DNA of 64,000 bases from Microbacterium sp. Marseille-Q6648 (GTDB lineage: Bacteria; Actinomycetota; Actinomycetes; Actinomycetales; Microbacteriaceae), in NCBI RefSeq assembly GCF_943181415.1, contig NZ_CALPBZ010000001.1, positions 496,001 to 560,000 of the forward strand, given 5' to 3'. The first letter of the stretch is position 1. Each line of letters opens with the position of its first letter. Below the pieces are notes generated by a model. The model made no database searches, was not told the origin of the DNA, and saw only the letters and a program-made list of their open reading frames with translations. The position numbers were made by a program, and so were the translations under genes. Below, piece by piece: positions 1-64,000 of this stretch.

Positions 1-58
1 TGAGGGCGGCGACCCGCGAGCCGTCGCGGCCCAGGACGATCCGGACCTGCTCAGCCAC
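1..58 (-). CDS. N-terminal end of an unidentified protein (partial)
   Basis: Only about 19 codons are visible, starting at a GTG at 58 (reads V-A-E-Q-V-R-I-V-L-G-R-D-G-S-R) and running off the left edge. It follows the zinc-ribbon gene on the same strand after a 27-nt gap, so the two are probably cotranscribed. Too little is present to name the product, and the start is chosen only because it is the first plausible start codon after the upstream stop. Confidence 0.35.
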   Translation of the reverse strand, partial: MAEQVRIVLGRDGSRVAAL

Positions 59-85
59 CTCGGTGCGCGTACCGGTCCTCGCCCC

Positions 86-817
86 TCACAGGCCCGATTC
101 GCCAGAGCGAACGAGGATGCAGCCGCACTCCGGGCACGTCACGACCGTGTCGTCCGAAGCCTGCCGGATGAGGTTGAGGTCCGTGCCCGAAAGCACCATT
201 CGGCACCCTTCGCATGTCCGGGCGACCAGCAGCGCGGCGCCCGTCCCCCGTGCGGCGATGCGCTCGTACATCGCCATCAGCGCCGCCGGAACGTTCTGCG
301 CCAGAGCAGCGCGGTCTCGCGTCGCCGCGTCGTATGCGGTGTCGGCTTCGGCGACGACGCGCTTCGCCTCGGCGCTCAGCGATGCGCCCTCGGCGTTGGT
401 CTGCGCGATCAGCTGCTCCTGCTCGGTCGCGGCGCGTTCGGCCTGTTCGAGCTTCTCCATGACCTCGAGCTCGGCGTCTTCGAGGTCGCTCTTGCGACGC
501 GCCAGCGATGCCAGTTCGCTCTCGAGACCCTGCGCCTCCTTGGAGTTGGAGGATGCGGCCAGCCGCTGCGCATCGCGCGCGCTGCGGGCGTCGACCACGG
601 CCACGTCGGACTCGATGCGCGACAGCTCGGTGCGCAGATCGTCGCGCAGACCGAGGCGGATCGTCAACTCCTGCGACAGGCGCTGGCGATGGGCGAGCAG
701 CTCCTGCACCTTGGCCGCCTGCGGCGGGTTGCGCCGCGCGTGCTCGGCCTGCCGGATGCGGGCATCGAGGTCGGCGAGGTCGACGAGACGGCGCTGGTCT
801 TCTGGGCTGGCGTTCAC
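86..817 (-). CDS. C4-type zinc ribbon coiled-coil protein
   Basis: A 243-residue protein. Residues about 10-170 are an almost continuous charged, Leu-rich coiled coil. The C-terminus carries a four-cysteine zinc ribbon (Cys202, Cys205, Cys228, Cys231; CEGC and CPEC). This architecture is the conserved actinobacterial zinc-ribbon family, whose members are implicated in nucleic-acid binding or cell-division functions; no enzymatic role can be read from the sequence. It starts with GTG at 817 and is followed closely by another minus-strand gene, so it is probably part of an operon. Family assignment is confident, cellular role is not. Confidence 0.85.
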   Translation of the reverse strand: MNASPEDQRRLVDLADLDARIRQAEHARRNPPQAAKVQELLAHRQRLSQELTIRLGLRDDLRTELSRIESDVAVVDARSARDAQRLAASSNSKEAQGLESELASLARRKSDLEDAELEVMEKLEQAERAATEQEQLIAQTNAEGASLSAEAKRVVAEADTAYDAATRDRAALAQNVPAALMAMYERIAARGTGAALLVARTCEGCRMVLSGTDLNLIRQASDDTVVTCPECGCILVRSGESGL

Positions 818-852
818 GCAACCAACCTACCCGGCCCCGCGGCTGCGTCGAG

Positions 853-925
853 TGGGCCCTGCCGGGATCGAACCGACGACATCCACGGTGTAAACGTGGC
901 GCTCTACCAGCTGAGCTAAAGGCCC
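853..925 (-). tRNA. tRNA-Val (anticodon TAC)
   Basis: The reverse complement folds into a full cloverleaf: 7-bp acceptor stem (GGGCCTT with AGGGCCC, including one G-U), D arm with TAGCTCAGC, anticodon loop TTTACAC, and a T arm with TTCGATC loop. Discriminator base is A. No CCA is encoded. Anticodon TAC decodes GUA/GUG valine codons. Confidence 0.95.
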
Positions 926-1078
926 TCGGGAGGAAGTCTACGAGAGTGACACGGTCGGCCTCGACGACGCCGCCGACTCGCTAGGCTGATGGACGGTGCG
1001 TTGTCGGTCGCGAACAACGGCAGGGCCGCACCGGTTGCGATTACCTGGCATGATCTGCCAGACGACGAAAGGTCTTCT

Positions 1079-3808
<2,730 letters not shown>

Positions 3809-3816
3809 TCGGCGCG

Positions 3817-5037
3817 ATGCCCGCCGCCACGGCACCGATGGACAAACCCGAGACGCTCGCCTGGCTGCGACGGATCTCGGGTGACCTCGCGACCGTCACG
3901 ATCAAGCGCCTGGAGGACACCCTCCCGTGGTACGCGGAGATGCCTCCGGCGCGCAGATCGGCTGTCGGTCTGGTGGCACAGGCGGGCATCACGTCGTTCA
4001 TCCAGTGGTACGACGACCCAGAGTCGACCCCCTGGATCGCTGCGGACATCTTCGCCGCCGCGCCCCGCGAGCTGCTGCGCAGCGTGAGCCTCACCCAGAC
4101 CCTGCAGCTCATCAGGGTGACCGTCGAGGTCACCGAGGAACGCGTGACGGGCAAGGGCGAGCATCTGCGCGAGGCGATCCTGCTCTACTCGCGCGAGGTC
4201 GCCTTCGCCGCCGCCGACGTCTACGCCCGTGCGGCGGAGGCTCGTGGGCTGTGGGATGCGCGGCTGGAGGCCCTCGTGGTGGACTCCATCCTGACCGGCG
4301 AGGCCGATGAGGAGCTCCCGAGCCGCATCGCCGCGCTGGGCTGGCACGGACACGGCGAGGTGGCCGTTCTGGTCGGCACCACTCCCCCGCAGTTCGACGT
4401 CGATCAACTGCGGCGGACAGCGCGCAAGCTCGCCGCCGACGTGCTGATCGGCGTGCAGGGGTCGCGTCTGGTGCTGGTCGTGGGCCGCGCCGAGACACCG
4501 CCCCGGGCCGACGAGGCCTCGGCGGAGCTGCCCTTCACCGAGATCGCCAAACAGCTGGAACCCGGTTTCGGCAGCGGTCATCTCGTCCTGGGTCCGGCCG
4601 TGCCCGCGCTGGTCGAAGCCGGTCAGAGCGCCCGCGCGGCCCTGGCGGGCTTCGCCGTCGCGCGATCCTGGCGGCACGCCCCCCGTCCCGTGGAGGCCGA
4701 CGATCTGCTTCCCGAGCGAGCCCTCGCGGGTGATCCGCTGGCGAAGCAGACGCTCGTCGAGCGGATCTACCGGCCCCTTCAGGCGCACAGCTCCGACCTC
4801 GTCGCCACGCTGTGGGCCTACCTCGACAACGGCCGCTCCCTCGAGGCCACGGCACGCGAGCTGTTCGTCCACCCGAACACCGTGCGCTATCGGCTCAAGC
4901 GCGTATCCGAGGTGATCGGCTGGGACGCCACCGGCCCGCGAGAGGCGCTCATCCTGCAGACGGCGCTGATCCTGGGTTCGATCGGCACGGATGCCGCACG
5001 ACGGCGCCCGCAGGCGGCGCGGCGGGCACCCGCCTGA
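3817..5037 (+). CDS. fasR: FasR-type PucR-family transcriptional regulator of fatty-acid synthesis
   Basis: A 406-residue protein with a PucR-like layout: a long N-terminal sensing region, a GGDEF-like central region (about 160-270) and a C-terminal helix-turn-helix (about 331-368, with SLEATARELFVHPNTVRYRL). In Streptomyces coelicolor the orthologously placed FasR activates the fabD-fabH-acpP-fabF operon. Here the gene also lies directly upstream of fabD, in the same order and orientation, so the same role is inferred. ATG 3817 is used; ATG 3838 is an alternative. The gene sits between aceE and fabD, linking acetyl-CoA production with its main consumer. Confidence 0.88.
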   Translation: MPAATAPMDKPETLAWLRRISGDLATVTIKRLEDTLPWYAEMPPARRSAVGLVAQAGITSFIQWYDDPESTPWIAADIFAAAPRELLRSVSLTQTLQLIRVTVEVTEERVTGKGEHLREAILLYSREVAFAAADVYARAAEARGLWDARLEALVVDSILTGEADEELPSRIAALGWHGHGEVAVLVGTTPPQFDVDQLRRTARKLAADVLIGVQGSRLVLVVGRAETPPRADEASAELPFTEIAKQLEPGFGSGHLVLGPAVPALVEAGQSARAALAGFAVARSWRHAPRPVEADDLLPERALAGDPLAKQTLVERIYRPLQAHSSDLVATLWAYLDNGRSLEATARELFVHPNTVRYRLKRVSEVIGWDATGPREALILQTALILGSIGTDAARRRPQAARRAPA

Positions 5038-5095
5038 AACTGGCCCGGTCATCTCGATCTGCACTGTCGCCTCCGCACAAAGGCCAGCGGGATTC

Positions 5096-5125
5096 TTGTG
5101 ACGACATCGCCAGAAGGTGTATCCG
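5096..5125 (+). promoter_or_regulatory. Candidate promoter of the fab operon
   Basis: TTGTGA (5096-5101) and TATCCG (5120-5125) are separated by 18 nt, placing a start site shortly before the fabD ribosome binding site AGGATGG. The 110-nt gap between fasR and fabD is the only sizeable non-coding stretch ahead of the fab genes and is therefore the expected regulator target. The hexamers are only moderately close to consensus. Confidence 0.35.
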
Positions 5126-5147
5126 CATCCTTGGCAGGATGGTGAGA

Positions 5148-6059
5148 GTGATCATCGCCGTGTTCCCGGGTCAGGGCTCCCAGTCCCCCGGCTTCCTCAC
5201 TCCCTGGCTCGACGTCGACGGCGCACGCGACCGGCTGGCCGCCTACTCGGACTGGTCGGGCGTGGACCTCATCGCCGCGGGGACGGAGTGGGATGCCGAG
5301 CGGATCCGCGACACCCAGGTCGCCCAGCCGCTGATCGTGGCCGCGAGTCTGCTGTCGTGGAACGCTCTGGACGCCCGCGACGCCGTCGAGGGGGTCGCCG
5401 GCCACTCCGTGGGCGAATTCGCCGCGGCCGTCGCCGCCGGCATCCTCTCCGAAGAGGACGCACTCCGGCTCGTCGGTATCCGCGGTCGTGCGATGGCCGA
5501 GGCGGCTACGGCGCAGGCGACCGGCATGAGCGCGGTCATCGGCGGTGACCAGGATGCCGTGGTCGCCCGCCTGGGCGAGCTCGACCTCACTCCGGCGAAC
5601 TACAACGGCGGCGGACAGCTGGTGGCGGCGGGTCGCGTCGACGCCCTCGCCGCCCTCGCCGAGACTCCTCCCCCCGCGACCCGGGTGATCCCCCTCGCGG
5701 TGGCAGGCGCCTTCCACACGCGCTTCATGGAGCCCGCCGTCGAGCGTCTGCGCGAGGCTGCCGAGTCCGTCCAGGCCTCGGACCCTCGGACGACCATCTG
5801 GACCAACCGCGACGGCAGCGCCGTCCCGAGCGGTCGCGACTTCGTCCGTGCCCTCGTCGAGCAGGTGGCCTCTCCCGTGCGCTGGGACCTGTGCATGGGA
5901 GCATTCTCGGATGCCGGCGTGGGCGGTCTCATCGAGCTGTCGCCGGCGGGTACGCTCACCGGGCTGGCCAAGCGCGCCCTGCGGGGCGTACCCTCCGTCG
6001 CGGTGAAGACACCGGACGATCTCGCGTCGGCCCGCCGCCTCGCCCATCCAGACGCATGA
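5148..6059 (+). CDS. fabD: Malonyl-CoA:ACP S-malonyltransferase
   Basis: A 303-residue protein that loads malonyl groups from CoA onto acyl carrier protein. The active-site serine lies in GHSVGE (about residue 87) and the catalytic histidine in AFHTRFM (about residue 189). The N-terminal VFPGQGSQ oxyanion motif is present. GTG 5148 gives the usual N-terminus IIAVFPGQGSQ and has AGGATGG upstream; ATG 5139 would add three residues. The stop overlaps an ATG at 6056, but fabH probably starts at 6071. Confidence 0.95.
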   Translation: MIIAVFPGQGSQSPGFLTPWLDVDGARDRLAAYSDWSGVDLIAAGTEWDAERIRDTQVAQPLIVAASLLSWNALDARDAVEGVAGHSVGEFAAAVAAGILSEEDALRLVGIRGRAMAEAATAQATGMSAVIGGDQDAVVARLGELDLTPANYNGGGQLVAAGRVDALAALAETPPPATRVIPLAVAGAFHTRFMEPAVERLREAAESVQASDPRTTIWTNRDGSAVPSGRDFVRALVEQVASPVRWDLCMGAFSDAGVGGLIELSPAGTLTGLAKRALRGVPSVAVKTPDDLASARRLAHPDA

Positions 6060-6070
6060 CCGGAGACGCC

Positions 6071-7072
6071 ATGACACCCACGCTCGTCCAGTCGACCGGC
6101 CCCGCCCACACCCGCATCTACGCCTACGGTGCCGCGCGCGGTGAGATCGCGGTGCCCAACGACGACCTCGTCGGGCCCATCGACTCCAGCGACGAGTGGA
6201 TTCGTCAGCGGACGGGGATCGTGACGCGCGTGCGCGCGATTGCCGAGACCGACGCCATCGACCTGGCCACGGATGCCGCGCGTGAGGCGATCGAGCGGTC
6301 CGGCGTCGCATTAGGCGACATCGACGCGGTCATCGTCGCGACCATCAGCAACCCGAAGCAGACGCCGTCGGTCGCCGCCATCGTCGCCGACCGCGTCGGC
6401 GCGAATCCGGCGGCGGCCTACGACCTCAACGCCGCCTGCGCCGGGTTCGCGTACGGCATCGCGCAGGCGGACGCCCTCATCCGCGCCGGGTCCGCTCGGT
6501 ATGCCGTCGTCATCGGCACGGAGAAGCTCAGCGACATCGTCGACCCCGCCGACCGGAGCATCTCGTTCCTCTTGGGCGACGGTGCGGGAGCAGCCGTCGT
6601 CGGTCCCAGCGACAGCGCCGGGATCGGACCGACCGTGTGGGGATCCGACGGGTCGAAGGCGGAAGCGGTCGGCATGAACCACACCCTGACGGAGTTCCGC
6701 GACGGCCGCGCTCCCTGGCCGACCCTCCGGCAAGAGGGTCCGACGGTTTTCCGGTGGGCGGTGTGGGAGATGGTCAAGGTCGCCCGGCAGGCCCTCGAAG
6801 CGGCGGGAGTCACCGCCGCGGATCTCGCCGCGTTCGTGCCCCACCAGGCCAACATGCGGATCATCGACGAGTTCGCCAAGCAGCTGGGACTGCCCGCGAC
6901 GGTCGTCATCGGCCGCGACATCGAGACCACCGGAAACACCTCGGCGGCGTCCATTCCGCTGGCCACCCACAGGCTGCTGCAGGAGCACCCCGAGCTCAGC
7001 GGCGGGCTGGCCCTGCAGATCGGCTTCGGGGCCGGGCTGGTGTTCGGCGCTCAGGTCGTCGTGCTTCCCTGA
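6071..7072 (+). CDS. fabH: Beta-ketoacyl-ACP synthase III
   Basis: A 333-residue condensing enzyme that starts fatty-acid synthesis by joining an acyl-CoA primer to malonyl-ACP. The catalytic triad is readable: Cys123 (NAACAGF), His258 (VPHQANMR) and Asn289 (TGNTSAAS). ATG 6071 is favoured by GGAG five nt upstream; ATG 6056, overlapping the fabD stop, would add five residues. Primer preference (branched-chain versus acetyl) cannot be read from the sequence, though branched-chain primers are usual in this group of bacteria. Confidence 0.95.
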   Translation: MTPTLVQSTGPAHTRIYAYGAARGEIAVPNDDLVGPIDSSDEWIRQRTGIVTRVRAIAETDAIDLATDAAREAIERSGVALGDIDAVIVATISNPKQTPSVAAIVADRVGANPAAAYDLNAACAGFAYGIAQADALIRAGSARYAVVIGTEKLSDIVDPADRSISFLLGDGAGAAVVGPSDSAGIGPTVWGSDGSKAEAVGMNHTLTEFRDGRAPWPTLRQEGPTVFRWAVWEMVKVARQALEAAGVTAADLAAFVPHQANMRIIDEFAKQLGLPATVVIGRDIETTGNTSAASIPLATHRLLQEHPELSGGLALQIGFGAGLVFGAQVVVLP

Positions 7073-7146
7073 CGCCGCGCATCGTCGACCCTAGACTGAT
7101 TCCCGGCCCGACCGGGACCGCGAACCCCGAAGAAACAGGAGAAACC

Positions 7147-7395
7147 ATGGCATTCACCAACGACGAGGTCCTCGCCGGACTCGCCGAGCTCATCACCGAC
7201 GAGACCGGGATCTCGTCCGACGAGGTCGCGATGGAGAAGTCGTTCACCGACGACCTCGACATCGACTCGATCTCGATGATGACGATCGTCGTCAACGCCG
7301 AGGAGAAGTTCGGCGTCACCATCCCCGACGACGAGGTGAAGAACCTCAAGACCGTCGGCGACGCCGTCACGTACATCACGTCCCACCAGGCGTGA
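7147..7395 (+). CDS. acpP: Acyl carrier protein
   Basis: An 82-residue acidic, helical protein with the phosphopantetheine attachment serine at residue 41 in DIDSIS. The motif reads DSI rather than the common DSL. Start ATG 7147 is preceded by AGGAG. It carries the growing acyl chain between FabD, FabH and FabF, which flank it in the same operon. Confidence 0.96.
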   Translation: MAFTNDEVLAGLAELITDETGISSDEVAMEKSFTDDLDIDSISMMTIVVNAEEKFGVTIPDDEVKNLKTVGDAVTYITSHQA

Positions 7396-7460
7396 CCTTC
7401 ACCGGTGGGGGCATCCGCCCCCACCGGGATACCACCCGTTGCACCGAGGAATCCACACGC

Positions 7461-8699
7461 ATGAGCACTCCCCGCATCGTCGTCACCGGCATCGGCGCCA
7501 CATCGCCCATCGGCGGCACCGCACCGGAAAGCTGGTCCGAGCTCCTGGCCGGCACCTCCGGCGCCCGGAGCCTGGAGCACGACTGGGTCGAGGAGTACCA
7601 GCTTCCGGTGACCTTCGCCGCGGAGGCGAAGGTGCGACCGGAGTCGGTGCTGCCGCGCCCGACCGCGAAGCGTCTGGACCCGGCATCCCAGTTGGCGCTC
7701 GTCGCAGCGATGGAGGCGTGGGAGGACGCGGGAGCCCCCGAGGTCGAGTCCGAGCGACTCGGCGTCGACTTCGCCACCGGGATCGGCGGTGTCTGGACTC
7801 TGCTGGATGCGTGGGACACCCTGCGTGAGAAGGGTCCGCGCCGCGTCATGCCGATGACGGTTCCCATGCTCATGCCCAACGCCGCAGCAGGCAACCTCTC
7901 GCTCCACTTCGGCGCACGCGCCTTCGCGCGAACCGTCGCCAGCGCATGCGCCTCGAGCACCGAATCGATCGTGAACGCCGTCGAGCACCTGCGTGCGGGC
8001 CTCGCGGACGTCGTCATCGCGGGTGGCACCGAGTCCGCCATCCACCCCATCACCGTGGCATCCTTCGCCTCGATGCAGGCGCTGTCGCGGCGCAACGACG
8101 ACCCGTCCACCGCGTCGCGACCGTGCAGCGTCGACCGGGACGGCTTCGTCATGGGCGAGGGCGCGGCCTGCCTCATCCTCGAGACCGAAGAGCACGCCCG
8201 TGCCCGCGGCGCGAAGATCTACGCCGCCGTGGTCGGTGGCGGGGTCACGGCCGATTCGTACCACATCACCGCGAACGACCCCGAGGGCCACGGAGCAGCG
8301 CGCGCCGTACGGATGGCGCTGGAGATGGCGGGCGCTTCGCCCGATGACGTCACGCACATCAACGCGCATGCGACATCCACACCCGTCGGCGACCCGAACG
8401 AGTACCAGGCGCTCAAAGCGGTCTTCGGCTCCCGTATCGACGAGATCCCGGTGTCAGCCACCAAGGCATCGACCGGTCATCTCCTCGGCGGCACAGGTGC
8501 GCTCGAGGCGCTCTTCACGATCCTCGCGCTGCGGGACCGCCAGGCTCCGCCGACGATCAACATCACGACGCAGGACCCCGACGTGCCGTTCCGCATCTCC
8601 GGTTCCCCCGTCGCTCTCGGAACCGGCGACCAGCTGGCCATCAGCAACTCCTTCGGCTTCGGCGGCCACAACGCCGTGGCGGCCTTCACTGCCGTCTGA
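7461..8699 (+). CDS. fabF: Beta-ketoacyl-ACP synthase II
   Basis: A 412-residue elongating condensing enzyme. The Cys-His-His active site is visible: Cys163 (ASACASS), His303 (NAHATSTPVGD) and His340 (STGHLLGG). GAGGAA lies a few nt before ATG 7461. It is the last gene of the fasR-fabD-fabH-acpP-fabF run and is followed at once by a strong terminator. Confidence 0.96.
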   Translation: MSTPRIVVTGIGATSPIGGTAPESWSELLAGTSGARSLEHDWVEEYQLPVTFAAEAKVRPESVLPRPTAKRLDPASQLALVAAMEAWEDAGAPEVESERLGVDFATGIGGVWTLLDAWDTLREKGPRRVMPMTVPMLMPNAAAGNLSLHFGARAFARTVASACASSTESIVNAVEHLRAGLADVVIAGGTESAIHPITVASFASMQALSRRNDDPSTASRPCSVDRDGFVMGEGAACLILETEEHARARGAKIYAAVVGGGVTADSYHITANDPEGHGAARAVRMALEMAGASPDDVTHINAHATSTPVGDPNEYQALKAVFGSRIDEIPVSATKASTGHLLGGTGALEALFTILALRDRQAPPTINITTQDPDVPFRISGSPVALGTGDQLAISNSFGFGGHNAVAAFTAV

Positions 8700-8710
8700 C
8701 GTCCGGCGCA

Positions 8711-8744
8711 CGAAGAAGCCCCCGGGAATCCGGGGGCTTCTTCG
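8711..8744 (+). terminator. Intrinsic terminator after fabF
   Basis: A perfect 15-bp inverted repeat (CGAAGAAGCCCCCGG with its complement) closes a GAAT loop, 11 nt after the fabF stop. No long T-tract follows, as is common in high-GC actinobacteria. It may also stop the convergent DUF3145 gene. Confidence 0.85.
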
Positions 8745-8845
8745 CATCAGGCGGTGATACACGGTCCCGCAGCCCGGGAAGTCGACCTCCGAGCGTCGGT
8801 ACTGGCGCCTCTCGCCTGCCGGCCTGTCCTCAGCCGACTTCTTCC

Positions 8846-9349
8846 TCATCCGACCTTGTGCAGCCAGACCACGGGGGCGTCGTCGCTGGCATGCCGGAAG
8901 GGCTCCAGCTCGTCATCCCACGCGGCACCCAGCGCGACCTGGAGCTCGCGCTGCAGCTCGAAGGCATCTCCTGCCGAGACCTCCATGGCGTACCGGATGC
9001 GATCCTCCCCGATGACGACGTTCCCCGCGGCATCGGTCTGGGCGTAGTGGATGCCGAGCCCCGGGGTGTGCAGCCACCGGCCGCCGTCGCTGCGCGGCGT
9101 GGGGTCCTCGGTCACCTCGAAGCGCAGATGCTCCCACCCGCGGATGGCGGTGGCCAGGGCCGCGCCGGTGCCGGCGGCGCCTTCCCAGTAGAATTCCGCA
9201 CGCCGGCTGCCGGCCAGCACCGGCTGATCAGACCAGTCGAAGTTGACCGCACGACCGAGGGCGCGCCCGACCGCCCACTCGAGGTGGGGGCAGAGCGCTC
9301 TCGGCGCGGAGTGGATGAAGACCACTCCGCGCGCCTGCGTCGTCGCCAT
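8846..9349 (-). CDS. DUF3145 domain-containing protein
   Basis: A 167-residue protein matching the actinobacterial DUF3145 family in length and in features such as the N-terminal RGVVFIHSAPRALCPHLEWA segment and a C-terminal HKVG end. Function is unknown. Members often lie beside the fatty-acid synthase II cluster, as here, where it is convergent with fabF. No signal peptide or membrane segment. Confidence 0.85.
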   Translation of the reverse strand: MATTQARGVVFIHSAPRALCPHLEWAVGRALGRAVNFDWSDQPVLAGSRRAEFYWEGAAGTGAALATAIRGWEHLRFEVTEDPTPRSDGGRWLHTPGLGIHYAQTDAAGNVVIGEDRIRYAMEVSAGDAFELQRELQVALGAAWDDELEPFRHASDDAPVVWLHKVG

Positions 9350-9466
9350 GATGTCTCCGTTTCCTTCAGGTACGTCTTCCCCTACGACCTGAAACGGATC
9401 ACCGGCGTGTTCGGTTGTCTGGGGCCATTATCCCGATGCCCGGCCGGAATCACAAGCCTGTCATTC

Positions 9467-9504
9467 GAGAAGGGGCTCCCGATGTGAATCGGGGGCCCCT
9501 TCTC
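9467..9504. terminator. Stem-loop between DUF3145 and the oxygenase-like gene
   Basis: A 17-bp inverted repeat (GAGAAGGGGCTCCCGAT with near-perfect complement, one G-U) around a GTGA loop. It lies 17 nt beyond the stop of the minus-strand gene ending at 9521, so it probably ends that transcript. Confidence 0.7.
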
Positions 9505-9520
9505 AAATGCGGATCGACGC

Positions 9521-10294
9521 TCAGGCCTCGCTCATGGCCTGCAGGTCGGCCTTGCCCTTCGCCGCGTAATAGGCCGCACGGGCGGCATCCCGGCGGTTCT
9601 GCTCGGCCTGACCGGCGTCGCGGGTCTCCTGGTCGACCTCGACGTAATCGGTGGTGGGCCGGCCGTGGTACTTCTCGATATAGGCGTCCAGCTCGGGGCC
9701 GGACTCCCACGACGTGATGAGGCAGTAGCGGGGAGCGTCGCCGGTGTGGTGGACGGCGTGCCAGAGCCGCTGCGTGTCTACGATCAGCTGCGCGCCCGCG
9801 GGCAGCGCCAGGCGGTACTCCACGCTGGGGTCGGTGCGGTTGTCGCGCAGGACGAAATAGCTGTCCTTGTCGTCGGTCAGGTTGAAGAACCCGCGGACGA
9901 TCCAGCCGGTACCGTCCGGGTTGAGCCGGTTGTTGTCGTCCTGGTGCAGGTTGTAGAGCGCGTCGGCGTAGGAGTTGGGCTGGAGCTCGATGATGCGGCA
10001 GCGCCCGACATTGGCGCCGGGCTCCATGGCGCGCTCAGTGAGAGTGGGGGCGATTGCGGTCTGCGAGTCGATCCAGACGCCGTCCTTGTCGGTGCGCGGC
10101 GGCGTATGGTTCCAGAAGCCGTTGCACTCGACCTCGCCCTTGGCAGAGGCCAGCGGTGCGAATCGAGTGTCGCCCGAGGACTTCCAGTCGACGTACTCCA
10201 GGTCGAGCCACTCCTTGGGATCGATCGGTCGATCGTAGGAGTCGAGGACGACGAAGCCGGTCTCATCGAGAGCGGCGGACTTGATGTAACCCAT
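9521..10294 (-). CDS. Putative 2-oxoglutarate/Fe(II) oxygenase-like protein
   Basis: A 257-residue soluble protein not recognised from a named family. It contains an H-x-D pair (LHQDDNN, His117/Asp119), a distal histidine in LWHAVHH about 60 residues later, and an arginine ten residues after that (APRYCLITSW). That is the metal- and 2-oxoglutarate-binding pattern of the double-stranded beta-helix oxygenases. The assignment rests on this motif alone. ATG 10294 is preferred because GAAAGG lies 10 nt upstream, while ATG 10303 would be almost on top of it. It diverges from the DUF262 nuclease gene; substrate unknown. Confidence 0.6.
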   Translation of the reverse strand: MGYIKSAALDETGFVVLDSYDRPIDPKEWLDLEYVDWKSSGDTRFAPLASAKGEVECNGFWNHTPPRTDKDGVWIDSQTAIAPTLTERAMEPGANVGRCRIIELQPNSYADALYNLHQDDNNRLNPDGTGWIVRGFFNLTDDKDSYFVLRDNRTDPSVEYRLALPAGAQLIVDTQRLWHAVHHTGDAPRYCLITSWESGPELDAYIEKYHGRPTTDYVEVDQETRDAGQAEQNRRDAARAAYYAAKGKADLQAMSEA

Positions 10295-10440
10295 GCGGAT
10301 CATGCCTTTCGGTCAGCGGGCCAGCACGTTTTAACAGGCCCCACTGAGGCAAGCCTACCCGCGCGATCCGCGCCATCCCGGGGCAGGCGAGCGTGTCGGT
10401 TACAGTGGACGTCGCGAACCACCGAGAGGCGATCCCGAGC

Positions 10441-12462
10441 ATGGTCACTGCCATCACAGCCACGAACGTCGACGCGACCGCGGTGAACACGATCGGCTGG
10501 CTGTCCTCCGGCGAATGGTCGATCGTCGTTCCGGTCTACCAGCGTCAGTATCGCTGGGACATCGGGGCGTGCGAGCAGCTCCTGGCGGACATCCGGGCCG
10601 TGGCGGACCTGGATGATCGCCACATGCACTTCATCGGCTCGGTGCTCTCATCCGTGTCGGCGCGCGGTGACGAACTCGTGCTGATCGACGGGCAGCAGCG
10701 CATCACGACCCTCATGCTGCTGGTCGCAGCGCTCCACCACACCGTGCGGGACCGGCATCCGGATCTCGGGACGGATCTCGAGCGCGTCCTGGTCCGCGCC
10801 GCCGACGGCGCTCGAACGAAGCTCCGGCCTCACCCTGCGTGGGCGGAGGTGTTCGAGAGGGTGGTGCTCACACCGCCGTCCGGCCACGCCGCCTCCCGAC
10901 TGTCGCGCTTCGACGACAACTACGCGTTCTTCCGCAGCCAGATCTCGTCGGAGGAGGCTCCGCGCATCTGGCGTGGACTGCAGAAGCTCGAGCACGTCGC
11001 CATCACCCTGGGGCCAGGGGCCAACGCGCAGCAGATCTTCGAGAGCTTGAACTCGACCGGCGAGCCGTTGCGCGACCACGAGCTGATCCACAACTACGTG
11101 CTGATGGGACTCTCGCACGCCGAACAGCGTGAGGTCGAGGAGGAGTACTGGCTTCCGATCGAGCGGAACACCGGCGAGGCCATCGCCGCGTTCTGGCGTC
11201 AGTACCTGGTCATGCGCACCGGACGCGAAGCGCCGGACGACGGCGGACGCGGCGTCTACGACGCGTTCCGCGCCGAGTTCCCTCGCCTGGAGTGGGCGGA
11301 TCTGCGCGAGCTCGCCACGCAATGGCGCGACTTCTCCGAGGTCTACCGGACGCTGCTCGATCCGAGCAGCGCGACCGATGACGAGGTGTCGCGCGACCTG
11401 GCCCACCTGAACGAGTTCGGCAGCGGGATGTACCCGCTCACCATGCGGGTGTACCGCGATCACGTGGCCGGCACGCTGGATCACGCCCGGCTGCGCGAGA
11501 CTCTCGCCACGGTGCAGTCTCTGCTGGTGCGCCGGGCGGTGGTCGGGGTCCGCAGCGATCGGCTGGCCGCACGCCTGTGCCGGGCCGCCGGGGACGGGCA
11601 CGACGCCCTCGTGCAGGCGGTCGCCCGCATCACTCCCTCCGACGACCGGGTTCGCGTCGCGCTCAAGTACTCCGAGCTGCCGCACGCGTCCTTCGTGCTC
11701 CACCGGCTGTCGGGGGCCCCCGCCGACGCGGATGTCGAGATCGATCACATCGTTCCCCTCGCGCCCGCCGACACGTGGAGCGGCGATGGGGACCGGCCGT
11801 GGTCGGCCTACTCCGATGACGAGCAGAACAGCCATCGCGCCCTCGCGCAGACCCTCGGGAACCTCGTCCTCCTCGAAGCGGATCTCGCCGAGCGCGCCTT
11901 CGACGAGAGCTTCCCGGCCAAGCGGCGGCATTATGCGCGCAGCGGACTCGCGCTCACACGCGAGCTCGCCGAGCGGGAATCCTGGGGTACGGCGGCCATC
12001 GCCACGCGCTCGGACCGGCTCACCGAGGAGTTCATCCGGATCTGGCCGCGGCCGGGCGACGCGCCCATCGACGACGATGGGCTCACCCCGATCCTCGACG
12101 CGGTGCGACGCCGTGGCTGGCCGCGCGGGTGGCAGCGCGAGTGGTCCTACGTGGAGTACTGCGGTGAGCACTGGGAAGTGCCGGACGTGAGGTACCTCTT
12201 CAACCGCGTCTTCAAGCGGCTGTGGTCGGACTCCCGTGAGCACGTCCAGGCGTACAGCCGCCGCCGCGGCGGACCGGTGTACACCGAGCAGTCGTGGAAC
12301 GGTCAGTGGGACCGCCTCGACGAGGAGACGTTCCTGTACATGGGCTGGGACTCGAGCTACATGCTGGGGGCCGTGCAGGGGGTCCTCGACGAGGCGGGTC
12401 TGGCGCCGGAGGTGTTCGTGAAGTACTCCTACATCGGCGAGGCCATGCAGGAGCGTGCGTAG
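10441..12462 (+). CDS. DUF262/DUF1524 GmrSD-like nuclease, putative type IV restriction or anti-phage protein
   Basis: A 673-residue protein. The N-terminal DUF262 (ParB-like) domain carries VPVYQRQYRW (about residue 30) and the DGQQRITTL motif (about 81), used by GmrS-type proteins for NTP binding and hydrolysis. The DUF1524 domain has an HNH/His-Me-finger core, EIDHIVPLAP (about 433) with NLVLLE (about 473). About 130 further residues (540-673), rich in Trp and Tyr, match nothing I recognise. GmrSD-type enzymes cut modified (for example glucosylated) phage DNA, so defence is the likely role. It stands alone, and its TAG stop overlaps the 3' end of the convergent tRNA. GTG 10393 is an alternative start. 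Confidence 0.85.
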   Translation: MVTAITATNVDATAVNTIGWLSSGEWSIVVPVYQRQYRWDIGACEQLLADIRAVADLDDRHMHFIGSVLSSVSARGDELVLIDGQQRITTLMLLVAALHHTVRDRHPDLGTDLERVLVRAADGARTKLRPHPAWAEVFERVVLTPPSGHAASRLSRFDDNYAFFRSQISSEEAPRIWRGLQKLEHVAITLGPGANAQQIFESLNSTGEPLRDHELIHNYVLMGLSHAEQREVEEEYWLPIERNTGEAIAAFWRQYLVMRTGREAPDDGGRGVYDAFRAEFPRLEWADLRELATQWRDFSEVYRTLLDPSSATDDEVSRDLAHLNEFGSGMYPLTMRVYRDHVAGTLDHARLRETLATVQSLLVRRAVVGVRSDRLAARLCRAAGDGHDALVQAVARITPSDDRVRVALKYSELPHASFVLHRLSGAPADADVEIDHIVPLAPADTWSGDGDRPWSAYSDDEQNSHRALAQTLGNLVLLEADLAERAFDESFPAKRRHYARSGLALTRELAERESWGTAAIATRSDRLTEEFIRIWPRPGDAPIDDDGLTPILDAVRRRGWPRGWQREWSYVEYCGEHWEVPDVRYLFNRVFKRLWSDSREHVQAYSRRRGGPVYTEQSWNGQWDRLDEETFLYMGWDSSYMLGAVQGVLDEAGLAPEVFVKYSYIGEAMQERA

Positions 12463-12533
12463 GGCGGGTGGGACTTGAACCCACGATCGTCGGGTTATGA
12501 GCCCGCTGCCTTGACCAGCTTGGCCACCGCCCC
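12460..12533 (-). tRNA. tRNA with CAT anticodon (Met, possibly Ile2)
   Basis: The reverse complement folds as a cloverleaf with acceptor GGGGCGG/CCGCCCT (G1-U72 wobble), a short D stem GCC/GGC, anticodon loop CTCATAA and a T arm GTGGG-TTCAAGT-CCCAC. No CCA is encoded. The anticodon stem has a G27-A43 mismatch at its top. CAT anticodons serve elongator Met, initiator Met or lysidine-modified Ile2. The lack of three G-C pairs in the anticodon stem argues against initiator, and the sequence alone does not separate Met from Ile2. Confidence 0.88.
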
Positions 12534-12576
12534 TCCCCCACGAGCCTAAAGCACGCGCGGGGCTGACTCCGCAGCC

Positions 12577-13662
12577 TCAGCGCTTGTCGAGGTCGTCCAC
12601 TTCGGGGTCGCGCACAGGCGGCTCCGGCCATACCTTCGCGACCGCCTCGGTGACGCGGATGGACCCCGTCGTCGGGTGGGCGACCTCCGTGCCGGAGCTG
12701 CCTCGCACGATCGGGATCTCCTGGCTGTCGCTGATCACCTGCGGGTGGTAGCGGGCCAGCTGCAGCACGCCCCACACCGCCACCGCGCCGACGATTCCGA
12801 AGGCGATATACGCCCAAAGCGGCGCTCCCGAGGCCTCGCCCAGCACGAGCAGGCCGATGAGGATCGCGACCATGGGGTCGATGACCGTGAGCCCCGCGAT
12901 GACGAGGTCCGGGGGCCCGGACGAGTACGCCGTCTGCACGAAGTAGGCGCCGAGCACCGTCCCGATCACCAGTGCGGCGAGACAGAGGAGAGTCAGCCAC
13001 TCGAAGTCGCCGGCTTGGATGCGCTTGATGACGACCTTGGCCAGCGTCGCGACGAAACCGTAGATGACACCCGCAGCCATGATGTAGAAGAGCGCGCCCA
13101 TGCGCCGACGCAACCACGCCCAGAGACCGCTGAAGACGATCGCGACGGCAGCCAGGAGGATCAGGATCGTGATCAGCTGCGCGTTGGACACCGGCTTCTC
13201 GGTGGCGAAGGCCGCCGCGATGGTGACGAACACGAAGATGCCGCCGACGCATGCCGCGATCGCGATGAGCGATCGACGCGTCGGCGAATGACCGCTGATG
13301 CGGGCGTTCAGCAGCGTCGTGACGACCAGGGCGATCGCCCCGAGCGGCTGCACGACGATGAGGGGCGCGAAGGTGAGGGCCGCGAGCTGGCACACGATGG
13401 CCACGGCGAGCATCACCGTGCCGATCACCCAGGACGGTCGCGAGAGCAATCGCAGCAGCTGCGAGCGGCTCAGCCCCTGACTCGCGACGGAGCCGCTGAG
13501 CTGCTCGACCTTGACGACCCCGCGATGCTGGTACTGCGCGCCGAAGGACATGAAGATCGCGCCCAGGAGTGCGAGAGGGATCCCGATGAGGATGCCGGGA
13601 TTCTGGAAGGCGCCGACGAGCTGGTCGCCCACCTCTTCGAGCTCGTTCGCCGTCCACACCAC
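12577..13662 (-). CDS. DMT/EamA-like multi-pass membrane transporter
   Basis: A 361-residue protein with about nine to ten hydrophobic helices and a hydrophilic 50-residue C-terminal tail. The overall pattern (short helices, Gly-rich turns such as VQPLGAIALVVTTLLNAR and IDPMVAILIGLLVLGE) fits the drug/metabolite transporter superfamily. It resembles the NIPA-like branch, some of which move Mg2+. Substrate is not evident. It starts at GTG (13662 or the adjacent GTG 13659) and diverges from def. Confidence 0.75.
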   Translation of the reverse strand: MVWTANELEEVGDQLVGAFQNPGILIGIPLALLGAIFMSFGAQYQHRGVVKVEQLSGSVASQGLSRSQLLRLLSRPSWVIGTVMLAVAIVCQLAALTFAPLIVVQPLGAIALVVTTLLNARISGHSPTRRSLIAIAACVGGIFVFVTIAAAFATEKPVSNAQLITILILLAAVAIVFSGLWAWLRRRMGALFYIMAAGVIYGFVATLAKVVIKRIQAGDFEWLTLLCLAALVIGTVLGAYFVQTAYSSGPPDLVIAGLTVIDPMVAILIGLLVLGEASGAPLWAYIAFGIVGAVAVWGVLQLARYHPQVISDSQEIPIVRGSSGTEVAHPTTGSIRVTEAVAKVWPEPPVRDPEVDDLDKR

Positions 13663-13705
13663 GACAGAAACCCTAACGGCCGGAGCCCCTCGATAGGCTC
13701 AAGGC

Positions 13706-14272
13706 GTGGCCGTTCTTCCGATTCGCATCATGGGCGATCCCGTGCTCCATTCCCCCGCTTCGCCTGTCGCCGAGATCACCGATGACATACGCACGCTCGT
13801 CCAGGACATGTTCGAGACGATGGATGCCGCGCCCGGCGTCGGTCTGGCCGCGCCCCAGGTGGGAGTCGGCCTGCGGATCTTCACCTACTCCTATCCCGAC
13901 GACGACGGTGCCCCGTGGCGGGGGGTGGTCGTCAACCCCGAGTTGTGGATGCGTCCGTTCGAGCCCGGCGAACCCGACCCGGACGACGAGTCGGAGGGCT
14001 GTCTGTCCTTCCCCGGCGAGCGGTTTCCCCTGCGCCGCTCCGACAAGGTCGTCGTGATCGGGACCGACCTCGAAGGCGCCCCCGTCCGGCTGGAGGTGGA
14101 CGGCTGGCGGGCCCGGATCCTGCAGCACGAGTTCGACCATCTCGACGGTGTGCTGTACATCGACCGGATCGGCGACGGTGAGTGGAAGACCGCTCAGAAG
14201 ATCGCGCGCAAGCGCGGCTGGGGTCGCCCCGGACACGCGTGGACGCCAGGAGTCGACGACATCGACGCCTGA
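13706..14272 (+). CDS. def: Peptide deformylase
   Basis: A 188-residue metalloenzyme that removes the formyl group from nascent proteins. All three family motifs are present: GVGLAAPQVG (44-53), EGCLSFPG with the metal ligand Cys99, and HEFDH with metal ligands His141 and His145 and catalytic Glu142. It starts with GTG at 13706 and is convergent with the secreted protein gene, with only 15 nt between the stops. Confidence 0.95.
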   Translation: MAVLPIRIMGDPVLHSPASPVAEITDDIRTLVQDMFETMDAAPGVGLAAPQVGVGLRIFTYSYPDDDGAPWRGVVVNPELWMRPFEPGEPDPDDESEGCLSFPGERFPLRRSDKVVVIGTDLEGAPVRLEVDGWRARILQHEFDHLDGVLYIDRIGDGEWKTAQKIARKRGWGRPGHAWTPGVDDIDA

Positions 14273-14287
14273 CGTCCACGTGAGGGC

Positions 14288-15532
14288 TCAGCGCGTGGCG
14301 CGGTAGAGCGTCCCCATGTTCGTGCCGAAGTAGAACACGCCGTCCTTCACTGCCACGCTGCTCGCAGCGCCGCGCATCTCGCTGGTGATCTCGCCATTGT
14401 GCCAGGTGTGGAACCAGTTGGGCACAGGGATGTCGACGTTCATCACCGGAGCCCACGAGACGCCGTCCTTGGACGAGTAGAGGGTGTCATCGGTCGTGGT
14501 GCCCGAGGCGCGCACGAGCGCGTAGATCGTGGATCCGTCGACATAGAAGTCGCTGATCACGCCGCGGACGGTGCCGAGCGTCGCCGACTGCGTGCTCGGC
14601 TTGCCCTTGGCCGCGGTGTCGTACACGAACACGCTGTTGTTGATCGACTTGCCTACGATCTTGGTTCCGAACGCGACGACGGTGTGTGCGTCGTGGATGC
14701 CCGCTGCAACGCTGGTCGGCAGGGTGACGGTCGACCACGAGCCGCGGGAGTAGACGTCCAGCACCTTGTTGCGGATGCCGTTCTGGTCGACCACGGTCGC
14801 CGACGCGTACACCTTGCCGCCGATCACGGCGAGCCAGTAGTACCGGTCGAAGTCGTTGCTGCCGACCGCCGACGACCGGGTCTTCGCGATCGTCCACGTC
14901 TTGCCGCCGTCCGAGGACTTCTTGATCGCGGCGAGATACGGAGCCTTGCCGTATACGGCGGGATCGGGGTTGACGATGCTGCCCGCCAGGAAGATCTCGC
15001 TCCCGGCCACCGCGACATCGAAGACGTGGATGAACGGCGTCGCCGCCGCGTAGGCCCAGGCGCCGCCGGCGTTGCCCGCGAAGCCCGCGTTCGAGGTCCA
15101 CCCCACCTTGGGGTCGACGTCGCCGGTGTAGACGCTGCCGCCGTACACGCGGAGCGCGTCGAGCTCCTCGCCGTTGACTGTCAGGTGGTGGGTCTGGGCT
15201 CCGGAGGTGAGACTGTGGGAGTTCAGCGCGATGGGACCGATGTTGTCGTCGTAGCTGCCCCAGCTCGAATAGAGCTGATCGCCCGCGATGGCGAGGTCGT
15301 GCAGCGACCGGTTCCAGTGGTCGGCGAGTGCGGCCGCGTCGGTGTTGGTCGCGAAGAGGGTGCCCGAGACGGTCGGGACGGGAGCGGGAGACGGAGCGGG
15401 CTGGGTCTGACCGCTGCCGCCCTTGCCGCCGCCGCCGCCGGGCTTGGCTGCCCAGGCCGGCGCGGCGGGTCCGAGGACGAGCGCGGTGATTGCGAGTGCT
15501 GCGAGGGAGGGGATGAGGGGGGTGTGCTTCAC
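14288..15532 (-). CDS. Secreted beta-propeller-like protein of unknown function
   Basis: A 414-residue protein starting at GTG 15532 with a clear signal peptide (VKHTPLIPS, then a Leu/Ala-rich core ending PAWA before AKPGGGG). A Gly/Pro linker (about 30-55) is followed by repeated beta-strand units with Ser/Asp-box-like phrases such as SSDGGKTW and SSKDGVSWAPV, typical of sialidase or BNR-type propellers. No catalytic residues are recognised. It is probably exported and may bind cell-surface or extracellular sugars. The upstream strong terminator isolates it from the tRNA-Asn. Confidence 0.7.
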   Translation of the reverse strand: MKHTPLIPSLAALAITALVLGPAAPAWAAKPGGGGGKGGSGQTQPAPSPAPVPTVSGTLFATNTDAAALADHWNRSLHDLAIAGDQLYSSWGSYDDNIGPIALNSHSLTSGAQTHHLTVNGEELDALRVYGGSVYTGDVDPKVGWTSNAGFAGNAGGAWAYAAATPFIHVFDVAVAGSEIFLAGSIVNPDPAVYGKAPYLAAIKKSSDGGKTWTIAKTRSSAVGSNDFDRYYWLAVIGGKVYASATVVDQNGIRNKVLDVYSRGSWSTVTLPTSVAAGIHDAHTVVAFGTKIVGKSINNSVFVYDTAAKGKPSTQSATLGTVRGVISDFYVDGSTIYALVRASGTTTDDTLYSSKDGVSWAPVMNVDIPVPNWFHTWHNGEITSEMRGAASSVAVKDGVFYFGTNMGTLYRATR

Positions 15533-15607
15533 GTGATCAGCATGGCGAACGCCGAGATCACGTGTCTGTAGGTCGTTCGGGGGACACACCACCCGCCGTC
15601 GATGCAC

Positions 15608-15640
15608 GAAAAAGGCCCCGAGGGTGGAGCCTCGGGGCCT
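15608..15640 (-). terminator. Intrinsic terminator after tRNA-Asn
   Basis: An 11-bp perfect stem (AGGCCCCGAGG with complement, 15613-15623/15630-15640) with a 6-nt loop. On the minus strand it is followed by a run of five T, so it ends the tRNA-Asn transcript before the secreted-protein gene. Confidence 0.85.
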
Positions 15641-15642
15641 CG

Positions 15643-15715
15643 CTCCCCCACTTGGACTCGAACCAAGAACCTATCGGTTAACAGCCGATTGCTCTGCCAA
15701 TTGAGCTATGGAGGA
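15643..15715 (-). tRNA. tRNA-Asn (anticodon GTT)
   Basis: The reverse complement forms a complete cloverleaf: acceptor TCCTCCA/TGGGGGA, D arm TAGCTCAATTGG, anticodon loop CTGTTAA, and T arm CTTGG-TTCGAGT-CCAAG. Discriminator G; no encoded CCA. Confidence 0.95.
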
Positions 15716-15778
15716 ATGTCCGCGCTCTCGCGCGGGCAACCACACCATATTAGCAAAGCTCCAGGGGTGGTCTGTACG

Positions 15779-16567
15779 TCACGACGCGATCAGACGGTGG
15801 TCGCCCTCGGCCCCGGGGGTCCACAGCAGGTCGCTCGTGCCGTGCCCGTAGGCCACCATGTTGCCCTTGCGGAGGACGAGGACGTCAGCGTCGAGCTCAC
15901 CCACGACCTCGACGTCGTTGGTGACGACGAACGCCGACATCGCCGATTCCGACCGGCGTCGCAGGATCGCCTCGCGCGCGGCCCGGCGCACCTCGATGTC
16001 GAGATTCGCGAACGGTTCATCGGCCACGAGCAGCCGTGGCTGCAGGACCAGCGCCCGCGCGAGCGCGACGCGCTGTCGCATTCCCGCGCTCAGTTCGTAC
16101 GGGTACTTGGCCGCGCTGCCCAGCGGCAGCATGAGCTCGTCGAGGAGTGCGGCCACGCGAATGGCGAGAGCACGCTGATTGACCCGCCGATCGCGCCCCG
16201 TGATGGGTTCGGCGATGACCTCCGACACCGTCAGCCTGGCGGGCAGTCTAGCGCCGGCGGACTGGGGCAGATACCCCGTCGCGTAGGTCAGGTAGCGGTG
16301 ACGACGCCCGGGGTGACGCACCGACACGCCTTCCACCGTCGCATCCCCGCCCACGACGGCGAGACCGTCCTCGGCTGCGCCGGCGAGGACGGCTGCCAGA
16401 GTGGACTTGCCGGATCCGGTGGGGCCGAACACCGCGAGTGCGGACGCGTGGGGAAGGACGAATGTCACACCGTCGATGACGCGCTGTACGGGCCCCCGGC
16501 GGGGCGTGCGGGCTATCGAGAGGTCGTCGGCCCGGATGGCCACTTCGGCGTCGCGTCGTCGGGGCAT
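15779..16567 (-). CDS. ABC transporter ATP-binding protein
   Basis: A 262-residue nucleotide-binding domain with Walker A GPTGSGKST, a signature LSAGMRQRVALARAL (slightly off the LSGGQ consensus) and Walker B LLVADEP. No permease or substrate-binding gene lies beside it, so the transported substrate is unknown. It may work in translation or DNA-related ATPase roles instead. It lies 51 nt downstream of dnaG on the same strand and is probably the last gene of the dusB-dgt-dnaG transcript. Confidence 0.85.
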   Translation of the reverse strand: MPRRRDAEVAIRADDLSIARTPRRGPVQRVIDGVTFVLPHASALAVFGPTGSGKSTLAAVLAGAAEDGLAVVGGDATVEGVSVRHPGRRHRYLTYATGYLPQSAGARLPARLTVSEVIAEPITGRDRRVNQRALAIRVAALLDELMLPLGSAAKYPYELSAGMRQRVALARALVLQPRLLVADEPFANLDIEVRRAAREAILRRRSESAMSAFVVTNDVEVVGELDADVLVLRKGNMVAYGHGTSDLLWTPGAEGDHRLIAS

Positions 16568-16618
16568 GTCCTCATCCTGCCCTGGGCCCGGCCCCGGCGC
16601 CAGCCGGGCTCGTCGTGC

Positions 16619-18463
16619 TCAGCCGTCGGTGGTGATGCGCTGACGCTCCACGTCCACCTCGCGCAGGCGCAGACGGATCCGCCGCCCCTCTTCGGATTGG
16701 GGGGCGACGCGCTGGACGGCGCCGAGGAGTTCGGACTTCTCCCGGTCGAGTCCCCTCACCAGGATCCGTCGGGCCAGATCCGTGGCTGAGGCCACGGCGG
16801 CGGCGTCGGTCAGCGCCGGGAAATCCGCGGCGAGCAGCTGGCCGGCGAGGGAGCGATAGGGCTCACGCACGGTTCCCACCGCGTCTGCGGCCCATCCGGG
16901 CCGGTCGCGGTCGGTGGCCGCCTGCACGGCCTGGCGAACGGCCTCCAGCGCAGGATGCCGGAACGGCTGCGCGAGCGAGCGTGACACCAATTCGGGGTCC
17001 AGCCGATGGCCGAACTGCAGGAAGCCCATGAGCGCGTCCCGCTCCAGCGCGATCTCGGCCGTGCGCGGCAGTGACGCGATGGTGACCCGCGTCGCCGGTT
17101 CTCCGGGGGCGGGCTCAGCCGTCGCGGCCGCATCCTGGTGCCGGCCGCCGCGGCCCGCCTGTTCGACCTCGCGACGCACGTCCTCGGTGTCCATGCCGAG
17201 ACGGCGTGCCAGGACGCGGACGTACTCCGGCTGCAGCAGAGGGTCCCGCAGATCGGCGACGACGGGTGCGGCGGCGCGCAGCGCGCCGACCCGGCCCTCG
17301 ACGCTGGCGAGGTCGTACCCCGAGATGCGCTGATCGAGGACGAATTCCACCATGGGGACCTTCTTCTCGACGAGCGCGCGGACCGCACCGTCACCGCGTC
17401 CGAGCCGCAGGTCGCACGGGTCGAGGCCCTCCGGTCCGGTGGCTACGTACGTCTGCGCGTTGAAGCGCTTGGCGTCGGCGAACGCGCGCAGGGCCGCTTT
17501 CTGCCCCGCGGCGTCGGGATCGAACGTGAAGACGACCTCGCCGGCGGTCGTGTCATCGCCCATCACGCGGCGGAGCACCGTGATGTGGTCGGCCCCGAAG
17601 GCCGTTCCGCACGTGGCGACGGCCGTCGTGACACCGGCCAGGTGGCACGCCATCACGTCGGTGTAGCCCTCGACGACCACGACGCGATGCTCGCGCGAGA
17701 TGTCGCGTTTGGCGAGGTCGAGCCCGTAGAGCACCTGGGCCTTCTTGTAGATCGTCGTCTCAGGGGTGTTGAGGTACTTGGGCCCGTTGTCGTCGTCGTA
17801 GAGACGACGCGCGCCGAAGCCGATCACCTGGCCCGTGACGTCGCGGATGGGCCACACCAGTCGGCCGCGGAATCGGTCGTAGACACCGCGCTGTCCCTGC
17901 GAGAGCAGGCCGGCCGTGGTTTGCTCCTCGTCGCTGAAGCCCTGCGCCCGCAGCGCCTGGTGCAGGGACGACCAGCCCTTGGGCGCGTAGCCGACGCCGA
18001 AGTGCGCGGCGGCCCCGGCGTCGAAGCCCCGCTCGCCCAGGAAGCGCCGTGCCGCGTCCGCCTCGGGCGACGACAGTCGTCCGCGGAAGTACTCCGCGGC
18101 AGCCGCGTTGGCCGCGTACAGTCGTGCGCGGCCCGTGGTCTCGGGCGCCGCGGCGCCGTCTTCGTAGTGCAGCGCGAAGCCGATCCGACCGGCTAGGCGC
18201 TCCACCGCCTCGGTGAAGGACACGTGGTCCATGCGCCGCAGGAACGAGTAGACATCGCCGGACTCGCCGCAGCCGAAGCAGTGGTAGAAGCCTGCCTGCG
18301 GTCGGACGTTGAAGCTGGGGCTCCGCTCGTCGTGAAACGGACACAGGCCCTTCATCGAGCCGACTCCGGCAGATTTGAGCGCGACGCGTTCGCCGATAAT
18401 GTCGGCGATGTTGGTGCGCGCCTTCACCTCGTCGACGTCGGCTTGGCGGATGCGGCCTGCCAT
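16619..18463 (-). CDS. dnaG: DNA primase
   Basis: A 614-residue primase that makes RNA primers at the replication fork. The CHC2 zinc finger is at the N-terminus (Cys41, His44, Cys62, Cys65; CPFHDE and HCFGCG), followed by the catalytic core and a TOPRIM domain (VVVVEGYTDVMA near 265, FDPDAAGQ). The C-terminal third is the helicase-interacting region. ATG 18463 coincides with the last base of dgt, so the two genes are translationally coupled. Confidence 0.96.
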   Translation of the reverse strand: MAGRIRQADVDEVKARTNIADIIGERVALKSAGVGSMKGLCPFHDERSPSFNVRPQAGFYHCFGCGESGDVYSFLRRMDHVSFTEAVERLAGRIGFALHYEDGAAAPETTGRARLYAANAAAAEYFRGRLSSPEADAARRFLGERGFDAGAAAHFGVGYAPKGWSSLHQALRAQGFSDEEQTTAGLLSQGQRGVYDRFRGRLVWPIRDVTGQVIGFGARRLYDDDNGPKYLNTPETTIYKKAQVLYGLDLAKRDISREHRVVVVEGYTDVMACHLAGVTTAVATCGTAFGADHITVLRRVMGDDTTAGEVVFTFDPDAAGQKAALRAFADAKRFNAQTYVATGPEGLDPCDLRLGRGDGAVRALVEKKVPMVEFVLDQRISGYDLASVEGRVGALRAAAPVVADLRDPLLQPEYVRVLARRLGMDTEDVRREVEQAGRGGRHQDAAATAEPAPGEPATRVTIASLPRTAEIALERDALMGFLQFGHRLDPELVSRSLAQPFRHPALEAVRQAVQAATDRDRPGWAADAVGTVREPYRSLAGQLLAADFPALTDAAAVASATDLARRILVRGLDREKSELLGAVQRVAPQSEEGRRIRLRLREVDVERQRITTDG

Positions 18464-19812
18464 CAGTCCGCCCTGCGAGCGAGAGTGCGACCCGGGCGGG
18501 CGCCTGGCGCCCAGATGCCGAGCGACGCGGCATCCACCTCGCCGACGAGTCGCCCGTGCCACGCGATCGCGAGCTGGTCGGTGAGGCTCGCCACCTGGTC
18601 CACGATCACGCGCCGACGGGCGTCGTCCGTGGCCGCCGCGCGGAAGTCCTCGGTGTGGAGGGCGTCGAGTTCGCCCGGCTCGTCCCACAGTGCCGTCGCG
18701 AGCCGCTTCAGCACGCGCCGCTGCTCGCGGTAGAGCTCTTTGCGCCCGTCGATGGAGACCACCACCGCGCCGATGATGCCCTTGAGCACCGCCATCTCTG
18801 CTTCGACGACGCGCGGAACGACCACGTGCGCGCGATAGCGCGTGAGCGTGGGCCCGCCGTAGGCGTCCCTGGTGGCGGTCGTGGCCGCACGCGCGAAGCG
18901 CCCGATGAGGTCGGAGGTGAGGTTCTTCAGGCGGGCGAGGGCCGGCCGCGTGCCGTCGAAGCCGGTGATCCACTCCGGCATCCGCATCAGCCGGTAGAGG
19001 GCGTCGGCGAGTTCGTCCCGCGCGAAGTCGAAGCCGACCCAGGTCTGGATGGCGTCCAGAAGCGCGTCGTGCTCCGCCGTGTCGGCGAGCACGGCCGGGT
19101 CGAGATAGCCGTTGACGACGGCGTCCTCGAAGTCGTGCACCGAGTAGGCGATGTCATCGGACAGATCCATCACCTCCGCCTCGATGCAGCGCACACGCCC
19201 CGGGGCACCCTCGCGCATCCACCGGAAGACGGGCTCGTCCTCGGGATACACGCCGAACTTCAATCGCCCGCCGGGGTCCGGGAGCGGATGAGCGGCCGTC
19301 CAGGGGTACTTGCACGTCGCGTCCAGGCTCGCCCGGGTGAGGTTGAGTCCGGCGCTGCGACCGTCGTCGTCGAAGACCTTGGGCTCCAGCCGCGAGACGA
19401 TCCGGAGGGTCTGCGCATTCCCCTCGAAACCGCCGATGTCCTCCGCCCAGTCGTTCAGCGCCCGTTCGCCGTTGTGTCCGAAGGGCGGGTGACCGAGATC
19501 GTGACTCAGGCACGCCGTGTCGACGACGTCGGCGGCCAGATGGAGCGACGTCGCCAGCTCCCGACCCACCTGCGCGACCTCCAGCGAGTGGGTGAGGCGG
19601 TTGCGGGCGAAGTCCGCCGGCGAGGCGGGGCTCAGCACCTGCGTCTTGGCCGCCAGGCGGCGCAGCGCCGCCGAGTGCAGGACACGAGCCCGATCGCGCG
19701 CGAAGTCGTCGCGTTGGGAGCGGTGGCGCTCGGCGTGGAAGCGGGCGGCGTCCTCGTCACCGTAGCCGCGCGGACGCTCGAATCCGCCCCCCGGCGCCAC
19801 GGCCTCAGCCAC
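18463..19812 (-). CDS. dgt: Deoxyguanosinetriphosphate triphosphohydrolase-like protein
   Basis: A 449-residue HD-domain enzyme that splits dNTPs to deoxynucleoside and triphosphate. The HD metal motif is visible in LSHDLGHPPFGHNGE, and the DLSDDIAYSVHDFEDA segment supplies a further conserved Asp. It starts at GTG 19812, overlapping the end of dusB by 8 nt, and its end touches dnaG. The start is weakly supported because no clear ribosome binding site precedes it. Confidence 0.92.
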   Translation of the reverse strand: MAEAVAPGGGFERPRGYGDEDAARFHAERHRSQRDDFARDRARVLHSAALRRLAAKTQVLSPASPADFARNRLTHSLEVAQVGRELATSLHLAADVVDTACLSHDLGHPPFGHNGERALNDWAEDIGGFEGNAQTLRIVSRLEPKVFDDDGRSAGLNLTRASLDATCKYPWTAAHPLPDPGGRLKFGVYPEDEPVFRWMREGAPGRVRCIEAEVMDLSDDIAYSVHDFEDAVVNGYLDPAVLADTAEHDALLDAIQTWVGFDFARDELADALYRLMRMPEWITGFDGTRPALARLKNLTSDLIGRFARAATTATRDAYGGPTLTRYRAHVVVPRVVEAEMAVLKGIIGAVVVSIDGRKELYREQRRVLKRLATALWDEPGELDALHTEDFRAAATDDARRRVIVDQVASLTDQLAIAWHGRLVGEVDAASLGIWAPGARPGRTLARRAD

Positions 19813-20974
19813 CGCTGTGATCGAGTTCTGCTTCGGCGAGCTCACGGGAGCCCCCCTCGGCGAGGTCGCGGGAGTCCAGCCAGCCTTCGGGAAGCGCGGG
19901 GCGCTTGGGTGTGCCGGCGCGTCCCCGCTGCCCCTCCGCGGCGGCGCCCGGGTACGGCGCGGCCAGATCGAGCGTGGCGAGGAGCTCGTCGATCTCCGCG
20001 AGGCTTGACACCGTGGCCAGGCGAGCGCGCGTGTCGCCCCCGACGGGATATCCCTTGAAGTACCAGGCGACGTGCTTGCGGATGTCACGGCACCCGCGGC
20101 CCTCGTCTTCGAAGAAGTCGACGAGGAGCTCGGCATGCCGGCGGAACGCCGCCGCGACGTAGCCCAGCGTCGCATCCACCGGGCCCGCTGCCGGCCCCTG
20201 TCCGAGAGCACGCGCAAGATCTCCGAACAGCCACGGGCGTCCGAGGCAGCCGCGTCCGACCACCACTCCGTCGCACCCGGTCTCGGCCATCATCCGCGCG
20301 GCGTCCTCGGCCGACCAGATGTCGCCGTTGCCGAGGACGGGGATGCCGGTGACGGCCTCCTTCAGCTGCGCGATCGCGCTCCAGTCCGCCGTGCCCGAGT
20401 AGAACTCGGCCGCCGTTCGCGCGTGCAGTGCCACGGCCGCGACGCCGGCGTCCTCGGCGATGCGCCCGGCATCGAGATACGTCAGGTGATCCGAGTCGAT
20501 GCCTTTGCGCATCTTCACCGTCAACGGCACGTTGCCGGCGGCGCGAGCCGCCCGGGTGACGATGTCGCGGAAGAGCTCGAGCTTCCAGGGCAGCGCGGCG
20601 CCCCCGCCCTTGCGGGTGACCTTGGGCACGGGGCAGCCGAAGTTGAGGTCGATGTGATCGGCCCGATCCTCTTCGACCAGCAGCCGCACCGCAGACTCGA
20701 CGATGACGGGGTCGACGCCGTAGAGCTGGATGGACCGCGGCTTCTCGGACTCGTGGTGCGTGATGAGGCGCATGGTGGTCGCGTTGCGTTCGACGAGCGC
20801 GCGGGACGTGATCATCTCGCTCACATACAGGCCGGCGCCGTACTCGCGACAGAGTCGGCGGAAGGCCGTGTTCGTGATCCCGGCCATCGGAGCCAGCACG
20901 ACGGGGGCGTCGAGCGCGATCGGTCCGATGCGCAGAGGACGCGAAGGGGCGATGACGGCAGACACGTCGTCCAT
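19805..20974 (-). CDS. dusB: tRNA-dihydrouridine synthase
   Basis: A 389-residue FMN enzyme that reduces uridines in the D loop of tRNAs. Typical motifs are PMAGITNTAFR, DLNFGCPVPKVTRKGGGAAL with the catalytic Cys, and GNGDIWS. ATG 20974 is preferred over the in-frame GTG at 20980, because GGGGAG lies 9 nt before the ATG but only 3 nt before the GTG. It is the first gene of the dusB-dgt-dnaG-ABC run and has an extra hydrophilic C-terminal tail of about 40 residues. Confidence 0.94.
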   Translation of the reverse strand: MDDVSAVIAPSRPLRIGPIALDAPVVLAPMAGITNTAFRRLCREYGAGLYVSEMITSRALVERNATTMRLITHHESEKPRSIQLYGVDPVIVESAVRLLVEEDRADHIDLNFGCPVPKVTRKGGGAALPWKLELFRDIVTRAARAAGNVPLTVKMRKGIDSDHLTYLDAGRIAEDAGVAAVALHARTAAEFYSGTADWSAIAQLKEAVTGIPVLGNGDIWSAEDAARMMAETGCDGVVVGRGCLGRPWLFGDLARALGQGPAAGPVDATLGYVAAAFRRHAELLVDFFEDEGRGCRDIRKHVAWYFKGYPVGGDTRARLATVSSLAEIDELLATLDLAAPYPGAAAEGQRGRAGTPKRPALPEGWLDSRDLAEGGSRELAEAELDHSGG

Positions 20975-21043
20975 TCTCACAGACTCCCCGGTGTGCGCGC
21001 TCGGAGCGGGCCCGACCCGTCCCCGGCCCTTTAGCCTGGGAGC

Positions 21044-21547
21044 ATGACCGACGCCATCGCCACCGACGTCCGCGAAATCCCCTTCGAGACGGCCGACGGC
21101 CGCACCGCGACGCTGAACGAGTACGCCGGGCGGACGACGCTGGTGGTCAATGTCGCTTCGCGCTGCGGACTCACACCCCAGTACGCGCAGCTCGAAGAGC
21201 TCCAGCGCGCCTACGCCGACCGCGGTTTCACCGTCGTCGGCTTTCCGTGCAACCAGTTCATGGGCCAGGAGCCCGGCTCTATGGATGAGATCCTCGAGTA
21301 CTGCTCGACCACCTGGGGCGTGACGTTCCCCGTGATGGCCAAGGTCAAGGTCAACGGCAAGAAGGCGGCGCCGCTGTTCGCTGCGCTGCGCGAGGCGCGC
21401 GACGCTGACGGCAAGGCCGGCCGTGTCCAGTGGAACTTCGAGAAGTTCCTGGTCGCGCCCGACGGCAGCGTGCAGCGGTTCCGTCCCGGCACGACGCCGG
21501 ACGATCCGCGGATCGTCGCGGCGATCGAGGGCGCTCTCGCCTCCTGA
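21044..21547 (+). CDS. Glutathione peroxidase family protein
   Basis: A 167-residue thiol peroxidase of the GPx fold. The peroxidatic cysteine is Cys41 (NVASRCGLTPQY). Gln71 lies in GFPCNQF, and the Trp/Asn pair is in WNFEKFLV. Cysteine rather than selenocysteine at the active site, and an actinobacterial host, suggest it uses thioredoxin or mycothiol rather than glutathione. It is divergent from dusB with a short shared promoter region. Confidence 0.93.
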   Translation: MTDAIATDVREIPFETADGRTATLNEYAGRTTLVVNVASRCGLTPQYAQLEELQRAYADRGFTVVGFPCNQFMGQEPGSMDEILEYCSTTWGVTFPVMAKVKVNGKKAAPLFAALREARDADGKAGRVQWNFEKFLVAPDGSVQRFRPGTTPDDPRIVAAIEGALAS

Positions 21548-21559
21548 CCGCCGCCGCCG

Positions 21560-22237
21560 TCACTCGACGGAGGCGGCCTCGCGTCGCTCCGCCCACACCT
21601 GGCGCGCGATCTGGGCGAACGCTGCCGGGGGCTGGGCCCCCGAGACGCCGTACTTTCCATCGATCACGAAGAACGGCACGCCCGTGATCCCGTACGCCTG
21701 GGCCTGCGCCTGGTCGCCGCGCACCGCGTCGATGAAGCGTCCGCTTTCGAGCGCGGTGCGCGCCTCGGCCGCATCGAGACCGACCTCCTCCGCCAGCGCC
21801 ACGAGCTCGTCATCGCGCCCCAGGTGCCTGCCCTCGGTGAAGTAGGCGGACATCAGTCGCTCGGCCATCTCGCGCTGGCGGCCGTGCGCCTTGGCGAAGT
21901 GGAGCATCTCATGCGCGCGCGCCGTGTTGGTGTGATGGAGCGCGTCGAAGCGGTAGTTCAACCCCGCCTCGGCGGCCACCGCCGTCACGCGGTCGAGCAT
22001 CTGCTGCGCCTGCTCATGCGTCACGCCCTTGTGGGCGACGAGGTAGTCCGCTTCGCCGCCGACGAAGTCCGCGGGCGTGTCCGGCGAGAGTTCGAAGGAG
22101 CGGTAGACGACGTCGACGTCAGGGGCATCCTCGTCATCCGCGGTCTCGGCGATCCCCCGTTCCAGGTTCCGCTTTCCGATGTAGCACCAGGGGCAGGCGA
22201 TGTCGCTCCAGACATCGATGCGCATTCTCTCGGTCAC
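21560..22237 (-). CDS. DsbA-family oxidoreductase (FrnE-like)
   Basis: A 225-residue thioredoxin-fold protein with the active-site CPWC at residues 15-18 and a cis-proline region GVPFFVIDGKYGVSGAQ. No signal peptide is present, so it acts in the cytoplasm, unlike classical DsbA. The start is GTG 22237; ATG 22225 would remove four residues. It is convergent with the peroxidase gene, and both may serve redox balance. It lies 29 nt after uppS. Confidence 0.9.
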   Translation of the reverse strand: MTERMRIDVWSDIACPWCYIGKRNLERGIAETADDEDAPDVDVVYRSFELSPDTPADFVGGEADYLVAHKGVTHEQAQQMLDRVTAVAAEAGLNYRFDALHHTNTARAHEMLHFAKAHGRQREMAERLMSAYFTEGRHLGRDDELVALAEEVGLDAAEARTALESGRFIDAVRGDQAQAQAYGITGVPFFVIDGKYGVSGAQPPAAFAQIARQVWAERREAASVE

Positions 22238-22266
22238 ACCCGTCCCAACGGCGGGAGCCCTCGTCG

Positions 22267-23121
22267 CTATTCCCCGGTCTCCGCCACGCGGCCCGAGTCG
22301 CCGCCGACGCGCATCGCGGCAGCGCCCGGCTTGTCGACAGCGCCGCCGAACCGGCGATCCCGGTCGAGGTACATCTCTATCGCGCGCCACAGATCCGCGC
22401 GTGAGAAGTCCGGCCACAGCGTGTCCAGGAAGACGAACTCCGCATAGGCGGATTCCCACAGCAGGAAGTTCGAGGTCCGCTGCTCTCCGCTGGAGCGGAT
22501 GAACAGATCGACGTCGGGCATGTCGGGCTGATACAGGTTCCGGCGGATCACCTTCTCGGTGATGGCCGACGGCTTGAGCCTGCCCGCGGCCACGTCCTCG
22601 CCGATGCGGCGCATGGCGTCCACCAGCTCCACACGTCCGCCGTAGTTGATGCACATCGTGAGAGTCAGGCCGGTGTTGGCGCGGGTCAGCTCCTCGGCGA
22701 ACTGCAGCTCCCTGATCACCGAGCCCCACAGCCGCGGCTTCCGCCCGGACCACCTCACCCGCACGTTCCACTCGTTGAGCTGGTCCCGGCGCCGGTGCAG
22801 CACGTCCCGGTTGTAGCCCATGAGGAAGCGGACCTCGTCCGGCGATCGGGCCCAGTTCTCCGTCGAGAACGCGTACACGCTGAGGTGGGTGACGCCGGCC
22901 TGGATCGCGCCGGCGACGACGTCCAGGAGCACCTCCTCGCCCGCCTTGTGTCCCTCGACCCGTGTGAGGCCCCGGCGATTGGCCCATCGCCCGTTGCCGT
23001 CCATGACGATGGCGACATGCCGCGGCACCCCGCCGGCCGGGAATCGCGGCGGGGTCGCCCCCGTCCAGTCCAGGGGCCGATACGGCACGGCGTCGCGATG
23101 GGTGTACGGCTTGGGCGTCAT
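22267..23121 (-). CDS. uppS: Isoprenyl (undecaprenyl) diphosphate synthase
   Basis: A 284-residue cis-prenyltransferase that makes the lipid carrier for cell-wall precursors. DGNGRWA (41-47) carries the catalytic Asp. [19 protein letters not shown] and FLDTLWPDF complete the family pattern. ATG 23121 overlaps the recO stop (ATGA), so translation is coupled. Actinobacteria often have two paralogues with different chain lengths; the exact product length is not readable here. Confidence 0.94.
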
Positions 23122-23852
23122 CGGGCGGTCTCCGACGAGATGTGGGCGAGGGAGCGGATGCCGCGCTCGAGGTGCCACTGCGCGTAGGCCGCGATGAGTC
23201 CGGATGCCGCAGCCGACGCCCCCGACGAGGCCGCGTCCACGGCATCCCACTCCCCCGCCATGAGCGCCTCCAGCAGGCGGGCAGCGGCGGGATCGAGCCG
23301 CGCCGCCCCCGTAGGCGCGCAGTCCCGGCAGACCATGCCGCCGAGCTGCGCGACGAACGACTCGTGCGGCCCGGGTGCTCCGCAGCGGGCGCACTCGGCC
23401 AGACCCGGAGCCCACCCGGACAGCGCCATCGCGCGCAGGAGATAGGAATCGAGGATGCTGCGCGAGGCGTGCTCGCCACGGGCGAGCGCCCGCAGGCCGC
23501 CCACGAGGAGCAGATACTGCTGCGCCGTCGCTTCGGCTTCGTTGAGCCGGTCCGCCGCCTCGACCATGGCGTGAGCCGAGGTGTAGCGGTCGTAGTGGAC
23601 GGCGATGTCGGCGCCGTACGATCCGAGCGACTCCGCCTGCTGGACGATGTCGAGCGAGCGACCCTCGTACAGCTGCACATCGGCCACCATGAACGGCTCG
23701 AGTCGCGCGCCGAACCGCGATGTGGTGCGACGAACGCCTTTCGCGACGGCGCGGATCTTGCCGTGCCGTCGGCTCAGCAGTGTCACGATCCTGTCGGCCT
23801 CGCCCAGCTTGTGGGTGCGCAGGACCACGACTTCGTCGCGGTAGGTGGGCAC
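23118..23852 (-). CDS. recO: DNA repair protein RecO
   Basis: A 244-residue protein with an N-terminal OB fold ([26 protein letters not shown]) and a C-terminal zinc-binding motif CARC...CRDC. It loads RecA with RecR in the RecFOR pathway. It starts with GTG at 23852 and overlaps uppS. The recO-uppS pairing is widespread in actinobacteria. Confidence 0.94.
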
Positions 23853-23933
23853 CCCTCGATTATCCGCGCTCCCGTGCGCATCCGGGCGCAGGCGGGCCGC
23901 GTGCGGGCCGATAATGAGGGGGTGGACGCCCCG

Positions 23934-24608
23934 ATGATCGTCATCCCCCTGTGGGCCGACCTCACCGCGGTCGCCCTGGGCGGCATCCAAGGTGCGATCT
24001 TCGCCTCCGGGTTCCGCGGGCAGCGCCGGCTGGACCTGCTCGGTGTCGCGATCATCGGGTTCGTGTTCGGCATGGGCGGCGGACTCATCCGCGACCTGCT
24101 GCTGGGGGTGGCGCCGGCCACGCTGCAGAGCAACTGGTACCTGCTCACCGCGATCGGCGCATCGCTTGTCGGCATGCTCCTGGCGGGGGTCTTCCGACGG
24201 CTCAACGCCGTCATCGTGGGCCTGGACGCCCTCGTCATCGGCATGTTCGGCGCCTTCGGCACGAGCAAGGCCCTGGTGCTCGGGCTTCCGATCGTGCCCG
24301 CGGTCTTCGTCGGCGTCTGCGCGGCGGTCGGCGGCGGGGTGCTCCGCGATGTCATCATGGGACTCCCCGTGGCGATCATGCACGTCGGATCCCTCTACGC
24401 CGTAGCCGCCGCCGCCGGCTGCGTCACCTTGGCGGTGGCCAACGCCCTCGGGATGGACGTCGTGATCGCGGCGGTGATCGCCGTCGTGGTGACGGCGATC
24501 CTCCGCCTGCTCGCCGTCATCTTCGACATCTCGCTGCCCGAGCAGCGGGCGCTCTACCGGCGCCGCGTCGCCGTCGAGACCGCAGCGATCCCGACGGCGC
24601 GCGACTGA
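23934..24608 (+). CDS. TRIC-type cation channel family protein (UPF0126)
   Basis: A 224-residue membrane protein with about seven hydrophobic helices. Two internally repeated glycine-rich motifs, [13 protein letters not shown] and [12 protein letters not shown], are the hallmark of the bacterial TRIC/UPF0126 duplication and line the monovalent-cation pore. ATG 23934 is chosen, with GAGGGGG upstream; GTG 23922 overlaps that site. It is divergent from recO and convergent with leuA, with almost no gap to the leuA stop. Confidence 0.88.
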
Positions 24609-24611
24609 GGG

Positions 24612-26471
<1,860 letters not shown>

Positions 26472-26493
<22 letters not shown>

Positions 26494-26525
26494 CGGATAA
26501 GGAGGAGAAGCCCGCCGACGCGCAT
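26472..26525 (-). CDS. leuL: leuA leader peptide (MRVGGLLLLIRRDETSF)
   Basis: A 17-codon ORF 99 nt upstream of leuA on the same strand, with four consecutive Leu codons (26510-26499: CTT CTC CTC CTT) followed by Ile. This is the classic pattern of a leucine-responsive leader peptide, seen ahead of leuA in many actinobacteria. Translation speed through the Leu codons would couple leucyl-tRNA supply to leuA expression. Too short for normal gene finders. Confidence 0.82.
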
Positions 26526-26593
26526 GGGTCGATGGTACCAGGATGTCTCCGAGATGACTGAGACGATCGCGATCTGCTCGACACTGGCAGGGC

Positions 26594-27241
26594 ATGAGCC
26601 GTCATTCTCGACAATCTGCTGCATGGGCGATGGCTGCGGTCGCCGTCCTGATCCCCCTCCTCGCCGCATGCGCGACTCCCGTCGGCCCGGCGGGGCCCGC
26701 CGCGCAGCCGGATCCGGCGTCCCCGGCATCCGCATCGCCGGCGCCGCCCGAGACCGAGGTGGTCGGGCAGGGCACCGTGCTCGAGGACGCGGACGGAACG
26801 CGTCTGTGCCTCGGCGGCGTGATGGAGTCCTACCCGCCGCAGTGTTCAGGCGTCCCGCTCACGGGCTGGAGCTGGGACGGCGTCCCCGGGAGCGAGACGG
26901 CCGAGGGCGTGACATGGGGCGCGTACGCCGTCCAGGGCACCTACGACGGAGAAGCGATCGCCGTCACGCAGGAGCCCGTCCTCCTGGCCCTCTACGACCC
27001 GATGATGGCTCCGGATCCCACGGGCGGCGAGCCGGGCGGGAGTTCGGAGGACGAGCTGCTCGACGTGCAGGAGGACATCCACACCTCGATGGGCGATGCC
27101 ATCCTGGCTTCCGCTGCGCAGAACGGCTGGCTGTGGGTCGATGTCGTCTGGGATGACGGCAGCATCCAGCAGGCGGTCGACGCCGCCTACGGCGAAGGCG
27201 TCGTCGTCGTCCGCTCCGCGTTGCGGGCACTGGAGGGCTGA
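26594..27241 (+). CDS. Putative lipoprotein, unknown function
   Basis: A 215-residue protein with a signal peptide and lipobox LLAAC (lipidated Cys26), followed by a Pro/Ala/Ser-rich linker to about residue 52. A compact C-terminal domain contains only a few cysteines (CLGG, QCSG). It should sit on the outer face of the membrane. I recognise no family. It is divergent from the leuA leader and convergent with era across a shared terminator. Confidence 0.75.
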   Translation: MSRHSRQSAAWAMAAVAVLIPLLAACATPVGPAGPAAQPDPASPASASPAPPETEVVGQGTVLEDADGTRLCLGGVMESYPPQCSGVPLTGWSWDGVPGSETAEGVTWGAYAVQGTYDGEAIAVTQEPVLLALYDPMMAPDPTGGEPGGSSEDELLDVQEDIHTSMGDAILASAAQNGWLWVDVVWDDGSIQQAVDAAYGEGVVVVRSALRALEG

Positions 27242-27246
27242 CGGGG

Positions 27247-27277
27247 TCGTCCGCTCCGCGGCGTGCGGAGCGGACGA
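27247..27277. terminator. Bidirectional terminator between lipoprotein gene and era
   Basis: A perfect 13-bp stem (TCGTCCGCTCCGC and its complement) with a GGCGT loop in the 40-nt gap between two convergent stops, so it can serve both genes. Confidence 0.85.
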
Positions 27278-27281
27278 GGCC

Positions 27282-28199
27282 TCAGAATCCGAGCCGGCCC
27301 AGCTGCTTGGGGTCCCGCTGCCACTCCTTCGCCACACGCACGTGCAGCGAGAGGAAGACGCGCGCGCCGAGGAGCGGCTCGATCTGGGACCGCGCACGCG
27401 CACCGACGTCACGCAGGCGCGAGCCCCGGTGGCCGATGATGATCGCCTTCTGGCTGTCGCGCTCGACGATGAGGTCGGCGTAGACATCGGTGAGGTCCGA
27501 GTCCTCGCGGGCCGAGATGTCCTGCACCACCACGGCGATGGAGTGGGGCAGCTCATCGCGGACGCCCTCCAGCGCCGACTCCCGGATGATCTCGGCGATG
27601 CGGTCCTCGACCGTCTCGTCGGTGACGACGCCTTCGGGGTAGAGCGGGGGGCCCTCGGGCATGAGCGAGAGCAGTTCGTCGGTGAGCACGTCCAACTGCT
27701 CGTCGGTGAGGGCCGAAAGCGGAATGACCGCAGCCCAGTCGGCCCGCAGCTGGTCGACCTCGATGAGGCGTTCGGTGACCTGTTCCCGCGTCGCGGCATC
27801 CGTCTTCGTGACGATCGCCACCTTCTTCGCCCGCGGGTAGCCGTCGAGGGACTCCGCGATCCGCCGATCGCCCGGACCGACCTTCTCGGTGGCGGGGACG
27901 CAGAAGCCGATCACGTCGACATCGCCGAGGACCTGCTCCACGAGATCGTTCAGTCGCTGGCCCAGAAGGGTGCGCGGGCGGTGGAGCCCGGGGGTGTCGA
28001 CGAGGACCAGCTGGCCTTCGGCGCGATTGAGGATGCCGCGGATCGCCCTCCGCGTGGTCTGCGGCTTGTCGCTGGTGATGGCCACCTTCTCACCGACGAG
28101 CGCGTTGGTGAGCGTGGACTTGCCGACGTTCGGCCGGCCGACGAAGGTGGCGAAGCCGGATCTCGTCGCGGACCCGCCGGGGGCTGTGGCCTCGGTCAT
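27282..28199 (-). CDS. era: GTPase Era
   Basis: A 305-residue GTPase that binds 16S rRNA and helps mature the 30S subunit. The G1 loop GRPNVGKST is at 21-29, DTPG is G3 and TKTD is G4. A C-terminal KH domain contains IIGHRGSRLRDVG. It starts at 28199 overlapping the stop of the CorC-like gene (ATGA), and is the last gene of the hrcA-era run. Confidence 0.96.
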   Translation of the reverse strand: MTEATAPGGSATRSGFATFVGRPNVGKSTLTNALVGEKVAITSDKPQTTRRAIRGILNRAEGQLVLVDTPGLHRPRTLLGQRLNDLVEQVLGDVDVIGFCVPATEKVGPGDRRIAESLDGYPRAKKVAIVTKTDAATREQVTERLIEVDQLRADWAAVIPLSALTDEQLDVLTDELLSLMPEGPPLYPEGVVTDETVEDRIAEIIRESALEGVRDELPHSIAVVVQDISAREDSDLTDVYADLIVERDSQKAIIIGHRGSRLRDVGARARSQIEPLLGARVFLSLHVRVAKEWQRDPKQLGRLGF

Positions 28200-29545
28200 G
28201 TGCTGGCCTTCCTGGTCGTGCGCACCTCACCGGTCCGCGGGCGCACGGGGACGTCCCCCATGGCGGGCGAGGGCCGATCGCCCTCGCCGTCGTCGTCAGC
28301 GGCGCGCTCGACGATGACGGTCGCGAGGCGGCCTCGGCCGCGCGAGGCTCCGCCCGTCATCACCAGACCGGCCAACTCGCCCGACGCCCCCGGCTGCGGT
28401 ACTCGTCCGAGCGCCTTGCCGAGGAGCCCGCCGACGGAGTCGACGTCCTCGTCCTCCAGTTCGAGGCCGAACAGATCGCCCACCTCGTCGAGGCTCATGC
28501 GGGCGCTCACACGGTAGCGGCCGGGCTCGATCTCGACCACCTCGTCGCCGCGCGGATCGTATTCGTCGACGATCTCTCCGACGAGCTCCTCGATCAGGTC
28601 CTCGAGGGTGACGAGACCCGACACGCCGCCGTACTCGTCGATGACCATGCAGACGTGGACCGCGTCACGCTTCATCTGCTGCAGCAGCGTTTCGGCCTTC
28701 ATGGATTCGGGCACGAAGACGGCGGGGCGTGCGATGCGGAGGATCGGCGCGTCGCGCCACCCCGCCTCGTCGCGGAACCCGAACTGCACGAGATCCTTGA
28801 GGTACAGCAGTCCGATGACGTCGTCGGCCTCGTCGTCGACGATCGGGATGCGGGAGACGCCCTTCTCGAGGAAGATCCCCATCGCGTCGCGGGTCGTCGC
28901 CGAGGAGTCGGTCGTGACCATGTCGGTCCGAGGCACCATCACCTCTCGCACATAGGTGTCGGTGAACTCGAACACCGAGTGGATGAGCTCGCGGTCATCC
29001 TCCTCGATGAGCTCGTTCTCGGCGGCGTCGTCGATGATGCTCAGCAGCTGCTCCTCGGACGCGAAGTTCGCCCCGCGTCGGACACCCGGGGTCAGTCGCG
29101 TGCCGAGCGCGGCCAGCCCGTGCGCCAGCGGTCCGAGCAGGATCCGTACCCCGCGCACCACGGGTGCCGCCGCGCGCAGCAGGCCGGTGGCGTGCTGCCG
29201 TCCGACGCTGCGCGGGCTCACGCCCACGACGACGTACGAGACTCCCGTCATGATCACCGCAGCAGTGAGCATCGCCCACCAGATGCTGTCGAAGGTCAGC
29301 GTGAGCGCGACAGTCACCAGCACCGCGGCGGTCGTCTCGGCCAGCACGCGGATGAAGGCGACCGCGTTGGCGTGCGCCTCGGGGTCGATGGCGATCCGCC
29401 GCAGCGACGCGGCATTGCGACCCGCTGTGCCCCACTCGAGCAGGTCCGCACGCGATGTGACGCCGAGGGCCGCATCCAGCGCCACCATGAGGGCGCCCAG
29501 TGCCAGCAGGAGGGCAGCGGCGATGAGGAGGAGGGCCGGGGTCAT
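28196..29545 (-). CDS. Hemolysin/CorC family membrane protein with CBS domains
   Basis: A 449-residue protein. The N-terminal part (about 1-150) is a DUF21/CNNM membrane domain with three to four helices, followed by two CBS domains (VREVMVPRTDMVTTD and SRIPIVDDEADDVIGLLYLKDL) and a C-terminal CorC_HlyC domain. These proteins are linked to divalent-cation (Mg2+/Co2+) efflux or homeostasis. It overlaps ybeY upstream and era downstream, so it is cotranscribed with ribosome-maturation genes, a common arrangement. Confidence 0.9.
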   Translation of the reverse strand: MTPALLLIAAALLLALGALMVALDAALGVTSRADLLEWGTAGRNAASLRRIAIDPEAHANAVAFIRVLAETTAAVLVTVALTLTFDSIWWAMLTAAVIMTGVSYVVVGVSPRSVGRQHATGLLRAAAPVVRGVRILLGPLAHGLAALGTRLTPGVRRGANFASEEQLLSIIDDAAENELIEEDDRELIHSVFEFTDTYVREVMVPRTDMVTTDSSATTRDAMGIFLEKGVSRIPIVDDEADDVIGLLYLKDLVQFGFRDEAGWRDAPILRIARPAVFVPESMKAETLLQQMKRDAVHVCMVIDEYGGVSGLVTLEDLIEELVGEIVDEYDPRGDEVVEIEPGRYRVSARMSLDEVGDLFGLELEDEDVDSVGGLLGKALGRVPQPGASGELAGLVMTGGASRGRGRLATVIVERAADDDGEGDRPSPAMGDVPVRPRTGEVRTTRKAST

Positions 29546-30012
29546 GCGCGCCCGCGGCGGCGCTCGGTCGCCTGGAAGCCGATGATGAGGTCCTTCTGGA
29601 GGGAGAACATCTCCCTCTCCTCGTCCGGCTCGGCGTGGTCGAAGCCGAGGAGGTGGAGCAGACCGTGCGTGGTCAGCATCACCATCTCGTCCATCATCGA
29701 ATGCTTCGCCGCGATCGCCTGCGTTTCGGCCACCTGGGGACACAGCACGATGTCGCCGAGGAGTCCGGGCGGGGTGGGCTGGTCCTCCGTGCCCGGGCGC
29801 AGCTCGTCCATGGGGAAGCTGAGCACATCCGTGGGACCGGGTTCATCCATCCACTGCACATGCAGGGACTCCATCGCGCCCTCGTCCACCATGAGGATCG
29901 CCACGTCGGCGTCGGGACTGACGTGGAGCTCGGCGAAGTTGTGCTCCATCAGCCGCAGCAGCACCGTCTCGTCCACGGCCACGCCGGACTCATTGCTGAT
30001 CTCGATGGTCAT
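29542..30012 (-). CDS. ybeY: Endoribonuclease YbeY (rRNA maturation factor)
   Basis: A 156-residue metal-dependent RNase involved in 16S rRNA 3'-end processing and quality control. The zinc-binding motif HGLLHLLGFDH has His116, His120 and His126. It overlaps phoH upstream by 4 nt and the CorC-like gene downstream by 4 nt. Confidence 0.95.
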   Translation of the reverse strand: MTIEISNESGVAVDETVLLRLMEHNFAELHVSPDADVAILMVDEGAMESLHVQWMDEPGPTDVLSFPMDELRPGTEDQPTPPGLLGDIVLCPQVAETQAIAAKHSMMDEMVMLTTHGLLHLLGFDHAEPDEEREMFSLQKDLIIGFQATERRRGRA

Positions 30013-31070
30013 GCGCGTCCTCGTTTCGGCAGATGGTCGCGTGGGCCGCCCGGGCGCGCGTGCGAGCGGCGCTCGGCGCGATTGGACAGCTCGCCCGCCT
30101 CGTCGCGCTCCCGACGGGAGGCGAGGCGGCGCTCGTCGTACTCGCTGTACGCATCCACGATGCGACCGACCAGCGTGTGGCGCACCACGTCCTGGCTGGT
30201 CAGGTAGGCGAAGTGGATGTCGTCGATCTCGTTCAGCACGCGCGTCACCAGCCGCAGACCGGAGGCGCCCTGGGGCAGGTCGATCTGCGTGATGTCGCCG
30301 GTGACCACCATCCTGGTGCCGAAGCCGAGGCGGGTGAGGAACATCTTCATCTGCTCGGGAGTGGTGTTCTGCGCCTCGTCGAGCACGACGAAGGAGTCGT
30401 TGAGCGTCCGCCCGCGCATATAGGCCAGGGGCGCGACCTCGATGGTACCCGTCGCGATGAGCTTGGGCACCAGCTCCGGATCCATCATCTCGTTGAGAGC
30501 GTCGTAGAGCGGCCGCAGGTAGGGGTCGATCTTGTCGGTCAACGTGCCCGGAAGGAACCCCAGACGCTCGCCGGCCTCCACCGCCGGGCGCGTGAGGATG
30601 ATCCGGCTCACCTCTTTGCGCTGAAGAGCCTGGACGGCCTTGGCCATCGCGAGATACGTCTTGCCCGTACCGGCCGGGCCGATGCCGAAGACGATCGTGC
30701 TCTCGTCGATCGCGTCGACGTACGCCTTCTGTCCCAGTGTCTTCGGGCGGATCACCTTTCCCCTGGACGACAGGATCGACTCCCCGAGGACCTCCGACGG
30801 GCGCTGTCCGCCGTCTGCGCGGAGAATGCGACTGGAGGAGGTCACATCCGCGGGGTCGAGGCCCTGTCCGGTGCGCGTCATCGCGAGGAGCTCGTCGACG
30901 AGCTTTCGAGCGGCGGCGACGGCATCCGGTTCGCCGGTGAGCGTGATCTCATTGCCGCGCACGTGGACGTCGACGTCGGGATGCTCCTTCTCGACGACGC
31001 GCAGCAGGCGATCCTGGGGGCCGAGCAACTGCACCATGGCGACGCCGTCGGCGTACACCCGGTCGGTCAT
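30009..31070 (-). CDS. phoH: PhoH family ATPase (YbeZ)
   Basis: A 353-residue protein with Walker A GPAGTGKT at 131-138 and Walker B FVVLDEAQN. The N-terminal third is the KH-like region found in the YbeZ branch. It normally pairs with YbeY, which follows here with a 4-nt overlap, suggesting a joint role in RNA handling. Start at ATG 31070; a longer upstream in-frame extension would cross into the HIT gene and is rejected. Confidence 0.94.
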   Translation of the reverse strand: MTDRVYADGVAMVQLLGPQDRLLRVVEKEHPDVDVHVRGNEITLTGEPDAVAAARKLVDELLAMTRTGQGLDPADVTSSSRILRADGGQRPSEVLGESILSSRGKVIRPKTLGQKAYVDAIDESTIVFGIGPAGTGKTYLAMAKAVQALQRKEVSRIILTRPAVEAGERLGFLPGTLTDKIDPYLRPLYDALNEMMDPELVPKLIATGTIEVAPLAYMRGRTLNDSFVVLDEAQNTTPEQMKMFLTRLGFGTRMVVTGDITQIDLPQGASGLRLVTRVLNEIDDIHFAYLTSQDVVRHTLVGRIVDAYSEYDERRLASRRERDEAGELSNRAERRSHARPGGPRDHLPKRGRA

Positions 31071-31080
31071 CGGGGATTCG

Positions 31081-31428
31081 TCAGGCACCGACGCTCTTCT
31101 CTTCCAGGCCACCGGCCAGCACATGCGCGTGCACGTGGAAGACCGTCTGTCCGGCACCGGGGCCGGTGTTGAAGACGAGGCGGAAATCCCCGTCGGCATG
31201 CTCGCTCGCAACCGCGTTCGCGAGGCCCACGAGCTCGCACAGCAGGTCCGGGTCCCCGGCGGCCAGCTCCACCACGTCGCGGAAGCGGTCGGACTTGGGG
31301 ATGACCAGCAGGTGCACCGGCGCCTGCGGGGCGATGTCGCGAATGGCGAACGCGTTCTCGGTCTCGGCGATGATCTCGGCAGGGATCTCTCCCCGCAGTA
31401 TGCGCATGAAGATCGACGGTTCGCTCAT
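31081..31428 (-). CDS. HIT-domain nucleotide hydrolase
   Basis: A 115-residue protein with the histidine triad HVHAHV (His98, His100, His102). HINT-type enzymes hydrolyse nucleoside phosphoramidates and aminoacyl-adenylates. It lies between rsmE and phoH in the same minus-strand operon, with 10 nt to phoH. Confidence 0.92.
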   Translation of the reverse strand: MSEPSIFMRILRGEIPAEIIAETENAFAIRDIAPQAPVHLLVIPKSDRFRDVVELAAGDPDLLCELVGLANAVASEHADGDFRLVFNTGPGAGQTVFHVHAHVLAGGLEEKSVGA

Positions 31429-31452
31429 GCGCTCCAGTCTATCGACGGCGGT

Positions 31453-32184
31453 TCACCAGCGGCCGAGCCTCGTGCTCGCCACGGCGAGTGCGGCCGGCCC
31501 GGCCGTCGACGTGCGCAGGACCGTCTCTCCGAGGCGCACGGCGCGCGCGCCCGCCGCCACGAGCCTGTCGAGCTCGTCCGGGGCGAGCCCGCCCTCGGGC
31601 CCGACCACCAGGACGATGTCGCCGTCGGCGCCGAGGTCGATCTCGGAGAGACGGCTCTGTGCGGTGGGCTCGAGCACGAGCATCCCTCCCCCATGCGCGA
31701 GCTGCTCCAGATCGCGCACGTCGGTCACCTCAGCGACCTCCGGAATCCAGGCACGATGGGCCTGCTTGGCGGCCTCGCGGACGATCGTCGCCCACCGCGC
31801 GCGTCCCTTCTCGCGCTTCGGGCCGTCCCACCTCGACACGCTGCGGGAGGCCTGCCACGGGATGATCAGGTCGGCGCCCAGCTCGGTGGCCGCCTGCACC
31901 GCGAGCTCGTCGCGGTCGCCCTTGGCCAGGGCCTGCACGAGGACGAGCCGGCGCTCGGGCGCCGGCCGGTCCTCACGCGTCGCTATCCGGACGCTCACTT
32001 CCCCGCCGCCGGCGCTCTCGCAGGTACCGGTGAGCCATGTGCCGTGCCCGTCGCCGACGGTGACGTGCTCACCCGGGCGCACGCGGCGCACGGTGGCCGC
32101 GTGATGGGCCTCAGCACCGGCGAGCGTCAGCATGTCGCCGGGCGAGGCCGTGGCGGCATCCTCGATGACGAAGTGCAGGGCCAC
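31453..32184 (-). CDS. rsmE: 16S rRNA (uracil1498-N3)-methyltransferase
   Basis: A 243-residue SPOUT methyltransferase. The trefoil-knot SAM motif is visible as LVVGPEGGLAPDEL near residue 197, with LGETVLRTSTAGPAAL at the end. The N-terminal PUA-like domain includes HHAATVRRVRPGE. It begins 4 nt after the dnaJ stop, an order (dnaJ-rsmE) common in many bacteria. Confidence 0.94.
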   Translation of the reverse strand: MALHFVIEDAATASPGDMLTLAGAEAHHAATVRRVRPGEHVTVGDGHGTWLTGTCESAGGGEVSVRIATREDRPAPERRLVLVQALAKGDRDELAVQAATELGADLIIPWQASRSVSRWDGPKREKGRARWATIVREAAKQAHRAWIPEVAEVTDVRDLEQLAHGGGMLVLEPTAQSRLSEIDLGADGDIVLVVGPEGGLAPDELDRLVAAGARAVRLGETVLRTSTAGPAALAVASTRLGRW

Positions 32185-32187
32185 GGA

Positions 32188-33303
32188 TCAGCCGTTCCGG
32201 AATCGGTCCCGGAGCTTCGCGAACAGGCCCTGATGGAACTCCGACAGCTGCGGTCCGGGCGCCTTGGTCCGTCTCGCGAACTCCTCGATGAGGGCACGCT
32301 CCTTGGCATCCAGCCGGGTGGGCGTGACCACGTGGACGCCCACCCGCAGATCGCCGCGCTGGGTACCCCGCAGCGGGGTGATGCCACGGCCCTTGATCGT
32401 GAGGACGTCGCCGCCCTGGACGCCCGGTCGCAGTTCGAGGTCGACCGGGCCGTCGAGCGACGTGATGGTGGTCGTCGTGCCCAGGATCGCATCGGGCATC
32501 GACACCTCGATGGTGGCGAGCAGGTCGTCCCCGTCGCGGCTGAAAACCTCGTGCGGGGCGACGGTGATCTCGACGTACAGGTCGCCGTTGGGCCCACCCG
32601 CCGGCCCGACTTCGCCCGAGCCGGGGAGCTGGAGTCGCAGCCCGCTCTCGACGCCGGCGGGGATGTCGAGGGACACCGTGCGACGGGCGCGGACCCGGCC
32701 CTGCCCCTGACACGTCGCGCACGGGTAAGGGATGGTGGTGCCGTACCCGTGGCAGATGCTGCAGGGCTGGCTGGTGACGACGTTGCCGAGGAGGCTTCGG
32801 ACCTGGCGCTGCACATGGCCGGATCCGTGGCAGATGTCGCACGTGACCGGCGACGTCCCCGGCTGGCAGCACGACCCCTGGCAGGTCTCGCACAGCACGG
32901 CGGTGTCGACGTCGATGTCGCGATGGACGCCGAAGACGACGTCCCCGAGCTCCAGCGACACGCGCACCAGCGCGTCCTGTCCGCGCTCCCGGCGCGACCG
33001 CGGTCGTCCGCCCCGGGCACCGCCGCCGGCGGCGCCGAAGAAGCTCTCGAAGATGTCGCCGAAGCCTCCGAACCCGGCGGCTCCGCCGAACGGACTGTTG
33101 TCACCGCCCATGTCGTATCGCGCCCGCTGATCGGGGTCGCTGAGCACGTCGTACGCGTGGGTGACCAGCTTGAACCGCTCCGCAGCGTCGTCCCCCGGGT
33201 TCACGTCGGGGTGCAGCTGCCGGGCCAGGCGCCGGTACGCCTTCTTGATCTCGTCAGGGGTCGCCTCGCGAGAGACCCCCAGTACTTCGTAGTGGTCAGC
33301 CAC
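32188..33303 (-). CDS. dnaJ: Chaperone protein DnaJ
   Basis: A 371-residue Hsp40 with the J domain (HPD at 31-33), a Gly/Phe-rich segment (about 68-95), four zinc-finger repeats ([32 protein letters not shown]) and the C-terminal substrate-binding domains. It stimulates DnaK ATPase. Because it follows hrcA and lies far from any grpE/dnaK here, it is probably the second DnaJ (DnaJ2) of actinobacteria. Confidence 0.94.
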
Positions 33304-33357
33304 TGTCGCCTTCCCCGCCGCGTGTCGCGCGGCATCGTGATGTCGGTGGCGCCGCGG

Positions 33358-34398
33358 TCAGCGGGCGCCGTCGTCCTCGTCGAGCAGGCGGGTGAGGTAG
33401 CGCGCGACCGCGCGCACCGCCGCCAGGTTGCTCGGGTAGTCCATGCGCGTCGGTCCGAGGACGCCCACCCGGGCGCGCTCCCCCGTCGCGTCGTAGTCGC
33501 TGGTGAGCACCGAGGCCTCGCCGAGGCCGAACGGCTCGTTCTCACGACCGATGCTCGCCGCCAGCCCGTGCTCGTCCGCGACCATCTCGCCCATAAGCCT
33601 GAGCAGCGTCACCTGCTCTTCGATGGCCTCCAGCAGCGGGTAGATGCTGCCCCGGAAGTCCGCTTCGCGCCGGGCGAGGTTCGCACTGCCGGCCATGACC
33701 AATCGGTCCTGCCGGAATTCCTCGAGCTCCTCACCGACGACGCGGAGGATCGCGGACGTCGCCGCGTCGCGGGCGGACGCGCCCGCGGTCGCGGAGCCGA
33801 GATGGTCGTCGATGCGCTGGACCCCGTCGCGCACGGCGCGCCCGACGAGCATCGTGCCGATCTCGGCGCGCATCCGCGCCAGATCGGACTCGTCGAACTC
33901 GCTCTGCACGAATGCCAGCCGCTGCGAGACGCGACCGGTGTCCGTGACGACGATCACCAGCATGCGTCCGTCCCCCAGCTGCACCAGCTCGACGTGCGAC
34001 ACCGTGGCACGCGCGAACGACGGGTACTGCACGATCGCCACCTGGCCGGTCAGCTGCGACAGCGCGCGCACCGTTCGCGCGAGGGCGTCGTCGAGGTCAC
34101 CGGGCCCGTCCAGGAACGACGCGATCGCGTGCCGCTGGGCGGGGCTGAGCGGCCGGAGCTCCGCGAGATGGTCGACGAACACGCGGTAGCCCTTGTCCGT
34201 GGGCACGCGGCCCGACGAGGTGTGCGGGGCGGCGATGAGATCCTCGTCTTCGAGCAGGGCCATGTCGTTGCGGATGGTCGCAGCCGACACTCCGAACGCA
34301 TGACGTTCGACGATGGCCTTGCTGCCGACGGGCTCTCGAGTGTCGACGTAGTCCTGCACGATGGCGCGAAGAACCTGCAGGCCTCTCTCACTGACCAT
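33358..34398 (-). CDS. hrcA: Heat-inducible transcription repressor HrcA
   Basis: A 346-residue repressor that binds CIRCE. The N-terminal winged helix (about 1-70, with VSAATIRNDMALLEDEDLI) is followed by the inserted dimerisation region. ATG 34398 has AAGGGGG upstream. A CIRCE operator lies directly before the start, so HrcA autoregulates this operon; GroEL normally modulates its activity. Confidence 0.95.
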   Translation of the reverse strand: MVSERGLQVLRAIVQDYVDTREPVGSKAIVERHAFGVSAATIRNDMALLEDEDLIAAPHTSSGRVPTDKGYRVFVDHLAELRPLSPAQRHAIASFLDGPGDLDDALARTVRALSQLTGQVAIVQYPSFARATVSHVELVQLGDGRMLVIVVTDTGRVSQRLAFVQSEFDESDLARMRAEIGTMLVGRAVRDGVQRIDDHLGSATAGASARDAATSAILRVVGEELEEFRQDRLVMAGSANLARREADFRGSIYPLLEAIEEQVTLLRLMGEMVADEHGLAASIGRENEPFGLGEASVLTSDYDATGERARVGVLGPTRMDYPSNLAAVRAVARYLTRLLDEDDGAR

Positions 34399-34410
34399 GG
34401 TTCCCCCTTG

Positions 34411-34437
34411 CTGGCACTCGTCTTGCGCGAGTGCCAA
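34411..34437 (-). promoter_or_regulatory. CIRCE operator and overlapping -10
   Basis: TGGCACTC and GAGTGCCA are separated by exactly 9 nt (34412-34419 and 34429-34436), close to the CIRCE consensus of TTAGCACTC-N9-GAGTGCTAA. A TAATAT -10 box abuts it at 34437-34442 on the minus strand, so HrcA binding would block RNA polymerase. It controls hrcA-dnaJ and probably the genes beyond. Confidence 0.88.
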
Positions 34438-34497
34438 TATTACCGCGACGCATCGCCGCGATCGCGGACGGCCGTCACCTTCTCGCGTGGCGCCGTG

Positions 34498-35715
34498 TCA
34501 CTCCGTCAGCGCGCGGGCGACGACGTCGGCCAGCAGGCGTCCCCGAAGCGTCGGGATCACCCGCCCCCTCACCGCTGCCGGGCCCTCGATGAGCCCGTCG
34601 GCGATCAGGCCGGCGACCGCGGACCGGCCTGCGTCGGACAGGTCGCTCACGTCCAGGCCGTCCTTGATGCGCGTGCGCAGCAGAACCCGCTCGAGGTGGA
34701 GCGTCGCGGCGTCCGGTCGTTCGCGCCCCGCAGCGGGCGACCCTCCGGCGGCGAGGCGCTGGGCGTAGGCGGCGGGATGCTTGACGTTCCAGAAGCGGAC
34801 GCCGGCGATGTGGCTGTGAGCACCCGGCCCGAAGCCCCACCAGTCCGTGCCGCGCCAGTACGCGAGGTTGTGGCGCGAGCGGGCCCGGTCGGTCCGCGCC
34901 CAGTTCGAGACTTCGTACCACTCGAATCCAGCCGCGCCGAGCCGTCCGTCGACCAGTTCGTACATGTCGGCTTGCAGGTCGTCGTCGGGCATCGCCACTT
35001 CGCCCCGTCGGATGCGCCGCGCCAGCGCCGTGCCGTCTTCGATGATGAGGGCGTAGGCCGAGACATGATCGGGTTCGAGTTCGAGCACCGCGTCGATCGA
35101 CGCGCGCCAGTCCTCCAGCGTCTCTCCCGGGGTGCCGTAGATGAGGTCCAGGCTCACCGCGAGGCCCGCCCGTCGCGCTGCGGCGACCGCCACGGCCACG
35201 CTCTCCGGCCGATGGGTTCGATCCAGGGTCCGCAGGACGTGCGGCACAGCGGACTGCATGCCGATGGAGAGACGGGTCACGCCGGCGGCGGCGAGCGTCT
35301 CGGCCACGCGGTCGTCGACGGTGTCGGGGTTCGCCTCCACGGTGACCTCTGCTCCCGGCGCCACTCCGAACTGCTCGGCGATGCCCCTGAGCATGCGGGC
35401 GAGGTCTCCGGGCGGCAGGAGCGTGGGGGTCCCTCCGCCGAAGAACACCGTCGACGCCGGTCGCCGGCCCCCCGCGCGGTCCAGGACGGCCCCGGCGAGG
35501 GCGATCTCGGCCAGCACGTCGTCGGCGTAGCGATCCTGGCGCGCGCCGCGCAGCTCACCCGAGGTGTAGGTGTTGAAGTCGCAGTACCCGCATCGGACTC
35601 GGCAGAACGGCACATGCACATATGCGCTGAAAGACACGGCGCGGTCGACGTCGTGACCTTCCGGCAGCGACCCGTCCTCGGGTACGGCCTCCCCCACCGG
35701 CAACGCGGCGCCCAT
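34498..35715 (-). CDS. hemW: Radical SAM heme chaperone HemW
   Basis: A 405-residue radical-SAM protein with the 4Fe-4S motif CRVRCGYC (Cys38, Cys42, Cys45) and FFGGGTPTLL. It transfers heme into respiratory proteins and resembles coproporphyrinogen dehydrogenase (HemN). The missing fourth cysteine right after the cluster motif (CDF follows) agrees with HemW. It lies between hrcA and a DUF1990 gene, a typical actinobacterial order. Confidence 0.92.
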   Translation of the reverse strand: MGAALPVGEAVPEDGSLPEGHDVDRAVSFSAYVHVPFCRVRCGYCDFNTYTSGELRGARQDRYADDVLAEIALAGAVLDRAGGRRPASTVFFGGGTPTLLPPGDLARMLRGIAEQFGVAPGAEVTVEANPDTVDDRVAETLAAAGVTRLSIGMQSAVPHVLRTLDRTHRPESVAVAVAAARRAGLAVSLDLIYGTPGETLEDWRASIDAVLELEPDHVSAYALIIEDGTALARRIRRGEVAMPDDDLQADMYELVDGRLGAAGFEWYEVSNWARTDRARSRHNLAYWRGTDWWGFGPGAHSHIAGVRFWNVKHPAAYAQRLAAGGSPAAGRERPDAATLHLERVLLRTRIKDGLDVSDLSDAGRSAVAGLIADGLIEGPAAVRGRVIPTLRGRLLADVVARALTE

Positions 35716-35722
35716 CAGCGGC

Positions 35723-36373
35723 TCACGCGGGGGTGGCGTACAGGGGCGATATGGCGCGCAGGTAGCCGGTGAACAGCTCGCGCCGCCGGCGGCGCACCAA
35801 CGCGGGCAGGAGCCGGTACAGGAGGGCCGCCGGGGCGTCGAACGCGCGGACGGTGAACCAGACCTCGTCGTTGTCGTACCAGTCGACCGTGAACGACTCC
35901 TCGCCGCTGACGACCGACCCGCCCACCGTGCCGAGCGCGAACCCCACGCGGCGCGGCTCCTCGATGGTGAAGATCACCCGCAGCTCGGCATCCGCCCGCT
36001 GCCCGCGGACACGGCCGTCGACTTTGATGGTCGTTCCGCCGGCGACGTAGGGCGTGCCGTCCTGGTCGAATCTCTGATCAGCGTCGGTGCGGCTCGGCGC
36101 GATCGCATTGCCCTCGGCGTCGAAGCTGACCCCGGCGTACATCGGGCCGGAGGCGGGGCGCACGTCGCTCAGCGTCAGACCGGCGCCGCGCTGGGCTCCC
36201 CACGAGAGCAGCGAGTCCGAGGCCGTGCGGAAACGGGCCTCTCCGCTGCCGATCCGCCACGATTCCTGGGCGGGGATGCTGCGCTCGGGCGGGTACTGCA
36301 TCAGGTCCGGCGCCTGGCTGGCCCCGACAGCGGCATAGTCGACAGTCTCGTCCTTGAACGTCCCGCGGCGCAT
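35723..36373 (-). CDS. DUF1990 family protein
   Basis: A 216-residue soluble protein matching DUF1990 in length and N-terminal pattern (VDYAAVGASQAPDLMQYPPE, then RIGSGEARF). Function unknown; the fold resembles START-like lipid binders. It ends 7 nt before hemW and lies 60 nt after lepA on the same strand, probably in one transcript. Confidence 0.85.
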   Translation of the reverse strand: MRRGTFKDETVDYAAVGASQAPDLMQYPPERSIPAQESWRIGSGEARFRTASDSLLSWGAQRGAGLTLSDVRPASGPMYAGVSFDAEGNAIAPSRTDADQRFDQDGTPYVAGGTTIKVDGRVRGQRADAELRVIFTIEEPRRVGFALGTVGGSVVSGEESFTVDWYDNDEVWFTVRAFDAPAALLYRLLPALVRRRRRELFTGYLRAISPLYATPA

Positions 36374-36433
36374 GATGTCAGCGTAGCCGCGGCCCCTGCG
36401 CGCCCGGTGTGAGCGGACGGTCGAGGCCGTGTG

Positions 36434-38299
<1,866 letters not shown>

Positions 38300-38362
38300 G
38301 TCCGTCGAATTCTACCGGGCGGGGCGACGCCCGATCGCTCAGAGGGTGATTAGCGTGGAACC

Positions 38363-39082
38363 ATGGTTGTGCAGGTGGTCCTCGTTCACGGCATCCGCAC
38401 GTCTTCGACGATGTGGCGCGCGCAGACCGCGTATCTCGAGGCGCGCGGCAACCCGGTGACGGCGGTCGACCTGCCCGGTCACGGCACCCGCATGGGCGAG
38501 ACCTTCACGCTCGAGGGCGCCATCGACACCGTCGACGCGGCGGTGCGCGCCGCCGCCGGGCGCGGTCCGGTCCTGCTGGTCGGTCACTCGATGGGCGGTC
38601 TCGTGTCGATCGAGTACGCCGGCGCCCCCGAGCGACCCCCGATCGCCGGCTTCGTCGCGGCGTCGTGCACCGCGGTGCCGCGCGGCGTCGGGCTGACCGC
38701 GTACCGCTTCCTGGCCCGGGGCCTGGACCGGCTCCCCGGACGGGGGCAGTGGCTGGCCGACCGCGTGCTCGATCGGACCCTGCCCCCCGAGACGCGCTTC
38801 GACTTCGGCGCCGGCGGGTACGCCTACGACATGCAGGACGTCGCCCTGCGCAGCCTGTCGGTGCTGGACCTGCTGACGGCCCTCCACCGCATCGACGCGC
38901 CCATGTGGTTCGTCAACGGCCAGTACGATCAGCTGCGCGTCAACGAGAAGCTGTTCCTGGGAATCGCCCGCCACGCCGAGCTGGTCGTGGTTCCGCGCAC
39001 GACGCACCTCGTGACGGCCATGCGGCCCGACGTGTTCAATGCCGTGCTGAACGTCGCGCTCACGACACTCGAGCGAACCTGA
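38363..39082 (+). CDS. Alpha/beta hydrolase
   Basis: A 239-residue protein with the nucleophile elbow GHSMGG (Ser76), an acid in NGQYDQLR and a C-terminal histidine in [10 protein letters not shown]. The N-terminal LVHGIRTSS is the oxyanion strand. No specific substrate family is recognised. It lies between lepA and rpsT. Confidence 0.85.
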
Positions 39083-39197
39083 TAAACTCGCTGATTGGCT
39101 TGCGTGTGGGTTCTTCCCTCACGACCGTCGCGCGGTGCCCCTCTCGTGCCAACCGACAACACCATCGATCAAACTCCGAACGAAAGAACGTCGACAC
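39075..39197 (+). promoter_or_regulatory. Promoter/leader region of rpsT
   Basis: The sequence TGATAAACT around 39079-39087 resembles an extended -10 element and would give a transcript with a leader of about 100 nt before rpsT. S20 leaders are often autoregulated. No confident -35 box is seen. Confidence 0.35.
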
Positions 39198-39458
39198 GTG
39201 GCGAACATCAAGTCGCAGATCAAGCGCAACAAGACCAACGAGAAGGCGCACGAGCGCAACAAGGCCGTCAAGAGCGAGCTGAAGACCGAGGTGCGTCGCA
39301 CCCGCGAGGCCGTCGCCGCAGGCGACAAGGCCGCCGCCGAGAAGGCTCTCGCGAAGGCGTCCAAGAAGCTCGACAAGGCCGTGAGCAAGGGCGTCATCCA
39401 CGAGAACCAGGCCGCCAACCGCAAGTCGGCGATCGCCAAGCAGGTCGCCGCTCTCTGA
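39198..39458 (+). CDS. rpsT: 30S ribosomal protein S20
   Basis: An 86-residue, very Lys/Ala-rich helical protein typical of S20 ([20 protein letters not shown]). It begins with GTG at 39198 and has GAAAG about 10 nt upstream. It is followed by a strong terminator and is convergent with holA, the usual arrangement in actinobacteria. Confidence 0.96.
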
Positions 39459-39471
39459 GCCCGCGCTGCAG

Positions 39472-39505
39472 ACGAAGGCCCGCCCCGGAAGGGGCGGGCC
39501 TTCGT
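39472..39505 (+). terminator. Intrinsic terminator after rpsT
   Basis: A perfect 15-bp stem (ACGAAGGCCCGCCCC and complement) closed by a GGAA tetraloop, 13 nt after the rpsT stop. It may also end holA, which converges on it. Confidence 0.88.
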
Positions 39506-39543
39506 CGTTCCGGTCACCGACCGCGACCGACAGCGGGCCGCCC

Positions 39544-40584
39544 TCAGCGCTGAGCGATGCTCTCGCCGCGCGTGGCGATGACGGTCACCAGGCGCTCGAG
39601 TGCGAACACGGGGTCCCGTGACGCGCCCTTCACCTCGGCATCTGCGCGCGCCGCGGCCTGGATGGCCGTGCCGAGCGAGGATTCGGTCCAGCCGGAGAGG
39701 TCCCGGCGCGCACGATCGACCTGCCAGTCCTTGAGTCCGATGCGGGCCGCCAGCGCCGCCGCAGGCTCGCGACTGCCGGCCACCCGAGCCATGGTGCGAA
39801 GCTTCGACGCGATCGCCGCCACCATCGGCACCGGGTCGGCGCCCGAGGCCAGCGCGTGCCGAAGCGCGAGGAGAGCTTCGCCGTAGCGGCCCGCGATCGC
39901 CGTGTCGGCCACCGTGAACGCCGAGGTCTCGACGCGACCACCGTAGTAGCGCTCGACCACCTCGTCCGTGACGTCCCCGTCGACGTCGGCGATCAGCTGC
40001 TGACAGGCTGCGGCGAGTTCGGTCACATCGTCCGCGAAGGCGGAGACGAGGGTCCGCAGGGCGGTCGGCGCGATGCGGCGGCGCGCCGCCTGGAACTCCC
40101 CTGCCGCGAAGTCGAACCGGTCGGATTCCCGTTTGATCGCGGGGCAGGCGATCTCGACGCCGCCGCCTGTCCCCGCGCGAACGGCGTCGAGGAGCTTCTT
40201 GCCGCGCACGCTCGCGCCGGTGTGCCGGAGGATCACGGTGGCACCGTCCTGCGGTGCCTCGAGATAGGAGATCGCCTCGGCGAGGAAGGCATCGGAGCAC
40301 TTCTCGACACCCGTCACGCGAACGAGGCGCGGCTCGCCGAACAGCGACGGAGACGTCAGCGCCAGGAGGGATCCCGGGCCGTAGTCGTCGGCACGGACGT
40401 CCGAGACCTCGAGGCTGGCGTCCTCGGCGCGCAGGTACTCCCGCACGCCGGCGATCGCGCGCTCGGCGCACACGTCCTCGGGGCCCGAGACCAGCACGAT
40501 GGGCGCCGGCTGCGGGGTTCGCCACGAGATCTGCGGAATCGCGCTTCGCGTCTTCGACGCGGGCCGACGCGCGCTGTATGCCAT
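39544..40584 (-). CDS. holA: DNA polymerase III subunit delta
   Basis: A 346-residue clamp-loader subunit with an N-terminal AAA-like domain (PIVLVSGPEDVCAERAIAGV) but no Walker A, as expected for delta, which is not an ATPase. The C-terminal region (KDWQVDRARRDLSGW) interacts with the clamp loader. It follows comEC by 10 nt, the standard order comEA-comEC-holA. Confidence 0.93.
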   Translation of the reverse strand: MAYSARRPASKTRSAIPQISWRTPQPAPIVLVSGPEDVCAERAIAGVREYLRAEDASLEVSDVRADDYGPGSLLALTSPSLFGEPRLVRVTGVEKCSDAFLAEAISYLEAPQDGATVILRHTGASVRGKKLLDAVRAGTGGGVEIACPAIKRESDRFDFAAGEFQAARRRIAPTALRTLVSAFADDVTELAAACQQLIADVDGDVTDEVVERYYGGRVETSAFTVADTAIAGRYGEALLALRHALASGADPVPMVAAIASKLRTMARVAGSREPAAALAARIGLKDWQVDRARRDLSGWTESSLGTAIQAAARADAEVKGASRDPVFALERLVTVIATRGESIAQR

Positions 40585-40593
40585 CCCCTCAGC

Positions 40594-42924
40594 CTAGTCA
40601 GCGGGCACGACACCGTCCCGCTCGCGCCACACGCGCAACCCCTCATCGGTCGCCCACACCGCCACCATGCCGTGGCGATCGGTTCGCGAGAGGTGCGCGC
40701 CGATCCCGCCGAGGAGATCGATCACCTCGGCCCGGGGATGCCCGAATGTGTTGCCGGCACCGACCGTGATGACGGCGGCCGCGGGCCGGGCCTGCCGGTA
40801 CAGCTCGGCGTACTGGTCTGCACTGCCGTGGTGGGCGACCTTCACCAGGTCGTACGGGGGGTCCCAGATGGCGTCGCGCACCAGACCCTCCTGTGGGGAG
40901 GCCGAGAGGTCGCCCAGCAGGAGCGAGTGCGGGATGCCGGCCCCGGCGATCTCGATGACGACGCTGGCGTCGTTGCCGGGCTCGTACGCGCGACTGTGCG
41001 CCCGCGGCCAGAGCACCCGCCATCGCGCGTCGCCGAGGACTCCGGTCATCCCGGCGTGTACGGGCGCCGCCGTGGCCCCCTCCGCCACCAGCGCGGCGAT
41101 CGTCTGCCGGCCGTCGGCGTCGGCCGGTCCATGGATCACCGTCCCGACGCGGCCGGCGAGCACGGACGCCGCGCCCGCGTGATCGGCGTCGAAGTGCGTC
41201 AGCACGAGCAGGTCGACACTGTGGACACCCGCGCGCGCGAGGCATGAGGTCAGCGCCTCGGGGTCGGGTCCCGTGTCGACGACGGCGACCCGGGCGGCGC
41301 TGCGGAGCACGAGCGCGTCACCCTGGCCCACATCGCAGGCCAGCACCGCCCACTCCGGCGGGAGAGTCCAGGGTGCGGCCCACGTCGTGAGCATGGCTGC
41401 GCCGATGACGACTCCGGTCACCGCCGCCAGTCCCGCGCCGACGAGACCGCGCAGCCTTCCGCCATGGGGGCGCGAGATCACCACGGCGACGCCGGCGCCC
41501 ACGCCCGCGAGAAGACCCGCTCCCGCGAGCCCTTCCACCCACGGTATGGAGCCGAACGGCAGTGAGGTCACCGTGAGAGCGGTGCCTGCGATCCAGGATG
41601 CGGGGAGCCACGCGAGAGCTGTGAGGCCGTCGGCGACGACGGGCACCGGCCCGGCGAGGCATGCCAGCAGTCCGATGATCGTCGCGGCCGGCGCCGCGGG
41701 GCCCGCGAGCAGGTTCGCCACCACCCCGTACGTGGGGACAACCGGCTCGATCAGGACGAGCAGGGGGCCGCACGCCAGCTGCGCCGCCAGCGGCACCGAG
41801 AGGGCGAGTGCGAGCGGACGCGGCATCCGGCAAGCAAGTCCGGCCGCCAGCGGCCGCGCGAGCAGGAGCAGCGATGCGGTCGCGCACGCCGAGAGGGCGA
41901 AGCCGAGGGACGATGCCAGCCACGGGTCGACCGCCAGCAGGAGGCCCACCGCGAGCGACAGCACCGCCATTCCGACTCCCGTCCGGCCCAGGAGCAGTCC
42001 CGCCATGGCGATGCCCGCCATCGTCGCGGCGCGCACCACGCTCGGCTCGGGCGTCACCAGGACGACGAACCCCGCCAGCGCGAGCGCCGACGCGCCCACC
42101 CGCGCGGCCCGAGCGGCCCCGAGGGCGGCGCACAGGGCGAACACGATCCCGACGACGAGCGCGCAGTTCGCACCCGAGACGGCGGTGAGATGCGACAGGG
42201 AGGCGGCCTTCATCGCCGCATCGAGCTCGTCGCTCACCGCGCTGGTGTCTCCGACGGCCAGCCCCGGCACCAGGCCGCTTCCCGGACCCGGGAGGCCGGC
42301 GGCCGAGCCGACGAGCCCGCGCCGCAGCTCCGCCGCGACGAGAAGGATCGGCGGCGGCGGAGCGCGGAGCGAGATTCCGCCTTCGGCCGCGGAGACCACG
42401 AACAACGCCCGATCGGAGGGTCTGGCGTCCCGGACGGAGCCGGCGACGCTGATGGCGCTGCCGACGTCGAGCTGACCCGCCTCCCCGGCGTCCATCCACA
42501 CCGTGACCGCCACGGCCGTCCGACGAACCTGCTCACCCGCGCGGATGCGCTCGGTGACGGCGTCGAACGCCACCCTCCCGCCCGGGCGCGGCTCCACCTT
42601 CCCCGAGACGACGGCGTCGACCTCGACGTGGCGTCCGGACCCGCCTGCCACCTCACGCGCGGCGGCACGGGCGGGCTCTGCGGCAGCGACATGGGTCGCG
42701 GCCGCGGCGGCGAGCGAGAGGGCGAGGACCGCGACGACGAGCCGGCGTCCCGTCGTTCGCGTGCGGACCACGGCTGCGGCGACGAGGACGACCAGGGCGG
42801 CGCACCACGCGCACGCCCCGATCGTCGGCGCGGTGTCAGGGTGGGCGATCGTGATCCCGGCTGCCAGCCATGCGGCCGCGGCGACCGGCACGAGCCGCAG
42901 CGCGCGCTGCAGGTCGGCGGTCAC
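40594..42924 (-). CDS. comEC: ComEC/Rec2 DNA-uptake channel protein
   Basis: A 776-residue membrane protein with about ten helices in the Competence domain (LTAVSGANCALVVGI, about 220-500) and a C-terminal metallo-beta-lactamase domain with THFDADHAGA. The N-terminal DUF4131-like region is present. It imports single-stranded DNA after uptake. The intact comEA-comEC pair suggests the competence channel is retained, though no pilus genes are in the window. Confidence 0.93.
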   Translation of the reverse strand: MTADLQRALRLVPVAAAAWLAAGITIAHPDTAPTIGACAWCAALVVLVAAAVVRTRTTGRRLVVAVLALSLAAAAATHVAAAEPARAAAREVAGGSGRHVEVDAVVSGKVEPRPGGRVAFDAVTERIRAGEQVRRTAVAVTVWMDAGEAGQLDVGSAISVAGSVRDARPSDRALFVVSAAEGGISLRAPPPPILLVAAELRRGLVGSAAGLPGPGSGLVPGLAVGDTSAVSDELDAAMKAASLSHLTAVSGANCALVVGIVFALCAALGAARAARVGASALALAGFVVLVTPEPSVVRAATMAGIAMAGLLLGRTGVGMAVLSLAVGLLLAVDPWLASSLGFALSACATASLLLLARPLAAGLACRMPRPLALALSVPLAAQLACGPLLVLIEPVVPTYGVVANLLAGPAAPAATIIGLLACLAGPVPVVADGLTALAWLPASWIAGTALTVTSLPFGSIPWVEGLAGAGLLAGVGAGVAVVISRPHGGRLRGLVGAGLAAVTGVVIGAAMLTTWAAPWTLPPEWAVLACDVGQGDALVLRSAARVAVVDTGPDPEALTSCLARAGVHSVDLLVLTHFDADHAGAASVLAGRVGTVIHGPADADGRQTIAALVAEGATAAPVHAGMTGVLGDARWRVLWPRAHSRAYEPGNDASVVIEIAGAGIPHSLLLGDLSASPQEGLVRDAIWDPPYDLVKVAHHGSADQYAELYRQARPAAAVITVGAGNTFGHPRAEVIDLLGGIGAHLSRTDRHGMVAVWATDEGLRVWRERDGVVPAD

Positions 42925-43565
42925 ACCGTCACCAGATCGCGGAGGCCGGCGAGGACCGCGTCACCGATGCCCGGCACCGCGAGCAGATCGTCCACGCTAG
43001 TGAATCGTCCGTTCTCCTCCCGCCAGTCGATGATCCGCTGCGCGAGTGCGGGACCGATGCGCGGCAGCGTGTCGAGGGCGCTCAGGTCCGCGGTGTTCAG
43101 GTCGATCAGGCCGGCGCCGGTCCCGGGCGGCGCAGCCGCGCCGGCGAGAGGAGCACCCGCGCCCTGCGCGCCCTCGCTCGCCTCGCCCTCGACCGCGACG
43201 TGCAGCTGCTCTCCGTCGGCGAGCGGTCGCGCGAGGTTGACGGTGGCGCGGTCGGCGTCGCTCGTGAAGCCGCCTGCGACGGCGACGGCGTCCACGACTC
43301 GCGCGTCCGCCGGCAGAACGTAGAGTCCCGGAGCGCCGACGGCACCCGAGACGTGCACGTAGAGCTCGCGTGCAGAGCGCTCCTCGCTCGGCGCGGCCGA
43401 GTCCTCCGCCGGTTCCATCGGCACGACGTCGACCGGCGATGCCGCGCTGCGGACGAGCCCGATCCCCACCGTCACCGCCAGTGCAGCAATGACGAGCACG
43501 ACCGCGGCGCCCAGACCGAGGCGGCGCCGGGCGTCGGCCGGCGCTTCCCCCTCAGCGTTGCCCAC
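42921..43565 (-). CDS. comEA: ComEA helix-hairpin-helix DNA-binding protein
   Basis: A 214-residue protein: one N-terminal membrane helix (about 18-40), an extracellular SLBB domain (ELYVHVSGAVGAPGLYVLPADARVVDA region, about 67-120), a Gly/Ala linker, and tandem helix-hairpin-helix motifs (IDLNTADLSALDTLPRIGPALAQRII and VPGIGDAVLAGL, about 150-214). It binds incoming DNA at the cell surface. It overlaps comEC by 4 nt. Confidence 0.94.
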   Translation of the reverse strand: MGNAEGEAPADARRRLGLGAAVVLVIAALAVTVGIGLVRSAASPVDVVPMEPAEDSAAPSEERSARELYVHVSGAVGAPGLYVLPADARVVDAVAVAGGFTSDADRATVNLARPLADGEQLHVAVEGEASEGAQGAGAPLAGAAAPPGTGAGLIDLNTADLSALDTLPRIGPALAQRIIDWREENGRFTSVDDLLAVPGIGDAVLAGLRDLVTV

Positions 43566-43595
43566 GCCTCGCAGTCAACCCTGCACCCACCGGCG

Positions 43596-43635
43596 GGCCG
43601 CGCGCCCGAGCGTATCCGTGGACGGGCGCGCGGCC
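43596..43635 (-). terminator. Intrinsic terminator after leuS
   Basis: A perfect 13-bp stem (GGCCGCGCGCCCG with complement) and a 14-nt loop, 22 nt after the leuS stop on the minus strand and before the comEA start. Confidence 0.75.
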
Positions 43636-43657
43636 GAGAGCGTTTGGGGAGGAGAAG

Positions 43658-46243
43658 CTAGCGGGTGCTGAAACTGACCACCTTGGGCGGGCGGACGATC
43701 GCACGGACGATCTGCTTGTCGCCGAGCGATCGCACCACGCGCTCATCGCCTCGGGCCAGGGCCTCCAGCTCGGCGGCGTCGATGCGCGCCGACACGTCGA
43801 GCGTCGCACGTACCTTGCCGTCGATCTGCACGACGGCCGTCACGGAGTCCTCCACGAGCAGCGTCGTGTCGGGGGCCCGCCACGGCACCAGGCCGACGAA
43901 GGGCTCGTAGCCGAGGATCTCCCACATCTCCTCCGCGGTGTGGGGCGCGACGAGGTCCAGCACCATGGCCGTGACCTCGGCGGCTTCCCGCACGGCGGGG
44001 TCTGCGGGGCCCGCGCCGGTGTCGATCGCTTTGCGGATCGCGTTGACGAGCTCCATGAGACGAGCGACGACGACGTTGAACTTGGTCTGCTCGACCAGCC
44101 CGGGAGTGTCGGCCAGCAGGCGGTGGGTGACGCGGCGGAGGGAGGCGTCGCCCTCGGCCCACACCACGTCCGGCTCGCTCGTGACGTCGCGGGCGACGCG
44201 GAGCGCGCGGGCGAGGAATTTCTGCGCCCCCGTGGTCGAGACGTCGTTCCAGTCCTTGTCGTCCTCCACCGGCCCGGCGAAGGCCAGGGCGACGCGGAGC
44301 GCATCGGCGCCGTGGGCGTCCAGCTCGTCCTGGAAGAGCACGAGGTTGCCCTTGCTCTTGGACATCTTCGCCCCGCCCAGGATCACCATCCCCTGATTGA
44401 TGAGGCTCGAGAAGGGCTCAGTGAACTCCACCAGTCCCATGTCGAACAGGACCTTGGTGAGGAAGCGCGCGTACAGGAGGTGGAGGATCGCGTGCTCGAC
44501 ACCGCCGATGTAGAAGTCGACGGGTCCCCACTTGTCCGCCTCGCGGGTCGAGAACGGCTCGTCGGTGCTGGTGGGTGAGAGATAGCGGAGGAAGTACCAC
44601 GAGCTGTCGACGAAGGTGTCCATCGTGTCGGGGTCGCGGCGGGCGGGTTTCCCGGACTCGGGGTCGACGGTCGTGACCCACTCGGCCGCGCCGCCGAGCG
44701 GCGAGGTGCCTTTCGGGGTCAGATCCAGGTCCTTGGCCTCGGGGAGGCGGATCGGCAGCTGGTCATCCGGAACCGGGACGATGCGCCCGTCGTCGGTGTG
44801 CACCATGGGGATGGGCGTCCCCCAGAATCGCTGACGCGAGATGAGCCAATCCCGCAGGCGATAGGTCTTGGCCGCCCGGCCATCGCCCGAAGCCTCCAGC
44901 TGGTCGATCATCCGCGCGATGGCGTTGCGCTTGGAGAGACCGTCCAGCGACGCGGAGTTGATCATGCGCCCCTCGCCCGTCAGCGCGACGCCGGTCCGGG
45001 CGGGGTGGATGTCATCCAGACCGTCGCCCGCCAGCGACGGGTCGACCGGCTCGCCGTCGGCATCGAGCTCGATGACCGGAATGGCGCCGGTGATGGGCGC
45101 TGTCGTGTCGACGACCACCTTGACGGGCAGGTCGAACGCGCGCGCGAAGTCGAGGTCTCGCTGGTCGTGCGCGGGCACGGCCATCACCGCGCCATGACCG
45201 TAGTCCGCCAGCACGTAGTCCGCGGCCCAGATGGGCAGGCGTTCGCCGTTGACGGGGTTGATCGCGTACCGCTCCAGGAACACACCGGTCTTGGGCCGAT
45301 CCGTGCTCTGCCGCTCGATGTCGGTCTCGCGCTGCACCCGGTCGAGGTAGTCCTGGAAACGCATGCGAGCCTCGGCGGACGCGCCCGAGGCCAGTTCGGC
45401 CGCGAGGTCGCTGTCCGGGGCCACGACGAAGAAGGTCGCGCCGTGCAGCGTGTCGGGTCTCGTGGAGAAGACCGTGATCTTCTCGTCGCGTCCCTCGATC
45501 TCGAAGTCGATGTCGGCACCGACCGAACGACCGATCCAGTTGCGCTGCATCTGGATGACCTTCTGCGGCCAGAACCCCTCGAGCTGATTCAAGTCGTCCA
45601 GCAGCCGGTCGGCGTAGTCGGTGATCTTGAAGTACCACTGCGTCAGCTTCTTCTTGATCACCTCGGCGCCGCACCGCTCGCAGCGGCCGTCGACGACCTG
45701 CTCATTGGCGAGCACCGTCTGGTCGTTGGTGCACCAGTTGACCGGACTCTCTTTCCGGTAGGCCAGACCGCGCTCGTACATGCGCTGGAAGAGCCACTGA
45801 TTCCAGCGGTAGTACTCGGGGTCGCTCGTGTGGAGCACACGACTCCAGTCGAACGACACGCCGTACTGCTGGAAGCCGGTCTTCTGCTGCGCGATGTTGG
45901 CGTACGTCCAGTCGCGGGGGTCGGCTCCGCGCTTGATCGCGGCGTTCTCGGCGGGGAGGCCGAACGAGTCCCACCCGATCGGGTTCAGCACGTTGTAGCC
46001 GCGGTGCCGCCACGCCCTCGCGACGATGTCCGAGTAGAGGTAGTTCTCCGCGTGACCCATGTGCAGGTCGCCCGAGGGATACGGGAACATCGCCAGGACG
46101 TACTTGCGCGGGCGCGTGTCGTCGTCTCCCCCCGCACGGAACGGATCGGCCTCGGCCCACCGGGCCTGCCATTTCTGCTGCACGGCGTGGGTGTCGTGCC
46201 CGCTCTCGGCGGGCACGGCGGTTTCGGGCGAAGTCTGACTCAC
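43658..46243 (-). CDS. leuS: Leucyl-tRNA synthetase
   Basis: An 861-residue class I synthetase with the HIGH-type motif [10 protein letters not shown] near the N-terminus, KMSKSKGN in the C-terminal half, the CP1 editing domain and a zinc-binding CERCGAE. It charges tRNA-Leu, whose level feeds the leuA attenuator elsewhere in this window. GTG 46243 gives [13 protein letters not shown] 46267 would add eight residues, and neither has a strong ribosome binding site. Confidence 0.96.
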
Positions 46244-46295
46244 GGAGCGGGTACCAATCCTGGGCATGACGGAGACGCGGAGCGCAGGGACCAGG

Positions 46296-47609
46296 CTACC
46301 GGACCTCCACGCGGGCCCACTCGGCCGGCAGACCCGCCCCGAGGGCGGCGAGCGGTCCGCGCGCCTTGAGAGCGACCTCCCCGACCTCTTCCCAGGCGGC
46401 GGACTTCCAGGTGATCCCGCCGCCGGCACCGACGTAGGCCCCGTCCTCGTGGAGGACGATCGACCTGATGACCATCGCGAGATCGAGGGTGCCGTCATCG
46501 CCGACCCAGCCGAAGCATCCGGCGAACGCGCCCCTCGACGCACCCTCGAGATCGTGGAGGATCGTCATCGCCGACAGCTTGGGTGCGCCGGTCATGCTGC
46601 CTGCGGGAAACGCGGCATCGAGCAGATCGTCGACGGTGATGCCGGGGGCGAGCCGCCCCGACACGGTGCTCACGAGCTGATGAACCGCCGGATAGCTCTC
46701 GACCTCGAGAAGCGCGTCGACGCCGACCGACCCCGGCGTGCACACGCGCGACAGATCGTTGCGCATCAGGTCGACGATCATGATGTTCTCCGCACGCTCC
46801 TTCTCGCTCGTCCGGAGCTCCGCGATGAGAGCGGCGTCCTCCTCTGCGGTGGCGCCGCGACCCCGCGTTCCCTTGATGGGGGACGTCGACACCCGGCCGT
46901 CTGCGACCTGCAGGAAGCGCTCCGGACTCGCACTGGCCAGCGCCCGCCCGGCGCACCACACCAGACCCCCGTGATGCGCCGGATGAGCGGCACGCAGGCG
47001 GGCGTAGACAGCGGTGCGGTCGAATCCGCCCGCAACGTCGAAGCGGGTGGTGAGGCACAGCTGGTAGGCGTCCCCCTCGCGGATCGCCCCCCGTGCGGAC
47101 TCGATGAGCGCCGCGTACTCGTCGGGCCCGTGCCGGGCGTTCGCGCGGACGACGCGATCGGATGCCGGGGCGTCCGTTTCTCGACGGGCACCGGCCGCGC
47201 GGGTCGCCAGGGCGGCCGCCTCGCTCGCGGGGGCCACCGCCCACGCACGTCGGCGGGCGTGGTCGAAGGCCACCCACCGCGTGGCGCGGATCCACAGCGC
47301 GGATTCTGCGCCCCGCCGATGGACCGGTGCGCCCGCCCTCGCGGCGGCATCCTCGTAGTCGAACCAGCCCACCCGTCCCCCACGGAACGGACCGGCCGGC
47401 CAAGGGGTCCGCGGCTCCGATGCCAGACGCGCGGGACGGACCTCTTCCGCGGCGACGGGCGCCCCCTCGCCGACGAAACTCCAGCCTTCCTCGGAGCGCG
47501 GACCGGCATCCAGCCAGAATCCCGCGTACGCCCGGGCGAAGATCCCGCCGTGCACGTCGGCGGGGTCGGCCCACCTCGCCAGGGGCACGGCGACCAGCGA
47601 GTCGGTCAT
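46296..47609 (-). CDS. pabB: Aminodeoxychorismate synthase component I / anthranilate synthase family
   Basis: A 437-residue chorismate-utilising enzyme with the family motifs [37 protein letters not shown] and a [10 protein letters not shown] end. The stand-alone position away from trp genes favours PabB (p-aminobenzoate for folate) over TrpE. No glutamine amidotransferase gene is adjacent. It lies 52 nt upstream of leuS. Confidence 0.88.
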
Positions 47610-47651
47610 CTTCCCAGGCTAGGGCCCTCGATCGCGCTCTAGGCTCGTGGC

Positions 47652-48332
47652 GTGAACGAGTTCCTGACATGGCTCCTGGATGCCGTGCAGAGCGTCGACC
47701 CGGTGCTGCGCACAGTGCTGGCCGGACTCGCGATCATGCTCGAGACGAGCGTCCTGATCGGACTCATCGTGCCGGGAGACACCATCGTCATCGTCGCCGG
47801 CACCGCGGTGGCCTCACCCCTCGAGGGGGTCCTCCTCGGTGTATCGGTGGTGCTGGGCGCCCTCATCGGCGAGAGCATCGGCTTCTGGCTCGGCCGCCTC
47901 CTCGGCCCCGCCATCCGCCGCTCCCGGCTCGGGCGCCGGATAGGCGAAGCGAACTGGGTCCGATCCGAACGCTACCTGCGCCGTCGAGGCGGGCCGGCGA
48001 TCTTCCTCTCGCGGTTCCTGCCCGTCCTCCACTCTCTCGTGCCCCTCACCGTCGGCATGAGCGGATTCCCCTATCGGCGCTTTCTGGCGTGGACCCTGCC
48101 GGCATGCACGCTCTGGGCCGTGCTCTACGTGTCGGTGGCCGCCGCGGCGGCGGGCACCTACCGCGAGCTCTCCGAGACCCTGCACTCGGCGGGATACATC
48201 TTCGTCGCGATCATCGCTGCGTTCCTGGTGCTGATATGGCTCAGCAAGAAAGTCATCGAGCGGGTGGAGCGCAAGCACATCGACGCGGACGACCGCCACG
48301 CCGACACGGTTCAGGACGACGTGAAAGACTGA
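47652..48332 (+). CDS. DedA family membrane protein
   Basis: A 226-residue protein with about five membrane helices and DedA features (VPGDTIVIVAG, GESIGFWLGR, FLSRFLPVLHSLVPLTVGMSG). DedA proteins are proposed lipid scramblases or proton-coupled transporters. GTG start at 47652. It lies 5 nt before the App1 gene, suggesting a shared phospholipid theme. Confidence 0.9.
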   Translation: MNEFLTWLLDAVQSVDPVLRTVLAGLAIMLETSVLIGLIVPGDTIVIVAGTAVASPLEGVLLGVSVVLGALIGESIGFWLGRLLGPAIRRSRLGRRIGEANWVRSERYLRRRGGPAIFLSRFLPVLHSLVPLTVGMSGFPYRRFLAWTLPACTLWAVLYVSVAAAAAGTYRELSETLHSAGYIFVAIIAAFLVLIWLSKKVIERVERKHIDADDRHADTVQDDVKD

Positions 48333-48337
48333 CGGGG

Positions 48338-49372
48338 ATGCCGAACTCCGACGCCTCCCTGCGCCCCGACGTCCTGTGGCTCGCCCGGTTGGAGCACCGA
48401 TTCCACTCGTGGCGAGAGCGCCGGGCCCGCGCGCGCGGCCTCACGCCGAGCGTGACGCCGTTCCCCGGCTACGCGCGCACCGACTGGGTGCGCGTCCTCG
48501 GGAGGGTGCTGATCCTCCCGCCGTCGCCGCGACCGGGCAAAGGCGAGTTCGCGAGCGTGCGCGGCTGGCGCAGCTTCGCGGCCGTCCCCATCGGGTTCGC
48601 CCAGGTGCAGGTCACGATCGGCGGTGTCACCCACGAGGTCGTCTCCGATCGGGGCGGCGTCATCGACGCGGTGCTGCCGGCGAGCCTCGAGCCCGGGTGG
48701 CAGACGTTCACGATGTCCGTGGAGGGGGGCGACCCCGTCGAGACCCGCACGTTCGTCGTCGCGCCCGATCAGAAGTTCGGGATCGTGTCGGACGTGGACG
48801 ACACGGTCATGGTGACGGCGCTTCCTCGACCGCTCATCGCGGCGTGGAACTCCTTCGTGGTCGACGAGCACGCCCGTCAGCCGGTGCCGGGGATGGCGGT
48901 GCTCCTGGAGCGCATCGTGCGGGAGAATCCGGGTGCGCCGCTGATCTACCTCTCCACCGGCGTGTGGAATGTGGCGCCGACGCTCATCCGCTTCCTGCGA
49001 CGCCACCTGTTCCCGTCGGGCGCCATGCTGCTGACGGACTGGGGCCCGACGCACGACCGCTGGTTCCGCAGCGGCAAGATCCACAAGTCCACCAATCTGC
49101 GTCGCCTCGCCCAGGAGTTCCCGGACGTGAAGTGGCTGCTGATCGGCGACGACGGCCAGCACGATGACGAGCTCTACACGACCTTCACCAGCGAACACCC
49201 CGGAAACGTCGCAGGCGTCGCCATCCGCCGGCTCTCACCCGCCGAGGCGGTCCTCGCGGGTGGCCGCACCGCGGTCAACGACCACTCCGCGGCGGCGGTC
49301 CCGTGGGTCACCGAATCCGACGGCGCGGGCCTGCTCGAGCGGCTCGAAGACGTCGGGATCGTCGAACGCTGA
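48338..49372 (+). CDS. App1-like phosphatidate phosphatase domain protein (DUF2183)
   Basis: A 344-residue protein with the HAD-like catalytic motif SDVDDTVM, the partner LIYLSTGVWN and the GDDGQHDDELY acid loop. The yeast relative App1 is an Mg2+-dependent phosphatidate phosphatase. It is cotranscribed with dedA. ATG 48338 follows GGGG closely. Confidence 0.87.
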   Translation: MPNSDASLRPDVLWLARLEHRFHSWRERRARARGLTPSVTPFPGYARTDWVRVLGRVLILPPSPRPGKGEFASVRGWRSFAAVPIGFAQVQVTIGGVTHEVVSDRGGVIDAVLPASLEPGWQTFTMSVEGGDPVETRTFVVAPDQKFGIVSDVDDTVMVTALPRPLIAAWNSFVVDEHARQPVPGMAVLLERIVRENPGAPLIYLSTGVWNVAPTLIRFLRRHLFPSGAMLLTDWGPTHDRWFRSGKIHKSTNLRRLAQEFPDVKWLLIGDDGQHDDELYTTFTSEHPGNVAGVAIRRLSPAEAVLAGGRTAVNDHSAAAVPWVTESDGAGLLERLEDVGIVER

Positions 49373-49403
49373 CGATGTCGTCGGGCGGCCGTACGCTGGG
49401 GGC

Positions 49404-50144
49404 ATGTGCGGACGTTTCGTCGTGGCGGCAGTCGGATCCGAGCTGGTCGGCGTTCTCCGCGTCGACGTCGAGGGCGACGACCTCCCCGCACCGTCCTACA
49501 ACGTCGCTCCCACCGATCGCGTCGCGATCGTGCTCGACTCCGCCAACACGGAACCTCCCACCCGGCGTCTGGAATCGGCGCGATGGGGGCTGGTGCCCGG
49601 CTGGGCGAAGGACCCCTCGATCGGCGCGCGGGCATTCAACGCCCGCTCCGAGGAGCTCGAGGACAAGCCCATGTTCCGCGGAGCGCTCGCCAAGCGACGC
49701 GCGGTCGTACCGGCATCCGGCTATTACGAATGGAAGCGGGAAGGGGATGCGAAGGTCCCCCATTTCATCCATGCCGCAGACGGCTCCCCCGTGTTCCTGG
49801 CGGGGCTGTACGAATGGTGGCGCGATGAGTCCAAGGCGGACGACGACGCGGATCGCTGGCTGCTGAGCTTCACGATCCTGACCCGGGACTCGATCGGGCG
49901 ATTGGGCTCCATCCATGATCGGATGCCGCTGTTCATGGATCCGGACCATGCCGACGCCTGGCTCGATCCCACCACCGACAATGTCCGTGATGTGCTGGAC
50001 GCCGCCATCGACGCGGCTCCGGCGGTGGCCGAGACCCTCGACGACCATGTCGTGGGAAAGGCGGTGGGGAACGTCCGCAACAACGGTCCCGAGTTGATCG
50101 AGCCGCTTCCCCGTACCGATCAGCCGACCGGCTCGCACACCTGA
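49404..50144 (+). CDS. SOS-response-associated YedK/HMCES peptidase-like protein
   Basis: A 246-residue SRAP-domain protein. After Met removal, Cys2 (MCGRFV) becomes the catalytic residue that forms a thiazolidine crosslink to abasic DNA. NARSE, SGYYEW and SIHDRMPL supply the conserved Asn, Glu and His. It protects abasic sites in single-stranded DNA. Its 3' end overlaps the convergent glycosidase gene by 25 nt. Confidence 0.93.
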   Translation: MCGRFVVAAVGSELVGVLRVDVEGDDLPAPSYNVAPTDRVAIVLDSANTEPPTRRLESARWGLVPGWAKDPSIGARAFNARSEELEDKPMFRGALAKRRAVVPASGYYEWKREGDAKVPHFIHAADGSPVFLAGLYEWWRDESKADDDADRWLLSFTILTRDSIGRLGSIHDRMPLFMDPDHADAWLDPTTDNVRDVLDAAIDAAPAVAETLDDHVVGKAVGNVRNNGPELIEPLPRTDQPTGSHT

Positions 50145-51334
50145 CACGGCAGCATCGCGCCTCCCGCATCCGCGATCCGCAGGCGCAGTTCCATGACCCG
50201 CTGCGCCGCGTCGTCGAGACGCTCGGCGGGCAGAGAGCCGTCCGCGACGGCGTCGGCGATGCCGGCGGCGATGCGCGGCGCCGTGCGCGCGTCCGAGAAC
50301 ATGACCGTGAGCACCATGTCGTTTCCCGCCGCGATGGCCCGCACTCCGTTGCGCACGGGATCTCGCAATGAGCGGGCACCCGACGCCTGGAGCATCCCCA
50401 GGTCGTCGGTGATCGCCACGCCGTCGAATCCGAGATCCTCGCGGGCGATGCGGTGCCACTCCGGGGAGAGCGACGCCGGCGCGTCATCCACGTCGGTGTA
50501 GGCGAGATGACCGAACATCAGCAGCGGCGCGCCCGCCTCGACGCCGGCGACGAACGGACGCCCGTCCGTTCTCTCCCACGCATCCCGCGACAGCGAGGTC
50601 CGTGGGATGCCGACGTGCGAATCCCCGGGAGCCGCACCATGGCCCGGGAAGTGCTTCAGCGTGGAGAGCACCCCGGGCGCCTCACCCGCGACGGCGGCGG
50701 CGACGCGGTCGGCGGTCTCCGACGGGGTGGTCCCGAGGGATCGGCGATGGATGAAGGACGCTCGGTCTGGCGCCACGTCGGCGACGATGCCGAAGTTGAC
50801 GCCAATGCCCGAGCGCATGACGAGCGCCGCCCGGGCCGAGAATGCCTGTTCGGCCTCGTCCGGCGTGGCCGATTTGAGCGTCAGCGATGACGGGAACCCG
50901 TCCCACGGGAGCCGAGTGACGTCGCCGCCCTCCTGATCGATGGCCAGCAGCGGCGGCAGGCTCTGGTCGACGGTGAGCGCCGCGGTGATCTCGCGAAGGC
51001 GCTCCTCATCTCCGGGCACGTTCGCTCCCATGAGGATGAAGCCGCCGATGCCGGTGTCGCGCATGTATGCGGCCAGCCGATCGGGGTCCGTGCCTGCGAC
51101 GTGTCCCATGACCACCGATGCGGCCCGTTGCTCGACAGACATGGCGGCGACGATGTCCTCGGCCGTGCGCGAGGTCGACTCGTCGTCGGCGGCTATCACG
51201 TGGACCGACGCGTCCGGCGCGGCCGACGAGAGCCAGGATGCCTCTTCCGCCGCGGGCGACGCGTGCAGCGCGAGGGCCGTCGACAGGGCAGCCATGCCGG
51301 ACGCGATCGCGAAAGCACGGTTCAGGCGAGGCAT
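50120..51334 (-). CDS. Family 3 glycoside hydrolase (beta-N-acetylhexosaminidase, NagZ-like)
   Basis: A 404-residue protein with an N-terminal signal-like segment (about 1-28). KHFPGHG carries the general acid/base histidine and ITDDLGM the nucleophile Asp; LAIDQEGGDVTRL is also conserved. It would cleave N-acetylglucosamine from peptidoglycan fragments. The signal suggests export. Confidence 0.9.
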   Translation of the reverse strand: MPRLNRAFAIASGMAALSTALALHASPAAEEASWLSSAAPDASVHVIAADDESTSRTAEDIVAAMSVEQRAASVVMGHVAGTDPDRLAAYMRDTGIGGFILMGANVPGDEERLREITAALTVDQSLPPLLAIDQEGGDVTRLPWDGFPSSLTLKSATPDEAEQAFSARAALVMRSGIGVNFGIVADVAPDRASFIHRRSLGTTPSETADRVAAAVAGEAPGVLSTLKHFPGHGAAPGDSHVGIPRTSLSRDAWERTDGRPFVAGVEAGAPLLMFGHLAYTDVDDAPASLSPEWHRIAREDLGFDGVAITDDLGMLQASGARSLRDPVRNGVRAIAAGNDMVLTVMFSDARTAPRIAAGIADAVADGSLPAERLDDAAQRVMELRLRIADAGGAMLPCQVCEPVG

Positions 51335-51357
51335 CCTTCCAGCCTATGCGCCGCACC

Positions 51358-51834
51358 TCACGGAGAGGACACCGCGGCCTCGAGCGCGGCCAGGTCGATC
51401 CGCCGCATGTCGAGCATCGCCTGGACGGCGCGATGGGCGCGAACGGGGTCGGGATCGCGGATCAGTTCGACCAGTCGGTCGGGGATGATCTGCCACGACA
51501 GACCCCAGCGGTCCTTGAGCCAGCCGCACGGCTGCTCCTGGCCGCCGTCCGCCGTCAGAGCGTCCCAGTAGCGGTCGATCTCGGACTGGTCGGCACACGA
51601 GACATACAGGGAGACCGCCTCGGTGAACGGGAACTGGGGACCGGCATCCATCGCGAAGAAATCACGTCCGCCGAGCCGGAAATGCGCGTGCATCACCGCG
51701 CCGCCCATTCCCGGCACCTCGTCGGGATAGCGACCGATCGACACGACCTCCGAGTCCGGAACGAGCGACGTGTAGAACGCGATCGCCGCTTCGGCGTCGT
51801 GGTCGAACCACAGGAACGGGGTCACGGCGGTCAT
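51358..51834 (-). CDS. VOC-family (PhnB-like) protein
   Basis: A 158-residue glyoxalase/bleomycin-resistance fold protein (TPFLWFDHDAEAAIAFY, then GWLKDRWGLSWQIIPDRL), matching the PhnB/3-demethylubiquinone methyltransferase-like group. Substrate unknown. Start at ATG 51834. It is the last clearly core gene before the insertion sequences. Confidence 0.87.
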   Translation of the reverse strand: MTAVTPFLWFDHDAEAAIAFYTSLVPDSEVVSIGRYPDEVPGMGGAVMHAHFRLGGRDFFAMDAGPQFPFTEAVSLYVSCADQSEIDRYWDALTADGGQEQPCGWLKDRWGLSWQIIPDRLVELIRDPDPVRAHRAVQAMLDMRRIDLAALEAAVSSP

Positions 51835-51907
51835 GGGCTGCCTCCAGACGTCGCGTCCACTCTGGTGTGCCCACCGTCGTGTGGTCAAGGACACAGGGCC
51901 GAAACCG

Positions 51908-51938
51908 CGAAACGCCCCCGGAATCCGAGGGCGTTTCG
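51908..51938. terminator. Stem-loop at the edge of the mobile region
   Basis: CGAAACGCCCCCGG and CCGAGGGCGTTTCG pair with one mismatch around a short loop. It lies between the VOC gene and the IS481 left end, so it probably once ended a transcript arriving from the right, before the insertions. Confidence 0.55.
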
Positions 51939-51955
51939 TGCGGTGGACCTGAGGG

Positions 51956-52908
51956 TGTCCGGGTTCACGACATATGTCACAGGTGATGTGTCGCTGGTGT
52001 CTCGCGACATAGGTCACAGTCCGATGCATGTCGAAGCATCGGGTCGTGGTCCTGAAGATCATCGCGAATCAGCTCACCGTCACCGAAGCGGCCGTGCAGT
52101 ACGGGTTGTCGCGGAGGCAGCTGCATCGACTCCTGGCCCGTTACCGGGAGGGCGGTATCGAGGCCGTCGATCCGCAGTCGCGGCGACCGAAAACAAACCC
52201 GCACGCCACGCCACCCGAGGTTGTCGAACGCGTCCTCCGTCTCCGCGCGGAACTGATCGCTCACGGGTTCGATGCCGGGCCGGTCACGATCTCCTGGCAT
52301 CTGGATCGTGAAGGGCTTCCCGTCCCGTCGCACGCGACGATCCACCGCATCCTGACCCGAGCGGGGCTGATCACCCCGGAACCGCGCAAGCGTCCGCGTT
52401 CCTCCTACGTCCGGTTCGAAGCTGCCCAACCGAACGAGACCTGGCAGTCCGACTTCACCCACTGGCGTCTGGCGGATGGCACCGACGCGGAGATCCTGAA
52501 CTGGCTTGATGACCACTCCCGACTGCTGCTGTCCTGCACCGCCCACCGCCCCGTCACCGGCGACGATGTCGTGACGACGTTCCTGGCCGCGACCGAGGAA
52601 CACGGGATCCCCGCATCCACCCTGACCGACAACGGCCGGGTCTACACGGCACGGTTCGGCGGCGGACGAAACGCGTTCGAACACCTCCTGCCCGCCCTCG
52701 GGGTCAAGCAGAAGAACGGCTCACCCGGTCACCCCCAGATCCAGGGCAAGATCGAACGGTTCCATCAAACCCAGAAACGCTGGCTCGCCCAGCAGCCCAC
52801 CGCGACCACGATCCTCGAGCTCCAAACACAGCTGGACCGGTTCCGCGTCGATTACAACGACCATCGACCGCACCGAGCCCTCGACCGCGCGACGCCCTCA
52901 CAGGGGCG
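51956..52908 (+). mobile_element. Partial IS481-family element
   Basis: A putative left end begins TGTCCGGGTTCACGAC, about 70 nt before a plus-strand IS481-type transposase gene. The element ends abruptly where the IS3 element begins. No IS481 3' remnant or right inverted repeat is found beyond the IS3 element, so the rest was deleted rather than just interrupted. Confidence 0.75.
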
Positions 52909-52966
52909 TGAGGAACGAACTGGTGACAGTTTCGGTTTAGGCCGCGAGTGTGAGCGGCTCGGTTAG
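52028..52966 (+). pseudogene. IS481-family transposase, C-terminally truncated
   Basis: The first about 290 residues match an IS481 transposase: an N-terminal helix-turn-helix (QLTVTEAAVQYGLSRRQLHRLL), then the rve domain with the DDE residues in WQSDFTHW, LTDNGRVYT and GKIERFHQT. After RATPSQ the reading frame enters the IS3 element and ends at 52966 with foreign residues, about 80 residues short of a normal family member. Probably inactive. Confidence 0.85.
52909..52931. repeat. IS3 terminal inverted repeat (left)
   Basis: TGAGGAACGAACTGGTGAC matches the right-end repeat at 17 of 19 positions. It lies just beyond the orfB stop. Confidence 0.8.
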
Positions 52967-53812
52967 CTTGGCTTCGAACTCGATGGGCGTCAACCCGCCG
53001 AGGGTGTCCTGGGCTCGCTGGCGGTGATACTTCCGCTCGATCCAGACGACGATGGCGAGGCGAAGCTCCTGCCGCGTCGCCCACCGCTGCTGGTTGAGGA
53101 CGTTCGTCTGCAACAGTGACCAGAAGCTCTCCATCGCCGCGTTGTCCCCGGCCGCGCCGACGCGCCCCATCGATCCGACCATGTCGTGACGGCGCAGCTC
53201 GCGGGCCATCGCCCTGCTCCGGAACTGGCTGCCCCTGTCCGCGTGCAGGATGCAGCCGGCCACCTCACCGCGGCGGGTGACGGCGTTGCGCACGGCATCG
53301 ACGGCGAGCTTCGCTGTCATCCGATCCGAGATCGAGTAGCCGACGATCCGGTTCGAGAACACGTCCTTGATCGCGCAGCAGTAGAGCTTGCCTTCGCTCG
53401 TCCAATGTTCCGTGATGTCCGTGAGCCAGAGCCTGTTCGGCGCATTGGCACGGAATACCCGTTGCACGTGGTCGTCGAACACGGGAGGGCCGGCCTTCTT
53501 GCCCTTGCCCCGCCGGCGGCGTTGCGCGGACGAGAGGATCCCGGCCTGCGAGCACAGCTTCCACGCCGTCCGGCGACTCATCCGCCAGCCAGCCCGGCGC
53601 GCCTCGTCGGCCAGGTATCGGTAGCCGAACGTCGGGTCCTCGTGGTGCGCATCGTGCAGCGCATTGATCCGATAGGCGCGGAGCACATCCGCGTCCCGGA
53701 TCGGGTCGCCTCTCCACCGGTAGTAGGGCTGGCGGGCGAGCTTAAGGACCCGGCACGACACCGACACGGGGATCCCCGCGTCGGCGAGCTCAGCAACGAG
53801 CGGGTATGTCAT
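52937..53812 (-). CDS. IS3-family transposase OrfB (integrase core)
   Basis: A 291-residue protein with HTH_21-type N-terminus and the rve catalytic domain. The DD(35)E triad is visible: Asp132 (LTDITEHW), Asp192 (LHADRGSQF) and Glu228 (AAMESFWS). It starts in the -1 frame relative to orfA at an ATGA overlap next to a CCCCAAAA run, so it may be made both alone and as an OrfAB fusion by frameshifting. Confidence 0.94.
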   Translation of the reverse strand: MTYPLVAELADAGIPVSVSCRVLKLARQPYYRWRGDPIRDADVLRAYRINALHDAHHEDPTFGYRYLADEARRAGWRMSRRTAWKLCSQAGILSSAQRRRRGKGKKAGPPVFDDHVQRVFRANAPNRLWLTDITEHWTSEGKLYCCAIKDVFSNRIVGYSISDRMTAKLAVDAVRNAVTRRGEVAGCILHADRGSQFRSRAMARELRRHDMVGSMGRVGAAGDNAAMESFWSLLQTNVLNQQRWATRQELRLAIVVWIERKYHRQRAQDTLGGLTPIEFEAKLTEPLTLAA

Positions 53813-54114
53813 TTTGGGGAGCCACCGAGGCGCAGGTTCGCCTGCGACAGATACGCCGCCGCTCGCCTGAGGACCTCGTTCTCCTGCTCGAGCAACCGGA
53901 TCCGCTTCTTCAACTCCCGCGCCTCCGCTGCGTCTGCAGCGGTCTGACCAGGACGGTTGCCGTATTCGACGTCGGCCTGACGGAGCCAGTTCTGCAACGT
54001 CGCTTCGCTGATGCCGAAGTCAGTGGCGATCTGCTTGATGGTGACGCCGCTCTCGCGGCTACGAGCGACCGCGACAACGTCCTCGCGGAACTCTCTGGGA
54101 TAGGGACCAGGCAT
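53809..54114 (-). CDS. IS3-family transposase OrfA
   Basis: A 101-residue protein with a helix-turn-helix (VTIKQIATDFGISEATLQNWL) followed by a leucine-zipper-like coiled coil (EARELKKRIRLLEQENEVLRR). It binds the element ends and pairs with OrfB. Start ATG 54114. Confidence 0.93.
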   Translation of the reverse strand: MPGPYPREFREDVVAVARSRESGVTIKQIATDFGISEATLQNWLRQADVEYGNRPGQTAADAAEARELKKRIRLLEQENEVLRRAAAYLSQANLRLGGSPK

Positions 54115-54155
54115 GATGACATCCTCCCCGCCAGCGCCTCCCGGCACTAACGATC

Positions 54156-54178
54156 AGTTGTCACCAATTCCTTCCTCA
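54156..54178. repeat. IS3 terminal inverted repeat (right)
   Basis: On the minus strand this reads TGAGGAAGGAATTGGTGAC, pairing with the left-end repeat. The last two base pairs are TG/CA, as in the IS3 family. Confidence 0.8.
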
Positions 54179-54355
54179 CGCCCGTTCATTCGGCCCGAAA
54201 CGCCGCAGTCTGTTAGTCGCCTCCGCATCCGACAAACCCGCCCGGAGATCGGTTTCAAGCTCACGGACGGTCTGATCGACTGACCGATCGTGCCAGTCGG
54301 TTCGTATGGCAGCTGACGGATCCCCCGCGGCGTCCCTAGGTCTGACGTCCGGCAA
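54179..54355 (-). pseudogene. Cation-transporting P-type ATPase, N-terminal fragment cut by IS3
   Basis: Translation from TTG 54355 (AGGAGG 4 nt upstream) yields a fragment with TDWHDRSVDQTVRELET followed by GLSDAEATNRLRRFGPNE. That is the signature of the Cation_ATPase_N domain at the start of P2-type ATPases. The frame then enters the IS3 end and stops at 54176, leaving about 59 residues. The catalytic core is missing. It lies 83 nt downstream of corA on the same strand. The ion moved by the lost enzyme is unknown. Confidence 0.8.
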
Positions 54356-54438
54356 GGGTCCTCCTAGGATTGGGCCAGGACATTACGCGAAGCGGATACC
54401 CAATCTGCGGCCGACTCAACGCTACCGGCATGATCCGA

Positions 54439-55455
54439 TCAAAGCCACCGCTTCCACCTGAAGACGCCGTACAGCCCGGTGGCGACACCGACCATCAGAA
54501 CGAGCGAGAAGGGGTAGCCCAGTTCCCACCCGAGTTCGGGCATGTACTCGAAGTTCATCCCGTAGACGGTGCCGACCAGGGTTGGGGCGAAGATGATCGC
54601 CGCCCACGAAGAGATCTTCTTGATTTCCTCATTCTGCGCGAGGTTGAGTTCTGTCATCCGCCGCATCTCGTCGTTCTGCCGTTGCGCGAGCAGCGTGACG
54701 TCAACGGTGAGCGCGTTCTCGAGGATGGTTCGGAACGACGCCGATCGCTCGACGATGCGGAGGGCGTGGTCAAGCACGCCCCGCAAGTAGCGCTGCAGTT
54801 CACTATCAACCTGGTACTTTTCTGAGCCGCGCAACAGCGCCTCGAGCATGCCGACCAGCGGCTGTGAGGCGCGTTGGAAGTCAATCACCTCGCGGGAGAG
54901 CTCATAGATGCGCCGTGACACGCCGTCTTCGTCAGCAAACAGCTGATTCTCAATCTCATCGATGTCGTTTTCCAGACCGGCGATAACTGGTCCGTACTCA
55001 TCGACGACTTCATCGATAATGGCGTAGAGCACCGCCTCCGGCCCCATCGACAGCAGTTCGGGCGTGCTCTCCAGGCGGTGACGGACCTGAGCCAGGTTTG
55101 GGGACTCGGCGTGCCGAATAGTGGCAATGAAGTCCGGGCCGACAAACAGATGCAGTTCGCCGAACTCAACCTTTTCCACAGCATCGAGGTAGCGGGCCGG
55201 GCGCAGAACCACGAACAGGGTGTCACCGTAGCGTTCCAGTTTGGACCGCTGATGCCAGGTCAGCGCGTCCTGGACCGCGAGCGGATGCAGCGAAAACTCC
55301 TCGGCGACTGCGCGCACCTCGGCCTCGTTCGGCCGATACAACCCGATCCATGCCATCCCGCCACGAGATCGCATCGTTTCAAAGGTCTCATCCAGGTTCG
55401 CCGGGCTCTCTGTACGAACGCCGTTCACGTACACTTCGTTGTCAACTAACGCCAT
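54439..55455 (-). CDS. corA: CorA-type magnesium/cobalt transporter
   Basis: A 338-residue protein with the large N-terminal cytoplasmic domain, a long stalk helix and two C-terminal membrane helices. The signature YGMNFEYMPEL precedes the last helix, and the C-terminus FRWKRWL is positively charged. Three ATG codons occur in a row (55461, 55458, 55455); the third has best spacing (7 nt) from AAGGGGG. It lies in the minus-strand metal module with the ATPase remnant. Codon choice is less GC-rich than the left half of the window. Confidence 0.94.
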   Translation of the reverse strand: MALVDNEVYVNGVRTESPANLDETFETMRSRGGMAWIGLYRPNEAEVRAVAEEFSLHPLAVQDALTWHQRSKLERYGDTLFVVLRPARYLDAVEKVEFGELHLFVGPDFIATIRHAESPNLAQVRHRLESTPELLSMGPEAVLYAIIDEVVDEYGPVIAGLENDIDEIENQLFADEDGVSRRIYELSREVIDFQRASQPLVGMLEALLRGSEKYQVDSELQRYLRGVLDHALRIVERSASFRTILENALTVDVTLLAQRQNDEMRRMTELNLAQNEEIKKISSWAAIIFAPTLVGTVYGMNFEYMPELGWELGYPFSLVLMVGVATGLYGVFRWKRWL

Positions 55456-55746
55456 CATCATTCCCCCTTCGTCCAAGACTGAGCACAGCGCCGAATTGCG
55501 CTGCGAGCTGGAAGTGTGCACCGCTGATGCAGGTCAAGCCAGCATGGCACCACAGGAACGAGCCAAGTTGACGTGGAGATCGAGCACAGCGAAGCCGTGG
55601 GACATCGCTCAGGGCGACTAGCAACCTGCGAGCAAGAGTGGCAGACCATGCCGACTCCAAGTCACCGTGAGATTGCGCGAAAGACCCGCCCGCTCCCGTG
55701 TGGCATCAATCTCAGTGGCGCGAGTGCCCCGTTTCGGGGTAGTTAG
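55456..55746. other. Gap of about 290 nt upstream of corA
   Basis: No ORF with plausible coding character is seen. It contains the corA ribosome binding site and small hairpins (for example CCCCG-TTT-CGGGG around 55724-55737) that may end the upstream gene. I looked for Mg2+ or Mn2+ riboswitch signatures and found none. Confidence 0.5.
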
Positions 55747-56672
55747 TCATCTGCCGAAGAGGTTTCCCCAGCCCGGGATGTCGATGTTGGAGAGTTGCTC
55801 CCCGAAGCCACTGATGTTCTCTCCCCAGCCCGCGAAATTGTCTGTGGCTCCGGCAGCGAGGTCGCTCGCCCCACCAGCTAGATCGCTCGCCCCGCCGGCA
55901 ATGTCGGTGGCCGTGGCGGTGACGTCCTCCAGTCCCGTGGCAAGCGCGGAAAGGTCGACCGCACCGGCAAGCGCATCGAAATCGACGCCCGCGGTGAGCG
56001 CTTCGGCAAGAAGGGGCGTGGCAAGGGCACTTCCGATCGCTCCGGTGGCGACGACAACCAAGAGCCCACCGGCAGCACCGGCGGCGGCCGCGCCGGCCTT
56101 CTGCCCGGTGGTGGCGTTTCCTGTTCGAGGGGTTCGAGCGAGGATCCTTGCCAGAACACCCGGCCGAGCTGCCTCGGCGCGGGTGGCAGTGCGGGCAAGA
56201 TCAGCCGGTTGGGATGTGCGGGGCTGCTCTGCGAGGGGGAGTTCGGTCCGCAGTCGCGCCTGGATCTGGTTTCGTTCTGCGGGAGTGAGTCGGCGGAACG
56301 CAGCGGCGTGGATCCGCTCCAGCTGGGCAGGCTCGGCGGCATGAAGGAGGTATTCGTAACGGGCCACTGCGGCACGCTCGGGCGCGTGATCGTTTGCCGG
56401 GGGTGGGGTCAGCCCGACGGTGTTCGAGGGTGCAGTACCGGCGGGTGCGCCGGCAGGTGGGGTGAGCGGATGCTCGGGTCCCGGTGGCGGGACGGGTGTC
56501 GCCGGTCCGCTGACCGGGGCAGGCGGGGGGGCGCGGCGCCGGTGATGGGGCCCACCGCACCACGCAGTGTGCTTTTCCAGTCGCGGGGTGCGCTGCCGGT
56601 GGTCTTCGCAGGCGCTGGGGTCTTGTTGAGTGCCCGTTGGGCCAGGCCGGTGAGGCGGTCAAACATGGTCAT
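55747..56672 (-). pseudogene. Frameshifted membrane protein with Pro-rich linker, unknown function
   Basis: Two reading frames join into one protein of about 308 residues if a single C is added to a C7 run (G7 at 56525-56531 on the plus strand). Frame one (ATG 56672, AAGGAAG 6 nt upstream) reads MFDRLTGLAQRALNKTPAP and about 30 more residues. Frame two continues with a Pro/Ala-rich linker, a helical segment YEYLLHAAEPAQLERIHAAAF, one or two hydrophobic helices (about GLLVVVATGAIGSALATPLL) and a Gly/Ala/Asp-rich tail with ASDLAGGASDLAAGAT repeats. Similar actinobacterial proteins lie near cation transporters, but no function is known. Homopolymer error, true mutation and slippage remain possible. 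Confidence 0.7.
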
Positions 56673-56783
56673 GAGCGTCTTCCTTCTGTGTGGGTGCTGG
56701 GGTGCTGTGGAACGTGATTGCGCCTCTTCCGGGCGGGTGGTCGTCCCTCCTGCTTCACGAACGTTGGTCGATCCTGTGGCAGG

Positions 56784-57257
56784 TCAGGCGAGCGGGAGCC
56801 AGGCTACGGACATCACTCCCCACGCCTGGGCCCGACCAGCGGATGGTGGGAGGCGGAGGGAAGAACGTGTGGCTGAGTAGGCTTCGACGCGCACCTGCTC
56901 GGGGGTCAGCTCAACCCCCGCGGCGGCGGCATCCGCGAGCACCGCGGTGAGAATCTCGCTGTGCCGTCGAGCGCGAGAATGCAGCAGGACCGCCGGGTCG
57001 AGGCTGAACCCTGCCCGCTCCGGCTGCACGTGTACTCCCACATGGGCGGTGCGCTCTGCGAGGAGCCGTACCGCGGTGAACAGTCCGTTCCACCGGACTC
57101 TTTGGCGCGGCAGGGCGATGTGCACGCACAGATCACAGTCCCCGACGAACGAGCGGAGATCATTGGGCCATACGGGCGCTTCGACGATGACGCGGTCGAT
57201 CGGGGTGGTGAGCTGACCGTGACGCAGCAAGCACAGATCGTGTTCTTTCGTAATCAC
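56784..57257 (-). CDS. Hypothetical protein in the TerC operon
   Basis: A 157-residue soluble protein starting at GTG 57257 with GGAG 6 nt upstream. It has no membrane helix or motif I recognise. The start lies 2 nt after the stop of the preceding gene, which supports a shared transcript with terC. Confidence 0.65.
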   Translation of the reverse strand: MITKEHDLCLLRHGQLTTPIDRVIVEAPVWPNDLRSFVGDCDLCVHIALPRQRVRWNGLFTAVRLLAERTAHVGVHVQPERAGFSLDPAVLLHSRARRHSEILTAVLADAAAAGVELTPEQVRVEAYSATRSSLRLPPSAGRAQAWGVMSVAWLPLA

Positions 57258-57259
57258 GA

Positions 57260-57721
57260 TCAGCTCCGATCCGGGCAGGCATCGTCGTGTAGCTGCACGC
57301 GCGCGCCCCAGTCATCAATCGGATGCAGCACACCGGTGGCCGCAGCAGTCCGGTCGATCACTGTCCGGGCGTCCCAGAATGGACCTCCCTCGACGATGAG
57401 GCACTGCCCAGCACCCACGTGCAGCTCGTTGCTCTTGCCGCCTAGCAAGACCCGCTGCCCCGCCGCGACGACAACTTCGGTCACTGATTGATCAGTGACC
57501 TCACGCAAGGTAACCGGATTGTCTCCGGCGTTGCGCAGGCTCCCGCATCCCGGCAGAGGTCCGCCGCAGCGGTCACCGACACCGACAGTCCACGCGACTA
57601 CGAGGATCCCGGTCACCGCGAGCAGCGGCAACACAACCACTGCCACCGTCGAACCTCGGCGACCCCTCCTCACCGGCTGGGAATCGGGGGCCAGGGCCGC
57701 CGAGGGGTCACGGTCAGTCAT
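57260..57721 (-). CDS. Hypothetical membrane-anchored protein in the TerC operon
   Basis: A 153-residue protein with one N-terminal membrane helix (about 25-47) after a basic RRGRRGS stretch, so the remaining about 105 residues should be outside the cell. Four cysteines in that part (DRCGG, PGCGS, GQCLI, DACPD) could form two disulfides. Its ATG overlaps the terC stop by 8 nt, indicating translational coupling. No family recognised. Confidence 0.7.
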   Translation of the reverse strand: MTDRDPSAALAPDSQPVRRGRRGSTVAVVVLPLLAVTGILVVAWTVGVGDRCGGPLPGCGSLRNAGDNPVTLREVTDQSVTEVVVAAGQRVLLGGKSNELHVGAGQCLIVEGGPFWDARTVIDRTAAATGVLHPIDDWGARVQLHDDACPDRS

Positions 57722-58757
57722 CGGAACTCACCTTCCCATCTGCGCGCACTCTGCCCCGGCGGCGGAAGACCGGCTCGGCCGCAGCGAGCTCCTCGTCGCT
57801 GGCGAGCCGGAACGCTCCGGCAGCTTCGGTCTGCACCTCCCGGCGGCCTTGACCGCGGGTAGCGCGGAGGCTCGCGATAATCGAGACGGTGATGATGGTG
57901 GCGACCACGGCGAGACTGATGGTGGTGGGGATGTAGAGCACGTCCAGAAGCAACATCTTGATCCCGACCCAGATCAGGACGAACGCGAGTCCGACCTTGA
58001 GGTAGATGAACCGGTGGATGAGGTCGGCGAGGAGGAAGTACATGGCCCTCAGCCCCAGGATCGCGAACGCGTTGGCAGTGAAGACCAGGAACGGTTCGGA
58101 CGTGACGGCGAAGATCGCGGGGATGGAGTCGACGGCGAAGATGATGTCGGTGATCTCCACCAGCACCAGCACTGCTAGCAGCGGGGTGGCCACGACGATC
58201 CCGGCCTTGCGGATAAGGAACTTCTGCCCGTGGTACGCGTCGGTCATCGGCACGAACCGGCGGAACACCTTCAGAATCTTGGACTTCTCCGGGTGAATGT
58301 GGTCGTTGCGGGAGCGGAACATCCGCCATCCGGTGTAGATCAGGAACGCGGCGAACACGTAAAGGATCCAGGAGAAGTTCTCGATCAGCGCGGCACCGGC
58401 GGCGATGAAGATGCCGCGGAAGATCAGCGCACCCAGGACACCGAGGAACAGTACCCGGTGCTGGTACTCGCGGGGCACGGCGAACGCGGCGAAGATGATC
58501 GCCCAGACGAACACGTTGTCCACCGCGAGGGATTTCTCGATCAGGTAGCCGGCGAAGTACTGCTGCCCGTACTCCGCCCCCCACAGCGACCAGACCAGCA
58601 CACCGAACGCGACACCGAGCGTCACCCAGACGATCGACCAAACCGCGGCTTCCCGCACCCCGATCACATGCGCCTTACGGTGCGCGACCAGATCAACGGC
58701 GAGCATGACCAGGATCACACCCAGAACGGCGAACCAGGCCCACAAAGGGACAGTCAT
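57714..58757 (-). CDS. TerC family integral membrane protein (probable Mn2+ exporter)
   Basis: A 347-residue protein with about eight to nine membrane helices and the TerC motifs EKSLAVDNVFVWAIIF and VEITDIIFAVDSIPAIFAV, whose acidic residues bind metal. TerC/Alx proteins export manganese or help metalate secreted proteins. The preceding yybP-ykoY riboswitch supports a Mn2+ role here. ATG 58757 has GGAGG 8 nt upstream; the in-frame GTG 58772 lies on top of that site and is rejected. The hydrophilic C-terminal tail is about 40 residues. Confidence 0.92.
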   Translation of the reverse strand: MTVPLWAWFAVLGVILVMLAVDLVAHRKAHVIGVREAAVWSIVWVTLGVAFGVLVWSLWGAEYGQQYFAGYLIEKSLAVDNVFVWAIIFAAFAVPREYQHRVLFLGVLGALIFRGIFIAAGAALIENFSWILYVFAAFLIYTGWRMFRSRNDHIHPEKSKILKVFRRFVPMTDAYHGQKFLIRKAGIVVATPLLAVLVLVEITDIIFAVDSIPAIFAVTSEPFLVFTANAFAILGLRAMYFLLADLIHRFIYLKVGLAFVLIWVGIKMLLLDVLYIPTTISLAVVATIITVSIIASLRATRGQGRREVQTEAAGAFRLASDEELAAAEPVFRRRGRVRADGKVSSDD

Positions 58758-58763
58758 GACAAA

Positions 58764-58790
58764 GACCTCCACGAAAGATTCGTGAAGGTC
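58764..58790 (-). promoter_or_regulatory. Shine-Dalgarno-sequestering hairpin of terC
   Basis: A 12-bp stem with one G-U (58764-58775 with 58779-58790) and a 3-nt loop. Its 3' arm in RNA contains the terC GGAGG, and its 5' arm overlaps the closing strand of the riboswitch. The two structures cannot form together, so ligand binding should free the ribosome binding site. Confidence 0.7.
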
Positions 58791-58873
58791 TCATCGGCCT
58801 GGCGGGCCCCTGCGCACCGGATCCCGCGGAGGGAACGTATTGACGATGCGGAGCGAGGATTACTCCCCTTCTC
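58782..58873 (-). ncRNA. yybP-ykoY family (Mn2+) riboswitch
   Basis: The minus strand reads AAGGGGAGTA near the 5' end, then ATCGTCAATACGTT, then GATGAGACCTTCAC at the 3' end. GGGGAGUA, the CGUCAA loop and the closing GAGACCUU are the conserved elements of the yybP-ykoY aptamer, whose L1 and L3 loops bind Mn2+. TerC genes are the classic downstream partners. The predicted start of transcription falls at its 5' end. Confidence 0.85.
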
Positions 58874-58878
58874 GAGCC

Positions 58879-58908
58879 ATCAAACAGGAGAAGCATGCTT
58901 CATGTCAA
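58879..58908 (-). promoter_or_regulatory. Promoter of the terC operon
   Basis: TTGACA (58903-58908) and TTTGAT (58879-58884) on the minus strand are 18 nt apart. The -35 box is a perfect match to consensus. Transcription would start around 58872, exactly at the riboswitch. Confidence 0.7.
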
Positions 58909-59038
58909 GTCTGCTCGCGAAACAGGTCCGGAGCCACGCTCTGCACATGGACGAGTTCCGGCCGCCGTGACGGCCGTCTGACGCGACTACGCTGAATCCC
59001 GGTTGCTCGTCAGCTACGCGGCGAAATACGGTGGGTGG

Positions 59039-59545
59039 GTGAAGGGTTCAGGATTCGACCTCGATGCGGGGCTCCGACGCTACCCGTGGGTGTCTCGGGC
59101 AATGAACGCGGAGGCCGTTTACGGGACCGTGCTGACCGCGGGTCTCATTTCCGCGTACTCTCTCTACAACCCGACACTGCCGGTCCTCATCGCCCGCACC
59201 ATCGGGACCGTCCTCGTGTTCTGGGGTGCACACGTCTACGCCGAGATCGTCGGAAACCGTGCGATGAGCTGGCGGGAAGCGGTCCGCGAAGGACTGCAGC
59301 GCTCCGCAGGACTCCTGTGGGCACTCATCGTCCCGGTCGCCTGTCTGACCGTAGCCGTGTTCCTCGGACTCTCGATGAATGTCGCCGTGGACATTTCTCT
59401 GTGGGGAGGTGTCGTCAGCCTCGCCATATTGGGATGGTGGGCGGCCCGGCAACGCAATGCCTCCACGGTGGTGAAGGTGGCAACCGCCGCCGCAACGGCA
59501 GGAATGGGACTCGCTCTGATCGCCCTCAAGGCACTCGTGCACTGA
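59039..59545 (+). CDS. Hypothetical four-helix membrane protein
   Basis: A protein of about 168 residues with four hydrophobic segments (TVLTAGLISAYSL, LLWALIVPVACLTVAVFLGL, ISLWGGVVSLAILGWW, AATAGMGLALIALKAL). No family is recognised. The start is uncertain: GTG 59039 is used, but TTG 59003 and ATG 59101 are possible. It is divergent from terC and convergent with the regulators. Confidence 0.65.
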   Translation: MKGSGFDLDAGLRRYPWVSRAMNAEAVYGTVLTAGLISAYSLYNPTLPVLIARTIGTVLVFWGAHVYAEIVGNRAMSWREAVREGLQRSAGLLWALIVPVACLTVAVFLGLSMNVAVDISLWGGVVSLAILGWWAARQRNASTVVKVATAAATAGMGLALIALKALVH

Positions 59546-59587
59546 CCGCGTCCGGGTGCCCGTTCAGCCGAGCGACAACGAGCGGGT

Positions 59588-59866
59588 CTAGTGGATGTCC
59601 AGCAGTGCGCGGATCAGGTCGTCCACGGTATGCGCGGCGTTCGCGGGATGCCGCAGCGGACGGTCCTGATACAGGACGTAGTGGTTGCGTCGTCCGCGCT
59701 TCTCCCGCTCCAGATACCCAGCGTTCTCGAGATCGTTGAGGATCGTGAGCGCCGAGCGTGTAGAGATTCCGACCACCGCAGCGATATCACGGACGGTCGC
59801 GTCTGGGTTACCCTCAATCGCGAGCAATACGTGCGCGTGATGCGTCAAGAACGTCCACTCGGCCAT
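59588..59866 (-). CDS. Winged-helix transcriptional regulator 1
   Basis: A 92-residue protein made up almost only of a winged helix (ATVRDIAAVVGISTRSALTILNDLENAGYLEREKRGRRNHY). GGAGGAGGGGAG precedes ATG 59866. It is clearly paralogous to the next gene: both start MA.WTFLT.HAHVLL and end with DRPLRHP. No metal- or ligand-binding domain is present, so the signal is not evident. Confidence 0.82.
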   Translation of the reverse strand: MAEWTFLTHHAHVLLAIEGNPDATVRDIAAVVGISTRSALTILNDLENAGYLEREKRGRRNHYVLYQDRPLRHPANAAHTVDDLIRALLDIH

Positions 59867-59924
59867 CGCTCCCCTCCTCCTGCGTAGCGCCTACCGGCGA
59901 GCCCTTGCGAACGCGCGGCTGAGA

Positions 59925-60230
59925 TCAGGCTGCGCTGGGCGCGTGTTCTGATGCATCCGACGCCGAGAAGACGGCCAGGAGTTCGCCGATGTGATGGCCC
60001 CGATCCAGGGGGTGCCGCAACGGACGGTCCGGGTTGAGCCGGTAGGTGTTGCGCCGCCCGACCCTCTCCCGGGTCAGGTACCCCTCCTGCTCAAGCTCAC
60101 TGACGATGCGTTGCGCCGCACGCTCGGTCACCCCCACCAGGCTCGCGACGTCCCGCAACAGAATCTGCGGGTTGGCTGCCACGCACAGCAGAACATGGGC
60201 GTGATTGGTGAGAAAGGTCCACTGCGCCAT
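59925..60230 (-). CDS. Winged-helix transcriptional regulator 2
   Basis: A 101-residue paralogue of the neighbouring regulator, with a winged helix (LLRDVASLVGVTERAAQRIVSELEQEGYL) and the same RRN.Y wing and DRPLRHP. It is directly divergent from dabB, so the two regulators are candidates for controlling dabBA. ATG 60230 is used; GTG 60233 adds one residue. Confidence 0.82.
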   Translation of the reverse strand: MAQWTFLTNHAHVLLCVAANPQILLRDVASLVGVTERAAQRIVSELEQEGYLTRERVGRRNTYRLNPDRPLRHPLDRGHHIGELLAVFSASDASEHAPSAA

Positions 60231-60273
60231 CACCCCATCTTACCGTTCCACCCCACTTGTTTCCGCATACGCA

Positions 60274-60301
60274 TTTACCGAATCACAATACGTGCTATGT
60301 T
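60274..60301 (+). promoter_or_regulatory. Candidate promoter of dabBA
   Basis: TTTACC (60274-60279) and TATGTT (60296-60301), spaced by 16 nt, lie in an AT-rich stretch (about 60243-60315) that stands out from its GC-rich surroundings. This is the divergent region shared with regulator 2. Confidence 0.45.
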
Positions 60302-60331
60302 TTTCGTGTTTCCAGTGACAGGTGAAAGCGG

Positions 60332-61864
60332 GTGTGGTTGATGGGGAGTGTGGTCTTCACGATCGCGATAGCGGCACCGTGGGTCGGTGTCGTGGTCGCC
60401 GCCTTGCTCCCGGCATCGGCCGGGACCGTGGCGCGGGCCGCTGCATGGGCGACGGGAACAGGCGCCCTCGCTGCTATCGCCGCCCGGCTGCTGGCGGTAC
60501 TAGCTGGGCAGCAGCCGCCGTCCGGGGGCCTCTGGGCCGGCGACGCGGTGGCGGTGCTGATGCTGACGCTGGTCTTGTGGTTGAGCGCGGTGATCCAGAT
60601 GTTCGCGCTCCGCTACCTGCGCGGCGACCTACGGCAACGATGGTTCGCAGTGTGGGCGAACGCGTTGACGGGCAGCACCGTGGTGATGGTGTGTGCGGGG
60701 ACGGTGGTCACCTTCACCATCGGCTGGATCGCGGCGGGCGTTTCCCTGGTCTTCCTGTTGCACACCTATGGGTCGCTGCCACAGGCCCGTCAAGGGGTCC
60801 GGCGGACTGGGCTGAGCTTCCTGATCGCGGACGCCCCCCTGGTGGTGGCGGTGTTGGTCCTGACGCTGGCCGCCGGGAGAGATATTCGCCTCGCAGAGGT
60901 GGGATCGGTGTCAGCGACACTGCCGGAGGGCATCGTCGTCGCGGTGGCTCTGCTGTTGGTGGTCGCGGCACTTGGCCGGTCCGCCCAGATCCCCTTCCAC
61001 CGGTGGCTTCCCGCGACACTGTCGGCCCCGACCCCCGTCTCTGCGCTGCTGCACGCCGGGGTCGTGAACGCCGGCGCCATCCTGGTCATCCGGTTCTCCC
61101 CGCTGATCGCGCCCGTGGCTGCGGCGATGCTGGTCATCTTCGCAGCCGGCGCGGCGACGCTGGTGTACGCCACGGCGGTTCGGCTGGTCAAACCTGACGT
61201 GAAGGGCCGGCTGGTGTTCTCCACCGCCGGTCAAATGGGCTTCATGATGATGGCTGTCGGGCTGGGCGCGTTCGCTGCGGCCATCTTCCACCTGATCGCC
61301 CACGCGCTTTACAAGTCCGCCCTGTTCCTTTCCGCCGGCACCGGAGTGGCCAACCACGCCGAGCAGCGGACCTGGCCCGCCCCGGAACCATCCCCCCGCT
61401 CCCGAACGGTCGCAGCGGTCCTGCTCGCCACCGCCCTGCCTGTGGCGGTGCTCGTGGCAGCGAAGGGAATGCTCGCCCCCCAGGCAACCCCCGCGAGCCT
61501 GGCCCTGCTCGGATTCGTCGCCTTTACCGCCGCCGTTGCCGTCGCAGCCGGGCTGCGCCGCTCGATGACAGCGGCCACTCTCACGGCCGCGGCGATCGGA
61601 CTCACTGTCCTGGGATTCTCGTACGTCGCCTTCCTCGGCATTTTCGAACACCTGATCACTCCCGCTGCGTCAATCCAGCCGGCATCGCCTTGGTGGCTGC
61701 TGATCCCTGCCGCCCTATTGCTTGGTCTGGAGCTGCTCGTTAACTCCCCGCGCACGGCCAGCCGGATGCACAGCGCCCTGTATGCGCGGACCCTCGCCGA
61801 ATCGACGGTCTCCGCGCCCACCCGGATCGGCCCTGCCCGTGCCCGTCAGAAGGAGGCCGTGTGA
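60332..61864 (+). CDS. dabB: DabB: proton-conducting membrane subunit of the inorganic-carbon transporter
   Basis: A 510-residue protein with about 13 membrane helices, related to the NuoL/Mrp antiporter subunit family (SAPTPVSALLHAGVVNAGAILV and the HALYKSALFLSAG motif with proton-path Lys/His). Paired with DabA it forms an energy-coupled CO2/bicarbonate pump that uses the proton or cation gradient. GTG 60332 is chosen for its AGGTGA upstream; ATG 60341 is an alternative. The stop overlaps dabA (TGATG). Confidence 0.9.
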   Translation: MWLMGSVVFTIAIAAPWVGVVVAALLPASAGTVARAAAWATGTGALAAIAARLLAVLAGQQPPSGGLWAGDAVAVLMLTLVLWLSAVIQMFALRYLRGDLRQRWFAVWANALTGSTVVMVCAGTVVTFTIGWIAAGVSLVFLLHTYGSLPQARQGVRRTGLSFLIADAPLVVAVLVLTLAAGRDIRLAEVGSVSATLPEGIVVAVALLLVVAALGRSAQIPFHRWLPATLSAPTPVSALLHAGVVNAGAILVIRFSPLIAPVAAAMLVIFAAGAATLVYATAVRLVKPDVKGRLVFSTAGQMGFMMMAVGLGAFAAAIFHLIAHALYKSALFLSAGTGVANHAEQRTWPAPEPSPRSRTVAAVLLATALPVAVLVAAKGMLAPQATPASLALLGFVAFTAAVAVAAGLRRSMTAATLTAAAIGLTVLGFSYVAFLGIFEHLITPAASIQPASPWWLLIPAALLLGLELLVNSPRTASRMHSALYARTLAESTVSAPTRIGPARARQKEAV

Positions 61865-64000
61865 TGAGTCTGCTGGTCCAGGCCCATGTCGCCCAAGCCG
61901 CCCACGACGTCATGGCCAGCTGGCCGATCGGATCGTTCATCGCGCTCAACCCGCTCGCTGCACACGAGAGCACCCGATTCGAGAACATCGCCGAACCCGG
62001 AGTCGCGCTCACCCAGACTCTCCCGCGGTACCACGCCCAGTTCGCGTCAGGCCGCATCACGCGCGCCGACCTGATCACCGCTCTGCGGGAGCGGATCGGG
62101 GAACTCGCCGGGCTACCTGTCATCGAGCTCGGCGGGATGGCCTGGTCGGCAGAAGAGATCCTGGTCGCGGAATTGCTCCGTCCCGACACCCGCCCGCCGA
62201 CTCCGAGGACATCGCCGCCGGCGGATCCGCTCGAGCAGCACATCACAAAGTGGGTGGCCGCATTCGTGGACCCCGACCCGCAGTGGCCGATACCCGGACG
62301 GCAGCACGGGTTCTACCGCGCCTGGCACGCCCTGGCCGTCCACGACCCGCACCTGACCAGGCTGGCACGACGGCGGATCCGCTCCCTCCCCGACCGGGCT
62401 CTGCCCGCGCTGACGGCAACCCTCACTCATCTCGGGGTCGGAGACACGACCACCGTGGAGACCCTCACAGCAGAGCTGGCTGCGCTTCCGGGGTGGACCA
62501 GCTACCTGAAATGGCGGTCCGAGCACAACAGCGACATCGACTTGACCGAATATCTCGCCGTCCGCCTCGCCCTCCGCCATGCCCTCGACCTGCCCCTGTC
62601 ACCCTCCGCGGCCCACCCCACACCGGCAGGCGAGGAGACCCCAGCCCCGGGGAGGGAATTGTGGGAGCGCGCCGAACAGATCTCCGCCACCCTGGCGACC
62701 GCGCCCACCCGTGCCGAGGTGGCGATGGTGGCCCGGATCCTGATCCTGCATGCCCCTACCGATCATCCGTTCACCTGGCAAGCCGCCTACGACGGCCACT
62801 ATCGGGCCGCATTGCTTCAGTCGATCACCCAGAGCAGCACCGCACCGGACCGGCCGGCGGTGCAGGTGGTGATGTGTATCGACCCGCGCTCCGAAGGGGT
62901 ACGCCGTCACTTGGAAACGCAACCGGGGGTGGAGACGCTCGGCTTCGCCGGGTTCTTCGGCGTCCCCGTCCGGTTCACGTCCCACCAGGGCCGCGGGGCG
63001 GTGGACTCGCTTCCCGCCCTGTTGCGTCCCCGCCACGCCGTCACCGAATCACCCACGAGCCCCCAACGCGCCCACCGACGCGGCCAGGGGCTCCGATTCA
63101 TCGACGCCGCCGCACACGCCCTGCACACCACCGAGAACGCAACAGCGACCCCGTTCGCGCTGGCCGAAACCGCAGGCTGGTTCTACGGCGCCGCCACCTT
63201 CACCCGCACCCTCACCCCCGGCCTGCACCACACCCTCACCCGCACGTGGCGGACCCTCATCGCGCCGCCCTCCTCCAGCGAGGTCACCGTTTCGGATGCC
63301 TTCAGCCTCGAAGAGCGTGCGACGCTGGCCGAAGCTGCGGTCACGATGATGGGACTGCACCAGTTCGCGCCGCTCATCGTCCTCACCGGACACGGATCCA
63401 CCAGCACCAACAACCTCTACCAATCAGCGTTGGACTGCGGCGCCTGCGGCGGAAACCCAGGCGCAGTCAACGCCCGAGCAGCCGCAGCGATCTTCAACGA
63501 CCCCACCGTCCGGGCAGCGCTCGCCCCCCGCGGGATCACAATCCCGCAGGACACCATCTTCGTCGCCGCACTGCACAACACCGTCGCCGACACCATCACC
63601 GTGCTGGACCCGCACCTGGTCCCGAGCACCCACGCCGCCGAACTGGCCAAGTTCAGCACGCGCGCACGTGACGCCGCCGATCTCCTCGTCCGCGAGCGAG
63701 CCACTGGCCTCCCCGGCGCACACCCGCACCAGTCCCTGGCGCGGCTGAGAGCCCGCGCACACGACTGGGCAGAGGTCTACCCAGAGCTGGGACTGGCCGG
63801 CAACGCCGCCATGATCATCGGACCCCGGGAAATGACCGCCAGTGTGAACCTGCATCGCCGGGTGTTCCTGCATTCCTACCGCGCCGAGATGGACCCCGGC
63901 GGGACGGGGCTGGAAACCATCCTGACCGCCCCGATGATCGTGGCGCAGTGGATCAACCACCAGTACTACTTCTCCACCCTCAACCCCGACCTGCTCTCCG
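61864..64000 (+). CDS. dabA: DabA: zinc-dependent inorganic-carbon transporter subunit (UPF0753, partial)
   Basis: The first 712 codons are present; the gene runs off the right edge. Residues corresponding to the zinc site of characterised DabA are all found: Cys338 and Asp340 (CIDPRSE), His510 (TGHGS) and Cys525 (DCGACGG). The spacing (His to Cys 15 residues, Cys to His 172) agrees with the family. The protein is beta-carbonic-anhydrase-like and works with DabB to convert CO2 to bicarbonate unidirectionally. Start at ATG 61864, overlapping the dabB stop. Confidence 0.93.
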   Translation, partial: MSLLVQAHVAQAAHDVMASWPIGSFIALNPLAAHESTRFENIAEPGVALTQTLPRYHAQFASGRITRADLITALRERIGELAGLPVIELGGMAWSAEEILVAELLRPDTRPPTPRTSPPADPLEQHITKWVAAFVDPDPQWPIPGRQHGFYRAWHALAVHDPHLTRLARRRIRSLPDRALPALTATLTHLGVGDTTTVETLTAELAALPGWTSYLKWRSEHNSDIDLTEYLAVRLALRHALDLPLSPSAAHPTPAGEETPAPGRELWERAEQISATLATAPTRAEVAMVARILILHAPTDHPFTWQAAYDGHYRAALLQSITQSSTAPDRPAVQVVMCIDPRSEGVRRHLETQPGVETLGFAGFFGVPVRFTSHQGRGAVDSLPALLRPRHAVTESPTSPQRAHRRGQGLRFIDAAAHALHTTENATATPFALAETAGWFYGAATFTRTLTPGLHHTLTRTWRTLIAPPSSSEVTVSDAFSLEERATLAEAAVTMMGLHQFAPLIVLTGHGSTSTNNLYQSALDCGACGGNPGAVNARAAAAIFNDPTVRAALAPRGITIPQDTIFVAALHNTVADTITVLDPHLVPSTHAAELAKFSTRARDAADLLVRERATGLPGAHPHQSLARLRARAHDWAEVYPELGLAGNAAMIIGPREMTASVNLHRRVFLHSYRAEMDPGGTGLETILTAPMIVAQWINHQYYFSTLNPDLLS

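Follow-up and report, generated by a model that had tools for sequence, protein, structure and literature searches.

Two leaders of Escherichia coli, those of alx and mntP, are treated as Mn-responsive yybP-ykoY riboswitches (PMC9603457). The crystallised aptamers of this class are four-way junctions (PMC6754395), in which one adenosine, A41 in L. lactis and A48 in X. oryzae, contacts Mn2+ through its N7. The mgtA Mn/Ca riboswitch of S. pneumoniae, a Firmicute, is described as having the yybP-ykoY fold with a three-way junction (PMC9495176); the pathogen survey in the same source lists 14 bacteria that carry the switch, with no actinobacterium among them. The class is nevertheless known in actinobacteria. 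The leader of C. glutamicum terC (cg2157) was assigned to the Rfam model RF00080 at 49.13 bits and was seen in RNA-seq (PMC3890552), and Mn2+-sensing yybP-ykoY riboswitches are reported to have come out of RNA-seq studies of Corynebacterium and Streptomyces (PMC8164766). As far as the available text of these reports goes, their elements were apparently recognised through Rfam, which the leader described here is not; the actinobacterial branch that resembles alx is poorly covered by RF00080.

We analysed a 64,000-nucleotide stretch of the Microbacterium sp. Marseille-Q6648 genome (the window). Positions 58908-58758 of its minus strand hold a TTGACA box, an aptamer-like leader and a hairpin that buries the Shine-Dalgarno (SD) sequence, all 5' of terC (Table 1). 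It is highly probable, in our judgement, that this leader is a Mn2+ riboswitch of the yybP-ykoY class and alx subtype that serves as a translational ON switch for terC against manganese excess. Computation shows a covarying structure, homology to alx, the association with particular genes and the overlap with the SD hairpin; homology and folding suggest that the switch depends on Mn2+ and in which direction it works. The leader itself is well formed and ordinary for a class that is already known, and the gap in its detection is the part worth following.

Table 1. Features of the terC leader and its downstream genes (positions in the window)
Feature	Position	Strand	Basis or remark
-35 box TTGACA	58903..58908	-	direct reading
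Candidate -10 box TTTGAT, 18-nt spacer	58879..58884	-	direct reading; poor match
Whole aptamer-like leader	58780..58873	-	match of covariance models R1 and R2
P1.1 switch helix, 5' strand GAAGG	58867..58871	-	paired to 58784-58788; column pairs covary in A1 and A2
L1 segment GGAGUA	58861..58866	-	A2 columns G94, G88, A93, G93, U93, A94 of 94
Helix P1, 5' strand AUC	58858..58860	-	pairs with GAU 58793-58795
P3, 5' strand GCAUCG	58844..58849	-	pairs with CGGUGC 58814-58819
L3 loop UCAAUAC	58837..58843	-	loop A58841 invariant, 94/94 in A2
Upper P3 hairpin UCCC-loop-GGGA	58822..58834	-	fold; covarying
P3, 3' strand CGGUGC	58814..58819	-	fold and covariation
P4 hairpin GGCC-CGCCA-GGCC	58796..58808	-	fold
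GAU (P1 3') 58795-58793, GAGA 58792-58789, CCUUC (P1.1 3', shared switch strand) 58788-58784	58784..58795	-	
SD-burying hairpin, 13 bp, AGACCUUCACGAA-UCU-UUCGUGGAGGUCU, alternative to P1.1	58763..58791	-	-18.6 kcal/mol
Shine-Dalgarno GGAGG, 8 nt before ATG at 58757	58766..58770	-	direct reading
terC, TerC family, 347 aa	57714..58757	-	PF03741 E 3.9e-55; 49% identical to E. coli Alx over 302 columns
ORF, possible second gene of the transcript	57260..57721	-	overlaps terC stop

The original prediction had read a promoter with a perfect TTGACA box here. The box is present, and TTGAC recurs in 19 of 20 window-type leaders (the window's own plus 19 loci from 18 named genome records). The rest of the promoter stood up less well: the candidate -10 box is poor, and a promoter scan reported no site at the leader, TTTGAT included. 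Between the two boxes, 58890-58901 form a perfect palindrome, GAAGCATGCTTC, a possible operator for a protein regulator; GAAG-N3..5-CTTC is found in 11 of the 20 window-type leaders. The three aptamer landmarks that had been named are all where they were seen, on the minus strand, which the prediction had left unsaid: GGGGAGUA at 58868-58861, CGUCAA at 58845-58840 and GAGACCUU at 58792-58785. A pattern with this order and spacing has a single match in the window, and 100 shuffles gave no match. Genome-wide this pattern is no proof by itself, with matches in 79 of 98 genomes and matches of a reversed control pattern in 11 of 98, and covariance models were therefore used instead.

The check proposed with the prediction, an Infernal search with the Rfam yybP-ykoY model, came out negative, an outcome that the prediction had named as its refutation. 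RF00080 (Rfam 15), searched to E=10, has no match in the leader (58700-59000), and none in the organism's own genome or in 17 loci of relatives and its own paralogues; the whole of Rfam 15, run on the window, the leader and the 17 loci, returned nothing relevant. Searched to the same limit of E=10, this model does not detect the alx leader of E. coli K-12 either, and its score for mntP, 41.6 bits, stays under its own cut-off of 45. Because RF00080 also misses the published Mn-responsive alx, its absence is uninformative here. We take the missing match for a limit of the model that touches no defining feature of the class, and we file the leader by its features and its homology to alx.

Leaders with the three landmarks precede many TerC genes in relatives. 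Aligning 47 of them with MAFFT gave A1, an alignment unfitted to structure. A covariance model, R1, was built from actinobacterial leaders that lack P2, the window included; since the window had contributed to R1, a second model, R2, was built from 43 leaders without the window and its three nearest relatives in the set (L001-L004). With R2, the window reaches 50.6 bits (E 1.6e-10 in 125.7 kb) and the alx leader of E. coli 50.5 bits (E 1.7e-10; R1: 50.8 bits, E 2.6e-11), all E-values of both models being rough. A sequence-only model of the R2 alignment scores lower, 30.2 bits for the window and 19.7 for alx, so base pairing adds about 20 and 31 bits, respectively. Together with the alx match and the genes downstream (84 of 90 in cation-transport families), this match without the window's own group makes a Mn2+ riboswitch before a TerC gene, as first proposed, the best reading.

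In the organism's own genome, R1 finds the window element at E 2.1e-10 and a second element, also before a TerC gene, at E 3.1e-14; the next among the five matches listed has E 1.6. Within the window, an R1 match on the plus strand at 44947-45029 (22.8 bits, E 0.0011) was rejected as chance: it lies antisense inside ORF 43658-46543, which we take from its protein sequence to be leucyl-tRNA synthetase. The genome's third TerC gene (L031, G000:C1:735700-736700) has CGAAAGG before its ATG and is without an R1 match upstream. Relatives' copies with a similar protein start (L029 and L036) have the aptamer, so the L031 copy may have lost it. When R1 was run on the 11 loci of the phylum found by RF00080, it matched 5 with E no higher than 0.001 and 10 with E no higher than 0.04, the locus L083 giving only a partial match (E 0.22). 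R1 and RF00080 view one related group from two sides. In E. coli K-12, R1 scores alx and not mntP, RF00080 mntP and not alx (L074 and L200), and the two leaders look like two subtypes.

Covariation was read from two alignments. In A1, outside the letters fixed by the search pattern, two-sided changes occur at columns 14-148 (UA 23, CG 18, AU 3), 15-147 (CG 26, UA 20, UG 1), 3-157 (GC 33, CG 13) and 4-156 (AU 32, GC 13, GU 1, UA 1). The structure as a whole is 80.7% paired in A1 against 68.0% when shuffled; by helix, P1 is paired at 96.3%, P1.1 at 92.9%, P4 at 81.5%, upper P3 at 77.4% and lower P3, whose strands MAFFT put out of register, at 66.8%. Against this, 6 of 500 shuffles attained the A1 count of both-side changes, and 8 of 500 that of further pair types. 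The second alignment, A2, holds 94 model-aligned elements (90 phylum loci and L001-L004), and 90.8% of its cells pair compared with 69.8% in shuffles, with two-sided changes in 24 of 27 pairs, figures that lean to the model structure to which A2 was fitted. Its five modelled helices, P1.1, P1, P3 and P4 among them, are 87.8-94.5% paired and have two-sided changes; the first pair of P1 occurs as U-A, G-C, C-G and A-U. A2 and the gene count below cover the R1 matches whose DNA was fetched, and some of the phylum loci had already served to train the model. Folded as a whole, the window leader is moderately more stable than its shuffles (z -1.86; 8 of 200 shuffles equal or better).

The L1 motif GGGAGUA, the invariant L3 adenosine and the closing strand GAGAC(C/U)UU are present in the window and near-invariant in the 94 A2 elements, letters that the search pattern had imposed on the 47 leaders of A1 and that R1 inherited. 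Aligned by eye with the published loop sequences (UCA-AUUC), A58841 corresponds to A41 of L. lactis and A48 of X. oryzae (PMC6754395). The leader resembles members of the RF00080 class (mntP, L. lactis, X. oryzae) in L1 GGGGAGUA, in an L3 with GUCA-type sequence and in the genes regulated; the closing GAGACCUU is also seen in an RF00080 match (L075). It differs from the RF00080 model, which has a small P2 hairpin between P1 and P3, and, lacking that hairpin, from the four-way junctions of the crystallised aptamers. The linker between P1 and P3 is at most 10 nt in 89 of 94 elements, which leaves little room for P2, although R1 was built from such leaders and leans short. One exception, L168, has an 18-nt linker with a P2-like hairpin (GCAGG-GAAA-CCUGC).

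With the alx leader, the window leader shares the order P1.1-L1-P1-P3(L3)-P4 and a short linker in place of P2. In both, the P1.1 3' strand runs directly into a hairpin (GACCUUGCC-GGAA-GGCGAGGUC in alx), alx is found at about 50 bits by the two structured actinobacterial models, and the downstream proteins are 49% identical. The hairpins differ in position: that of alx lies upstream of the start region (in L074 the leader match ends at 8502 and alx starts at 8581), whereas that of the window contains the SD itself. The likeness to the S. pneumoniae mgtA riboswitch is one of description; since a three-way junction is reported for that switch, P2 is not treated as defining. A reading of the P2-less form as a new variant was dropped, as alx has it and the three-way junction is already in print.

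The CCUUC strand belongs both to the closing helix of the aptamer (P1.1) and to the 5' arm of the SD hairpin, so the two folds are mutually exclusive, as had been predicted; the switch strand is complementary to the arm that holds the SD. In the predicted fold of the free RNA, GGAGG is buried. When shortened transcripts were folded, P1.1 paired at 95 and 100 nt and the SD hairpin replaced it from 105-110 nt, the order expected of co-transcriptional competition. GUGGAGG is present in the 3' arm of the hairpin in all 20 window-type leaders, with variable loops; these leaders were fetched with a pattern that fixes the 5' arm up to CUUC and leaves the 3' arm free.

In 92 leaders, pairing of the P1.1 3' strand with the downstream segment of the same leader has a mean of -12.9 kcal/mol. 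With segments exchanged between leaders the value is -9.8 kcal/mol (best of 200 swaps -10.4), and with shuffled letters -8.6. The paired partner spans an SD-like motif ahead of a start codon in 64 of 92 leaders (63 by a second rule); the count is only partly specific, the controls giving a mean of 42.9 (35-53) with swapped arms and 17.7 (9-24) with shuffled arm letters. The aptamer fold is costly. In the window it lies 17.8 kcal/mol above the SD-buried fold, and with all model pairs forced 26.4 kcal/mol above the best fold, the median of 92 leaders being 15.25 (range 1.7-33.7) for a cost that by construction is never below zero. For alx, with fewer pairs forced, it is 13.6 kcal/mol. Given this cost, switching must be kinetic or require much energy from the metal. 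A further point against the switch is that GGAGG remains paired when the aptamer fold is forced, its partner then being the beginning of the coding sequence.

The translational ON mechanism that had been put forward is likewise the best reading, with an SD-burying hairpin in 20 of 20 window-type leaders. Very probably the leader senses manganese and uncovers the terC SD, and terC translation most likely rises at high Mn2+. Transcription would start just 5' of the aptamer. At low Mn2+, the P1.1 3' strand GACCUUC would zip into the predicted hairpin and bury GGAGG. At high Mn2+, by homology, the ion would bind between L1 and L3 with A58841 as the contacting base, dock the two legs and keep P1.1 closed; the CCUUC strand would then be unavailable to the hairpin, GGAGG would be free and terC could be translated. 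The product belongs to a family that has been tied to Mn2+ export or to the metal supply of exported proteins.

Literature abstracts tie TerC proteins to the metalation of exported enzymes, and UPF0016 (GDT1) proteins and P-type ATPases are described as Mn efflux systems, with TerC in Mn detoxification (PMC13274385). An ORF of at least 80 aa follows 90 of the 94 A2 elements, the DNA examined holding none for the other four. The Pfam families of the 90 genes are TerC (49, of which the four of L001-L004 were selected through terC), GDT1 (18), E1-E2/Cation_ATPase_N (13), Na_Ca_ex (4), Peptidase_M48 (2), Peptidase_M50 (2), SAICAR synthase (1) and PGPGW (1). At the window, the second ORF has no Pfam family, and its joining terC in one operon is plausible only from the arrangement of the genes. 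A search of solved structures found no relative of the TerC protein. Five elements (L113, L123, L136, L145 and L166) stand before genes other than transporters, which we take individually, from reading their sequences, to encode M50 and M48 peptidases and a PGPGW membrane protein; these may represent a Mn2+-controlled membrane quality control.

The same aptamer fold could instead act through transcription, by early termination or by Rho access, and leave the ribosome-binding site alone. The L. lactis member is described as working by transcription antitermination (PMC11087558), and UUUGUC stands directly 3' of the window hairpin. A terminator scan of the leader gave no site, however, and a hairpin that contains GGAGG and ends 5 nt before the ATG is close for a leader terminator; we consider this route unlikely. 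A shade less likely still is that the main signal differs: it could be Ca2+, or alkaline pH combined with Mn2+, the pair of signals reported for alx and mntP. Reporters of those two genes respond to alkaline pH as well as to Mn2+ (PMC9603457), a member from S. pneumoniae reportedly has a higher affinity for Ca2+ than for Mn2+ (PMC9495176), and Na/Ca exchangers follow four of the elements and cation P-type ATPases 13. On the other hand, the L3 adenosine that confers Mn2+ preference is present in 94 of 94 elements, and GDT1 (UPF0016, Mn exporters) and TerC (Mn detoxification) make up 67 of the 90 genes (roles from PMC13274385).

That the landmarks are a chance string, or mark a conserved protein-binding leader with no aptamer, is very improbable. 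RF00080 is silent on the leader, and the palindrome between the -35 and -10 boxes could let a protein act at the promoter too. But the landmark pattern was absent from all 100 shuffles, the held-out R2 model matched and the helices covary, and by this covariation the idea is already contradicted.

R1 matches are found in 125 of 150 genomes of the window's family and in 70 of 296 genomes drawn from the Actinomycetota. RF00080 matches 10 in a draw of equal size, one above its cut-off, a comparison that favours R1, which was trained on actinobacterial P2-less leaders; both scans of the 296 genomes used stricter filters that lose weak matches. A single genome, G210, is common to both lists. In the literature searched, with most subscription papers outside its scope, we found no description of the alx-type actinobacterial branch. 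RF00080 is the usual tool, and annotation based on it overlooks manganese control in many Actinomycetota genomes; with a better model, unassigned TerC, GDT1 and P-type ATPase genes would become testable Mn2+ regulons.

The leader pattern of the window type was met in 19 stretches of genome contigs, with carriers that include Microbacterium, Cryobacterium, Tessaracoccus, Promicromonospora, Pseudactinotalea, Herbiconiux and Planctomonas. Window positions 56700-64000, which hold terC, two MarR-like regulators, a Proton_antipo_M protein and DabA, are 97.7% identical over 7302 bp to a contig of Tessaracoccus sp. SD287, and 55745-60991 are 89.5% identical to Promicromonospora umidemergens. Since Tessaracoccus is a genus of another order, the level of identity suggests that the 56700-64000 block was probably transferred recently between orders. 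A plasmid of Kocuria and one of Nocardia also carry similar terC genes behind leaders that R1 matches. We lean slightly towards a broader view, in which the alx-type P2-less switch is a distinct subclass that makes up most Mn2+ riboswitches of Actinomycetota, is nearly invisible to today's Rfam model and moves between orders on islands and plasmids as a cassette of promoter, aptamer, SD hairpin and terC. Selection bias of the model and the earlier actinobacterial reports have somewhat lowered our confidence in it.

Beside the terC block, 54439-55521 encode a CorA-type transporter, and two adjacent transposase-like genes (LZ_Tnp_IS481 and rve/HTH_21 matches) lie at 52028-53812; together they may mark an island edge. 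An alx-like leader (45.3 bits) was also found on a 38.7-kb IMG/VR viral contig, possibly host DNA (L204, 10384-10485, plus strand).
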